DNA from: Cliona cf. orientalis
Lineage: Eukaryota > Porifera > Demospongiae > Clionaida > Clionaidae
Assembly: GCA_963930775.1 (NCBI GenBank)
Contig: OZ005689.1
Location: 18,499,775-18,563,774 of the forward strand
DNA: 64,000 bases
Direction: 5' to 3'
Shown here one piece after another: positions 1 through 64,000 of the stretch. Position numbers and translations under genes: made by a program. Position 1 is the first letter of the stretch. Every line of letters starts with the position of its first letter. The notes beneath the pieces are model-generated. The model did not search any database. It worked only from the letters and a program-made list of their open reading frames with translations, and was not told the origin of the DNA.

Positions 1-365
1 CGACTAACTTGAAAAGGTTGGAGCCCTGGGCAAGCTAGCAAGCGTGCAGATATCGAGGTCAATGGTCAATGGTCACATAATATCAGTATGCGCGTATAAT
101 ATGCGAAATGTGCCTAATAACGAGTGCTTAGGCCAACAAAATAACATATGCGCTTAATAACGAGAAAATATGGTATTGTGTGAAACTGATCCAATTCGTC
201 AACACACTGCATTGTCACCCAGGGGCGTTCCATTGATTCTATTGGCTACAACTTTAACTGGTTGGATCTGTTAGAAGTAGACATGTAAGTGGTGTGTATA
301 TGTGTGAAGAGAGACGTGTGTATGCACATGTGTATAGGTGAGTGTGTATACATTTTACAAAATTT
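1..365. other. Gap, no gene seen
   Basis: This is AT-rich sequence with a TG-rich stretch around 290-350. I see no open frame with coding character and no terminal repeat. The open frames here are short and overlap the transposon end that starts just downstream. Confidence 0.5.
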
Positions 366-432
366 AATAATAGTTATCTGACGGTAATTGGGGTGCATGA
401 GATACATGGCATGGCCAAATGCACCCCAAATA
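366..432. repeat. Left half of a hairpin MITE split by a transposon
   Basis: The stretch (…ttatctgacggtaattgggg…tgcaccccaaata) is the left half of a short palindromic repeat. An uninterrupted copy lies at 45,402-45,462 and the right half resumes at 6,514. The last nine bases, ccccaaata (424-432), recur exactly at 6,514-6,522, so they are the target duplication of the element inserted between the two halves. Confidence 0.8.
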
Positions 433-517
433 TAGCCTCGTCCCCAGGCCACTCCCACGTTTTCAATGTTACACGCAGAAAAGGGAGAGGGCCTGGTGCG
501 CGAGCGCACGTGAGTGA
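433..517 (+). repeat. Left TIR of the RecQ/DUF6589 element
   Basis: This 85-bp terminal inverted repeat pairs with 6,429-6,513. It contains its own short inverted motifs (ccaggcc near the tip, gggcctgg further in), so each TIR can itself fold. Identity with the right arm stops sharply after gtgagtga. Confidence 0.92.
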
Positions 518-632
518 GATCAGCAGCGTGTGATAAAATATTGACGTGGGCATACCGTAACCGCAAGCGCGTGACGTTGCTCTTTCGCCCACGCGATCAA
601 GCGAACCATCAAGCACGAGGTTTCCCGGGAAG

Positions 633-2975
633 ATGGCACTCAGAGATCGATTAAACCCTAAAGGCTACCGAGACCAGTCTGCCAAGAAAGAAGCACCAAG
701 ATCGAAAAGAAAACGGCCTTCAGTTGTAGATATATCGACTGATCGTCGTATTTGGTCACGGAGATCATCGGAGAAACTTCGTTCACGGCAGCAAGGTATT
801 AAAACGGTAGAGAAATAATTATAACTGCATGTCTGGTTCATGATAATGTATATACGTGGTGTCAAATTTGAAGGTATTATAATATACCCGAGTCCTCCAG
901 TTAGCCTTCTGTTGTCGCGTTCATGCTATCGCGTACACTTTGACACTTTGACACTAAAAAACACTTGTGGTTGATAACAAAATTCAAGTTTTTAAATTTT
1001 GGCGGTATTATCATTGCATGCTTCAGCGTGTATCATGGCAGTGCAGTTGCTGTGTCGTAGTGATTGTCCTGTGTGGCTAAGTGGCAGTGCATCATCAGGC
1101 AGTGGAGTCTGCATGGCTCGGTCAAAGTTGGAAGGGGCCCTTCGTTCAACGTTCCAGCACACAAGCTTTCGACCTGGTCAGCTGGAGGCTCTCCTCTCAG
1201 TCTCCCATGGCAAGGATGTATTTGTACGCATGCCCACTGGTGGAGGGAAATCATTGTGCATGTTTTTGGTCCCAATATCCCTTGGTTGTGGTGCAGTAGG
1301 GATTGTTATCAGTCCGCTGGTGGGTCTAATTGAACAGCAGGTTAGTACTTGCATGATGCATGTGGTTAGTGTATATGTTGTAAGGCTTGTTATTTAAGGT
1401 GTCTCAGCTCGTATCTCTTGGAGTGCCTGCTATTCATGCGTATTGTTCAGAACACATGGCCGGCATAAAGGCTGGAAAGTTCACATTTGGTTGGTTTGTC
1501 TTATCTCATACAAATTGAAATAATTATTGAGCAATATTTTAGTCTTTATGTCACCCGAGACAGTTGCATCACCTGAGTGGAGGCGGTTGCTGGCTTACAG
1601 CGCAGGGTGTGCATGGTGGCAATTGACGAGGCACACTGCATACATGAGTGGTTAGTATAGGTGCCATATACCTATACACCATGTGAAACATGATTACCAT
1701 GTATTGAGTAGGGGTGAAAGTTTCAGGAAGTCATTCCAGCAAGTAGGAGGGCTGAGAGCGATAATAGAGGCACCATTCATGGCTCTGACAGCTTCAGCTT
1801 CACCTGCTGTTGAATCTAAAATAATCTCCTCCCTGTACTTGTCTTCGCCTGTGACCATATCCTGTGATCTTGATAGGCCCAACATTTTTTTTTCAGTCAG
1901 CCACATAAAGAGTTTGAACGTGAGTTTAATTGTAATTGTTATGATATAAAAATAATTAATAATAATTAATAAAAATAATTAATAATAAATAATACACAGA
2001 GTGATTTGGATGGATTAGCCAGGCTTTTGAGGTCACCTACCCATACGGATATCCCCAAGACCATAGTCTATGTTCAAACTAAGGACATGGCGTGGAAGGT
2101 GTACCACTTTTTACAGCAGGCAGCTCTCAAGCGGTGTTATGTGGGGATGTACCATGCCAATCTCACAAGTCACACAAAATCAGTAGTTCATCGAAATTTT
2201 GGAGGTCCCAGCTCTTCATTGAGATGTCTGGTGGCTACTGTGGCTTTTGGGATGGTGGGTAACACAGTTTATAAGAGTTTCTAGTCATTTCTCAATTATT
2301 TAGGGCATGGACATCCCTGATGTTGAAATAGTAGTAGTGTATGGGAATCCATCAACAATCTCCTTAATTTACCAGGTACTGGCTAATATAGGTTGCTAGT
2401 TTGAAATGTACCATGTATGCACACTTTTATTGTTTGTAGCTATTTGGACGTGCAGGACGTAATGGAAGCTTTTCACGTGCACACTTTTTTATAGTGCCAA
2501 GAAAAAAATTGTAGATAAAGAGCTGGAGAGTCTCGCAAGAAATTCAGAAAACTGTCGTCGCAAGATGTTATTAGATAGCATAGGTGGATCTCTTAAGGGT
2601 AGGAACGACTATGGATGTTGTGATGTTTGTTCTCCTGATTTATTCTTTGATGAGCGGTTCGATATTTTTCAAGTACAGTCAGTTAAACGTAAACGTAGAA
2701 GAGCAGTCCGAAATGTTGAAGATGATTTGAAGCAGAAGCTAATTGCTGTTAGAGAAGAAGTTTACAGAGAGAGACCTAGTTTTAGTATCCTTGGTATTCG
2801 TTTCTTGTGTCCAGACTCAACAATTAACAATATATGTAAAGAAGCTAAGTACATAGAAAGTGCTGAAGATGCAGTACTATTAAGAGTCCGACCGGGGCTA
2901 AGAGAGAAATTTTTTAATGTCATAGCAGATACATCTTCTTGTATACACAGATCACGTAAACGTCGAATTGAGTAG
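633..2975 (+). pseudogene. RecQ-type DNA helicase of the transposon (8 exons, two frameshifts)
   Basis: The product is an ATP-dependent 3'-5' DNA helicase of superfamily 2, RecQ family. I infer exons 633-795, 1099-1340, 1399-1489, 1543-1650, 1712-1919, 2000-2254, 2304-2375 and 2440-2975, all joined by GT-AG introns. Exon 1 encodes a basic, Lys/Arg-rich N-terminus starting MALRDRLNPKG. Motifs appear in order: motif 0 FRPGQLEALLS, Walker A MPTGGGKS, Ia ISPLVGLIEQQ, DEAH box AIDEAHCIHEW, III ALTASAS, V VATVAFGMGMDIPDV (across an intron) and VI YQLFGRAGRNG. A Cys-rich RecQ zinc-binding segment follows (CRR…CCDVC), then a basic tail. One frameshift lies just before the DEAH box (about 1,600) and another in a run of seven A residues (about 2,508). 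The rest is uninterrupted. The copy may be newly dead, or one or both lesions may be sequence errors. The gene converges on the transposase gene. Confidence 0.85.
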
Positions 2976-3110
2976 ATTTATTTATTATGTTTGTGAAATC
3001 ATCATTAATGAAACTGAAATAAACAAATGATCGTTTCAGAAGGCTAACAAAGGAGGCTAAGTGACATCAAATAGTTCATAATCTTGATCACATTCTGTAA
3101 GCTCATAATA

Positions 3111-5870
3111 TTATGTTGTGTCTTCTTCCAGGTTGTCGTCACACCCTGTTCTGGATAAGGTGTCCTTGATCCAGTTAGTGTTGCACATCTTATCAAGGCC
3201 ATCATCAGTGGGATCCTTGAAGCCTATTGAGGTACGTTCTGGTATCTCATGTGCCACTTTCTTTTCGAGAAAGTAGTTGACCACATTGGTGATATCCTTG
3301 TTGGCATCCCTTGTTGAGTGTGACTGAGAACGGTGTGCACCGAACTCATGAGCAACCCTCTTAGATGCCTCCATGAGAAAAAGTGCACACAATGATAGGT
3401 CTTCCGCATGTTGCTGGGTCAAATTGGATCCACCGCTTTTCATTGCTTCCTTTAGGGCCCTACAAGTGCATGTACACATGTTGAGTATAGAACATACCAG
3501 TTTTATGCACGTGTTTAAACTTACAGGTTGTAATGCTCATTCATTTGGTCAAGCGGTTTCCCTCTGCCTGCCTTTCCTTCCATGTTTACAGTGCGGTTAT
3601 GAATTGCTATGAAGGAGAGATGCTTTGGTAGCTTCGCACATAAGTTGGCAATCTGGTGAACACACTCCACAGCATAATTCTTCCTCCCAGTTCCAATTAG
3701 TCTTGGCAACCATAGCTTCCATAGTCTCACAATATGTGGTCCATGCTCATATCTGATGGCGCATCTTAGATCCACGTACAGAAAAGCTAGATGAAGGAAT
3801 GTCCTGTGCATGCTGTATAGTGTGTCACTGGATGGTACATGCATAGGCATCACAGTCTCGGTGACTAGTTTCTCTGCTGTTGACTGAAGCCATGTGAGGG
3901 ACTTTTCATGTGGTATGATGTCAGATGTTGACTGTAATCCAAATATGGTACATATCCTAGCTGTCAGGTGCGCTTTGAATGAGTGGATGACAAATTCATC
4001 GCCAACACTGAACACTTTGACATCTTTATCCACCTGATTCCGTCTGATCTGTTCCCTCACATTGCAGAGTGATCCGTGTTCAGCCGGAGTGCCCCAGAAG
4101 ATGAGAAAGATGACTCGGAGACATTCCCAGAGAAAATGGAAGTCACCTGTTGCATAAATAGCATTTAGACATCAGTATTCTTGATACTGTTCTAAATAGA
4201 GCCTACCTGGAGTTTCATGTGCCCATGTGAGCCTGTCAGTGACATTCACCTCGGACGCTCTCCACAGCTTGGATCCTCGGATATTCTTGCATGTGAGTTG
4301 GTCCCCAATTACTAACTGCATGCATGTAAACATATGCACGTACATGTACATTGTAAATAACATGATACATGTTTAGGAATGGAAATTTGTGGTTAATCAT
4401 TTATAGCCCATAATATTATTTTATAATAATGTACCTGATGCTGGCCTGACAGGTTAGCGTCACTCATTAGTTGTGTGAGAATGTCAATAGTTTGACTTTT
4501 GTACTTTTCATCTTTGTACAGGATCTTCATGGGGACAACTTGTGATTTTATTACAGGATGGATCGACTCGGGTTCAGGAACAAATTCTGCAAGATGCTTG
4601 AGATTTGAGAACGTCTCCACAAGGAATCCCATCATGTAGTGCACAGCCCGTTGATGCAACACAGTGGCATCAGCCTCGCTGGGAAGAAAGTCGTCAACAT
4701 TGAGGGAGGTCCGAAGTCGTGGGGTGGTGTCTGCCCAATCAAACTCAAAGGAAGGGAGTTTCTTGATCTTTACAGCCAACCTTGACGTCAGATTCAACAT
4801 TGAGGAATGGTGATCTGGAGAGGTGTGTTGTATACATACACTTCAGTAATGCATAATTGCCCGGTACATGTACATACATGTACTAATGAGTGCACACTGT
4901 TGATTGCATGTACCTAGCCTCTCATGACGAATTTTCTGATGCAGGTTTAGATTGTCATAGATCCACAACCAGCTTCCTTCTCTTATGATCTCCAAGTACA
5001 TAGACTCCTGGGTGAGTTGTTTCAAATACTTCCATGCAGTCGCATAAGAAGTACAGAGGCCAGCATGATTAAGCACTGTCATGATCTGCATAAATAGCAA
5101 TAATTATTATTGAGGGATGCATGATTTTTGTTTCTCACTTGTTTACTTGCAGCCTGTGCAATAAGCATGAATGAGAAGAGAAGTTGGAGTCCAAGCACCT
5201 TCACAGACCGGCCCTTGAGCAGGGTACATAGCGCTGTTGTCGACCTCATGTGGACTATTCGTGATAGATCATCGTCATCTTCGAACCTAGCACCCTTTGC
5301 CAACTGTTGGAATAATTCGACAACATCTGGAGCAGCAGTACGTAATTCTGCTATCACTGCGTCCAGGGAGAAACTGCGGAAGTGGTCAACTGTGTCGGGG
5401 CCATGAAAGGAACACATATTAGATTGAAGCAGTGTCTGCATCTGATCATCCAACTTCTGTATCGAGAGTGACGACTGCTGCTGGCATTTCAGCTCTTCAA
5501 ACTGCTGCTGAAGCTGCTGAAGTTGTTGCCAGAGACACTCTTTCATCTTTCGTTCATGCTGCAACGACTGTTCTAGAGCCACCACCTGGGACGCTAAGCT
5601 ATCTGTGGTGCTACCACCAGCTTGTGGGTTGATTTCGATTCCATAGATGTACTTGTGCTTCTTCTCCCCTACTTTTTTGCCAACTGATGCAGGAAATTCC
5701 TTGCTGATAGCGTTAGACACAACGTACGCACTGATGTTGTCTGCTGGAAAAGCACGTTGAACTTCATCCAGAATATCGGAAAACTTGATCCTTGATGCTC
5801 CTTGTCCACTTGCTGGAGATGCTCGATATCGACGTTTGATCCACTGGTTTACTTCAGGGTTAAAATCCAT
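3111..5870 (-). CDS. DUF6589-like putative transposase (6 exons, intact)
   Basis: Six exons (5139-5870, 4914-5085, 4435-4814, 4207-4315, 3525-4146, 3111-3459) join in frame through GT-AG introns to give 787 aa with no lesion. I start at the ATG at 5870, which precedes MDFNPEVNQW. The N-terminal ~100 residues are basic and probably fold into a winged-helix-like DNA-binding segment. A Gln-rich coiled coil follows (WQQLQQLQQQFEELK). The core carries WIYDNLNL, then IGDQLT, then FHFLWECLRV, a layout I associate with DUF6589 proteins of fungi and early-branching animals. The D of YDN, the D of GDQ and the E of LWE make a credible DDE triad (inference). It is the only transposase candidate between the TIRs. 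Confidence is high that it is a real gene, moderate on the family name and lower on the catalytic assignment. Confidence 0.82.
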
Positions 5871-6428
5871 GCTGACATCCAACTGTTTGATTCTCTTCCA
5901 AGAGCTCCCCTTCTTATATATCCTATCTAGATCTATTTTTAGCCTTGTGGTTTTGTCTAGTCTGTGCCTGTTGTCTATTTTTAGTCATTGATTGTGTCAT
6001 TTGTAATGATGTCAAAAAAAAAACAAAAAAACCTGTTGAATCCAGATCTTATTATGAGCTCGAGCTTGCCGTTTCACTCGCACACGTGTCAGTACCAGTT
6101 ATTTACAGTTAGGCAAGTACTACTAGCTAGCTAGTGATCCTACATGAGATTATCACTGGTACTGCCATGGGGCTGTATCGATGGCTTGCTGCTACATCTG
6201 ACAGTACTGTGATAAGCATCAAGTGAACCTGTTTCATGCAGAAATATCCACCATGGACACGCACAGGAAAGGAGTGACCAAGGTAAGTATCTTGTGGCTG
6301 GGTAGATCATTCTACACAGTTCGCCTGCTATTAAACGAGTAGCTGCATGCGCGTGGGCGCACGCAACGTGCTAATACGTGTCGCCTACGCGCAATTAAGT
6401 CGATTCCAGGTTGGTTCCAGGTGCAACG
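5871..6428. other. Subterminal leader of the transposon, no further gene
   Basis: The space between the transposase start codon and the right TIR shows no convincing extra coding exon. It should hold the promoter of the minus-strand gene, but I cannot pick out a specific box. Confidence 0.4.
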
Positions 6429-6513
6429 TCACTCACGTGCGCTCGCGCACCAGGCCCTCCCCCTTTTCTGCGTGTAACATTGAAAACGTGGGAGTGGCCT
6501 GGGGACGAGGCTA
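6429..6513 (-). repeat. Right TIR of the RecQ/DUF6589 element
   Basis: This is the inverted partner of 433-517, with one mismatch in the G/A-rich centre. The 9-bp duplication ccccaaata follows directly at 6,514-6,522. Confidence 0.92.
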
Positions 6514-6660
6514 CCCCAAATACTGTCAGATAATTATTTGTTGGTAGTTGACCTCTATTCATTATTTGCCTACTTTATGATGACCCACCCCCTTCCCATA
6601 GCCGGCAAATTGCCTATAAAAACTTTGGTTGCTAGGCAACTACTAACAATAATATACATT
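6514..6660. repeat. Right half of the split hairpin MITE plus adjoining short MITE
   Basis: It continues the target repeat (ctgtcagataattatttg), then ttgttggtagttgacc…caactactaacaa, an approximately 115-bp unit with inverted ends. The same pair of units lies uninterrupted at 45,402-45,576. Confidence 0.75.
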
Positions 6661-7573
6661 GTGCATGTAACATGTAAACATGTAAACATCACTTGTGTAT
6701 GTACCTCACCTACATGTATGTTCTTCAGGTTCACAATCTTGTGCTTACCCATGTGAGCACGAGGATGTCATTATCATTGTCATTAGACCAACAGGCCTGG
6801 ACACTCCCAACTGGCTGCCTCTTCACTGCTGTAGGGAACCCCTTTTCTATTTGTCTGCATCATGCCTGTGACTATCATTCCTACTGCTTTCTGAAGCTGG
6901 TAAGTATGGGACTAGTATAATACACACACAATGCAACCTTTCTACTTAAAGATCGTACAAGTAGCTTTTATTATGGAATTCTTTCACAAATGCGAGGACT
7001 ACACGAGGGATCTGACCAAGATCTTCTCAATCAGTGTATCATACACATATGCACACACATTGTAGGAACCCAGGTGTACTAACAGAGAGAATGTATGCCT
7101 TGGTGCCCCAAGGATAGGCTTCCCCTTCATGGCTCTTAAACAACATAAGACTCATCTGTGGCTGTATTGTCATTAGGGTAGTGTAAGTACATGACAATTG
7201 AACATGTTATTTAATAAAGTATGGCTTGTTACAATTCTTTTATCTTAGTGTGTGATTAGCTTGTAGAAAAAGATTTCTGCAATAAATGTTTGGGGGAATT
7301 GGGAGCACTTAGGGAGATAATTGTGACCGTCTCTAAGAAAACCCAGCATAATATGGGATTTTTTGTGAAAGTTGAGTTTTATGTATGGTTGATAAGCTCT
7401 ACCATACAGCTAACCCGCGTTCAAGTTTCAGACTGACTGTGCGCTTCGTTGTGGAGATACAGCGCTTTGTTTGCGATCGTGCCACACCTCCAATAATCGA
7501 GAAATTACGGTCCAAAGGCGTTCCTATGCACGCGTATGGCGTTTCCGTATACGCGTGTCTCGGAAATCAATTA
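6661..7573. other. Gap, no gene recognised
   Basis: The open frames are short and without motifs. A 75-codon frame at 7,385-7,612 (+) has no recognisable family and overlaps an interspersed repeat, so I do not call it a gene. Confidence 0.4.
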
Positions 7574-7868
7574 AATGGTAAAAAGGTGAGCAAACATACA
7601 GTAGTTCAATGAATCTAGCTGTATCTAGGTAGAAATTCTAATTAGCACCCACAGCAACGGGCTCCGTGTACAGTAGCTGTACAGACTAGGTAGGTCAAAA
7701 TGAAGGCTTATTTTTCGCCTTTGTAACTTACGGTTAGCCTCCGTAGGCGACGGCAAGGGTTAGTAGAAAGGTTATTTGGCGTGAATATGACAAAAACTCA
7801 ACCTTGACATTTTTTGACTGAGATACTAAAGAACACACATTGCGTGAATAGTGCACGGATCCCATATG
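7574..7868. repeat. Interspersed repeat, second copy at 56,363
   Basis: The stretch aaaaaggtgagcaaacatac…ctccgtgtac…cacggatccca is a diverged copy of 56,363-56,940. The copy here has no insertion at acacattgcgtg. It therefore serves as the empty site for the MITE at 56,624-56,890. Confidence 0.75.
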
Positions 7869-7904
7869 CCGGGTTTTGTCAGATAGTCACAATTTTTATA
7901 CAGG

Positions 7905-8110
7905 CACACAGAATGGATCAAAATACAAGAGTTAATGACAGATTTTTTTGATTCACACCTTAGAATTAAAGTTATGGCCCTTTGAAGTGTCCCCATGTTT
8001 GTATAGGGAAGCCATGTGTTTGCAATGTTTTCCGCCCACACGCTACGTGAAAAACGGGGAATACTAATACACCTAGGATGCATAGTAGAGCCATACAAAG
8101 CAAGCAAACA
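7905..8110 (-). repeat. Inverted partial copy of the 8.5-9.2 kb repeat
   Basis: On the minus strand it reads as the same unit as 8,700-8,870, with gggccataactttaattct and ttgtatagggaagccatg type segments. It is the third, oppositely oriented copy of this local family. Confidence 0.6.
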
Positions 8111-8205
8111 ACCTATACTGCAATTTTGAGTTTCTAAATAACGCACACCACGGTGATGCATGTTGATGTAATAATTACTTTGTTAATCGCGCACGCGTGC
8201 GCGTG

Positions 8206-8290
8206 CGTGCTCGAGAAGTATAGTAGCCGCCCTCGAATAGTCGCCACGGGCAGTGAAACAATGAAATAAATAGTAGCCGCGGCGTTTGAT
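8206..8290. repeat. Partial copy of a tcgaggaaat MITE family
   Basis: It contains agccgccctcgaatagtcgc and ends in gatcgaggaaat. This matches the inner part of the complete TA-flanked MITE at 61,040-61,293. The outer tips are missing. Confidence 0.55.
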
Positions 8291-8531
8291 CGAGGAAATT
8301 GGTGGGGCTGGCAGGTGAGACTATTGTTGAGCAGGCCTGCTGGAGTATTGGCAGAACTCTAAGCATAAAATATAGAACAATTATTGACAATTCTATGGAG
8401 CGTAATTAGTCAAAGCCTAACCTACTAACCTAACTCTAACCTAGGGCCTCAAACTGTGTGGGGGGACCATCCCTACTTCATCCTTCAATTTTATTTTTTT
8501 TCTATACTTGTTCTAGGAGACCAGAATACTA

Positions 8532-9245
8532 AGCAGAAAAAAATTGTCCAAAACCACTGCATAGTTGAGGTGGATGCTTAGTAGAGCCATACAATGTAAG
8601 CAGGCATCCTATACTCCAATTTTGACCAAAGTAGGTAAAGGTCGTCACGTTTGTGTGCGCGTGCCTAACAGGTATTCCCCGTTTTTTTTTATGTAGTGTG
8701 TGGGCAGAAAACATTGCAAGCGTATGGCTTCCCTATACAAACATGGGAAACCTTCAAAGGGCCATAACTTCAATTCATAGGTGTGAATCAAAATTCTTTC
8801 AGGTCAAATCTCTAGTTTCGACCCATTCTGCGTGGCCACGTAAAAATTATGTCCCCAAGTGCTCCCAACCCCCAATGAATTAGATTATTTAATTTTTTTT
8901 CAAGAAGCGGACCAACTAAGCAGAAAAAACAGTCCATAAACTACCACATAGTTGAGCTGGATGCACAATAGACCCATGCAATGTAAGCAGGCAGCCTAAA
9001 CTTCAATTTTGACAAAAGTGGCTAAAGGTCGTCACGTTACTGTGCGCGCGTAGCCACACCCCTCACGTAGCGCGTGGGCGGAAAACATTGCAAATGCATG
9101 GCTTCCTTTACAAACATATGGGGATACCTCAAAGGGCCGTAACTTTAATTCTAAGATATGAATCAAAATTCCCCAAGGTCAAATCTCTAGTTTCGACCCA
9201 TTCTGCGTGCCCATGTAAAAATTATCTCCCCAGATGCTCCCAAAC
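8532..9245 (+). repeat. Direct duplication of a ~380-bp repeat unit
   Basis: Two diverged units, at about 8,532-8,873 and 8,918-9,245, each run from gcagaaaaaa through a GC-rich gtcacgt segment and caaagggcc to a shared end at ctcccaa. They are tandem copies of a non-coding repeat. Confidence 0.65.
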
Positions 9246-9347
9246 CCCCCGTGAATTGATTTATTGTTTTTTCTACTTAGTTGGTAACTACCTACTTAGT
9301 GTTTAATCTGTTCCTTTTTGATTGCTCTTAGTATAATTAATTTTATC

Positions 9348-9985
9348 AATGCCATCTTATATGGCTTGCTCATTCAACTCTCAGTGTAATTAAATAGATA
9401 GTAGATCGAAGTTCGCGCGTGCGCGCAAAAGTCTTAGCCACGCCCTTCAAGGTGGCTGACAAAGGAGGCTACCCAGTTAACGGTGTGTCTTTTCAAGTTG
9501 TGAACTGGCTGTTATGCTAACTGCTGAGGAGCCTCTTGATAGCTACCTACTTCACTGTATAGCGCTCAGCTCGCGCTGGCCTATTAACTAAGCTATAGTA
9601 AGCTCGCGCGGGAGAGCCTGGCGCCTAGCTCGAGGCTAGAACTGAGCGCTGAGCAATCGGGTTACATTGTACTAGCCTCGTCCCCAGGCCACTCCCACGT
9701 TCTTGAGTTAACCCTGATAATGAAAAAGAAAGAAAGAAGAAAGAATGATAAATGGGTTATTTTTCAAACATCTGGTTCTGGCATGTACAGTTGTTTTGAT
9801 GAATGAACGTGGTCTTGCTAGATGCACAATTTGCTGAAGATTCTGATTTTCACACTTAGAAATTTCACAAAATTACCTAATTTTGATATATTATTTGGTT
9901 ATTTGTAATGTATTACATCTAATTATGGCATATCCGGGCCATCCCTACTTATAAAGTCTACCGACTCTGATTGTGATATCAGCAG
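9348..9985. repeat. ~0.65-kb repeat, second copy at 31,578-32,412
   Basis: It shares tatatggcttgctcatt, ctgctgaggagcctcttgat, a gagagcctggcgc segment and ggccatccctacttat with the copy at 31.6-32.4 kb. An inverted third copy lies at 30.1-30.6 kb. Near 9,675 the copy contains a tagcctcgtccccaggcc tip of the 9-bp-TSD family, fused to a deletion. Confidence 0.7.
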
Positions 9986-10277
9986 CTGTTGGTTCATCAG
10001 TTGCATGATAATTATGACAATTTTTGATCAGTATTCAGATAGGTAGAAAAAGATTTCCACTCTGGGAATAACATACAATATTTTTGAAAACTCTTCCAAA
10101 GCTATACATATAACTTGATGGTGATGGAATGCACATTCCGTCAATTAGGTCGGGAGCAATGTTTGTGGATTTGACAATATTGCTGCTTCTCATCTTCAGA
10201 CAGTTTGTATCTCATAGCCTTATGGACCTGCACACTTTTCCGAAATCGATTATAACTGGCTTTAAATATTTTCCCCC

Positions 10278-11586
10278 TCAATAGAGAACAATATTATTCA
10301 ATTTTAGATCACGGTGGATTATTTGATGGTCGCAGTGGATATAGTGTAGACCATGAGCAACGTCTGTCATTACAAGACACCAGCTGTGCATAATAATGTC
10401 TGAATGAAGTAACTGTACCAGGCATCTTTTGCTTGAATCATCTTCGGCTGATAGAGATAACAAATCGTAGATAGTTACGCTGAATCCATCAATGACATAG
10501 AGGTTTGTCACTAAGTAGCATGGCTCTTTTTCACACTGTACACCATGCAGAAAGCATATAGCCTGATGGCACAAGTTCGACAAAATTGAAGCTTCACGCA
10601 ACAAAGATATCTTTGTAGTGATTCCTGATGAGCCTTTAATTTGTTAAGGCACACTTCAAATCCTTGCATATACCCTTTCACACATTTTCCAAAGCTTCCT
10701 TCACCCAAGCTGATAGAACCCTCGTCAACACGAAATAGAGACGAAGGTATTCGACGTACACATTGAGCCAAGTCTGAATTTAACTGTGTAGCGATATAAT
10801 GATGTAGCAAATGTCTGGGTAGGAACTTGATACCCAATCGCACCCGTCCCGATTCTTTCTTGAAGGATAAAAGTATCTCTTGGGAACTTTTTATCCTCCT
10901 ATTCAATAATAAATCATAGTGTACTGTCACGTTTAGCAGAAATAGTATTAATTTATGATCATGGCCATTCTACGCTAATACTTATTATGACTGATATAAC
11001 CGCGTTGAATCCGGTAGAGTGTGAATGTAATAGTTTAGGCAAAAAGGCACTGGAAAATCTGAGGGTCAGCCACACCAGATTAGCAACTGCAATGGTCATC
11101 ATCTAGGTAAATCTGATAGTAGCTTTACGTGGTGCTCACAAGGGTAGTTCACGTAGTCTGGCAGGCCACTGAGCCCCTTTGTGAAGAGGCTGCCCTGCCA
11201 GACTATAGCTCATGCAGCAGAGAATAAAGATACAACCCTGCAGCGCCATTTCGCTTTCACTTAGAGTGCACAGTGAGGAGTGTGCCCAGCACATTTTAGA
11301 TATGCACTAATTATCAGTGTGATAATATTCAGTAACAAATCACCACTTATATCGTCACATAATATGCTTCCTGTATATAACTTATTTTAGACACAGCATA
11401 CAACTATAGTACTGAGAGGTAATGTCTGTGTTCAGCATACCTCGACAGAACTGCACTTGCTTTCTTTTCCCTCTGCAATGCTGCACGATATTCATCCAGG
11501 TTAGATTTAAGAATTCGTTTATACTCTGCAGCCTTTAAACGCTGCCTAGCCTTTCTAACCTTGCTTTTTCCTTTCCTGGATTCCAT
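10278..11586 (-). pseudogene. Protein-kinase N-lobe gene fragment, frameshifted and truncated
   Basis: A candidate first exon (11,442-11,586) starts MESRKGKSKVRKARQRLKAA, is Lys/Arg-rich and helical, and ends at a GTATGC donor. The larger part (10,278 to about 10,930) has a glycine-rich loop (LGEGSFGKCVKGY), a beta-3 Lys region (LNKLK), an alpha-C segment (LREASILSNL) and the catalytic loop HRDLKLNNIVLY. A frameshift near 10,600 separates the glycine loop from the alpha-C helix. The frame stops right after the catalytic loop, so the DFG segment and C-lobe are absent. It would belong to the Ser/Thr or TKL-like kinases, but the subfamily is not clear. The intervening exons between 10,930 and 11,442 were not resolved. 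It is clearly non-functional as it stands. Confidence 0.65.
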
Positions 11587-11695
11587 GATTTTGACTTTCC
11601 AATAGGAGAGCAGGGGCGGAGCGAATACCCACCACGTGAGTACTCGAGTTTGATCAGGTGGCTGTGGCATTTTGGCGCCAAGAATTGACTGATCC

Positions 11696-12430
11696 TCATG
11701 GCTACCTATAGCTCTCAGGCTACCCCTTGGTCTACCCCTCGATCTACTTTGAGTTCACGCTCGTTTTATGGCTCCAGCTCATCTACCCGTGGTTCTTCTA
11801 TAGGGCCTAAACCGAAGTGACAGCGACTAAGCGGTCTCAATCTCGTGAAATCCTAACTAGTTGCCAATGGTCAAAATAACGATGATGTGGAGATAGATCT
11901 TAGTGATAACGAGTCAATAATGGTGGCGGCGGGGCTTCTCCACAATAATAACCCTACTGATCCAGAAAGCAGTGAAGAAGATCCAGATGTAGGAGAAGGA
12001 TTTAGAGTTGTCTTATAACTCAAGCATGTACCGGTACTCATTCGAAAATCCAGCATCACTAACCCAATCAAAGCAGTTCCCAGTCTATATCAAGATCATT
12101 AACTCCCGCCACAAAATCTCATATTAGGACAAAGAAAGGTGGTTCCGGATCTGCAACAGTCACTCCACAATTTAGGCTTGGAAATAGCCAGTCAGAAGCT
12201 ATTGGATCTTACCGTCTTGCAGACATGTTAGATTGCCAGAACAATCTAATTTTAGAACAACTTAGTAAACAGGAGCAACTCTCTACGTCACTTCAGGAGG
12301 TACGGAGTGAACTGCGGGAGACAAAAGAGACTGTAGGAAAAGTGGTGCAAGAGAATAAGGCCACCTCAAGCAAGGATGATGCCCGGGAGAAAATGAAAAG
12401 GAAGTACCCCTCTTCATTAACAGTGAGTAT
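11696..12430 (+). pseudogene. Ser-rich/coiled-coil gene fragment of unknown family
   Basis: It starts with a Ser/Thr-rich stretch (MATYSSQATPWSTPRST). After a stop and a frame change it continues with an acidic segment (DDVEIDLSDNES). In a further frame it has a basic Ser-rich stretch, then a 40-residue coiled coil (LEQLSKQEQLSTSLQEVRSE) and a KRKYPSSL motif. At least two lesions separate these parts. The coiled coil may be the N-terminus of a transposon or kinase-associated protein. I do not assign a function. Confidence 0.45.
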
Positions 12431-12472
12431 ACAGTGTTTATTTCAGGATTTCACTCTAGAGAGGGTTAACAC

Positions 12473-12546
12473 TAGCATCGTCCCCAGCCTCACTGATCTT
12501 TTTCAATGTGCATTTAAAAAGTTTGGGGAGGCTGGGGACGAGGCTA
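12473..12546. mobile_element. 74-bp hairpin element of the TAG-ended, 9-bp-TSD family
   Basis: It begins tagcatcgtccccagcctc and ends with the inverted form gaggctggggacgaggcta. Its flanks ggttaacac and ggcaatcac match at 6 of 9 positions, consistent with an old 9-bp duplication. The tip resembles that of the 433-6,513 element. Confidence 0.6.
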
Positions 12547-12582
12547 GGCAATCACGAAACTTCATGGGGGGGGGGGGGGAGG

Positions 12583-12882
12583 GATCCTTATATGGCCCCT
12601 GAAATGTTCAGAACGGGGCACCGTGGTCCACCAGCGGATATATACTCCCTTGGATGCCTGCTGATCGAATTATTTGGAAGACGATGAGTGTGGCCTGGCT
12701 TGGATGGACCTGATATCATGGTACAGATTATGGGAACATACGATACCCCCCCACAAATGCCAGATAGCAGCCACCTCAAGGCTCCCTTTGATACAATATG
12801 TCGACAGTTGTGTCAGTTGGATCCTGTAAGACGTCCCAAGAGTGAGGAAGTTTTGAAAATGCTTAAAGAGGTTACAGTATAG
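12583..12882 (+). pseudogene. Protein-kinase C-lobe fragment with one stop
   Basis: The frame reads DPYMAPEMFRTG (the APE motif closing the activation segment), then ADIYSLGCLLIELF (helix F), an internal TGA at 12,687-12,689, and in the same frame VWPGLDGPDIMVQIMG and LDPVRRPKSEEVL, which is typical of kinase helices G-I. It has no N-lobe on this strand. The nearby N-lobe fragment at 10.3-11.6 kb points the other way. The two are either halves of one gene split by an inversion or pieces of two family members. Confidence 0.65.
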
Positions 12883-13099
12883 CTATTGAAAAAATAATTA
12901 ATGATGACATACTGAACATCTAACATGGATTCATTCAAGTTAAAATTTGAGAAAAACAATAGCTGTTATTATTATTGATGCTGCAATTATGTTAACTATA
13001 GAATTGCATTGCTAAAAATAATATTATGATCACTTGGTCAACATACTATAATGAAAATACTTGATACATTAATAATTATCCTGACTGATTTATCACCAG

Positions 13100-15600
13100 T
13101 TACTCCACCATGGTACGAACTAAATGTGTGTACACTTGTTCAGCATTACCACTATTGATATCTTCCTTATTCAAAGACATATCAGTTTGCAAGATGGCTC
13201 TAGCTGCTGCATCAATTTCAGTGGGGAAGAATGGTGGTGGTTTGGTTGCACAATTACAATAGCTGTATGTCCATGCGTCGAGATCCAGATTTTTCTTATA
13301 GCTGTATGTACCTATCAACATCAAGGTGGTTAATAGGTCAAGGTGCATGTATATATGGGTCATGTGTGGGGGCCCAGGGGGAGCGTTATATAGGCTGTGT
13401 TATGTATGTGCATGATCATGACAATGTAATGGGGTGCAGGCAGAGAATAGAACTATACCATGTAGTTGAGGTAAATTGTAGAGGTCATCTGAAACTCCTG
13501 CAGGGCAGCCAGCAAGTCGGCTAGCTCGAATACTGTGAGCATTCCAACGATCTTTAAATTCAGTCAGTGACTTGTCCAACAAGCCACAATACACAAATGC
13601 AAGGCTATGTCTATATAATAGAGAATGGTATTACTATAATTATTATACTATAATTATATCTATGCTACGCACAATGTCATACCGGTGAACAGGAAGGTTT
13701 GGGTTGTATAGTCCACGACCAATCAAATCCTGACATGAAAAAATTTACTGTAAGGTGCAGTACTATAATAATTATTATCAACTCATTTAGTTACCTTAAA
13801 AATATTTATCCAATAATCAGTCACTGATTTTCTAAGCTGTGCCCACCAACTTTCAATCCTCTATGATAATAGGATATTATAGGATCAGCAGTGGTTAGCT
13901 ATTTTAATTGTAGTGCACATGCAGACAATAATAAATTTTATTCAGCTTGTAAGAAACTGATGTGACACCGTCTTTTCCACCGACCCCTTCTATTATCATT
14001 ATCATTATTCATAATAAGGGCTTACTAAGCCCTTATTAATTGATAATACTAACTTACTGTGTTTGTAGTTGATGACCCATACCGATAACTCTTCTCACCC
14101 TTAAACTCATCTCGATGATGATGCCTTAACATCATGTGACAGGCAGCCAAAGAGCAATTCTCTGTCCCACAGTCACTTCGAATGAGTGTGGGAACACCTA
14201 AACATCACAAATACCCTAAAATGACGTCTATAGGAAACTATGGGATCTCTTTGTGAAAATCAAATTTGAGGTATGGATGATATTATAATAATACTTATAG
14301 TCTATAAGATGTATCATAAAGCTAACCACAAACTTACCTTCAGCTACAAACACTGATAGCAAATAGTACAGGAGTATTACATTAGGAGCTTTGTTTGTAG
14401 TTGCAACTCGGGGCCACAGTATTTTTCTAGAGTAACTATACACAGACAGGTATTTCAAGGTCATGATTAAGCATAATTTTACATACCCATCAATACAAGC
14501 GTGTATAGGAAATCCATACGGAGTGAGTATCCGTCCAGATGCCAGACGTAGTCAGGACCCTGCAAAAGTTAATACTGTAATTTTCATACTACCGCATAGC
14601 AACCTTGACCGCATTGGCGAAAAATTTTTTGCCAACTTTTCTGTGATATAAATGTAGCTGTGCTTGGTGAATTTTCATTGAAAATGTTCACGGACACAGT
14701 ATTTCATGTAGTTTTATACCTTGTTTTGGTATACTCGTCGTCTTAACCTACGTCGCCGTCTCCTTTCACACCCCTCTGGATTCAAAAGTCTCATTAACAT
14801 CATCACTGTGGATCTATAACAAGAAGCATCATTGCCTATAGTAAACATTATATAGCTTTCATGTACCTTCTAACACAATAGTTGTACTTATCTTGCATGA
14901 TACGCCACATCTGTCGGTACCCAACATTACCATTCACACCATTCACACCATTGATCTCGTGCTGAAGGAAAAGTGAATAAGAAACTTATAAGACAGTTAC
15001 AGTGTTGTAACCAGCTCGTATTTTAAAAGGGTGGTGGTTTAAAGATCAAAGTATTATTATGGTTTTAATAACCACATCAAATAAAATGAGGTCAGAAAGG
15101 AGGGTGGCCGCCCTCCATTTTACCCTCTGGCTACAACCCTGAGTTACAACAATTCAGTCAACATACGTACCTGTATAGCCGCTTTAACCAGCAAAATTGA
15201 AGTATATTGAACTCTACACCCTCGTCGATATAATCCAAGTTCTTTTATGCGGCGCTTAAGCCATGTCATACTACAGTATGAAAATTGAACAACATAATGC
15301 ATATCATATGCACATAAACGTCACACCTACCCCACTGCAACATGGTGTACCAGCCTTAGATAAGCAAGAATAACAGAATACTTCTTGTGTCTTCTCCAAT
15401 ATAATTTTATGAGGTCTGTAAATGAGTACAGCTCAAATTTAAGAAGTCATGGACAGATTATTACTTATTTGCGCTTCTGGATAGCCTATAGTGGGTGTAC
15501 AGGAACAACAGAGATACCAATTATTGGTCTCAACTTACTGTTCACTTCAGGATCGTTTCTTGAGAGTGCTTGACAGATCTGAACGCTTGCAAACATCAAA
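13100..15600 (-). pseudogene. Decayed integrase-core (rve-like) transposon gene
   Basis: Exon remnants in order on the minus strand carry an N-terminal helical part (LKRRIKELGLYRRGCR; VGYRQMWRIMQDKY), an Arg-rich linker (CERRRRRRLRRRVY), GPDYVWHLDG, FPIHACIDGYSRKILW, RSDCGTEN, RIESWWAQLRKSV, LTEFKDRWNAHSIR and an Ala-rich C-terminus ending LVRTMVE. The D of WHLDG, the D of RSDCGTEN and the E of RIESWW fit a DDE integrase triad. GT-AG introns are still visible. A small deletion between WHLDG and FPIHA (near 14,525) shifts the frame. This family differs from the intact integrase gene at 26.8 kb. Confidence 0.72.
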
Positions 15601-15899
15601 ATAAGAAACAGTATCACCCGTTGGCTGGATAGAATCATATTAATTTTAAGGAAGATAGTAGGTACCAGACAGTAATCAGAGTGTCATGGGTGCTGCACTG
15701 AGGTCGAAGGTCACAAACCTACGCGCGCGCGCACATTCTTTGACCTTGTTTTGCATGCGCATGCGCAAAATGGTATTAACCTTATGCACTAGAGAGCATG
15801 TCGACCCTTTACCATGTTCGTATGACTGGAACGTCCGCACTGGATACTGGAACGAGAACCTGGCATGGAACGACCTCACTGGAACGTCTTCACTGGAAC

Positions 15900-16098
15900 G
15901 AGGAGTGACCTCCTGGGCCACCGTAGTATCAGATGCATATGCTGCAGAGGAAGCCCATGTTGGGAGAGATATGGCAATCAATGTGTATCAGTGGTTGCGA
16001 GAGGTCTGCACCACCAAGTTGCTGAGTACGCCAATACAGATAGGTGGTCCAGGGAAGGTGGTGCAAATAGATGAGAGTCTATTCAGGCAAAAAAAAAA
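15900..16098 (+). pseudogene. Merlin/ISXO2-like transposase, 5' fragment
   Basis: It encodes INVYQWLREVCTTKLL, IGGPGKVVQ and IDESLF, matching the N-terminal and first-Asp part of the Merlin transposase at 39.8-40.4 kb. It is cut off just after IDESLF by the inverted-repeat element that starts at 16,099. The second Asp and the Glu are missing. Confidence 0.75.
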
Positions 16099-19000
16099 CA
16101 AATCAACACGCAAAATGGACGCCCATCACAGATTTTGCCAAAACTTGGTGAGCACATACTTTACCCTAAGTGATGAATTGGTGCGGACTTTTAGCCCCTG
16201 AACTTGTATGGTTTCTGAGTTACAAGCATTTAAAATTTTCCAATTTGGCAGGATTTTGCTTGTACGCACTAACTTTGATTGACTGTAACTCGGATATGCT
16301 TCAGTTTTGAGAAGTGGGACAGCAATTTTCTGAAAGTACGTGAAATGTGATTTTCAGCGATATGCTTAATTAGATTAAAATAATTAATCTACTTAATTAA
16401 GATCAGTGAAAATATCGATTTAATTAAATTTGTGATTTCGAGAAAAAGGATTTTTAGATATTTTTTGTTTTCGGTCGACAATTTCCTTCACTATCTGGCT
16501 TTATGTGGTACGAGTTTTGTTTTGGGACGGCAGTGGGATCAGGAGATATTAAAGTAGTTGTTACAGCCACCCTGGTAAGGTTGTACATGAATGTAATGTG
16601 TGTCAGGTTCAATTGAAGGTCTACACTTCAATTAAAGAAAGATCTAGACTTCATTCATTATATTATTATTTGTGTAGTGCTTTGCTGTCCATCTCCTAGC
16701 AACAGACTGTATTGTGACCACCAAGGTCACTATCTTGCCATATAAAATAGTGTACTTGGACAGCAAAATAGTTCCAGCCACCATGCATGGCTGTAACTAT
16801 TATTTGCAGATTGGTTGTCTACTGTGCTTTGCAGGTCAGCTGTCCAGGAGGAATAGGCAACAGGCAGCTGGAGATGTCACTGTGTAAACTGTTAGCCTCT
16901 AGACAGCCTAACCTAATTAAACACATGAGATCCACTGCCTGTTTCCCTTCTCCACTGGACAACTGACCTGAAAAGCACAGTAGTAACTTATTACTAACCA
17001 ACCACAAGTGTCAAAAAAGTAGATTTGCAGTTGTTGATCTGTTGTAATGGCTCAGCCAGAGTGGAAGAGTACTTGCTGCAACCCCTTCAATGTATGTGGT
17101 CACACGTCCAAGCAGAAGAATCTTAGACCTGTTTCCAAGTGGATGTGTGAGAAGGCCCCTCATATTTCAATCGGTGCACGTATTTGTGACTCTTGTAGGA
17201 AGAAGCTAAGCAGAGCCTTCATACCCGGATGTACATGTGGAGTCTGCAGACACCAACTCTGACAGTGATGCAGAAGATTCCTCACTGCAGCAACCATCAT
17301 CACTTGAAGATTCTTCTATACAGCCATCTTTCTTTGAAGACTCCCAGCCATCATCAGCTTCACTGGCATTGGCAAATCAGTGCTTGAAAAAGAGTGGTAA
17401 GACACCAATTACGAAGAGAAAGCTAAGAACGAGAAAGTATGCCAAAAAGAAGCTGGATGAGGTTACTTCTATGATGGAGAAACTTGTTATTGGGGAAGAT
17501 TCAAAATCAGTGAAAGAAGCATCCGAGTACAAATACTGACGATATTACCGCAGAGTTGGTCAATTAGAAAAATTGAAACAGAGTTTGGTGTGTCAAATTT
17601 CATGGCCCGGACTGCCAAGAAGCTAGTCAGGGAGAAAGGCATCCTCTCTACTCCTAACCCCAAGCTAAGCCATTCTATTACCCAGACCAAGGTAGATCTT
17701 GTTGTCAGTTTCTATGAAAGCGATGAATCCAGCCGCCTGATGCCAGGAATGAAGGACTTCGTTTCCGTTAAACAACCAGATGGGAAAAGGGTGCACATTC
17801 AGAAATGGCTTATTTTGAGCAATTTCCGAAAGCTTTACCTAAACTTCAAAGAGAAACATCCTACTGCAAGTATTGGTTTCTCCAAATTTGCTGAGCTCCG
17901 ACCAAAGCACTGCATCTTAGCTGGTGCAAGTGGTACCCACTCTGTGTGTGTTTGTATCATCCACCCAAACGTCAAATTAATGCTGCACGCTTGGAAGCTA
18001 CCTTCACCATTCACCACTTATCAAGAGTGCTTAGACTGGCTGACATGCAATCCTGCCACTCCAGGCTGTCATCTTGGTTCTTGCTCTTCTTGCCCTGGAG
18101 TTGACAATTTGAAATCGCGTCTTATGAGTCTTCTAGATGACAACTTGATTGACTGCGTTGATTACAAACAGTGGACAAGCGTTGACAGATCAACTCTTGA
18201 AACTGTTTCTCAGCCTGCCGATGAATTTGTTGAATCTTTCGGCAGTAGGCTGGAGGCTCTACTATCACACTCCTTCATTGCCAAGCAGCAAAGTCAGTTC
18301 TACAGTGAAACGAAGACTTCTCCACCACCAGGGGTGTTTGTGGTTTCAGCAGATTTCTCTGAGAACTATGCATTTGTTCTTCAAGATGCAGCTCAAGGAT
18401 ATCACTGGAATAATGCTCAAGCCACAGTACACCCTTTCGTGATCTACTACACCGATTCGAGCAGCCTCAATTTTGTTGTGATATCAGAATGTTTACATCA
18501 CAATACAATTGCAGTTTATCTCTTCCAAAAGAATCTGATTGCCTTCTTGAAGAAACAGTGTTCCACTATCACAAAGATAATCTACTTCTCTGATGGTGCT
18601 GCTTCGCAGTACAAGAATCGCAAGAACTTCCTCAACCTGTGTAACCACCAAGCTGACTTTGGAATTGAAGCGGAGTGGCACTTCTCAGCTACCTCTCATG
18701 GGAAGAGTGCATGCGATGGGCTTGGTGGGACAGTGAAGCGTCTAACTGCCCGAGCAAGCTTACAGCATCCCTATGAACATCAGATTATGACTCCGTTTCA
18801 ACTCTATCAGTGGGCCATGGAAAATGTTCCAGAGTTCATTTCTGTTACTGTAGCACTGAAGAGTATGAGAGGCAGAAGATTTTCTTACAAATTAGGTTTG
18901 AACAAACAAAAACAATTCCTGGTACGCGCAAACTGCATTCTTTCGTTCCACTTTCCAAAGACACATTAAGGACCAGAATCTATTCCTCTTCCATCATCAC

Positions 19001-19896
19001 AAGAGAAGATCGTGTTACCAAGCTATCAGGTGATCTGGAACTGGAGAAGTTTCCGGATTTGTTACATGTTCATACAATAGTGAGTGGTGGTTAGGATGTG
19101 TTCTAGAGACACACACTGAGGAAGTACAGGTATCCTTGACTTTGCTTCACCCACCTGGTCCTTCTCGTTCATTATTATAAATACCCTGATGTACCAGTGA
19201 TTGTCACTTTGCCTCTTACTGAGATACTAATTAAAGTTTGCCCCCGTAGTCGAACAGGACGTGTTTATACCCTCATTCAGAAAGAGATTAAAACTGCAGT
19301 GGACAAATTTGAAATTAGAACACTAACTTATTGTCTCTATTGCATGTTTTGTTTTGTCAATGTATTCTCTATTATGTCCGTGTCAATGTGCTTCAGTGTA
19401 CTTACCTTACCTTGCATAACAACTACTTCAATATCTCCTGATCCCACTGCCATCCCAAAACAAAACTTGTACCACGTAATGCCAGATAGTGAAGGAACTT
19501 GTCGACCGAAAATAGTGAATATCTAAAAATCCTTTTTCTCGAAACCACAAATTTAATTAAATGGATATTATCACTGATCTTAATTAAGTAGATTAATTAT
19601 TTTAATCTAATTAAGCATATCGCTGAAAAGCACATTTCACGTACTTTCAGAAAATTGCTGTCCCACTTCTCAAAACTGAAGCATATCCGAGTTACAGTCA
19701 ATCAAAGTTAGTGCGTAGAAGCAAAATCCTGCCAAATTTGAAAATTTTAAATGCTTGCAACTCAGAAACTATACAAGTTTAGGGGCTAAAATTCCACACC
19801 AACTCATCACTTAGGGTAAGATGTGTGCTCACCAAGTTTCGGCAAAATCTGTGACGGGCGTCCATTTTGCGTGTTGATTTGACATGGAATGACCCT
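16099..19896. mobile_element. ~3.8-kb element with ~465-bp TIRs and an uncharacterised transposase-like gene
   Basis: The arms at 16,099-16,564 and 19,417-19,881 are inverted near-copies, well over 90% identical by eye. The right end extends to agggtcattccatgt (reverse strand), which is missing on the left, where a short A run replaces it. I see no target duplication, so the left tip is probably truncated. A decayed transposase-like gene (17,047-19,093) is the only cargo. A second, smaller inverted pair lies inside (16,819-16,848 and 16,955-16,986). The element disrupts a Merlin transposase. Confidence 0.8.
17047..19093 (+). pseudogene. Transposase-like protein of an uncharacterised animal family, three frameshifts
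   Basis: The pieces are an N-terminal Cys-rich segment (STCCNPF; ICDSCRKKL), an acidic then basic linker, and a large core (17,590-18,830). The core contains RPKHCILAGASGTHSVCVC, SADFSENYAFVLQDA, YHWNNAQATVHPF, YFSDGAASQYKNRKNF, ATSHGKSACDGLGGTVKR and a C-terminus with KTIPGTRKLHSFVP. I recall this family as repetitive in cnidarian, sponge and other animal genomes, usually unnamed. The D of DFSENY and the D of FSDGAA are candidate catalytic residues (inference). Frameshifts near 17,240, 17,530 and 18,830 make this copy inactive. The long open core suggests decay is not very old. Confidence 0.75.
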
Positions 19897-20988
19897 CATA
19901 AATAATAACCACTTGTAGTTAAATCGATAATTATATTCCCTTATAATAATATAATATTATAGTAATATTAATTATCACTTTAGAATATAGCTATTGAGAA
20001 TCCTGCTATCTGATTGGTTAAGAGTGCTACTAACCAACTTTGATCCCTGCAGGTTTACTAAGTACTCCAGGCACTAGCTTGAGCCCCGTAGTAGTATGAC
20101 CTTTGTATGATTACTATGACAACAATCCAGGAAACCACACTGAGTCTCACAATAATTATAGCATGTGCATGGACTGGATTCATGGAGCTACCACATTTGG
20201 CCACACCCATGATGCACCACAGAGCGTTATAGTGTTGGTGACTGAGAGCTATTCAGGTGCTAGGATTTGTTGCTAACTCACAGTTCTTGTTCTAACTAGC
20301 TTTGACTCAGCTCTTGCTGTCATGGTTACAGTTTCTATGTTCTAAATAAGTTAGATATACCTGGTCCACTGATGGGATCTATGCTCTTTAGAGACCCTCA
20401 GGCCCTTAGTAGCACTCTTGCTGCACTCGGGATACTACAGCCTCGGGTCTTCGGGTCTCTAAATCACATAGATACCTTGGACTCGGTATCTAACTAGAAT
20501 ACTGTGTGGAAGATAATTTATATGGGGTACTAATTATTGAAGTTCGTGGTTGACTTAATTAGCACCTCTACAATATGTATGCTAACCAAAAGTACCCACT
20601 GCATGTATGGCTAATTAAATGAGTAACAAAAATGTTTGTGATGCCTTGATTAATTTCACAATAATAATAATAATATTATGCATACACTATAATTGTTCTC
20701 TGGACATCGTGATAGTTTACTGGCCACAATAGTATTATGGCATATTCGTTTATGATACTTTGAATGGGGTGAACAAATTAGATCCATCACTTAATTAAGA
20801 AGCAATGAAGGGGGGTAGTTTGCTTACATGCATCTCGACTACACGGGCTAGAGACTTAAATTTTGTAGGAGCAGTAGGGTGATGGTGACCATCTCAGCGC
20901 ATTATGCATACTTTTTAAGAATCCTGCATAAGCTGGTGTAATAATTATGACAGAGAGCATGATTGATAACAGTGATTTATACATGTAG
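19897..20988. other. Gap, no gene recognised
   Basis: AT-rich sequence with short A/T repeats. I see no open frame with coding character and no clear element ends in this stretch. Confidence 0.45.
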
Positions 20989-21537
20989 GACTCAAATTCT
21001 GGAAGGTTGGGAGTCGTAAACTCTATGCCGTGAAAGAGTGAGCTCAAAGAAACAAAGAAGAGGAGCTCAACCGCCAATGTAATTGACATCAGCTCATCTG
21101 ATTCCGACAGTGAAATTATCCCGTTAGTTAAAAGGAAGTGAATCTGGATGGATTCAATCAAACTTCAGAGGATCCAGGACGACATCAAAGAGATAAAAAT
21201 GGAGCTATCCAAAGTATTCCTATTGACAATTACAATGCAAGTTCCCATTGGACTTCGTCGCCTCCTATGTGACACCTTTCGATGTGGTATATGCCATTCC
21301 ACACCAATAAAGCCACCAATAATCTTTGCACGGTGCTGTAAAAGTATTATTGGCTGTCAATCACGTGTAGACACATGGTACAGGGGAGACAAGGGGCAGC
21401 AGCGTACTTGTCCAAATTGTAGGAAGGCACGTGCCTTTGTTGACACATGTAAGATCAACGGCCTTGAAGATTTTCTTACGGGCATAGCACCGCTTTTGGA
21501 GGTTGATTCCACTGATGAGGGCGAGGAGGATGTGTAA
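20989..21537 (+). pseudogene. Decayed terminal exon of a RING-like gene
   Basis: It is the paralogue of the third exon of the intact RING-like gene at 23,809-26,626, in opposite orientation. A splice acceptor (acatgtag) is kept, then LKFWKVGSRKLYAVKE followed by a TGA, a frame change, a second TGA, and a well-kept Cys-rich end: FRCGICHS, ARCCKSIIGC, CPNCRKARAF and INGLEDFLTGIAPLL. The upstream exons are not seen here. Confidence 0.75.
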
Positions 21538-21540
21538 TTA

Positions 21541-22140
21541 CTCTGATCTATCAAGTTATCAATTGACTTGAACAGTTTGCTATAATGATTTTGTGGTTTT
21601 CATTCTGTTATTATTCTTTAGCTATATCTATTATCTAGCTATCCTGATCACTTATTACTATCATCTATCTTGCTAGCACTCATAATCTGATTCTGTATTT
21701 AGCTAGCTACACTGCAATTATATGGAGCACATTAATTAGAATGTTCAGTCATGTGACTTGTATGTGGTTTCTGTAGAGTGGGTGGAGAGTGGGGATAGTC
21801 ATGCATGCAATCCCATATCACTATAACATAATTATGGCAGTGTTCTCAATTGAGAATTGAACACTAGACTCATTAATTTTGACATTCAATTTTAAGTCGG
21901 GCTTGAATATTGAAAATCAAATTCAACATTCAATTTTCATTCTTTAAATTTGGATTGAACAGTTAAAAATTGGATCCAGAGAGTCCTTTCAACTTCCATT
22001 CTATGAAGTGGTTTGGAATATGAGAATACTCATGGCTTCTTAGAAAAAAAAGAAAATTAAATTAGTCATGAAAGTTTGATATTAAAGTTGCAAATCTATT
22101 GACTGTTGAAGAGAACCAAAATTCATAACTTTTAAGCTTT
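21541..22140. repeat. AT-rich aattgaa-type repeat field, no gene
   Basis: It contains irregular repeats of attcaattttc and attgaaaattga, the same simple motif that fills 23.0-23.3 kb and 29.1-29.8 kb. No gene is seen. Confidence 0.45.
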
Positions 22141-22144
22141 AAGA

Positions 22145-22811
22145 CTAATAAAATGTCAATTGAACCAAACATACATGCACCATAATATTATAGCTCCAAG
22201 AGAATAACACATGCTCATAAGGCTGAAAAAAATCGAAGTTCAAAATTAGACCTAAGTTTCCTGGTTCACAGTGAAATGGCTTGCCTTCATAGCATATAAA
22301 TTTTTGCCATATCTGACCATCGTATACATCTTGCAGTAGTCCACTGGTAACTGACCTACATCTCCACTTCTCATAGTCATTGAAAAAATTTGGTCCAAAC
22401 ATGGATTGCAAGGACACATTTACAGACTAACGTAACAGCATATTATCAGAAATGGATACACATAGGTCTTCTTGCTAGCCAACTCAGCAGTCTTCAGAAG
22501 AAGTTCCACATCGTGATTTCATTCGTAACTGTGGATGGAATGGAAACCGCTTAAAAGAACATTGTTTACTCTTACGATGAGTTTCAATACACTGAATATT
22601 GATAAATTGAAAAATATCTGCACACAATGAAAGACTGACACTTAACTTCACCTAAAATCTGCTTAGCTATATACAGTGATTGTGGGAAGCATTCGGCAAT
22701 CTCTTTTCCAATCTTACAGTGCGGACCAATGATACGAAAGCGGACAACAAAAAACTGAAGGAAGTATCCAATCACAATGTCTGGTAATCTAAATGCAGCT
22801 TGCATTACCAT
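22145..22811 (-). pseudogene. CACTA/EnSpm-type transposase fragment
   Basis: The best piece reads LLQDVYDGQIWQKF, then PGNLGLILNFDFFQPYEH. This resembles the VYDG…WQPY/FQPY segment of CACTA-type (tnp2-like) transposases. Upstream pieces in shifted frames read RFPFHPQL and CGTS, and a further piece reads LPDIVIGYFLQFF. Several frame changes separate them, so only a remnant is left. The superfamily assignment is by motif recall. Confidence 0.5.
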
Positions 22812-22889
22812 AAAAATGCTAGATCCAATTCAAAAGAGCACGAGAGCTGCTTGGCAGTGTCAAATGATGTGCAATTATCAATGGGGTCT

Positions 22890-23140
22890 GGTGCATGTAT
22901 GTTTGGGCCAATTGATTTTCTACAGATTTAAAATTCAAAAGGTGTATATTTTGGCTCCCTTCAACAATCAACTGATGAAAATTGTAAACAGAGACCATCC
23001 TATTCTGCTTTTCCTTTTGCTTGAAAATTGAATGGACCAAAAAGGATACTCAGATTCAATTTCTTCATTTTAACATTAAAATTAGATAGTTAATTTAGCA
23101 TTCAACTTTCAATTCTCAATACCTCCCAACATTTTTAAAA
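22890..23140 (+). repeat. Left ~250-bp inverted repeat
   Basis: It pairs with 29,646-29,889. The match runs from ggtgcatgtatgtttgggcc through cagagaccatcctattctgc to ctcccaacatttttaaaa and then ends abruptly. Confidence 0.88.
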
Positions 23141-23411
23141 TTGAATTCAGCATTCAATTTTCAATTTTCAAAAAAGAATAAAATTGAATTCAGTATCCGA
23201 TGTTCAATTTATCACACACAAATGAATTGAAAGTTAGCTAGCTAGCTATACAGTGATTTTTCATTTTGAGCCCTTCCGCGGCAAAAATTGGAAATTAGCT
23301 AGAAATTATTGTATACAATTTTTGTCTGTTTAATCATTTTCAATTTTTCCCTGATTGGAGACCACTAAATGGGGGTGGGTGGACCCTATAACTTAATTAT
23401 ATTCATTCACA

Positions 23412-23453
23412 TAGTCTCGTGCCCAGACCCCGTGGGGTCTGGGCACGAGACTA
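23412..23453. mobile_element. 42-bp perfect hairpin of the TAG-ended family
   Basis: tagtctcgtgcccagacccc is followed at once by its exact inverse complement. The flanks tcattcaca and taattcaca agree at 8 of 9 positions, consistent with a 9-bp target duplication. It is a minimal element of the same style as 12,473-12,546. Confidence 0.75.
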
Positions 23454-23808
23454 TAATTCACATGACTAACTATTCCAATTAAAGCACATATGGCATGCTG
23501 GACCGGGTAGCCATCCTCCTCCCACTTGAGCTTGCACACTTGTGATCACATGCAAGTCATATGACTAATTAAAGAGCTCCACATGTTGATTTCTAATTAA
23601 AGAACACATAATATATACTAGGTCAATTTCAAGTATATACTAAAATAGATCAAGAAAAAGATTGTAGGCTTGTAGAATCAGTGGCAAGATTTGAATTAGG
23701 AGATCAAAAGTTTAAATAAGAATAAGGCTAATCAAAAGCCTTTGATAATAATAGTAGCTATAATAATATCCGAGTTCCAAGAGTATAGCAATAGAAAGAG
23801 TCTCGAAG

Positions 23809-26626
23809 TCAATCATGATACTCGTTGGCATCATCACTTGTATCATTGCTGCTCTCCAAAAGTGGAGCAATTGCAGTGAGGAAATCATCCAAGCCATTGA
23901 GCCTGCATGTTTCAACATAGGCTCTGTCACTGCGACATCTAGGGCAGGTTCGTGATTGCCCTTGTTCACCTCTGTACCACGTATCAACACATTGTTGACA
24001 TCCCAAAATGTATTTGCAACATTTTGCAAATATAATTGGAGGAACCATAGGAGTAGCCTGACATATACTGCATCTGAAGGTGTCATATAACACACTTCGT
24101 AGGCCAACCGGAATACTCATGCCACTTGTGAGCGTGAATATCTTCTCCAAACCATCTTTCACCTCCTTCAACTCACAGGAAATATTTGTCAATTTGACAA
24201 ACTCAGCCGTACGCTTACGTTTCACCAATGGAGTTATCAAGCTTTCATCGGAGCTTGAAGATGATTCATTGGCAGCAGCAGATACCCTTTTTTTCTCACG
24301 CAGTTCAGATTCCTTCACAGCATACAGTTTTCGACTGCCGACCTTCCAAAATCTCAATCCTATAAAAATAAGTATGTTTGATGTCACAATCATGGGATAA
24401 TGTGACTGAACACTACTAATAGCATGCTATGTACAATTGAGTTCCAGTTAGTACAGTGTGCATGTGCAGATGAAAGCAGCACCGAACTTTGAACCTATGC
24501 TATATTATGGTGTAGACCACACCTCTCACTGCAGGCCAAGAGCAGCTGCTCAAACTCACCATGTAATGGTGACATTCTCACTCCGCTCGAACGTCGAATC
24601 TACCACCAGACGTTCACAAAGAGCAGATATCGCCTCTCGCTTCGCTCGAGGCTCGGTGGCCTGCCATGCAGGCCTATTGAAACACGCAGTGCTTGTGCCG
24701 CTTGCTCAAGCTCAAGAATGGCCCTAGGCAATGGCAACCTCATTTGTGCACACGGCACAACAATTCTGACCAATCATGAGTCTTCTGAACTTGTAGGAGA
24801 GCGCATCTTTTATGCCTTCCAGGTTAGGATACGGACTATATAAGAAAATCGTCGCTCTGAAAAATATTTTTCGTTGTATTATAGTATAACAAACAGAATA
24901 CTTACTTTAATTGAGTGCATGTGACATTACTCACCCTTAGTTCCAGAACTGTCATCCACCTTAAGGCCATCAGACGTCACTAATGTGTACTCTTGCCCCC
25001 ACTTACGTTGAACAGCAGAGCTCACATAGTGCAGGTTGGCTGTAGCTTCTGTCACATCCACAAAAGTTTGATTTTGCGGAGAGAACTCAAGTTTCCCATT
25101 TGATAGACGTCTGACAGAGGCTTGGATGATTTTAACATTGCAGGATTGGGTCTTTCTTGCACTTAAGTGGGATAGTCCAGATGTGGATGGTTCTGAAGCT
25201 GTGGGAAGTACCCTCGCTGAAGATATGGGAGGTGAATGATGGGATTGTGTATTCATAGGCGAACCCATTGCCACCAGATTAGTAATAAGAACGCCAACAT
25301 CATCGTTAAAGACAAAGTGAGCATTATGCTCATCAGGAAAGAATGCCCTATTCCCAGGTGAATCCTCACGGAGCCATACAGTAGCAGGATCCAGCTGTAT
25401 TAAAGAAGTAGTATACTCATAAAATCTTAAGGACCGTATTAAATTTCTTAACATTCTACATGTAGACTCTGCCCAACTTAGAGGCAGACATTCAACATTT
25501 CAAATTAATTGAATTATTCAATGGCTGTTTGCACATGTAGCATGCATGTGACAATATTTGTTATACTATAGGCCACTACAAATTGAATAGTTGTTTCCCG
25601 TCCTGGCTGTCGATTCAATAGCATGCGGACTGGCAGTTAATTTTCATTATTCATTAATATTCATTATTACCGGATGTGGTATAAACCACAAATGGCTGCT
25701 GGGTACATGACTCGAGAGCTAATCCCGCCATCTTTAGCTGATATGGCAAGCACAATCTTGGAACTATGAATGAAGTTACTCACAAGTATAGCGATCATCA
25801 AGCAGAGCGAGAACTGCAGTGAGCAAGTACTGAATGAGCCATGCATGACGTCACAAATTCAGCTCGCAACTCGAGTGCACATGAAATAGACCGTAAGTAA
25901 TATTGAAAATTACAATTACAATAATAGAAAAAGTTGGCGGTAGCTCAAAAGGCATGTGGGTGGTAGACGGGAAGCTATGATCCAAATATTCTTTGTAGTG
26001 GTTTTATAGCTTGAATAAGCTGTCAACTGAATTTATAGTTTATTAATAACTACCGAGCGATCATTTTTAATGATTTTGGTGTTCGGACAGTTTGAGTGAG
26101 TACAGTATGTATGATGCACATGTATACACACACAATGTCGGCGGGGGGGGGGGGGGGGGGGGGGGGGGTGAGGGGCATGGTCAAGTGCACCCCAAAAGAT
26201 TTCCACACAGAGGCTACCCTATGATCATTTACACTCATTCAATTCATTTACCTACTTATATGGTTACATACATACATGTACATGTACATTGTCATAGGTT
26301 TCTTGCTATGGGAGGTCATGCCACTAACGCACACTGATCGAGGTACCTATCCACCCCCTCCCCCCGGACAAGGCCTATTTAGTCGAGTCTCAATTTTTGT
26401 CATTATCTTTGTTAAGTTCCTATAATACTGTTTCCAGTATAACTTCAAACAACATGGGGGTAACTAGGTACATAATTTGTACAGTGCAAAATTATATATC
26501 GCGCCAACTTACAGAAAACACTCTTGCAACAGAAGTAGGAGTGAGCTGTTCCAGAGCGATTTCTACAGTCTGGGCTCCCTCGCGGGAAATACGCACAGTA
26601 TCCTGGATAGCAAATCTAGAAGCCAT
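23809..26626 (-). CDS. RING-like zinc-binding protein (3 exons, intact, 374 aa)
   Basis: Exons 26,513-26,626, 24,935-25,394 and 23,809-24,359 join in frame with GT-AG introns. Exon 1 starts MASRFAIQDTVRISREG. Exon 2 is probably a largely disordered linker with Ser/Pro-rich parts (MNTQSHHSPPISS) and a few hydrophobic segments. Exon 3 has a KKRVSAAANESSSSSDES linker, a basic VKRKRT patch, a helical segment and a C-terminal Cys-rich module: CSICQATP, KCCKYILGCQQC and TCPRCRSDRAYVE. The spacing C-x2-C…CC-x4-C-x2-C…C-x2-C fits a RING- or U-box-like fold, which could act as a ubiquitin ligase or a structural zinc module. It is divergent from the integrase gene, with start codons 131 bp apart. A decayed paralogue lies at 20,989-21,537. 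The role in transposition is unknown. Confidence 0.78.
26143..26168. repeat. 26-bp poly-G tract
   Basis: An uninterrupted G run inside the first intron of the RING-like gene, followed by a fragment of the ggggcat…tgcacccc hairpin repeat. Its length is likely to vary between copies and assemblies. Confidence 0.8.
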
Positions 26627-26757
26627 CGTTACACGTGGTCAAGAGACTCTATAGATCTAGCTCCCGTAGGTTTTGGCGGGACCCTGGCGACCTTCCGGAC
26701 CTGTATGTCGGGTGAACATTATTAAGAATTTGGCGGCAATCGTTGAATAGTTTAGAA
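26627..26757. promoter_or_regulatory. 131-bp bidirectional promoter region
   Basis: This is the whole space between the divergent start codons of the RING-like and integrase genes. It must hold both 5' leaders and core promoters unless untranslated exons lie elsewhere. I see no clear TATA box; cttccgg and GC-rich patches occur near 26,692. Confidence 0.55.
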
Positions 26758-28863
26758 ATGGCTACGATTGCTGCACTTCCCGGTGTCCATGCATTGATCA
26801 GAAAGTTGGTCGTCGAAGAAAGGAGGAGCCATAAGTACGTAAGCTCAGAACTAAAAAGACGCTATCCTACGATGCAACGTGGTCTAGGTGAAAGGAGTGT
26901 AAGAAGATTCTGCAATGAGTATGACATCCACACTACATCTCGTGTAACAGATCAGGCATTAGATGTTATTGTAAGAAGTTGTGTAGGAAAGGTGAGACAA
27001 TTAAACTGTTATAATTTAACTGAGCACTGTCTCATGGTTCTCGGGGCAGTCTATGATACGAGCTAGTCGCTCGAGCCAGCCCTAAAAGTTCCCGGGCCGC
27101 CAGACTAGGCCAATCACTGATCAGTGAGAAGTAGCTAAGAGCGCAGCATGGCACTGCTTCTCAAATATCCCCCCCCCTCCACAGTATCAATATCATAATA
27201 ATCATAAAAATTAATGGCTTTGAATTGCCTGCACTGTACGCATTACTACCCCATAGCCCACTTGCAGCTATACTGATACCCTGGAGCAGGAATGTATATT
27301 AGTATTATTATATAAACCTCAGTAATTTATTTTTTGTACAGGTTGGACCCTCTTATGGCCGTAGGATGATGACTGGGCTACTAGCGTCAGAAGGAATAAG
27401 AGTGTGTCAGTTACGTGTTGGTCAGTCACTACAGAGAGTCAACCCTGGTCATCACCAGCGTCGTGTGACACGGACTCATAGACTTACTAACCCTGTGTCA
27501 TATAGTGCCGACTATTTTGGAGAAAAAATCCATATAGATCAAAATGAAAAACTTGTTATGTTCGGTGTGACGCATGTATGTGCTATTGATGGGTACAGCG
27601 GAAAAATTGTCGCATTTACTACCATGCCTATAAAGAACAATATCATCATTTATGAACATCTGTATATGTAAGTTCAGCTCTAAGATTATACACATGCACT
27701 AATTATAAGATCAATGGCAAGTTTTTAATTTGGCGATCCATAGTTAGCTAATAATTATACAGAATGTGTGCCCGGCTATATTGTAGGACAATCTGTCAAC
27801 TGGCTTCAATGAGTGTCGTAACTATAGGCGACCTATTCCTGTATAACTATCATGATAATAATATACTACAAATTCAGCAAATATTATTTTCCTGCATGAA
27901 TGTATATTATTATGACGTAGGAAAGCAGTGCAAGACCATGGGCTATGGACCCAACTAAGAGTTGATAAGGGTAGAGAATGGTACTTGATGCTATTTGTCC
28001 AGGAAAAGTTGTCTCAGTACCGAACAGATACCTCAAAGCCTGCATTCCTACAAACTGCATCTAAACAGGTAATGATTATAATTTTAGTTATGCATTCTGT
28101 GATGTTTTATCATCAAACTTTTTTAATTTCTATATAGAATCACATGATTGAAAGATTATGGGTAGAGGTCAACAATCGTGTGAATTATCCCATAAAGCAA
28201 GTGCTCATCGAAATGGAGAATAATAGCAATATTAACATGGGTGACAGCCTCTGCAAATTTTGTGTCTCGTGGTTCAGCATTCAGGTAGCCATGGTTGGAG
28301 TAAATCTCTTTATTCAGTCCTGGAATAGCCATCCCATTCCAGGTAGTTTAATAATAATATTTTCATAGTCGTGTCTATAATATTATACATGTCATTAATT
28401 TACAAATACACTATTAGTTTAACACAGTAATTATAAGGGGTTGTTCCCTCTGAAAATTTGTCATAGAAATGCTTTATGACACACTAAGTACAGTTACTGT
28501 ATTAACAATAATTATTCATAATTCACAGGAAGACGACGGGGAGGAATGGGGAGTCATATACCAAATGAAATCATGCATAGAGCTAACAGGATCTCTAGAC
28601 TAGACTTAAGATACCTACCCACTCCTTCTCAAGCTGTGAGTATGTACCATCAAGAAGGTGGAAGGTTATCTGAAGAATCTGGATTTGGTGACGACCCACT
28701 CCATGGTGATGCTGTAAAGTGTTCCATTAGATCTCGGGCTCTCCATGATAGACACTCATCATTTGATAATATCTTTCATGAACTAATTAACTCAAATCCT
28801 GTCCCATTCAAGAATGCTCTTTTATTCTATATAGACACTACATTTCGCTTGTCTAGATCATAG
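26758..28863 (+). CDS. Integrase-core DDE protein (5 exons, intact, 415 aa)
   Basis: Exons 26,758-26,991, 27,342-27,667, 27,921-28,068, 28,138-28,342 and 28,529-28,863 join in frame with GT-AG introns. I start at the ATG of MATIAALPGVHALIR. The N-terminus has a helix-turn-helix-like segment (YVSSELKRRYPTMQ). The catalytic core reads GEKIHIDQNEKLVMF (first D), CAIDGYSGKI, LRVDKGREWYLMLF (second D) and NHMIERLWVEVNNRVNYP (E), so a full D-D-E set is present. The C-terminus reads QSWNSHPIPG and continues as a family-specific tail. I know this family as an animal rve/integrase-core group often found in repeats. The gene is undamaged, so it could encode an active recombinase or be domesticated. Confidence 0.85.
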
Positions 28864-29211
28864 CTATATAGAACTATATAATAATAATATATTATTATTA
28901 CTGTGTACCATTATAGTAATTAAATTTTTGTGGTGGAGTACTGTGCAATAATTACTGAAAGTATATCTATTGCAATAATAATAATATTACATATAGCTAT
29001 ACTGTACATTATGAGATCTTATGCAGTGATCACATGCAAGTCATGTGACAGTATTCCCAGGACCTTAAAGTGATTTAGTGATCCTTTAGGTAAAATATTG
29101 AAAATTGAATTTTATATTCAATTTTCAGTATTTTTAATAAGTTACTAAAATTTAGTAGTATACTTGAAACATATCCATTTCTTGAAAACATTATTATTGT
29201 ATACAGCAGGT
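28864..29211. other. AT-rich 3' flank, no gene
   Basis: AT-rich sequence with TAA/ATT runs follows the integrase stop codon. No coding signal is seen. Confidence 0.5.
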
Positions 29212-29487
29212 TTGTAAAGAAAGTTTGAAAATTGAACTTAATAATCAATATTCAATTTTCATATTTTATTGATAATTGTTGAAGAAGATTTAAGTGAATG
29301 CCATTCATCATTTTGACAAATAGAAAATCAATTGGTCCAAACATACATGCCCCGAAAGAAAATTTGAAAATTGAACTTATTAATCAATATTTAATTTTTG
29401 CACTTATTAATTGTTAAAGAAGACTTAAATGAATGTCATTCATCATTTTGACAAATAGAAAATCAATTGGCCCAAACATACATGCAC
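29212..29487 (+). repeat. Direct duplication of ~140 bp near the right arm
   Basis: Two diverged units (about 29,212-29,352 and 29,353-29,487) each run from gaaaattgaactta to atcaattgg…catacatgc, ending like the element tip. Together with the end at 29,889 this makes three tip-like ends on the right side. Confidence 0.65.
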
Positions 29488-29645
29488 CGGGTCTGGTGGT
29501 TCCATGTCCTGCAGCAATTCCTTCTCATTTTCTTCCCAAACATCCAATTTCAGCTCAGAATCTGGTACTGATTGTGATGCGTCTATGGTGAGTGTATAGT
29601 TGGTCCAGTTGTCATTTTATTGCCAAAAAAATCGGAAGATGTCTA

Positions 29646-29889
29646 TTTTAAAAATGTTGGGAGGTATTGAGAATTGAAAGTTGAATGCTAAATTAACTAT
29701 CTAATTTTAATGTTAAAATGAAGAAATTGAATCTGAGTATCCTTTTTGGTCCATTCAATTTTCAAGCAAAAGGAAAAGCAGAATAGGATGGTCTCTGTTT
29801 ACAATTTTCATCAGTTGATTGTTGAAGGGAGCCAAAATATACGAATTTTAAATCTGTAGAAAATCAATTGGCCCAAACATACATGCACC
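29646..29889 (-). repeat. Right ~250-bp inverted repeat
   Basis: It is the inverse partner of 22,890-23,140. It ends catacatgcacc, right next to a different repeat that starts tacatcccttcgc. Confidence 0.88.
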
Positions 29890-30099
29890 TACATCCCTTC
29901 GCTTGCTTTTCTCAATTATTGTTGATCTATTTGTCGAGTGCGGCATGTGGGAGACATTCACCTGTTCCCTGGTTGTTACGATGGTTCAGGATAGTCAGTT
30001 TTGATTCAGTTGCATTATTTTTGCACCCCTAGAAAAGCAAGCGTAGGGATGTATAGCAGATGTTTATGCCTTACAAATCTTATTTGTGTACTTTTTGAC

Positions 30100-30640
30100 C
30101 CTGCCATCCCTACTTCATCCTTCAATTTTATTGTTTTCTATTCCTGTTTGTTCTTTTTTTACTGCTGTTAGCATGCCATCATCATAGAGTCGGTAGACTA
30201 TCTCTATAAGTAGGGATGGCACGGATACTCCATATATATAATGCATTATAAATATCAAAATATCTCAAAACAGGTAATTTTGTGAAATTTCTAAGTGTCA
30301 AAATCTATCGATCTAACCTAACAAGACCAAGATCATTCATCAACTCCATTGTATATGCCAGAATCAGATGTTCAAAAAATAGCCATTTTCTTAATCTTTC
30401 TTTCTTTCTTTCTGTTTTCCTGGGCTAACTCATGACCGCTCACCTTAGTTCGAGTATAAATCCACTCTATTTTGGAGCACGCACGTCTGTGGCATGCTCG
30501 TTTTATGTTATCAGGACAGCGATTCAATTGTGGGTGTGTACAGCGCGTTTTGTGAGTGGGTGTGTCTAATTAGCCATTTTGTCATATAATGCGCATGCTC
30601 ATACGGTGTTGCCATGGTGAAGTCATGTGACCGATGTCAG
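30100..30640 (-). repeat. Inverted copy of the 31.9-32.4 kb repeat
   Basis: Shared features, read in reverse orientation relative to 31.9-32.4 kb, are ataagtagggatggc, attttgtgaaatttctaag, the (ctttct)n stretch and the ccactctatttt segment. The two copies flank about 1.3 kb. Confidence 0.7.
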
Positions 30641-31202
30641 TGGTGTGCATGCACCGGGACTTGCTCGAGTGCTCAAGCGCTCAGCTGATCGATCAGCTCG
30701 ATGAACTAAAGATTTATATGGTGGCTACTACCAACAGTAACTTACTGGCCTATAGAATATGCTCCCGAAACAGAAGATTTTCGTCGCTACTTAAAGAAGA
30801 CGTCCTAGCTAGCTATCAAACGACTGCCTGGGATTTGCACTTCAGGAATATTCAAGTTTGAAATCACGGTGTGTTTCAGTACCATAGCTCGGGCCTGATA
30901 CAAAGGCAAGGATCGCACAAACATGCTCAATCGGTGGTCCAGGTGTACCTACTTCCTTGTAATATTGTTGGAGCACAGTTGGATGTAGCTTGGTCCAGAA
31001 AAAAAGAAGTTGTAGCTAGTTCTAAGCATTAAAATTTAACATAAATAACAATGAATACGCAACCATAATATCAGATCACCATGGTATGTATAGTTTCATG
31101 CCTGGCCTCTGTCCCCGCAAAATTAGTCAGCTATATAGGTGGCATTGATGGAATTAATGACAATCATGAGCTACCCCGAGGGCTCTAAAAAAAGAACAGT
31201 AA
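30641..31202. other. Gap, no gene recognised
   Basis: One 75-codon frame (30,634-30,861, +) has no recognisable motif and overlaps the end of a repeat, so I do not call it. Nothing else is seen. Confidence 0.4.
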
Positions 31203-31590
31203 CAAGTATAAAAAGCAATTGAATAAAATTGAAGGATGAAGTAGGGATGGCAGTGCCAAAAAATACACAAACAATATTTGTAGGGATAGCGTATCACACC
31301 CACTATACATCCCTATGCTTGCTTTTTGAGTAGCCTTGCACAGACATATATATTATTATAATATATGGGCACATACAGAAATGGAAATCAATACTGTAAA
31401 CCCATGGATAGTGATACTTTACATACTGAATCAGAATTAAGTGTATGATATTAATTATCAAGAAAAGCAAGCGTAGGGATGTATAGTGGGTGTGATACGT
31501 TATCCCTACAAATCTTGTTTGTGTATTTTTTGGCACTGCCATCCCTACTTCATCCTTCAATTTTATTCAATTGCTTTTTATACTTGTATA
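31203..31590. mobile_element. Palindromic element with ~125-bp arms
   Basis: The arms (31,203-31,327 and 31,462-31,590) are inverted near-copies containing gaaggatgaagtagggatgg, a tttgtagggata segment and gtagggatgtatagtggg. They enclose a 134-bp loop. Fragments of the same arm occur near 8,468 and 30,020-30,130. It looks like a foldback or MITE family. Confidence 0.75.
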
Positions 31591-32412
31591 ATATGGCTTG
31601 CTCATTGTAGAGGGGAGGGAGGTACCGAAGTTCACGTGTGCGCGCAAAGTTGGCTGGTCTGACAAAGAAGGCTGTGTGTCTCCTTCAAGATGCTGACTGC
31701 TGAGGAGCCTCTTGATTCCTAATTAAGTTCGCTATATAGCACTCAGCTCGCACTGGCCTAGTTAACTAAGCTATAGTTAGTTCGCGTGGGAGAGAGCCTG
31801 GCGCTTGGTTCGAGGCTAGAACTGAGTGCCTCCAGTGTCTGAGTGCTGAGCGATTGAGCCAGGCCAGTTACATTGTACGCGGTCCGGTACGTTCATGCTG
31901 CATCGCGCGCGCCGCGCCCCTGACCACAGTCACATAATTTCACCATGGCAACACATTCCGAGCATGCGCATCGTATGACAAAATGGCGTATCAGACACAC
32001 CCATTAGTTAATGCGCCGTACACACCCACCATTACATATAATAGTTGAGATAGCGCCAAACTAATGTGCCATGGACCTGCACGCTACAAAATAGAGTGGA
32101 TTTATACTAGAACTAAGGCGAGCGGTCCAGACAGTCTTGAGTTAGCCCTGATATTGAAAAAGAAAGAAAGAACGAAGAAAAAAACGAATGACAAATGGGG
32201 TGTTTTTCAAACATCTGGTTCTGGTATGTACAATAGTTTTGATGAATGATATTGGTCTTGTTAGGTTAGAGATGCACAGTTTGCTGGAGATTCTGACTTT
32301 CACACTTAGAAATTTCACAAAATTACCATTTTGAGATATTTGGGTATTTGTAATGTATTACATATATGGCATATCCGGGCCATCCCTACTTATAGAGTCT
32401 ACCGTCCCTATG
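31578..32412 (+). repeat. ~0.8-kb repeat, full copy
   Basis: It is the more complete sister of 9,348-9,985. It carries an extra GC-rich block (about 31,880-32,120) that is deleted in the 9.3 kb copy. Confidence 0.7.
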
Positions 32413-32474
32413 ATAATCATGCATAGCTATAATACTAGTTGTTCATACCAAATGTATCTTCAATGTTGAAATCC

Positions 32475-32640
32475 ACAAGTGATGGTGGGGGAGTCGAAAA
32501 GAGGATCATTAGTGTCAGCATCCATGAGCTGTATAAGAGGAGATGGGGGTGGAGATTCTTCTCCAGTTTCAAATAACTCCTGGCTATCTGTAGCTCCAGA
32601 AATCCAGCATTCTGTCTCCTACATATTTAAAATACTCCAA
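32475..32640 (-). CDS. Possible isolated terminal exon, unknown
   Basis: A short frame with a plausible acceptor (atatgtag) reads ETECWISGATDSQELFETGE and then a Pro/Asp-rich end before a stop. It could be the last exon of a minus-strand gene, but I find no upstream exon and no family. Confidence 0.2.
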
Positions 32641-33223
32641 TAGCAGGCATGACACAAATCATAGCCCAGGGTAGCTAACTTGATCACTGTACTTGCTGAA
32701 TCAAAGCATGCTGAGAATGTAAGATAACACACTTACCTCATAGTAGAATATTATTTTTGTGATACTTAATGCTGATAGCGCAACTTCTTCGCATCTAGTG
32801 AGGACAATGCTTCCTTTTCATAGGCGTAGCAAGATAGAAAAGGTTGGGGGGCATTAGTATAGTTGCGCGCGAAATGTTTGGGGCCACGCCCACTTTTGCT
32901 TGAAACCACATCGATTTTAGCGATAGTCGGGCCTATATTATACTACAGCTTGTACAGGCATTGCTCTGGCCATGGCACTGCCCCCTACCTACCTCGCTGA
33001 AAATTGTCTATGTATATAATATACTGATTCAATTAATTTGAAAGTATTATTGATAATGTCACTAAGATATCATTAGACTATAAAATTATGTGGCCAAATT
33101 AATTTCTTCTTTCATTCACTGTTATAAAGGAATTGGCTATTCATCCAAATCGATTTTATCCGTCCTCTCCTTGTGTACATAGAGAGTCATTGCATGATTT
33201 AGTCTAGGCTGACTCATGGTACA
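32641..33223. other. Gap, repeat fragment only
   Basis: A segment from ataggcgtagcaag through ccacgcccacttttgc (about 32,820-32,910) looks like one end of a DNA transposon. No partner end and no gene are seen. Confidence 0.35.
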
Positions 33224-33882
33224 GGTGCATTAAGGCACGGGTGGACCATAAAAAGTGTCAATATGTAATAACTTTGTAACAAATTTATATCTAGCTTTCA
33301 AACTTAAAAGTTAGTAATAACTCATGATCCTTAATTCCCACGCTGACATTCATGGTCACATGACCATGTACGACCTCGTTAGGGCTAAAAATAGATTTGA
33401 AACTTCAAGGCAAAAAAACCATTTATAGTAGCAGAACTGAATATCTAATATCTTGTGCATCTGATAAGCCTTAATTAGTACTAATTAAATCCTGCTGCGC
33501 ATAATTAAATTATGCATAATTAATGAGTTACAGGTAAAAATAGATTTTCGGGTGGTGTGCATTAATTAGAAATTTGTAATAACTTCTTAATTAAGCATAA
33601 TTTAATTATGCGCAGCTGGATTTAATTAATAGGTAATAAGAAGATTATTGTATCAAAGTTTCAACTTCCTACCTATATGGGAACAAATGGTTTTTTTGCA
33701 AAATATTTCAAGTATGATTGTGCAGCTGCAGAAGGTCATGTGACCACCAAAGTGGGTGTGGTCATTTAGGTCCATGAGTTGTTTGTAAATACCAAATTAG
33801 AAATATAAAGATGCAATTACTCCTAAAATATTCCATTTTTTATTTTCAATACATTATAATGCATAGACTTGCCTTAATCACC
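33224..33882. repeat. Imperfect palindromic element next to the hAT pseudogene
   Basis: It starts ggtgcattaaggca and ends tgccttaatcacc. Inner matching pairs include the ctgcgcataattaaattatg type stretch in both orientations around 33,500-33,610 and the aaccattt/aaatggtt pair. It sits against the C-terminal end of the hAT gene, after the codons for TYLR. Confidence 0.55.
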
Positions 33883-35700
33883 CTGAGGTACGTACGTATA
33901 TATAGTTCTGAGGTACGTTTTTAGTCGTCTAAGTGCTGAAAATGCCCTCTCAGCAGTTGATGTGGTGACAGGAATGGTGTAAAAAATCTTGATTAAGCGA
34001 AAGACTTCTGAAAACATTTCCTTTCCAAGTGATATCTCATACATAACTGAGTACAATGTATGTTCGTACATTTGTCACCTTAGTAATAGGTACATCGTTT
34101 CGTAGCCTTTGATTTCTTACTCGGATGACATCGGGAAGCATTAGCAGCTGATATTTCAGTCGAGATAAATCAAGATCATTCTTATGAAGTTGCAATTCTT
34201 CTGGGATGTCAGTACTGTCCAAATTACCGTTGGCAGCATCTAATAAGAGCTTCTCAATAACAACAACCACAGGCATACCCCTCTTTTGTTGAAATCGTCT
34301 TCTAAGCTCGTTAATCAACAGATCTAAGACTTCAAAGTATAGCTGTCGGAAATAAGATTCAGTGGAAGTAAACTCATGGCTGGTTGAACTCACTTCATCC
34401 AGTCTCCTTGGAGGACGTCTATACCTTGGTAAACAGGGTGCAGCTGTGAGGTCATTTGAACTCTCAAGTATGTCCTCATAAAGACTTAAACTTTTCATCA
34501 ATTCTCTGCCGTTCAAGGTAATTTATTGCTAAATCTGCGGCTGTTGTAGCCTCTTGAACAGTTGTATCCTTCCCTTGCAATGATAAGGATAGTTGCTCAG
34601 TACCAGCAAAAATTAAATGAGACAAATTTCAGACTAAGGTAAGTACTAAATTTCTCCATCTGAGCAAGATACCCACCAGCTGTTCGCCCATAATCATCAT
34701 GGCATTCGGCATTAACTTTTTGCAAAGTTTCCTGAAGCACAAAATAATTGCTCAAAATGGAATGAAGTGCACAGGTTCGGACGGTCCATCTGGTTGGACA
34801 TAAAGGCTTCAGAGGTGATCCTGGAGCTAGTTGAGCCTGTATAGCTTCAAATAATGTTGCTCATTTTGGCGAGTACCTAATAAGATCAGCAACCCCCATT
34901 ATAAGATCCAGTGCATCTCTAATTGGGACACATTGACGGCCTACTGTTTGTAGGCACAAATCAGTGGCGGATCCAGAGGGGGATCCAGGGGTGCACAGGA
35001 ACCCCCCTTTGGCCTGCATTAGCACTAAGAAGTATACTGATGTTAGGCTAAATGGAACCCCCCTTTCTGGCTACAGAACTAAGAAAACTGCTGCTACAGC
35101 TCACCTTAGAATGCTTTAGAAGAAATTCGTTCGAAAACAGATCGATTGGACTGGAAGGGCTGATAGTTTGTCTCCAGAACGAGCGAAATGGGCGTGGTTT
35201 TGGCCCAAAGTGGGCGTGGCTTCTAAAAATTCACGCGCGCTTCGCGCGCAACAGTATATCAGAACCCCCCTTTTAGAAATCCTGGATCCGCCACTGCAAA
35301 TTGGTGCAGTGAGCAAGACAATGAACATAGAGAGCTGCAGGTGTACACCATTTAGATGACCACGCATGTTGCTGGCCCCATCATATGCCTGTTCACGACA
35401 CTGATATCGGCAAGCAACATCGCAACAAACTACAAGTGGTTAAAGTACTTGCATCTGTCTTGGGAACATTGATAAGCTCAACTGGATCTTCATGGATATC
35501 GAAGTTATCATCCACTCACCTAATGCAGATAACTAGCTGTTCCTTGTGACTAACATCAGTTGCTTCATTAGCAAGAATTGAATAGCATTCTGCTTTCCTA
35601 ATCTCAGATAACAACTCCCTCAAAACACAGAGTCCAATGAGCGCAATCTGTTCATTTTGAATTTCTGGTGAGAAATACCTTTTTTTCTTTGAGCCATACT
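33883..35700 (-). pseudogene. hAT-superfamily transposase, decayed
   Basis: The C-terminal part reads IPVTTSTAERAFSALRRL, the hAT dimerisation motif. Upstream in several frames come CPTRWTVRTCALHSIL, ATDVSHKEQLVICIR and FSPEIQNEQIALIG, characteristic of the DUF4371/zinc-finger-MYM-like hAT group. The gene is broken by frameshifts and by a MITE at 34,962-35,296, and its 3' end abuts a palindromic repeat. It is not functional. Confidence 0.75.
34962..35296. mobile_element. hAT-like MITE (cagtggcggatcc family), 5-bp TSD
   Basis: It starts cagtggcggatccag and ends ctggatccgccactg, and the flanking direct repeat caaat is exact. An oppositely oriented sister copy lies at 62,252-62,587. The CAG ends and 5-bp duplication suit a 5-bp-TSD hAT subgroup. 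It interrupts a hAT transposase pseudogene. Confidence 0.85.
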
Positions 35701-37956
35701 TGTAGTTGTGGGATTTCTTGGCTTCTTAGAAGCAAAAATTGGGTCAAATTACCTTCTAATTCATCGTGACCCCTGATACATACATGAAGGCCATGCATGC
35801 ATAAAGCTTAGACTTGCATGTAACACTAAAATACAGCATTTGGGTGAGAGGGAGGGGAAGAGAACTAGAGAGAGGAGAGAGAGAGAGAAATGGGTGTCAT
35901 AGATTCCATCTACATGTATAACCTACATACGGTATACTGTATATATACAGAGAGGTTTGCAGGCTACAGGTGGTTGAGGGAGTGCAAAGTTACTCATGCA
36001 TACATAATAACCACAACACTGTATAGCTCTATTGTCTAAAAACTAATTAAGCACAACTGTGATCAACTCCAAAAAGCATTTTGTATATCTGAATTTCTGA
36101 GAACTAAGTAGAGAAGGGGAACATTAGAACAACCATATGTTGGTGTGGTGCAATTGGTGTGACCATATTGCATTAAAGTACATATACAAGAAACAGGGGG
36201 ACATTTAGCTACTTGAACACTGTCATTACTAAAAAAGCTATTAAAGTCATGGAGTTATGGGCCTAGGGATACTCCTTATCCAGTAGCGTCAGAAGCGGTA
36301 CGGTTGCTACGGCTCAGGCCGTACCACCTTTTCTGATGGCTCACCTATGCATCGAGCTATCTGCAGTTGTATTAGCCTCGTTCCCAGGCCCTTTGAGGCA
36401 TAGGTACAAGCATAGACATCTATGGTATGAGTATACGAATAATTACCGTGACGACCATTACTAACAATAAAATTATGTTTATGCGCATGTGAACCAATGG
36501 AGCTGCCACGCCCCCTCGATGGCCAGCCTTACCACTTCTAAATTGCTTCCTATGCCCCTGTTATAAATGCTATTTGATGGCTAATACTAACCAATGTTAT
36601 TTCTTACTCCAGTGCTCCCTATATCTATTACGTGAGAGAGAGACAGAGAGAGAGAGAGAGATGGTGTACGTGGAAGGGGTAACAGAGCATACAGCAAATC
36701 TTTGTCAGTGTGGTGCAATCCCAAACACCAGCAAATAATAATCATAATTATAGGTCTAGTGGTGGTGCCGTGGGCTTGAGTGACTAACCTACAAGCCAAG
36801 TGTGTAATAAGAACAGCTAGGCTGCACTGATAACAGTGGAGGCCAGGCCTCTCTATAACTGGACATGTTGCTGGTCACACAACACTTACACTTTCAGCCT
36901 TAAACTTGGGGCTAGAGTAAAATGGACATCAAATTCACACATACATGAAGGCCATGCATGCATAAAGCTTAGACTTGCATGTAACACTAAAATACAGCAT
37001 TTGGGTGAGAAAGAGCACTAGAGAGAGGAGAGAGAGAGAGAGATGGTGTGGAAGGGGTAAGAGAGCATACAGCAAATCTTTGTCAGTGTGGTGCAATCCC
37101 AAACACCAGCAAATAGTAATTATAATTATAGGTCTAATGGTGGTGGGCTTGAGTGACTAACCTACAAGCCAAGTGTGTAACACAAGAATAGCTAAGCTGC
37201 ACTGATGACAGTGGAGGCCAGGCCTCTCTATAACTGGACATGTTGCTGGTCACACAACACTTACACTTTCAGCCTTAAACTTGGGGCTAGAGTAAATCGA
37301 CATCAAATTCACACATACATGAAGGACATGCATGCATAAAGCTTAGACTTGCATGTAGCATTTGGGTGAGAGGGAGGGGAAAGAGAACTAGAGAGAGGAG
37401 AGAGAGACAGAGAGATGGTGTGGAAGGGATAAGAGAGCATAGAGCAAATCTTGGTCAGTGTGGTGCAATCCCCAACACCAGCAAATTAGTCCAACACAAT
37501 TTTTACAGCGACAATCTGAGTGTCATGAACTGGAGCTAAATTTTGCTGACAGTGCACAATAATAGGTCTAGTGGCGGTCAATTGTGACTAAATGAGCATA
37601 CCTTCAGGAATTGCCTACAAGCCAAGTGTGTACCACTACAAAAGGTACTCATAATGGCCAAGACTAACCTGAGCTTGCTTCGATCATGTAACTGCAGGCC
37701 TCTCCCACAACTGGACATGGTGCTGGTCACACAACACTTATCTTTTCAGCTTCCTACAAAATTAGAAGGGTTAGAGTAAAATGTACACATACATAAAGGC
37801 CATGCATAAACACTAGAATACAATTGGGAAGGGGGCAAAGAGAGATAGAGAGAGAGACAGAATCATGGATTCTTTCTACATATACAAGAGGCTTCAAAGT
37901 ATTTACCGGGGGGGGGGGGGGGTTAGAGCAACAGTACTGTATGAACTAGACAGTGT

Positions 37957-38468
37957 CAGGGTTTCATTTAGGGGGGCGGGCGAGAGTGGTCATTCGCCCC
38001 CCCCCCCTTGGAAGCTGTCTGCCCCCCCCCCCCTTGAGAGTAGCCACCATCCATACATACATGTAAAACATGCACAAGTAAAAGATAAACCGGTGAAAGT
38101 GTCCAAAGCGGTAGTTTTGCTTATTTTTAAGCCATATACTAGCTAAAGCTTCGCACTACGTGTGGTAGGAAACGCATCCCACATCCTTGCAACATTTGAC
38201 TTGAAATAGAGAGGAACCAGTGGATATTACTGACAGACTTTCCTGATCCGAATGGTCAGACGCTACCAGAAACAGTCTCAGATGTTGAAACATTCAAAAA
38301 ATTTCCTGGGGGAGCATACCCCCAGATCCCCCTAATATAATAAAGTTAATGAGCACGTCATTCTTCATGGATGGAAAAACATAATATAGTCTTTGCCCAC
38401 CCCCCTTAACTCTGGAATTGTCGCGTTTGCCCCCCCCCCCCCTTGACAAAATCCTGAATGAAACCCTG
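37957..38468. mobile_element. 512-bp element, cagggtttcattta ends, 5-bp TSD
   Basis: It starts cagggtttcattta and ends tgaatgaaaccctg, flanked by agtgt on both sides. The sister array unit near 41,590 (gacagtgtggtacaattc) is the empty site. A related copy lies at 51,298-52,336. It is C/G-homopolymer-rich inside. Confidence 0.88.
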
Positions 38469-39811
38469 AGTGTGGTACAATTCAAACACCAGTACACTAT
38501 ACACATATAGGGTTGTGAATGCACTTAGGGTAGTGCAATCTATGGTACATAATAGGTGGTATGAATTCGTAAGCCTATAAAAGTCATGGAGTTATGGGCC
38601 TAGAGATACTCCTTATCAGTGCTATTTGATGGAGAGAGAGTGCATAGAAGGGGGTAAGAGAGCACACAGGCAAATCTTTGTTATAAGCGTGCAATCAGCA
38701 AATAGTACTTTTAATTATAGGTCTAGTGGCGGTGGGCTTGAGTGACTAACCTACAAGCCAAGTGTGTAACACAAGAATAGCTGATAACAGCGGAGGCCAG
38801 GCCTCTCTATAACTGGACATGTTGCTGGTCACACAACACTTACACTTTCAGCCTTAAACTTGGGGCTAGAGTAAAATGGACGTCAAATTCACACATACAT
38901 GAAGGACATGCATGCATAAAGCTTAGACTTGCATGTAACACTAAAATACAGCATTTGGGTGAGAAAGAGGGGAAAGAGAACTAGAGAGAGGAGAGAGATG
39001 GCGTGGAAGGCAGGGTTGCATACAGTTTCTGAGGGGGGGGGGGAGAGGGGCGATCTCATGGATGACTTACGTACATGTGTATGTATATGCACCGCTGCCA
39101 TGGTATATGCTAGTAAATAAATCACACAATAATGCTGTGATTTGTGTATGTAATCATATTTGTGCTGTATATATTGCATGTATATTATTACGGAATTCTG
39201 GGGGGGGGGAGATCCCAGTGTGCCCCCCCTCTGTAAGCAACCCTGGAAGGGGTAAGAGCATACAGTAAATCTTGGTCAGTGTGGTGCAATCCCAAACACC
39301 AGCAAATTAGTCCAACACAATTTCAATCTGAGTGTCATGACCTGGAGCTAAATTTGCTGACAGTGCACAATAATAGGTCTAGTGGTGGTCAATTGTGACT
39401 AAATGAGCATACCTTCAGGAATTGCCGGATCAACTGTAAAGAATGGCACCTACCCTCTGCGATCACGAATTACTCCTATGGATGACCAGGTATCCTCCAC
39501 AAGTCACTCCAGTCAAGCCACTCGCTATAAAGCGTTTACAACGCAAACGAGTTGTTCTGATTATGGGCGTGGCTGTATTGACGAACTTTTACCACATGCA
39601 TCATTACGCACTGCTGGCTAGAACGTGGTCAAGTTTCATTGTTGAAGATAAATAACGATGAAAACTGGAGCAATTGAATTGAAGATTGAGTGAACAATGA
39701 TGCAGACTATGGGGGAGGCAGATGTTAAATGAAGTCTTAAACTGGGTACTGAGTGGCGATGTCGCTCATTATTTGCTGGAAGGAGGTGGCAGCTCCACAA
39801 CCATGCCTTTC

Positions 39812-40413
39812 TCACCACATAAATTCGTCAAGGTATGATGGCAGCAGACTGGCATGACACCCTCTCATTCTCTTCAGGTTCGTCTTAACACGGCTCCAGT
39901 AAGATTCTATATTTTGTGTATGTACACCAGTGGTCGGATCCACAAAGTGAATGGAGTGATTAACCACTTCGTGTGTTATTGTTGGAATTGAGCTGATCCG
40001 ATTGTATGCTGCCCACAGATCTGATCGAATGGTGGTATTTGGTGCAGTGTGAGCTTGTATGATGGGCAGGAGGGTTGCAGCATTCCGACTGGGTACAATC
40101 TCCATGTATCCCAACACAGGTGTTTGAGATGTGTCCACCATGCCGAAAACCCACACCTCTCTTGTTGTTGCCCTTCCGCGATGATACTAGAAAAAAATTT
40201 AAGCATAGTGACAGTGATGATGATGTTTGCCACCTTTGGTTTGTGCTGGAAAAGTGACTCATCAATTTGCACTGTCGACCCAGGACCTCCAAGGACAATG
40301 GGTCCATCAGTAATGAGCCGGGTTGAGCATACTTCACGCAGCCACTGATAAACATCAATGGCTATCTTTTCCTGCACCTCTGCTTCTTCTGCTGCATCTT
40401 TCACAGGGTATTC
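39812..40413 (-). pseudogene. Merlin/ISXO2-like transposase with inverted 5' end
   Basis: Exon A (40,234-40,413) encodes DVYQWLREVCSTRL, LGGPGSTVQIDESLFQHKPK. After a 47-bp GT-AG intron (40,187-40,233), exon B encodes YHRGRATTREVWVFGMVD, APNTTIRSDLWAAYNRI and TQNIESYWSRVKTNLKRM, ending LDEFMW. The D of QIDES, the D of RSDLW and the E of IESYW make the full DDE triad. The N-terminal helical part (SRLTLQKWLILMYMW) lies in the wrong orientation at 40,414-40,468, inside a perfect 92-bp inverted duplication. The protein therefore lacks a normal start. The core is otherwise open. Confidence 0.85.
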
Positions 40414-40560
40414 CAAGTCAAGACTGACGCTTCAGAAGTGGCTGATCTTGATGTACATGTGGGCCAGAGAATACCCTGTGAAAGATGCAGCAGAAGAAGC
40501 AGAGGTGCAGGAAAAGATAGCCATTGATGTTTATCAGTGGCTGCGTGAAGTATGCTCAAC
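40322..40560. repeat. Perfect 92-bp inverted duplication within the Merlin gene
   Basis: The arms 40,322-40,413 and 40,469-40,560 are exact inverse complements around a 55-bp spacer. The right arm plus spacer encode the transposase N-terminus on the plus strand, and the left arm repeats part of it on the minus strand. Confidence 0.92.
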
Positions 40561-41679
40561 ACCTACTGCACCACCAGCTCTCACCATCAGGGACATCACT
40601 CCTCGATCTTAGCACCATTGGTACAGCACATCTAATTATTGTTGAATTATCAATTATCATGCATTAGCTGTTATTATGTTCAGCTGTCGAGCACAGTCAT
40701 AACTAGCTATCTGCTCTTAATGACCCTATAAGTATGACTATTTGCATGCACCTTGTACAATTCTTGTTAGCTGCAAGCGTCAAGCTCGGAGGTAGCTGAC
40801 AATGCGACAAGTTCCTCCAAACATCACAGGACCAACACTCAGTAGAGACATGGCTACCTTCAAACCCGCTTCTTACCGCCAAAACGATATAATGGTCATT
40901 GCGCATGCTTTGTGGTATATATCCATTGCAAAAGACAGGCATTGTTGTAGGCCTAAAATAAGTTGATCATGAATTCGGTGGCTACGCCCACGAATATTGC
41001 ATCTCCGCCCCCATTCCCGTGATCACTGATCTTGGAAATTTATAGTGATCGAAGCGACAGCGCTGTTGTGACAGCCTTTAAGTCACCGTCTTCAAAGATT
41101 GGCTTGATAAAGTCACCCTCTTGAAGGATTGGCTTCACCATCTTGAAGGATTGGCTTGACTGGAGGACACCTGGTCGTCCATAAGAGTGATTCGCGATCG
41201 CAGAGGATAGGTGCCGTTCTTTACAGTTGATCCGAATTGCCTACAAGCCAAGTGTGTACCACTACAAAAGGTACTCATAATGGCCAAGACTAACCTGAGC
41301 TTGCTTCTTGTAACTCCAGGCCTCTCCCACAACTGGACATGGTGCTGGTCATACAACACTTATCCTTTCACCTTTCTCTACAAAATTAGTGGGGTTAGAG
41401 TAAATAAATGGGTATTCAAATGTACACATACATGAAGGCCATGCATAAACACTAGAATACAAATTGGGAGGGGAAAAGAGATACAGAGAGAGACAGACAG
41501 AATCGTGGATTCTTTCTACATATACATGCATATACAAGAGGCCTCAAAGTACTTACCTGGGGGGAGGGGCTAAAGCAACAGTACTGTGAACTAGACAGTG
41601 TGGTACAATTCAAACGCCAGTACACTATACACATGTAGGGTTGTGAATGCACTTATGGTAGTGCAATCTATGGTACATA

Positions 41680-41886
41680 CCATAGATCAGGTTTTAATTG
41701 CGAGTATCTATTAATTGCGAATTGCGAGTTTTTCTACATTTCGCAATTAATAGATTCGCAAACATAAACGTGCACGTATACTACAGTACGGTACGGGGTC
41801 GTCCATCGCAATTATTGGATTCGCAATTTGGCCTGACTTGACTAGAATGCAATTATTTAACTACGCAATTAAAACCCGTCTTATGG
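41680..41886. mobile_element. 207-bp MITE with TA duplication
   Basis: The ends are ccatagatcaggttttaatt and its inverted near-copy (aattaaaacccgtcttatgg), flanked by TA on each side. The sister array unit near 38,551 (ggtacataataggtgg) shows the empty TA. The TA target points to a Tc1/mariner-type mobiliser. Confidence 0.85.
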
Positions 41887-42060
41887 TAATAGGTGGTATG
41901 AATTCGTAAGCCTGTAAAAGTTATGGAGTTATGGGCCTAGGGATACTCGTTATCAGTACTATTTTGATGGCTAAAACTAACAAGCTTTTCGTAACTCTAG
42001 TACTAATTATCTATTAAAAGAGGGAGAGAAAGAGAAAGGTATAAGAGCTAGCACCACAAC

Positions 42061-43001
42061 ACCTAGTCAGTTTGTACACCCCAAACACTAACAATATTAA
42101 TTAGTGCTGGATATGCTGATAAAGCTGAATAATAGGATTGTGTCACTAACAAGAATAGCTAGGCTGATAGGCCATAACATTAAACATGAAAATTATTTTT
42201 CGCACAAATATTTTGGACTTAAAATATTTGCAATTTACTGTAAATGACTCGCAAATGAGGTTGGTAGGTCATTTAATTAAAAAACAAAAAAGCATAGTCA
42301 CATGACCAGTCGATCTTTTAGAAGTTCTCCATGCTGTATTCAAGAAGAAATCTCCCCAGACAATCATGACTTCAGTACACTAGCCAAATTTGTCATTTGC
42401 TACCTATCTTACTTTCGCTACTAATCCGGGCTATTTCTGCCAGTTTTTGAAATCAGCACCTGTCAGTTATATCTTTAATGGGAAATGGTTACAAGATTTT
42501 GTGAGTTTGGGAATCCCTGTCGTTATCCATGGACCTAGAAATCAGGGTAGATAGGCTGAGCAACATAAAAACAAATACAGAGACTTGCAGGTCAGTACAG
42601 TAGCAGAGTTACACAGCAAACATAGTTGTGCGAGTAGCGGTTATCAACTCCATCTCTAGTCCCTCCCTACGCTAACCTCAGTGGGTAGGGCGTGACAGTC
42701 ACTAGTATTGAAGCCATATACATTGGCTACAGCTACCACAAGTGGATACCTAATACAGTAGATTATCCTGCAAGTTGTTCATCAGCACAGTCAACATATC
42801 CGTGACCTGAGCATGCAACATACTAGCAATGTTTCATTATGCTTGCTGCACATTTTGATTACGGATCGATCCATACAGGTGCTACCCAGTGTAGCCAGCC
42901 CACAGTGGTCTGCAGCTTGTACTAGTAGATTTCGTATTTTCAGTAGAACAAGTGGACAGTTTAGTGGATTACTGATAGGTTGGTGGCTTATGGACCTGGG
43001 T
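42061..43001. other. Gap, no gene recognised
   Basis: Mostly non-coding. A short stretch near 42,235-42,275 resembles one near 52,920 (cgcaaatgag…ggtaggtca). No gene is seen. Confidence 0.4.
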
Positions 43002-43224
43002 CCGTAAAGGTACATTTTTCTGCGCGTGAAAAAATTATGCAAATCGGTCAAAACGGGCCTCTTGAAAAATTTATGCAATTTTTATTTATGCGTTTAAACG
43101 TTGCATGCATGCATTACAAACATATGGTGCGATAATATTTATGCGGATACAAATTTATGCGACCACTGCTTGATTCATATAATTTGCATAAATAAAACTT
43201 GTGCAGAAAAATGTCGCTTTACGG
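43002..43224. mobile_element. 223-bp MITE, ccgtaaag ends
   Basis: It starts ccgtaaaggtacatttttct and ends with the inverted form (agaaaaatgtcgctttacgg). The right flank is TA and the left flank T, so a TA target is likely but not proved. Confidence 0.75.
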
Positions 43225-44390
43225 TATAAAATTATTATGGTAACCTCCTACTCAGGCCTTCCAGTATCCAATCCTTCAGGGAGGCTCAGAAAAGAGCAGG
43301 CTCAAATTCAACCTTTTAGCATGCATCAATCAAGCCTTTAAATATTGTAGGCCCGGCTCTGGGTGCTTTGCGCTCCTTCCCCCGTACCATTCCTTCTTTC
43401 ATTATGCACTCATGGCCTACCACTTTCATCCCTTGATTTGTACTTAGCTATGCAATGTTGAAATATGAATCTTGGTTTGCCATGACAGCTGTGGCCCAAA
43501 AATATTGAGAATAATATACATTATGTATTTAGTTTAGCCTGATCCCCTGGACTCATGTACCTATTTTTATAATAGTAAGCTGTGTATGACTGTGACTCAC
43601 TAGAGTCTACAGCATTAATATAAGTGTCAGCTGGCTCCATGAGACGATTTTTGAATACATGCAGATGCTACTGGCCCTCATCAAGTTCCAAGGGTAACTC
43701 CCGCCATAATTAGTTTTACTTCCAAAGCAATCACACTCAGGACTTCTACACTTGGATTAAGAGTGTCAAATTCATGCAACATGCTGACACAAAAGCTGTT
43801 AGTACAGGTAGAGGATAAACTGTTATGACCAGTTAGTTGACAAGCAAAGAAGTAGTTACTAAAAACATGAGTTACTATAGCAACATTGTTAAATAGTGGG
43901 GGTCAAAGTTTGTCCAACTATTTTGGACTAGGCGGCTACCAAAATGCCGGCAGAGCTCCAAGATTCAAGTTTGAAACAAATATAAAGTGTGTATAGATGC
44001 TGGAAACTGCTGGGAAACTTGTAGAAACCTAAGCCCTCGATAATTATCGATGGATTTGTACCCGTTTTTGGACCAAAATCGAGCTTATAAAATATTCACG
44101 AACTTGCTGCTGCTGACAGGTATAATTTGGACAGTTTTCCCAGCACTCTCGATCTCATCAATAAGCTTGCGTATCATTGAAAGATTCAGTGCTCAATGAT
44201 TTTGGTAGCTGCCTTGGCCATTTTCTTGAGCTCCTTTCGTAATACGAGGTGTTTGTACACTGATACGATCAAGATTTAAGGTACCATTAAATTGCGTGGG
44301 CGTGAGGTGGGGATATGACACCTAAACCACATCAAAGTCATTAGTGAGGTGCATGTTGTGTAACCACGCCCTTTTAATTGCACAGGTCTC
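43225..44390. other. Gap, no gene recognised
   Basis: Open frames are short and lack family motifs. No paired repeat ends are found. Confidence 0.4.
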
Positions 44391-45398
44391 AGGGGTGTGG
44401 CTGCTAGAGCCGGAAGTGTTCATTTAATATCCTCCATGGACCGGAAGCCGAGCCGGAAGGGAGGGGCCAGGCCACGCCCAAAACAGCCCCACCCTGTTCC
44501 CCAAGGACCACCATTCTCAATCAAGTGCCTACTAACCACCGGACGTCCACCGGAAGCCCACAATCAATCCCAATTAAAACACACAGCTTCCTCAAGGCCA
44601 AAACACACACAAACACTTGGAGGCCGTTCTGCCACACCGCCCACGCAAGAGCTCACCTCATTTCCTGTGTGGGCGGAGTAACAACACGTCATCGCAACCA
44701 CATCCGCTTCAAACCATCGTCAGCTTCCGTCCAGCCGTACAGGCCCCTCGATCGCACCGCCGTACAGTGCCTCATTAACAGACATGGCCTCACCTTTGAC
44801 CTCCTGCCACGCCCCCAAAGCCTCCTCGCGGGGTTCAAAGGTCACCACCGCTTCCGGGACACGCCCACCTATCGCCGAGGCCACGTCCCAGGCGCCGATG
44901 TCCAAGCACTGGCCCGTGAAGCCACGCCCAATCGGAAGCAATAAAACCTGCATTAACGCACACGCACACACTCCACACAGTGCCAGGAACACGCCCACAT
45001 GCTTAATTAGGCCTAATAAGCTTTTTTTTTTTTTTTTTTTTTTTTTTAAGTCGTTGCGGTTAATAGTTAAAAAAGAATGCTTTGATCTTGCTTTGATGTG
45101 GGCAATTACCGGCCTTTTCTTCAGGGGCCACTTCCGGTCGCTAATTACACGCGCATAATCATCCCTGGCCGATTCTGGACACGCCCACCTTCGACCAAAA
45201 GCACTCGTATGGCCTCTTCGGCCACGCCCCTTCACGATTCGCTAATTGAATTAGCCATTCCTGACGCTCACGCCCACGCAATTAAATGGTACCTTAATGA
45301 CATTCATGTACATTACATCTACTTTAGCTTTCAAGAATACTAAACATGCATGCGCCTCCATGAATAGTGTGATTTGTGCATGCATTCTATACATAATA
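44391..45398. other. GC-rich non-coding block with 26-bp poly-T
   Basis: It is rich in ccacgccc and ccggaag motifs, unlike its AT-rich surroundings, with a T run at about 45,021-45,046. Long open frames exist on both strands, but they look like GC artefacts. A minus-strand retro-insertion with a poly-A tail is possible but unproved. Confidence 0.35.
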
Positions 45399-45401
45399 GT
45401 T

Positions 45402-45576
45402 ATCTGCCAGTAATTGGGGTGCATTCGACATGCATCATGCACCCAAATTACTGGCAGATAAGTTGTTGGTAGTTGACCTCTGTTCATCATTGGCCTGCTT
45501 TATGATGACTCAACCCCTTCCCATAGTCGGCAAATTGCCTATAAAAACTTTGGTTGCTAAGCGCAACTACCAACAA
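45402..45576. repeat. Intact hairpin MITE plus 114-bp short MITE (empty site for the 0.4 kb element)
   Basis: 45,402-45,462 is a hairpin (ttatctgccagtaattgggg…ccaaattactggcagataa). 45,463-45,576 is a second unit with ends ttgttggtagttg and caactaccaacaa. The same pair lies at 366-432 plus 6,514-6,650, split there by the 6-kb transposon. Confidence 0.85.
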
Positions 45577-45623
45577 ATGCACATGCTGCACTGTCAGTGA
45601 CAGTGTGTGCATACAAAGTGTAG

Positions 45624-46114
45624 GTACTTGTAGTATTTGCACATTTAGGGGTCATAGTTTGATGGTAACATTCCCACATTAATTCTAGCCACTTTCCAAG
45701 ATCTGGTAGATTCTACAGACACTACTGTATAGAGGGAAATTTTCATACATTTCTTAGAGAACTCTGTATGCAAAAATAAAAACTACGTAAGTTTGCATGT
45801 TTGACAATTTATGAGCATGAACCTTGACCTTATGCACAACATGTAGTGAATACAAGTACCTTCATCAAGGGCTACGTAGCTATCAGTGTTTTATCAAATC
45901 TTTGAGCAGACAACCCAGAGTATACTCACTGTTCGTTTCCAGTGATATGATTGGTCAATAGGAAGTAAATATATAATACTATGTGGAAATTTTCAACAAA
46001 TTCGCTATCTGCTATCGTAGGCAAAACTTTTATCACAAATTATTTGTCCTGTGGCTAAATGTGGGGAATATTGCCATCAAACTTGACCCCTAAATGTATA
46101 AATACTACAAGTAC
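45624..46114. mobile_element. ~490-bp inverted-repeat element
   Basis: The arms 45,624-45,692 and 46,051-46,114 are inverted near-copies (gtacttgtagtattt…catttaggggtca…tttgatgg). The middle is AT-rich and non-coding. No clear duplication is visible. Confidence 0.65.
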
Positions 46115-46348
46115 GTACTCTGTATATGCAGCATGGCAACGTTTGTCAGAAGTGAAAATCCTTACTTCAACATAAAAAATAGCTTAAATAAAAAATGGCA
46201 GGTAGTGGCAAACAGATGACAGATACCGTAAGATACAATCATAGATAATATAAACGGGGGGAGATTGGATTGGCAACGTAGTACAAAAATAATTAAATTC
46301 CTCGCCGATCCACGTTATGGTCACGTGATGCCCAGCACGCTCGTCTAC

Positions 46349-47381
46349 AATGGCCTCCCCAACCCCGTCTGAGCAGGTAGTTCTCGAAGCGCTCCATTCT
46401 CTTCCTACCCGAAGAGTTACAGATTGACTCTTCTAGAACTGCTAATACCAAGAAGTTTTGTACAGAAGTAGAAAAAAGCGTGTCTAGCGGTGACAATCAT
46501 GATACTTTTGTTGCCTTTTCAGACAATCTACTAGTACTGCTGAGGGGTCCCATTTGTATGGACACTCCAGCCTCAATGCCCAAACGAAGAGAACGTATGT
46601 GGACCCAGTACGCAAAGTTGCGAGCTAAGGACCTACCTAATCTGTGGAAGACGTTTTTGACCAACATCCAGTGTGGTCATGTGACATCTGAACCACTGTT
46701 TATGGAAATCGTCAATGAAATACTATTTGAGAAACTGATTAAAGAAATGTTTAGGGTTGAACCCGAAGAGTCTACTGAAGCTGATGCTGCTGAAGCAGCT
46801 CTACTGACAAAGGATGAGGAGAATATACTCCGATACGCTTGTGGCTACATAGGGGTGAAACTTTATCAACGTTTTATCAAAACGCCGGGTGAGAAGGCTG
46901 CACAATTTGTGGAGTGCCTTTATAACATGCACAGCAAAGGTCCAACATCCTCGCTTCTGGATGAGTGGGTGGAAAAAATAAATAGGGGAGGGCTTTTTGA
47001 CATCTCAGATGAAGCATATCGGTTGTTTGTATCCATAGAAATATCCACGAGAAACAAATTAATGGAGCATCTAAAAAAACGAAAGTTGTTATCGGAAGAC
47101 TCCAAGGAAGGGAAAGCTGCAATAATAGACTATGTGCTAAAAAAACAATGATGTCCAGTTCTATTGGAGTATGGAGTATGTTGAGCATCGACATCGAGGA
47201 AGAGGAGCACAATTCCGAGTTATTACGCCATATTATACAGCTGTGGTTGACAATAAGAGGCTTCAGTATTTCAAACGCATGGATGGAGAATTATAAGTGC
47301 GCTGTTAAATCTGTTACAGCCAAATCCAAAAGTTTAAGGAAGAATTTGAAGAAAAAGGCAAAAACACCACCACAGGATTGA
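46349..47381 (+). pseudogene. Companion gene to the P-like transposase, frameshifted
   Basis: It starts MASPTPSEQ, then has a lesion or unresolved intron. A long frame (46,480-47,151) reads LPNLWKTFLTNIQCG, ILRYACGYIGVKLYQRF and LLDEWVEKINRGGLFDIS. After another frame change the end reads RHIIQLWLTIRGFSISNAWM followed by a basic tail. The GYIGVKL…GGL layout resembles C-terminal helical regions of P/THAP9-like or related transposases. It converges on the P-like transposase and may belong to the same element. I do not recognise the family with certainty. Confidence 0.55.
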
Positions 47382-47643
47382 GCTCTTCGTACGTAGTTTT
47401 GTCTTATACGTGTACAACCACTATTGATACACATTGTATATTATTTTTAATAATCAAATTATGGTTAAGTAATGATTATTAATGGTACAGTGATTAAATA
47501 ATGATAACATCATTCAGTTATGCATGATGTGATTGTATTAATAACAATTATGCTAGCTCTTATACACTTTCGCTTGGGTAGTGGTGTCTCGTCTACTTCA
47601 ATAGTCCTGCATGCTGGTCTTTTTCTGCAGTTACCGAGTGGGT

Positions 47644-50332
47644 CTAATGCTGCTGAACTTTGAACTCGTAGTGAAACAGTGGTCTTACAAAATTGCTGAA
47701 CTGTTGGATTATCCCTCCTCTAGCACGTTGATGACCAAAAAACGCTTCAAGGGGATCCTGGCAAAACCGTTCTGATAAAAGAAACTTTACACCAGGCTGT
47801 TGGAGCAAGAATCTAGCCCTAGCCATCTCCAGAAATGATTTCACTATGAATAAATCATTTATTACAATAATCTGACTGTAAATTCCAGTATCATTACTAC
47901 TCAGTCCTTCAAGAGTCTCATCACTCAAACGAATCCTCTTTCGCTCAGCTGCTGTGAATCCAGTGCATCCATTTACACTCCTATCCCATTCATTCAGGTA
48001 TCCCAAAAATTCCGTCTCCAGCCACTGTATATACAATCATAGAGAGTCAATACACTGTTACACTGTTACAGTACATAGCTATAGCAAGATACTGTCAAAC
48101 GAGAATCATCCGGTGTTCTGTACGGTGCAAGATCTGGTTTTCGCTTCTGAATACCTTCCTCCAGGCACCTGGTGTTCAGCATGTCGAAAAATCTGTCAAA
48201 CATCCTACCAAATCGTGTTTCTACTGTGTCAGATTCATTGTAGTACTCAACGCATCAGCAACAGACTTGCTTAAAACCTGTTAACAAATTTGGTAATTAT
48301 TAAGATCAGCATGCAATGCTGGGACATTAAAAGCATTGAACTTACTTGTGCCGCTAGGTTTACTCTCAGGGTTAACTTCGTAAGTAAGCATAAGCCAGAA
48401 GCAGATCGCCGATCGTAAAGACGTCAAAGGCGCTCCCGGCTAATATGTTGATTATTGAATGAATTAATATCACGGTTACAGTATCTCAATTAGGAAGACT
48501 GAGTTGTACTTACCCATAAGGCTCTCTTGAAACTATGACTGAAAGAATTTGACCAGCAATTCCTTGCCGTTTTCACAAGATGTGGGACGTCTGATATGAA
48601 ATACAAAAATCGCTTTTCGATGCTATACAGATTAAGGACTTTGTAGACGGCACCAGATTTTTGCCCAGAAGCAAGGCGATGTAGACGGAAGAATTTCTGG
48701 TTGGGTGATGCTTTGTCACCAGTAAGTGAGATTACTTTGAATCCTGCACACTCAAGATTTTTCACTACCTCCCAGGCAAGGGGAAATAAATAATCGGCTG
48801 TTATACCATATGTTGGGTACTGAGCATAAGGGAAGCGAAGCTTAATGAACACTCCCCTAACCACAAAGACGAGCATCTGCTTTGCAACATTAGATTCAGA
48901 ATTATTGTCATTGATTGACTCTTCAAACTCTTGGAGGGTGCTGTTCACATTACCTAGATCTGTGAGTCCAATGATGACGCACTCATTCTTATCATAGACT
49001 ATGCCTTCTTTGATTTTCATTTCATCAAACACGACTGCAACATACTTTCAGCTGTCCTATAATGTATCTATTTTTGCTTCGGTCATCAATTGCTCTGTTA
49101 CCTCCGTCTGAATGCCTACACCTGCCTTGATAAAGTGAGTGTAGTCTTGAAGCGTTCGACCACAAGGTAAGGTGAGAATACCCCTCAGTGCATCATATGC
49201 TGAACTGGACATCATTTTCAAATGCAAACACCAGCGAATGAGCATTGGGTGCCAGCGACGCTGTGTAGGATATTTGGACACATTTTTTGTTTGCTGATCC
49301 CAGAAAAGACGGTGGAAGCTCCCTTCTTCATATTTCTTCTGTATTTCTCTTGTGTGATCACTCATAATCTGATTGAGTCCAACGTGCAATGGATCATCCA
49401 CCTGTACACCCTTCCTTTACGTGGACTCCTTGATCTTATCTTCCATGTACTTTACCCGCTTTTCAGATGCTCGCATCCTTGATTTCAAACGCAATACTTT
49501 CTCCTTCCTTTGAGGGGTGTTTAGCCATCTTTCGTTAGCATGGCCGTGTGTACTGGTGACCTTGGATGGTGACTGATCTTGCTTTTTTGACCATCTGTGA
49601 TGAATTAATCTCAGAGTATCTCTGTAGGCAACACACTCGGAACACTTTGTACCACGAATCAAGAGGTGACATTTGCTAGATCGTACTGTCTCAGTATACT
49701 TCTGACCATTTAGTTCTACAGCACAGTTTGTGTCCAAGTATGCTGCAATATCACCTGATGAAGAAGTGAATTTGCCCTTCCTGGCATTTGCCATAGCAAT
49801 AAAGTGTTGATCAGGATGCCCTGGGCAAACACGAAGCTGATCAAGTTGAGCCAACAACTGAGTGTTGGTGTTGGCGATGACAGGCATGCTAAATATATAT
49901 TGCAGAACATACATTGTTCTTGTGTGACTAAATGCCCATGTACTGTTATCGTCCACGTAAAATTAGAGTGTACTGATACAGTATGGGAGATAATAAGTGG
50001 CTGGGCTGATGAGGACTGCTCCTGAACCTTCACAAAGGTAAGTAGATGATCGCTTGAGGAAGGTACTTGTGTAATCCAAGCTGGTGATGGGATAGTACTT
50101 GCTCGATATCTTCTCAAGTCATAGATCTAGACGGAGTAGGTGGTACTGTCTGAAGAGGGGGGTTATTCTGCAAAAGGTACTGTTGGTCATTCATCTTCAT
50201 ACTATATGTGATGGTTCTCACCTTTTTTGCCTTCCTTTTTGGTGGACGGCCGGGTGGATTTCGTTTCAAAGACTGGTGTTTCTTCTCATAATTCTTGTGC
50301 AGGCGCCCAATTCTATTCTTTCTTCTACCCAT
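47644..50332 (-). pseudogene. P-element/THAP9-like transposase, decayed
   Basis: Exon 1 (50,222-50,332) is a basic start, MGRRKNRIGRLHKNYEKK. Later exons carry a Cys-containing region (CSECVAYRDTLRLIHHRW), a coiled coil (LRLKSRMRASEKRVKYMEDK), FHRLFWDQQ, YDALRGILTLPCGRTLQDY, FDEMKIKEGIVYDK (first Asp), ISLTGDKASPNQKFFRLH (second Asp), YFISDVPHLVKTARNCW and, near the end, FCQDPLEAFFGHQRARGG (acidic third position). This order matches P-like transposases. No THAP zinc finger is present. Frameshifts near 49,870 and 48,240 disrupt it. I could not find TIRs or an 8-bp duplication. Confidence 0.78.
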
Positions 50333-50369
50333 ATTATCTATTGTACAGAAAAATATTAGCATGTTACAA

Positions 50370-51297
50370 TTACATTACACCATACCAACATGGTAGGACT
50401 GCTAACTCTCACTTGAAAGTCCATTGGAATCATAATTTTAATAAAAAAAATTACAAAACATGTACTACCTAACAACAGTTCAAACTATCGTCTTCGATCG
50501 AGTCGACACTGGACATCGATGCGCAGTGAGCCGACGCCGTTTTCTGTCCAATTCAAGCTTCTTCCTTGATATTCAGAACCACAATACTATCGTCACAGTG
50601 TGCAAAAGGCTGGCCATGTCATCGCTGTCTTGATTTCAACTCGAGGTGCAGCTCAGTTTTTTCCAATACTGACTTGGCAATCATTCGCTCCACCCATTCA
50701 ATTAACGCAGTAAGACCTGCCCACTAATCATCTGCATACAGTACTCTGCATAGCAATAGAGCTCTGTACTTTATCTCTTTCACTAACAAATCCAGCAGGC
50801 ATGATCATGCAAAATTTCATAGCCTCAGAGGTAGGTATCTATCTATACAGACACCTCCCAGGAGGTGTCTATTTCATTTAGATACCCATAAATCAATCTG
50901 ACTGGTCAGAATGTTACAACCATGGTACAAACGTACTTATTTTGCGGATTTAATTTTCGCGAATTGCCACTAGAACGCGAAAGCTGCAAAAATTGGACCT
51001 CTCGAAAATTTCCTGCTATACAGTACGTAGGAAAATTATTTGTCAACAGACTTCACTCAGTGGTTTAACACTTAAATGACTTAAGAATTACTGCTATTAG
51101 AGAGTAGCCTAACCCTAACTGTAATAAGGCATGCCAAAATTTAATTGATGTAAAAGTCACTGTCCTTGCTCAACAATAGTACCCAAGATACAAGCAATAA
51201 GTGGTAGCCTAGTATATCTCAGTTCAGAGTAACTTGTAGTTCTACCAAAGAAATCAGAATAGCTAATAATATACATGTACATGGCTATCAACATTAT
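50370..51297. other. Gap, repeat fragment only
   Basis: Near 50,936-51,010 there is a fragment with ttttcgcgaattgccac that looks like a MITE end. No gene is recognised. Confidence 0.4.
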
Positions 51298-52336
51298 CAG
51301 GGTTTTGTTTAGGGGGGGTGGGAGGGGTCACTCGCCCCCCCCCCCCCCCTTGGAAGCTGGCTGCCCCCCTTGATAGTAGCCACCATCCTTACATGCAGTA
51401 CATGCACAAGTAAAAGATTTCAACGGTGAAAGTGTGCAAAATTTGACTTGAAATAGAGGGGAACTAGTCTATCGAGCTAGACCCTCCCTTACGCTTGTAT
51501 TGTACGCGCAGGGGGAAGGGTCTAGCAAAGGTCACGTTTAATTGAATTTCAGCTGACCAATCAGATTCAACTATCCAAATTCTGGATAGCAATTTTTATG
51601 CATGGGTGATCGCTCGCAATCAGTGCTTATTCGCGATTGTGAGCTAGCTGTTGCTTTTCGCTTGGATCATTTGTGTGGCACTGGAGTACTAGGAGTACTA
51701 GTGCTACAGAGGCAATAGCGGACGATTTAGAAAAACGTTCGTCGCCAATTTTTGAGAGCTGACAGGGAATAGTCGATCATTGAAACGGGAGCGAAAGAGT
51801 CCGTTCAACTTGATAGTGCCGTGTTTGATCACTGTCCCAGCCAGGTCAGACAAGCGGAGCGCCTTCTACTCACTATCTCTGTGTATTTCGGCGATCATTG
51901 AGAAGTTCTCTGTACCAGCGAAGAGCTGCCAACTTTGCCATTGTCATGATTTTACTGCTCACGTTTTCTGCGTTTTATTTAATTACATTCCAAACGTGAC
52001 CTTTGCTAGACCCTTCCCCCCGCGCGTACAATACAAGCGCAAGGAAGGGTCTAGCTCGATAGACTAGTGGGGAACCAGTGCATATTAAGTAGTGACAGAC
52101 TTTCCTCATCTGAGTGCTCCGAAGCCACCAGAAACAGTCTCAGAGGTTGAAATATTAATAAAATTTTCCTGGGGGAGCATATACCCCCAGACCCCCTAAT
52201 ATAATGAAGTTAATGAGCACAATGTCATTCTTCACAGATGGAAAAACATATACTATAGTCTTTGCCCCCCCCCCTTAACTCTGGAATTGTCGCGTTTGCC
52301 CCCCCCCCCCTTGACAAAAATCCTAAATGAGACCCT
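51298..52336. mobile_element. cagggtttt-ended element carrying a nested insertion
   Basis: It is the sister of 37,957-38,468 (start cagggttttgttta, end aaatgagaccctg). Its flanks attat and attgt agree at 4 of 5 positions. Its length is doubled by the element at 51,465-52,066. Confidence 0.82.
51465..52066. mobile_element. 602-bp TAG-ended element nested inside, 9-bp TSD
   Basis: The ends are tagtctatcgagctagaccc and its inverse, with ~85-bp TIRs. The flanks gaggggaac and gtggggaac agree at 8 of 9 positions. The sister element near 38,207 supplies the uninterrupted sequence. The TAG tip, the 85-bp arms and the 9-bp duplication parallel the RecQ/DUF6589 element. No protein is encoded. Confidence 0.82.
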
Positions 52337-53020
52337 GATTGTGGTTGCACTTTAACTTCATAATTTTTTGGTATTAGCAAAAAAATAGGGTCGGTTGGGT
52401 CTGTTGGACAAGAAATTAAATTGGTATGGCCTAAGAGACAATCTGGATTCACACCCATGTTGAGTTCACACTACATGTACATGTATATCGGATAAACATG
52501 TACATACCGTACCAGCACGCCCATAAAATATTACTAGGGACACACACGGTGCATTCCACTCTGATAAGTCTCATTCCCAGGATAGTCTCTGGGAGGGTAG
52601 AAGTTTTGAATCCTGGTCATTACATTGAACTTATTTTCAAAGTTCTTTGGTGGGCTAGTGGTACCGTATGTGATAAGCATGAAATTTCCAGTAGTGGTGC
52701 TGGGACCATCCTAGTTCAAATGGGACACGAGTGGGAACCTCGGAATTATGAGTGTTAGAGGGCACATTATTAGCTACTTAGAGAGTGAACCTTATACACA
52801 AAAATATAAGAAGGCCCACGGCAATAGTGCTTCATTAGAAAGGCTATGGTATTATAGGTACATGTATGTGTGGCCATACCAATTTGATTTTATGTTGCTC
52901 GAGCAGAAATGGCTTGCGAATGAGATCGGTAGGTCAGTTTTAAAATAGTCTCGTTTCTAGACCCTATCTCTCGGAAGGAAAGGGGTCTGGTGAACTTGGA
53001 CCGAACCCTTGGTTCTCGTT
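52337..53020. other. Gap with a single TAG-type tip
   Basis: Near 52,948 tagtctcgtttctagaccc followed by ggggtctgg resembles one hairpin half of the TAG-ended family. No gene is recognised. Confidence 0.4.
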
Positions 53021-56000
53021 CTAGGGCGTGCGCCGACTAGGCCATGTAAAGCTTGGATCTGATTGATCTGTATAGCTGCACAGGCGATTGGCAATTGAAC
53101 AAAGCTGGTCCGCATGATCTTGCGGTAGGCTAGTGATGATAGTGCCAGAGCAAGGGGCTGTCACTCCCACAGGCACTGTGTCTGGAGCTGCGACTGGGGT
53201 CAAGGTTTTTGCCCATCGAAAAATGGCCTTGATCGCTTGACCGTGTCAAATTTTTGCCCTTGATCAGTTGACCTGCAGTTAAATGTGCATGCGCAAAGAC
53301 TCAATCACGCCTCTTGACCTTGACTAGTACTCTAGCTATTGCCCAACGCACCGCTTGACCATTTAATCACCCCCAAAATGTGTCTTGACCGTTTGACCAC
53401 ATCTTGACCCCGGTCGCAGCTCCAGACACAGCGCCTATGGGAGCGATAGCCCCTTGCAGAGCTGCGATCTGATTGGTGTGTGGAAATTCCTCGGCGCAGG
53501 AATTGATCAGGAATTGATCCAGTTAGAATGTCAGGGGTTTTACCTGTGGTGTCTGACAGGTTAAATGAATATGCTTCAGCAGCATATGCTTTCTTCTCTC
53601 TCACATACAAGACATGGTTCTGGATTTGTTGCCAGCTGACTGCTCTGTCCAGCTCATTCATTGATGGAAAGCAGCGTACATCGGGTGGGAAAGCTTTGCC
53701 AACGAGGTACCCATCACGATACAATTCCACAACACGAATGACTCGAGTGCCATCCATTCTATTCTGAAGTGGCCTAGGCTCATTCTTCATGGCAAGATCA
53801 AGAGCCCAGTCATTGATTCCTGGGAGGTAGTACTGATCACCAATATCCTTTGCACAAATTTTTCTTGCCTGTCTAACAGATGGCAGACCGAGGAGTGGTG
53901 CAGTGGTTGTATACAGCTTCTCACCTAGTTTGTTGCTGTACAATATTATGAGCTTGCGAGCTTGCTCATCAGCCCTTGCATAGCGACCTTTCAGCTTCTT
54001 GTGCATCCAGTTCTTTAGGAATGAGAGGTCGAATGTTGAGAGTTTATTTTGTTGTAGTAGATTGATCGTTTCAACAAATGGTCGAACAGAAGGTGAGTCA
54101 TGCCATGTTCTTGACAGAAGCTTCTCATTGTATTCGAGTAGGCGATCGATTTTCCGCTGACCAACTGTTGATACAGTCTTTGTGTTCTGAAGTGCTGCTT
54201 GAAGATGTGAAGTGGAGACATACTTGTGGACGACACCACGCTGAGTTGCACGCAACTCCTCTGATCTTGGATGTTTGAGTGTCGAGTCCCTGGATACTCT
54301 TCTGTTAAGAGGTGAAGTCTGACCTCTTGTCAGAGCATCACATGCCACACATATGTAAGGGTGTTTTCCTCCTTTTACTGCAACCCCTTGACATGGACCT
54401 TGTGGAGCTGCTGTTGATGCTCTAATGGTACCCCTGTACTGGTGCTCTTCACCATCCACAACTACTGTGACAATCTCATTTGGGTTGATTTCGTATATGA
54501 GTGAGGTGTCGGCTGCTCTTTGTAGATGTTTTGCAAGTGTTGGATGTTTTGTTTTCCATTCAAGGTATGTGGTACAGCAGCTGCAGTCAACTGTGATGGT
54601 ATCACCGTCATGCAATATGTCCGTAGACGATTCTTGGGCATCATTCCAGAGCTTCTTTGCAGTAGTTACACCAGCATGGTGGTCAGAATGTATGATGGTA
54701 TACTTACGATGATAGACACCTTGGCATTGTACTGTATCTAAAAAACATTACAAGTTGTCAGATACACTAAGGAATATTCTCTACGGTCAAAGTTTAAACA
54801 CTACGCTGTTAAAGGATAACATTAATTAGCATGTTATTGATGCATGATGATACACTGAATAATTTTGAAATTTTAAATTACCTGAAGATGGGGTGCTGCT
54901 AAATGTAGTATGCACTTGTCCATCCCTAGCAGCTCCATTAGAGTTAGGTTCACAATCTACAATACACAAGATTAAAAGTAATAATGCTATCATGCACACG
55001 ACTATACAATCATGACTTGCTAAAATAAGTTCGTATGTCCTTCACACCTTTCAGTGGCTGGATTTCTCCAGATTGCTTCCTTCGGGCAGTGATATGGCTC
55101 TTATCCCGCTTGCAATGCTGGTTCACACGCTTGACTTGTTGCGACCCCTGCCATCCCGGACACCACTTGCACTTTATGCATTCTTCAATGGCATCAATAT
55201 AGAGTGGTTGTTCTTCCGGCCCTTCTTCTTGGTGACATTTCTGAATTGCCTTATCCAGATCAACAGTAAGCATGACACTTGAAGATTCAGTAATCTGTAA
55301 TAGGTATAAATTATGTTGCTAACTATCATTGATTAAAATTGACACATTAGTAATTACCCCACACGCATGCGCAAGGGATAAAGTAATGGGTTGTATCGTC
55401 ATCGTTGTTGTTGTTAGCTAGATAAGATAGCTATACTATTATTACAACAAAATATAGGTACAAGTGCTGTTTCATGCAAGTGTCACCGGAACAACTAAGC
55501 AGCATTTCCATAATTTCTCTCAAGTTCACAAATCATAGCCATGTACCGAAAGTAAATCTATAGATAGCGCAATGTGCGCGCGGGGTATGTGCTCTACAGA
55601 GCTCTAGTTGGGTGATTTTCACATCGTGAGCTGCACAGCAAAATATAGCTTCACTGTAGCTCAGAAAGAACGTAGTACAAAGTAGCCATGCTGCTACACG
55701 AAGTATTGCATAAAAAACTAGCTATAGCACTGACCTTGCGCTTCTTCTTAGGTGGCAGAGTTTGCTTTTGTGGCACCTCGCACACAGCGGCAGCAGGCTT
55801 TTCACAATCGCTCACGTAAATCGTCCTGTACTTCAGTTCTGCTTCTTCCACAAAAGTCATCAAAGCGGTCTTCATATCAGCATCACTTTCTATGTTCACG
55901 TCTCCAACTAGTTCATCTTCGTAGGTCAAATCTAATCGCAGGCCACTGGACTTCACTTTCGGAAATAACTCTAGCAACTCTCGCTCAATTCCTTCCACAC

Positions 56001-56100
56001 AGTAACCGTCTATATCACTTCCATCGAATCTCCACACTTTTCTAGCTGATATCTCCCCACCTTGCACCAAACACACGCAAATTTTCACACAGCACGCCAT
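53021..56100 (-). pseudogene. PB1-like/zinc-finger gene of unknown function, broken by a MITE
   Basis: Exon 1 (55,735-56,100) starts MACCVKICVCLVQGGE and has the acidic/hydrophobic pattern of a PB1-like domain (RLDLTYEDELVGDVNIESD), ending in a KKKRK patch. Exon 2 (about 55,010-55,294) has CKWCPGWQ and QHCKRDKSH, a BED/C2H2-like zinc finger. A short exon follows near 54,885-54,960. The large exon (to about 53,457) reads FLKNWMHKKLKGRYARADEQ, YYLPGINDWALDL, MDGTRVIRVVELYRDGYLVG and AAEAYSFNLSDTTGKTPDIL. I recall this as an unnamed repetitive gene family in cnidarians and sponges. The last exon is split by a 306-bp MITE, beyond which the frame resumes at 53,145. The C-terminal half expected for the family is missing. 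Confidence 0.6.
53151..53456. mobile_element. 306-bp MITE, caaggggct ends, 5-bp TSD
   Basis: Both ends form ~55-bp TIRs (caaggggctgtcactccc…gtctggagctgcgac). The flanks are exact cagag repeats. A related single end occurs at 56,308-56,358. It interrupts the open frame of the PB1/zinc-finger gene. Confidence 0.85.
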
Positions 56101-56362
56101 GATTACACATTCCAGTCTGGATATTAACGAGCGTACGCATCGGCTATGCCTGCGCCGCGCCGATCCCGAGTAGCCGCGGGCCGCGCGTGCTCACGTGAAC
56201 ATAATTATTAATGATTATTAAATGACTCTGTGACCGCGGAATAGCAATTTTAGCGCCGTGACCTGGTGACCGCTTATGAAAAACCTCGGTGACCCAGTGA
56301 CTGCCCCGTGACCCCGGTCGCAGATCTGACCACAGTGGGTATAGGAGAGACCACCCCTTGTA
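56101..56362. repeat. 5' flank of the PB1 gene with a solo MITE end
   Basis: At 56,308-56,358 the stretch gaccccggtcgcagatctg…ccccttg matches the right arm of the MITE at 53,151-53,456. The rest is GC-rich promoter-like sequence with no element or gene recognised. Confidence 0.5.
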
Positions 56363-56940
56363 AAAAGGTGAGTGAACGTACAGTAGTTCGATGAATCTAG
56401 CTCTATCTAGGTAGAGAATTCTAAATACCGCCCATAGCAATGGGCTCCGTGTACGGTGGCTGTGCCGACTAGGTGGGTCAAAATAAAGCCTTATTTCGCC
56501 TTCGTATAGCACGACTAGCCTCCGTAGAAGACGGCAACACTTAGAAGAAGGGTTGTTCGACATGTATATGACAAAATCTGGATTTTGACAAATTTCGACC
56601 TCAGGTATTAAAAATGCGCATTGGGCCAGTACAGTTAATAAGAATACACCCTTGTTGAGGAACACTTTTCCAGTTCCCCTGAAGACAAGTAATCGGATAA
56701 ATTTCCCCCAGAAGACTTAATTAAAATGGAGGCAGTGACCCCCAAGATATCGTTAAAATGCACCATTTTACCCCCAGAACATCATTAAAATAGCCTCAAC
56801 ACCCCCCAAGACTTCATCAAATCAAGCTACCCCCTCAGGATACAATTATCGTTCCTCAACAGGGGTGTATCTTTATTAACTGGAATAGCCCATTGCGCGA
56901 ATCGCGCGCGGATCCCATACGGAGGGTTTTCCCAAATCCG
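56363..56940. repeat. Interspersed repeat, sister of 7,574-7,868
   Basis: The same order of landmarks is seen as in the 7.6 kb copy (aggtgagtgaacgtacagtag, gggctccgtgtacgg, gcggatcccata). It is interrupted at cattg by the MITE 56,624-56,890. Confidence 0.78.
56624..56890. mobile_element. 267-bp MITE with 5-bp TSD cattg
   Basis: Its ~40-bp inverted ends read ggccagtacagttaataa and, from the right, ggctattccagttaataa. It is flanked by exact cattg. The uninterrupted site is kept in the sister repeat near 7,836 (acacattgcgtg). Confidence 0.82.
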
Positions 56941-57619
56941 GTAGTTTAGTTTACCCATACCATACCAATGGATAGTGTGGGGATTCTTATGTGATTATAT
57001 ATCATCATAGTTACTGTATATCTGCCAATCACACTTAACATTGCTTCTCAAGGACTCTTCTAATGTACTGATCACAGTTTATGATTATCATCATCATCAC
57101 ACTGACACTTCAAATAATTGTGCCATCATTCTCATTTCTATCTCTATGCTAGCAAGTACAGAGATAATAGAAATTTCAGTGGGCTAGACCAACCCAAATC
57201 CACCGTGACAAGTCATAGCAGTATCCATTGCTCTCTTGAATGCATCATAGGGTTGGTCGTAATACTTTGTAGGCAGGGTCAATGCAATTGCACTGGTAGA
57301 TGCAGTTGGGTATGGCTGAACGTCATTGAAGTTCAGGCAAAGTTGAATCACTACACCATATCCATTGGGAGGGATTTCCTCTGCTCCAGAAATGAATGGA
57401 AAGAGTTTTATCAAATTAATTCGCCCTGCATTAGAGTACATTCGAAAGGTAGAATATTACTATGCATGTATGTACCACAGATTATAGCCGCATGGACTAT
57501 CTTTCAATACCACATTCCAACCTGTGTTGGTGAGCCAGCCAAACCAAGAAAACAGCCAAAATTCACTATTATACATGTAGACCTATTCTCTCCTTACAAG
57601 GGTGGAATCTGGTAATGAG

Positions 57620-58085
57620 ACTAATAGCAATAGAGAGCCATTCAAGGTATTGACCATGATATAAGAGCTATTTTTAGTAATTATAACTACGCCCATTAGA
57701 TTGAAACCAATTTTAAATGAACGGCTGTAGTTGGAACGCGATCAGTCCAAGAAAGGCTCAAGGATTGGAGGTGGAAGGTCTTCAGGTAGAGGCAAAAGGG
57801 TAAGGTCTATCAGGGGGATGGGTGAGAGTCAGCCGTGCCAGAGTAGTGATGTCTATGTCTAGCTAAATCTACCACATGCAAGGTACATGTACATGTAGTG
57901 TATACCATGAGGAGATTTACGTTGAGCGAGTGAGAGTAGGTCAACAAGCGGACAGAGATACCAGTTTTCTAGCAGCACCACGAGTACCCAAGTCCTTCCT
58001 TTATTTAAAGGATGAAGCAAGGACTTGGCTATATACATGTATAAGAAGCATTATGAACCTCTTAAATTCACTCTACTAAAGGAGT
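57620..58085. other. Intronic stretch of the HECT gene, nothing else seen
   Basis: Short plus-strand frames here have no motif and lie between HECT exons, so I treat them as intron. Confidence 0.4.
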
Positions 58086-61039
58086 GTTTCAAATCACGAG
58101 AACCGAGTGGGAATGGGGGACAGGGCTTACCATTACAGTTTTCTTCTTCAAATTCAACTGATTTATCATCCATAAAAGTCTCTACAAAAGGATGCACAAC
58201 TCATGAATGCTTCTACTCTATATACTGTCCTTAATACTGGGCTTACCTCTTCACACTCATTCAAGTAATCCACAAACTTGGCATAAGCATCTTCTTCCTT
58301 CTGACGGCTATTGGATCCCTTTTCAGAGTAGCTAATTACTTTGAAGACTGCAAGCAGTTGAGCTACACGTATGGCATAATACAGTATATTATACAGCATC
58401 ATGGAGACTATTAATTACATGATCAGTGGTTAGCATTAGGGAGAGAGGGAGAAAGGGAGAGTATTTACCTGATGTTAAACGTCCCTGGCCATTAATGATA
58501 AAAACTCTCTGGCCACATCAGGATTCTGCTTAATCGCAGCAAGCACTCCACATGCCTCAAAACCTCCTGAGAATTGGTCAAGTTTGGCCTTTGACCGCAA
58601 TATCACATGGTGAAGAGAGATAGCCTGAATGATATCTATTCTCCGACGAGAATTGATGGCTTTGTCAACCCACAGCTATACAAAAAATCATAATGACATT
58701 CAATTACTCCCTGAAGTTCACTTTCGGTGGTTGATTGTGTGATCTAACAACAATTATAATAGACCTTCAGTTGCACATTAACAATGTTGACAGTTATATA
58801 TTATTATACATCTGCTGAGATAACCTTTACTTGAATATCGCTAATCTCATCCTCACCGACTGTGATGTCACTCACTTTCATTCCGGTCAAATCGTTCCAC
58901 ACAGAGGTGGAGAATATATGGAACCCAGCTCAACCCTGGAGAAGCGCAGCATTTGCCAACTGACCTAATCTGACGTAAACATTGTTATAAAAGGACAGCA
59001 ACAAAATAATATGATTGTACTGAATAAATTAATGGAACAAAGTACAAATTTGTAAGCGGGCAGAGAGCACATGGCCAGCAGCCTACATGGACAGTATGTA
59101 TGTTACATTCTATGTCTCAAGATCTGGCAGTTTACTGACTAATGGTGACTCATGCGACTCACTTGTAGGGCAAACACACACAAGCATTTCCACTCTCTGT
59201 AAACAAGTTTTACCAGCATTATATCGGAAAACACCAGTGGGTTCCATGTACAGATTTAGAATTTCGTTTGGCAGCGAAGTGAAAAATTCTCGAGTAAGCC
59301 CTCCACTGTCATCCCCATCTCCAATCAAGGAAACCTGAAAGATGTATATACATGTAGAGGGCAACAATATAAAACTAAACACTTCCAACCATCATTTCAA
59401 GATCAACACTGAATGTTGGTTCTGCATTCGTCTAAGAGCATCATGAAGCATGAAGCACATGGTTCCTCTTCACAATAAACAGAAATGTATCTCTCTTAAG
59501 ATGTTCCCTTCTCAGACTAGTGATCATTTCTGACAAGTCTCTAAAGAAAAAGTACAATATCAAAGCAATACATTATAACCTAACTTACCCATACAAAGGT
59601 TCACTTTTCATACTAGACATCTCAACAGGATCAGTGGCACTTAGTTGCTTAACATATTCCAATAAAGCATCATCGGCATCATCTAACTCTTCCTATAAAC
59701 AAACATAACAACAATAATGTGGCATCATACCAAGATATTTATATTATTATACTTGCCTTGGGCTCTCTCTGAGAGTGGAGAGTCAGAAAGCAAAATTGGC
59801 TCATCAGCTTTTCCTGATCCAAACTTGATCACTGACAGATCACCTACTGAGCATGCTGATGAAGGTCATTCTTCGGGCTGCTCATACTCTTGTGGAGCAG
59901 ATGTTGTTGGGGGACTGCATCCATAAATGCAACTATAATTACTACGATAAGCATGGGTCAATCGAAGTACTAATCACACTTTATGTAATTACATTCCGAG
60001 TCCCAATCAACCAAAAAATCGGCTAACTGATGAGGTAATTATGATAAACCTTATGATGCAATTGCTGTGAAGACTGATTCAAAATGTTTAGCTCGCATGA
60101 AGGTTGTTGGGGCCCAGAATTCAAACCTAGCGCAAAAGAGATGGTGGACTATTGATGATATAAAATGATAGTGATTCTCTCTGTTTGCTTTCTTTGGTGA
60201 GCTCGTACTCTTGGGGGGATTTCCCTATTCACGGCAGATGGAGGTCACATCTGGGGCAACCGGCTCAAGCTGCGCGCCCCACTATTATGTAGTACGGAGC
60301 ATGCATAGTTTGTCGATGTGTCAGAGGTTGATAGTGGCGGCATACAGTAGCATGGTGTAATACTTTCATGAGGGACAAGGGATGTAGTGAGTTTTTCATA
60401 GACAAACCATATCTTGGAAAACCTCCACCTGAGTGAGAAGGTGTGGTTCTACAAGATAAATCCCTAGCAGCTATAAGAGTTATACCATTTTTGTGCATAG
60501 TATTAGACACAATCTAACCTTATTGTCTTTTGGCACATTGTCACATGATCCTTAAGTAAGTGGTGTGGGATAAACCTTCCACAAGTCAGACACGTTTCTT
60601 CAGTAACTTCTGTCTGTACGATGTTAATAAAATAAACAGGGCTATTGATAATGAAGTGTAATCATTGTCAAACACTCAAATCATCCCACCAAAAGGAAGC
60701 CTGGGGACAAGCTAATGTTCAAGCTAACTACTAGTCTAGCAAGCTATTATTGTCTCTTACCAAGAGCAGAGAGGTCTTGCAATCACTCCCCCCCCCCCTA
60801 CTGGGAGGGGCAACATTAGAGCGTACAGGTGACAATGCAATACAATAATATTATTATGTGACCCTCCATGAGAAAACCATGTGTAACGCATTGGACATCA
60901 ATCTGCCTACCAGCATAGATTGACAAAATCTCCTGTGACATTTTCTTGCATTCAACGCAAACTATTCACTATAATATTATGCAAGGTCACCAGATGCCCC
61001 ATTTCTTATAACTAGGTACGTGGCAAGCGAGATCATGTA

Positions 61040-61293
61040 CCGTATTTCCTCGATCAGACACCGTCCTCGAATAGACGCCGCACTCGAATAGTCGCTGCTA
61101 GCTACACATGCCCGATCTTTACTGTCGCCGCCCTCGAATTATCGCCGCACTCTCTAATTAGAGCCCACTTGCCACGCCCTACTATGAAAGTTTTTGTCGC
61201 CGCCCTCGAGTAGTCGCCACCCTCGAATAGTCGCCGCTAGTTTCCGCAGAGGGAAAAAATTAGTCGCCACGGCGTCTACTCGAGGAAATACGG
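61040..61293. mobile_element. 254-bp MITE, ccgtatttcctcga ends, TA target
   Basis: It starts ccgtatttcctcgatc, ends with the inverse cgaggaaatacgg, and is flanked by TA on both sides. Internal copies of ccctcgaatagtcgcc repeat the theme. A partial copy lies at 8,206-8,290. It sits in an intron of the HECT gene. Confidence 0.85.
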
Positions 61294-61417
61294 TATGTGT
61301 ACATATCTCATTCTTTCTAGGCAACTGAAATATAGATCCACCAAATATTAACTTGATATGGCCTTATGAACAGTTAGATCATTCAAGGTCACATACATGT
61401 ATATGTGAACACATGTA

Positions 61418-61784
61418 CCGTAGAATCCCGCGATTACGCCCCCCCCCCCTTTGTGCATGCTAGGATTGGGCAAAAGTGGGGAGGGGGCTTATATGCGGGA
61501 TCCTAACATTTCCGTGTGACGACCATTACCGACTGCCGAATGCCACGTGGGCGCGCGATCTCTATTTTCTCTGGCTGTTTGGTGGGCAAAAATCGATAAA
61601 ATAAGGCATATTATGACACAAATAGCTAGTTTGCTAGCTGTAGCTACTGTTTTTATTGACTTATGGACTCCGTTTTACAGTTGGGGGGGGCTTATACGCG
61701 AGAGCAAACTACCTATGCAGGAACTTGAGCTAAAAATGCAGGGGGGGCTTATGCGCGAGGGGGGCGAATCGCGGGATTCTACGG
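61418..61784. mobile_element. 367-bp MITE, ccgtagaatcccgcga ends, TA target
   Basis: The ends ccgtagaatcccgcgatt and aatcgcgggattctacgg (inverse) are flanked by TA. Interior repeats of ggggcttatacgcgag suggest inner duplications. It lies 124 bp from the previous MITE, in the same HECT intron. Confidence 0.85.
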
Positions 61785-62251
61785 TACTAATTAACTAACC
61801 TCTTTCACAATTGGAGATGTGTCTAAATTTCTGTGAAGGTGCCGGATGTAAATCTTCGCAGACTTGACTATTGCTTGCAAATACTCAACTGAATATCCAT
61901 CATGAGGCATCTCATTTAAACCAATTCTCGGCTTCCGTTCTCTGATGCCCACAACAGCTCATATCCACCAGCACCACCCAATTTGGAATATTCACAAATA
62001 AGTTCATCCTGAAGCTCACTGGACGTGTCGTACGCCAACATGGAAGACTTCTTTTCACCCAAACCAGCGAGCTTTAAACATTGTGCAATCATTTGTGTCG
62101 GGCATCCACTTACAGCTTGTACTAGCTAGACAAACAAAAGTATGTGTCCACGTTTTCAATTTCTTCTTCTTGGAGCTGCTCTCCTGGACTTTCCACTTCG
62201 CTTCCCAAGACAGGAATTCCAATTTAACAAATCAGAAAGCTCTGCGTGCAC

Positions 62252-62587
62252 CAGTGGCGGATCCAGGATTTCTAAAAGGGGGGATGTAGAGTACACTCTT
62301 GCATGCAAAATGTGCGCAAAATTTTAGAAGCCACGCCCACGACAGTGCAAAACCACGCCCATTTCGATCGTTTTTGAGACTATCTACCAGCCATATCAGT
62401 CCAGTTGATCTGTTTTTGAACAAATTTTCTTCTAAAGCATTCTAAGGTGAGCCATAGCAGTAGTTTTATTAGTTCTATAGCCAGAAAGGGGGGTTCCTTT
62501 TAGTTTATCATCAGTACTTCTTAGTGTTGGATGCAGCCCAAAGTGGGTTACACTTGCACCCCCCTTACCCCCCTGGATCCGCCACTT
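62252..62587. mobile_element. hAT-like MITE (cagtggcggatcc family), opposite orientation
   Basis: It starts cagtggcggatccag, ends ctggatccgccactt, and is flanked by tgcac. It is inverted relative to the sister copy at 34,962-35,296. It is inserted between the first two recognisable pieces of the HECT gene. Confidence 0.82.
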
Positions 62588-63137
62588 TGCACATTGGTAT
62601 TATTACCAGGTAACGATGTGGAGGGACTGCAGGTGCTACTTGTGATTGCTCGAGGTGTCGACCGAGAAAATTAATGCTGCTGGGACCATGAACTGGTATT
62701 TGTACCCAAAGAAGTTGAGGGGCTGCACGCAGCATGTGTAGTCGATTGAGGCGTCGGGCAAGCAATCACACTGCTGGAATTATGGACCATAGCAGAAATT
62801 GAGGTCCCATTTCGACTTTCAGTGACACCAACACCTTCTAGACGATCTACTGTAGGCATGCGGCGATTATGCCGGCATAATTTCTGGAATATTAGGAAGC
62901 TTCGAGAACCAGGCATTATGCGGGAATAAACAGGAATAATTGCATGACTTATGACTTATGGTGTTTCTAAATAACGCCCACTACACATGATAATTATTGT
63001 CATGTCAGCACTTTACTTTGGCAGGTATAGTGTAGCTATCCGTACATGGCAGAATCTACCGTGCTAGCGCTAGCTATAGCAGTAGCAGTACAAGTTTTGC
63101 GGCTGATACAGAAACTGTTGTATCTCATTTGAGGGCA

Positions 63138-64000
63138 GGGATTCTGGTGAAGAAGCTGAAGTGAAAGCTGGTGCTGCTGGTCCCAGCACAAAGGTTTTAT
63201 CATTGTTAGATCGGCTGAGATCACCTACCTCAGCAGAGGTAATAAGGAAGAGAAAAAACCAAAGGTATCCACCGCCTAAGGGGAAATGTAGGTGCAAAGG
63301 CACTTTGACTTCTAACTAATGTGTGAGAGAATTCTGTGAAGAGCCTTTTTCAGTCTTGAATGGTCATCTCTTTTGCTCTGGTTGTAGAGATACTAGAGAA
63401 CAGTTAAGTCTGAAGTATAGTGTCATAAATCATCATATACTATCAACAAATCACAAGAGCAAGGAAAGATTGCAGTGAAAGAGGCAAGGGAGAAGAATAT
63501 TGCTGATATGTTGGTACAACACGATGAGGAAACACATCTGAGGGGAGAGACTTTGCCAGAGCAACAGCAGGTATACCGTATCAAAGTGGTCACTGCTTTC
63601 CTAAAGGCTGGTGTACCCCTGAGCAAAATAGAATCTTTCAGGGAGCTTTTGGAAGAAAATGCTTATAGGCTCACTGATCGTAGAAATATGCACGATTATG
63701 TGCCCTTTATACTTAAACATGAGGAGAATCGTATCCGTCAAGAGATCGACGGAAAGCAGTTGTCTATTATCTTCGATGGTACATCACGCCTTGGGGGAAG
63801 CCTTGGCAATAGTGGTGCGTTTTGTGAATGATGACCTCTCCATCCACCAATGTTTGGTAAGACTACAGATGCTGATAAAATCTCTAACATGAGAAGAGAT
63901 TGCCAGAGAGCTGATCACTGCACTCTCAGTCAGTTGCAGTATCCACCCAAGCAATCTGTTGGGAGCAATGAGAGATAGAGCGTCAACTAACAATATTGCC
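63138..64000 (+). pseudogene. BED/hAT-like transposase 5' part, runs off the window
   Basis: A Ser/Pro-rich start leads to a Cys/His segment (FSVLNGHLFCSGCRDT then HHI…NHKSKE), a BED-like zinc finger. The hAT-like core follows: GETLPEQQQVYRIKVVTAFL, ENAYRLTDRRNMHDY and IIFDGTSRLG. After a frame change it continues ALAIVVRFVNDDLS and AMRDRAS. The D of FDGTSR and the D of MRDRAS fit hAT-type catalytic positions. Stops near 63,320 and 63,480, a frameshift near 63,795 and a stop near 63,890 mark decay. It lacks a 3' end here. Confidence 0.65.

Follow-up and report, generated by a model that had tools for sequence, protein, structure and literature searches.

The window, a stretch of 64,000 nt from Cliona cf. 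orientalis (assembly GCA_963930775.1, contig OZ005689.1, positions 18,499,775-18,563,774, forward strand), contained two divergent genes within a 6,599-bp unit. The features are given below in window coordinates, with the strand in brackets where one applies.

20958..22181 (+): inverted, decayed remnant of an apparently older related element; its RING portion (20958-21531) and left-end portion (21884-22181) align collinearly with the element at about 63%
22884..22889: left 6-bp target site duplication GGGTCT, recurring at 29489-29494
22890..29488: complete transposon, 6,599 bp; three copies in the genome share its ends and differ in their 6-bp duplications
22890..22922 (+): left terminal inverted repeat, 33 bp, GGTGCATGTATGTTTGGGCCAATTGATTTTCTA
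23809..24359 (-): RING-like gene exon 3; codes for the last part of the ubiquitin-like domain, the long helix and the RING, stop included
24935..25394 (-): RING-like gene exon 2; codes for the N-terminal beta domain and the greater part of the ubiquitin-like domain
26513..26626 (-): RING-like gene exon 1; start codon 26626-26624
26627..26757: intergenic region of 131 bp separating the start codons of the divergent genes
26758..26991 (+): integrase exon 1; helical N-terminal region
27342..27667 (+): integrase exon 2; D144
27921..28068 (+): integrase exon 3; D202
28138..28342 (+): integrase exon 4; E241
28529..28863 (+): integrase exon 5, including the stop
29216..29489: direct duplication of the ~137-bp end unit at the right end (29216-29354 versus 29355-29489, 88%)
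29456..29488 (-): right terminal inverted repeat, 33 bp, fully complementary to the left one
29489..29494: right 6-bp target site duplication GGGTCT
29587..29889: fragment outside the element, edged by end-like sequences; flanks without matching duplication

The integrase gene (26758-28863, plus strand) consisted of five exons encoding 415 aa, and the RING-like gene (26626 down to 23809, minus strand) of three exons encoding 374 aa. Both were intact, with exons joining stop-free at GT..AG sites, as the sequence-only reading of this DNA had described. No genes other than these two were recognised among the open frames of 80 aa or more in the element, and the 131-bp region between them is presumed to be a shared promoter.

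The encoded proteins

The full D-D-E set claimed for the integrase was confirmed as D144, D202 and E241, with spacings of 57 and 38 residues; the equivalent residues of the Dysidea protein P0001 (D143, D201, E240) were nearly invariant among 25 relatives. The integrase matched Pfam rva_4 (PF24764) with a whole-protein score of 65.5 bits (curated cut-off 26). The H and C residues located N-terminal to D144, the first D, showed no C-x2-C. A sequence search at E<=1 gave no PDB relative. As to relatives of the integrase elsewhere, none of the 20 pattern-matching stretches in viral contigs was confirmed, and 2 of the 35 stretches in bacterial or archaeal genome contigs were confirmed, both on contigs from sponge-symbiont assemblies; no RING was found on these short contigs. 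The list of searched genomes is a lower bound, and absence from the integrase family (VIA) table excludes no family outside the integrase/transposase kind.

The RING-like protein was predicted to contain a ubiquitin-like domain followed by a long helix and an all-cysteine RING (C288, C291, C305, C306, C312, C315, C330 and C333), in which the E2-contact residues appear to be kept. Its score against zf-RING_2 was 14.9 bits, below the Pfam cut-off of 27.3, and the same family was matched by 15 of 35 relatives of the protein at E<=0.1. A role as a RING-type E3 ligase is inferred for this protein.

In PIF/Harbinger transposons, a Myb-like partner delivers the transposase to the transposon ends or into the nucleus. 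A role of this kind, in place of that of a ligase, appears improbable for the RING protein. The two systems share the presence of a transposase and a partner as two genes in one element, as in the Nuwa families, but the Nuwa partner is a Myb/SANT protein, canonical Harbinger duplications are of 3 bp (both from the excerpted text of PMC12730594) and the transposase is another one. Furthermore, the predicted folds of the RING protein are ubiquitin-like and RING, and no established DNA-binding family was present in its Pfam matches or in the 13 families matched by the 35 relatives (E<=0.1).

Element boundaries and genomic copies

Two further genomic copies (C13 and C6), near-identical to the window element, were identified, each of the three having a different 6-bp duplication (3/3 copies of this family, family 1). 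The termini GGTGCATG..CATGCACC were found in all three copies, with perfect 33-bp terminal inverted repeats, and the first 25 bases of the left terminal repeat had seven exact matches in the genome, against none for the reversed pattern used as a control. The C6 copy lacked the 131-bp intergenic region and the starts of both first exons. In addition, an unoccupied site was found within a paralogous repeat; for the window copy, the genome search for such a site returned only its own two flanks. The unit 22890-29488 has moved as a whole, producing 6-bp target duplications. That two host genes lie by chance within an inverted repeat, or that the transposase is domesticated, would be compatible with both reading frames being intact, but is hardly conceivable given that the copies lie on three different contigs (9-37 Mb) and each have a duplication of their own; the unoccupied site contradicts it.

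The sequence-only reading had placed the two genes inside a unit bounded by 250-bp inverted arms. Near-identical arms do exist, with 100% match between 22890-22936 and 29843-29889 and 98% between 22933-23144 and 29642-29853. The right arm (29642-29889) corresponded to an inverted copy of the left end of the element, located outside it. A 7-kb element extending over 22890-29889 might be suggested by this 98-100% complementarity and by both arms finishing in identical terminal sequence, but such an element is very unlikely. The C13 and C6 copies stop at the position equivalent to window 29488, where their duplications are found, and then run into other DNA; the GGGTCT preceding 22890 has no counterpart after 29889, the sequence there being TACATC. 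No second copy of the 7-kb unit with a duplication outside 29889 was seen in the genome. The arms were accordingly rejected as element ends, while the other observations of that reading (two genes, D-D-E set, presence of the arms and a decayed RING next door) were confirmed.

The decayed RING paralogue was confirmed at about 20988-21537; the sequence-only reading had taken it as a sign that the RING gene multiplies. Since it is collinear with the RING-side end of the element and the collinearity ends at 22181, it is better explained as a part of an older related element.

Mirror-image families were observed at C7, C1:25.6 Mb and C1:28.2 Mb.

Recurrence of the integrase and RING gene pair in the genome

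Loci were grouped at 4 kb, by which some genes are split into two loci (for example C1:18413781 and 18420791, C1:19350939 and 19355949, and two arms at C4) and the decayed RING is merged with that of the window element; on this basis, and from 116 integrase rows and 48 RING rows, 17 of the 19 RING loci at E<=1e-3 were located within 10 kb of a match to the window integrase, where 0.1-0.7 would be expected in this genome. The sequence-only reading would have been undermined by integrase copies never sitting beside the RING gene; co-location was found at many loci. Independent spread of the RING gene family is not favoured, because 17/19 of its loci lie close to an integrase. Among the close integrase loci, 12 of 32 had no RING within 10 kb, one of them (C1:27.05 Mb, L067) showing a weak RING profile match (E 0.037), so that the partnership is either not universal or sometimes escapes detection.

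A second complete family (L074, family 2) contained an integrase and RING pair with GG..CC ends; its termini were GGTCTGTG..CACAGACC, and the 6-bp duplication was found in the single copy of which both ends were read. Distant families within this one genome share the integrase and RING gene pair.

The RING gene could be a captured passenger, carried by the element and unneeded for transposition, as would be the case of TET/JBP in fungal transposons; the excerpted text of PMC12730594 describes TET-bearing fungal IS3EU families with a TET/JBP and alpha-kinase gene opposite the transposase. The integrase loci without RING would fit such a passenger, as would the variable gene orientation (family 1 and L068 have divergent genes, L074 and L075 tandem ones) and the fact that a sponge is the sole organism named among the RING relatives listed. 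Against it, RING-paired integrases occupy three distinct branches of the integrase tree (in which the L066 row has a misframed stretch, with X at stops), RING introns 1 and 2 are at identical positions in families 1 and 2, the E2-contact residues appear to be kept, and few RING loci (2/19 at E<=1e-3) lie at a distance from every integrase. On balance, a passenger seems rather unlikely.

Relation to known transposons and proposed mechanism

The sequence-only reading found no named superfamily to match this combination. This does not hold in full, as the integrase was placed as Pfam rva_4 and the duplication length resembles that of IS3EU/GingerRoot, which, compared by description only, is the closest published group. 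In the excerpted text of PMC10045372, IS3EU/GingerRoot elements have an integrase-type DDE transposase without the HHCC zinc domain and 6-bp duplications; the window element shares with them these duplications, the terminal inverted repeats and an integrase-type DDE core without HHCC whose first D is 100-300 residues from the N-terminus (D144 here). The same source gives TA..TA ends for all complete IS3EU families and for most GingerRoot ones (occasionally TG..CA), and a rust-fungus set ends in TAYGG..CCRTA (excerpted text of PMC12730594), whereas GG..CC was found in two families here. A ubiquitin-like/RING (UBL-RING) partner is likewise unmentioned in the portions of the IS3EU/GingerRoot descriptions consulted.

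Ginger1 and Ginger2/TDD are also DNA transposons with an integrase-type transposase, but the extra domains described for Ginger1 proteins (Ulp1 or OTU protease domains, and a PHD finger in one family, in the excerpted text of PMC2836005) are fused to the transposase and are not a RING, while here the RING is encoded by a separate gene. Ginger1, which has 4-bp CCGG/CCGT duplications and TGTNR ends, was rejected on the 6-bp duplications and GGT ends of the window element, and Ginger2/TDD on its 4-5-bp duplications. Polinton/Maverick elements are large and carry DNA polymerase and capsid-type genes. Their 6-bp duplications (PMC10045372, excerpted text) fit the window element, and they were rejected on size (6,599 bp) and gene content (two genes among frames of at least 80 aa). 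A two-gene mobile system including a RING is also represented by RAG1/RAG2 and the proposed TransibVDJ transposon, with a RING-bearing transposase and a second protein (excerpted text of PMC4411706, where a cited title describes the RAG1 N-terminal domain as an E3 ligase); there, however, the RING is part of the transposase itself, which belongs to another family (Transib), and the partner is Kelch-PHD. No description of an integrase/RING transposon pair was recognised in the open-licence literature searched, and a Repbase entry may exist.

The proposal of a two-gene transposon combining a RING-like protein and a retroviral-type integrase fold is strengthened by the three copies, their different 6-bp duplications, the unoccupied site and the co-location. 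We consider it probable (about 0.8) that the element is a DNA transposon of cut-and-paste type with two genes, similar to IS3EU/GingerRoot, and that its UBL-RING protein is an accessory of E3-ligase type. The transposase would use its helical N-terminal region to bind the GGT..ACC ends, which it would join to target DNA at cuts staggered by 6 bp. The RING gene, transcribed away from the integrase out of the common 131-bp region, would provide a dedicated accessory acting as a RING-type ubiquitin (or ubiquitin-like) ligase, whose target may be the transposase complex or host silencing or repair proteins. More tentatively, these elements might form a separate superfamily-level lineage of animal DNA transposons, marked by their GG..CC termini and 6-bp duplications together with an obligate UBL-RING, which would ubiquitylate either a host factor or the transpososome and so parallel the RAG1 RING without being fused to the transposase.

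To our knowledge, few DNA transposons carry a ubiquitin-pathway protein of their own as a separate gene. With a young element in which both genes are intact, and several families in one animal genome, the role of ubiquitylation becomes testable, and with it the question of whether a transposon uses it to control its own complex or to evade host silencing. The integrase-type cut-and-paste transposons would also gain a lineage with termini unlike the published rule.

Structure, ends and movement of the two-gene element

The exons of both divergent genes recognized by the sequence-only reading (window C1:18499775-18563774 of a 216.8 Mb genome) were confirmed to join into full proteins, and the following features were assigned:

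22890-29488, the element (family 1), 6,599 bp
+ strand, integrase gene, four GT..AG introns, joined product of 415 aa
− strand, RING-like gene, two GT..AG introns, joined product of 374 aa

The start codons of the two genes are separated by 131 bp, and the best named relatives of the integrase were sponge proteins (Dysidea, Amphimedon). Together with Amphimedon as the sole named source among the listed RING relatives, this makes a sponge the probable host. RING intron 1 contains a 26-G run (26143-26168). The element also contains a short dispersed repeat, about 60 bp of RING intron 2 (24367-24426), which is present with 90-100% identity at at least 36 genome places (40 of 1038 candidates scored), and a near-perfect hairpin, gtctcgtgcccagacccc/ggggtctgggcacgagac (23411-23454), recurs at several genome places on both strands.

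The ends were mapped by comparing the window with two other copies, taken with their flanks, on contigs C13 (L062) and C6 (L063). The stretch common to the three copies was 22890-29488, give or take a few chance bases, with perfect terminal inverted repeats of 33 bp, and the window, C13 and C6 copies were flanked by the 6-bp direct repeats GGGTCT, GAGGTT and CTTCTC, respectively. The C6 copy showed internal gaps and one insertion relative to the window copy, and had lost the starts of both first exons together with the intervening region. The segment 29642-29889, previously taken as the right arm of the element, proved to be an additional inverted copy of left-end sequence that lies beyond the element. 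The fragment containing this piece (29587-29889) showed end-like sequences at both sides, and no matching duplication was found at its flanks. The first 25 bases of the element, allowing up to two mismatches, were found at 14 genome places, seven exact (three pairs and the extra left-end piece outside the window element) and seven differing at two positions; in the same genome-wide scan no place was found for the reversed control pattern. Additional inverted repeats were observed at 30069-32000 (125 bp at 98%, 84 bp at 82% and 64 bp at 91%), the 125-bp repeat having a TACATCCCT-like motif in common with the sequence bordering 29889.

The C13 copy (C13:8110822-8117834) was inserted in a dispersed inverted-repeat element. 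When its flanks were joined via a single GAGGTT, 38 other places, not counting the two parts of the occupied site itself, matched across the junction at 83-98%, and one unoccupied site read over the junction was identical to the joined flanks over its 81 bases. The same joined-flank search found no unoccupied site for the window copy. Since the coding exons of the C13 and window copies differ by one base, movement has been recent. The element has moved as a whole unit, with a 6-bp staggered insertion.

A decayed RING sequence is indeed present next door, at about 20988-21537, as the sequence-only reading had stated. This sequence follows the RING-side end of the element collinearly, with 20958-21531 corresponding to the RING exon and 21884-22181 to the left end (each inverted, about 63%), and is best interpreted as what remains of an older related element, not as a multiplied paralogue.

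Integrase and RING genes elsewhere in the genome

Searches of the genome with each window protein gave 116 integrase and 48 RING matches, which were grouped, when no more than 4 kb apart, into 64 integrase loci (32 at ≥40% identity) and 27 RING loci (19 at E ≤ 1e-3). The proposed genome check for other pairs gave an integrase within 10 kb of 22 of the 27 RING loci and of 17 of the 19 strong ones, the chance expectations being 0.17 and 0.12, or 0.99 and 0.69 at the rate of the crowded part of C1. The distance was 3 kb or less in 15/27 and 14/19 loci, respectively. Among the closer integrase loci (≥40% identity), a RING was found within 10 kb in 20/32 at E ≤ 1 (16/32 at E ≤ 1e-3), the other 12 having no detectable RING at this distance and E ≤ 1; among the more distant loci the number was 0/32 (E ≤ 1). 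The half of contig C1 that spans roughly 18-37 Mb held 15 of the 27 RING loci, together with 27 of the 39 integrase loci derived from 63 of the 116 integrase rows.

A second complete family, L074 (6,177 bp), contained integrase and RING genes in tandem, terminal repeats of about 250 bp starting GGTCTGTG, and the palindromic duplication ATTAAT. Its end was confirmed by two further copies with other flanks, each read at one end only. The four-exon RING gene of L074 was homologous to the window RING protein over 357 residues (24%, E 4e-23), and introns 1 and 2 were identical in place and phase in both genes. Three further loci likewise carry a RING next to the integrase:

L066, profile E 2.7e-12
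L068, divergent
L075, tandem, E 1.9e-16

At four loci (L066, C7:8.38 Mb, C1:25.63 Mb and C1:28.20 Mb) the integrase was flanked by a RING on either side, in a mirror-image arrangement. L066 (C4:510500-520400) has inverted arms of at least 2,082 bp (1-2082 and 5820-7901; 99.8% identical), each holding RING-gene sequence, and a central integrase.

Complete IS3EU families are said, in section 3.3 of PMC10045372, to have always TA..TA ends and usually 6-bp duplications. The element resembles IS3EU/GingerRoot in duplication length and transposase type, but TA..TA ends are absent in both family 1 and L074, and for this reason it was not filed as a member; functionally it behaves like one. No description of the integrase/RING pair was recognized among the openly accessible papers listed by the literature searches, Repbase and most subscription papers being beyond this scope.

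Of the families in this genome, three could be placed in a tree of 68 integrases, where each fell on a separate branch; the deep forks of this tree were unresolved and part of the L066 row was misframed. The partnership is therefore either old within these lineages or has been gained more than once. Integrase relatives, with best segments 42% and 58% identical, were also encoded by LWTN01000144.1 and QPIL01000047.1, two contigs assigned to bacterial sponge symbionts that are probably host DNA within bacterial assemblies. RING and integrase relatives P0122/P0027 and P0191/P0010, possibly from common assemblies, hint at the pair in other sponges.

The RING-like partner and its putative role

RING scores of the partner from sequence alone were sub-threshold. 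Its relatives numbered 14 by one-sequence search and 125 by a profile of nine members; the residue counts rest on the 120 of these that were listed, among which Amphimedon was the sole organism named. The predicted structure of the partner protein P0121, modelled without exon 1 and with an apparent read-through intron, was of moderate quality (pLDDT 71, pTM 0.37) and gave no Foldseek match at E ≤ 0.001. A second inspection suggested a ubiquitin-like fold at residues 78-198 and a RING at residues 260-333, linked by a predicted long helix.

The partner RING has eight cysteines and no histidine, and the full pattern was found in 40 of the 120 listed proteins, the window protein included. The I, W, P and post-C8 arginine, which in known RINGs make contact with E2 enzymes, were kept in 40, 38, 40 and 37 of these 40 proteins, respectively. 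A RING gene carried as a passenger of the transposon appears unlikely, and a purely structural or targeting role of the partner seems quite improbable. We favor, at a probability of about 0.55, a ligase activity as the function of the partner that is put to use. As suggested by its fold, the integrase would perform DDE chemistry at the GGT..ACC ends, and the partner, judging from the conserved residues and the moderate model, may act in a ligase-type manner, with the transposase complex and repair or silencing factors as candidate targets.
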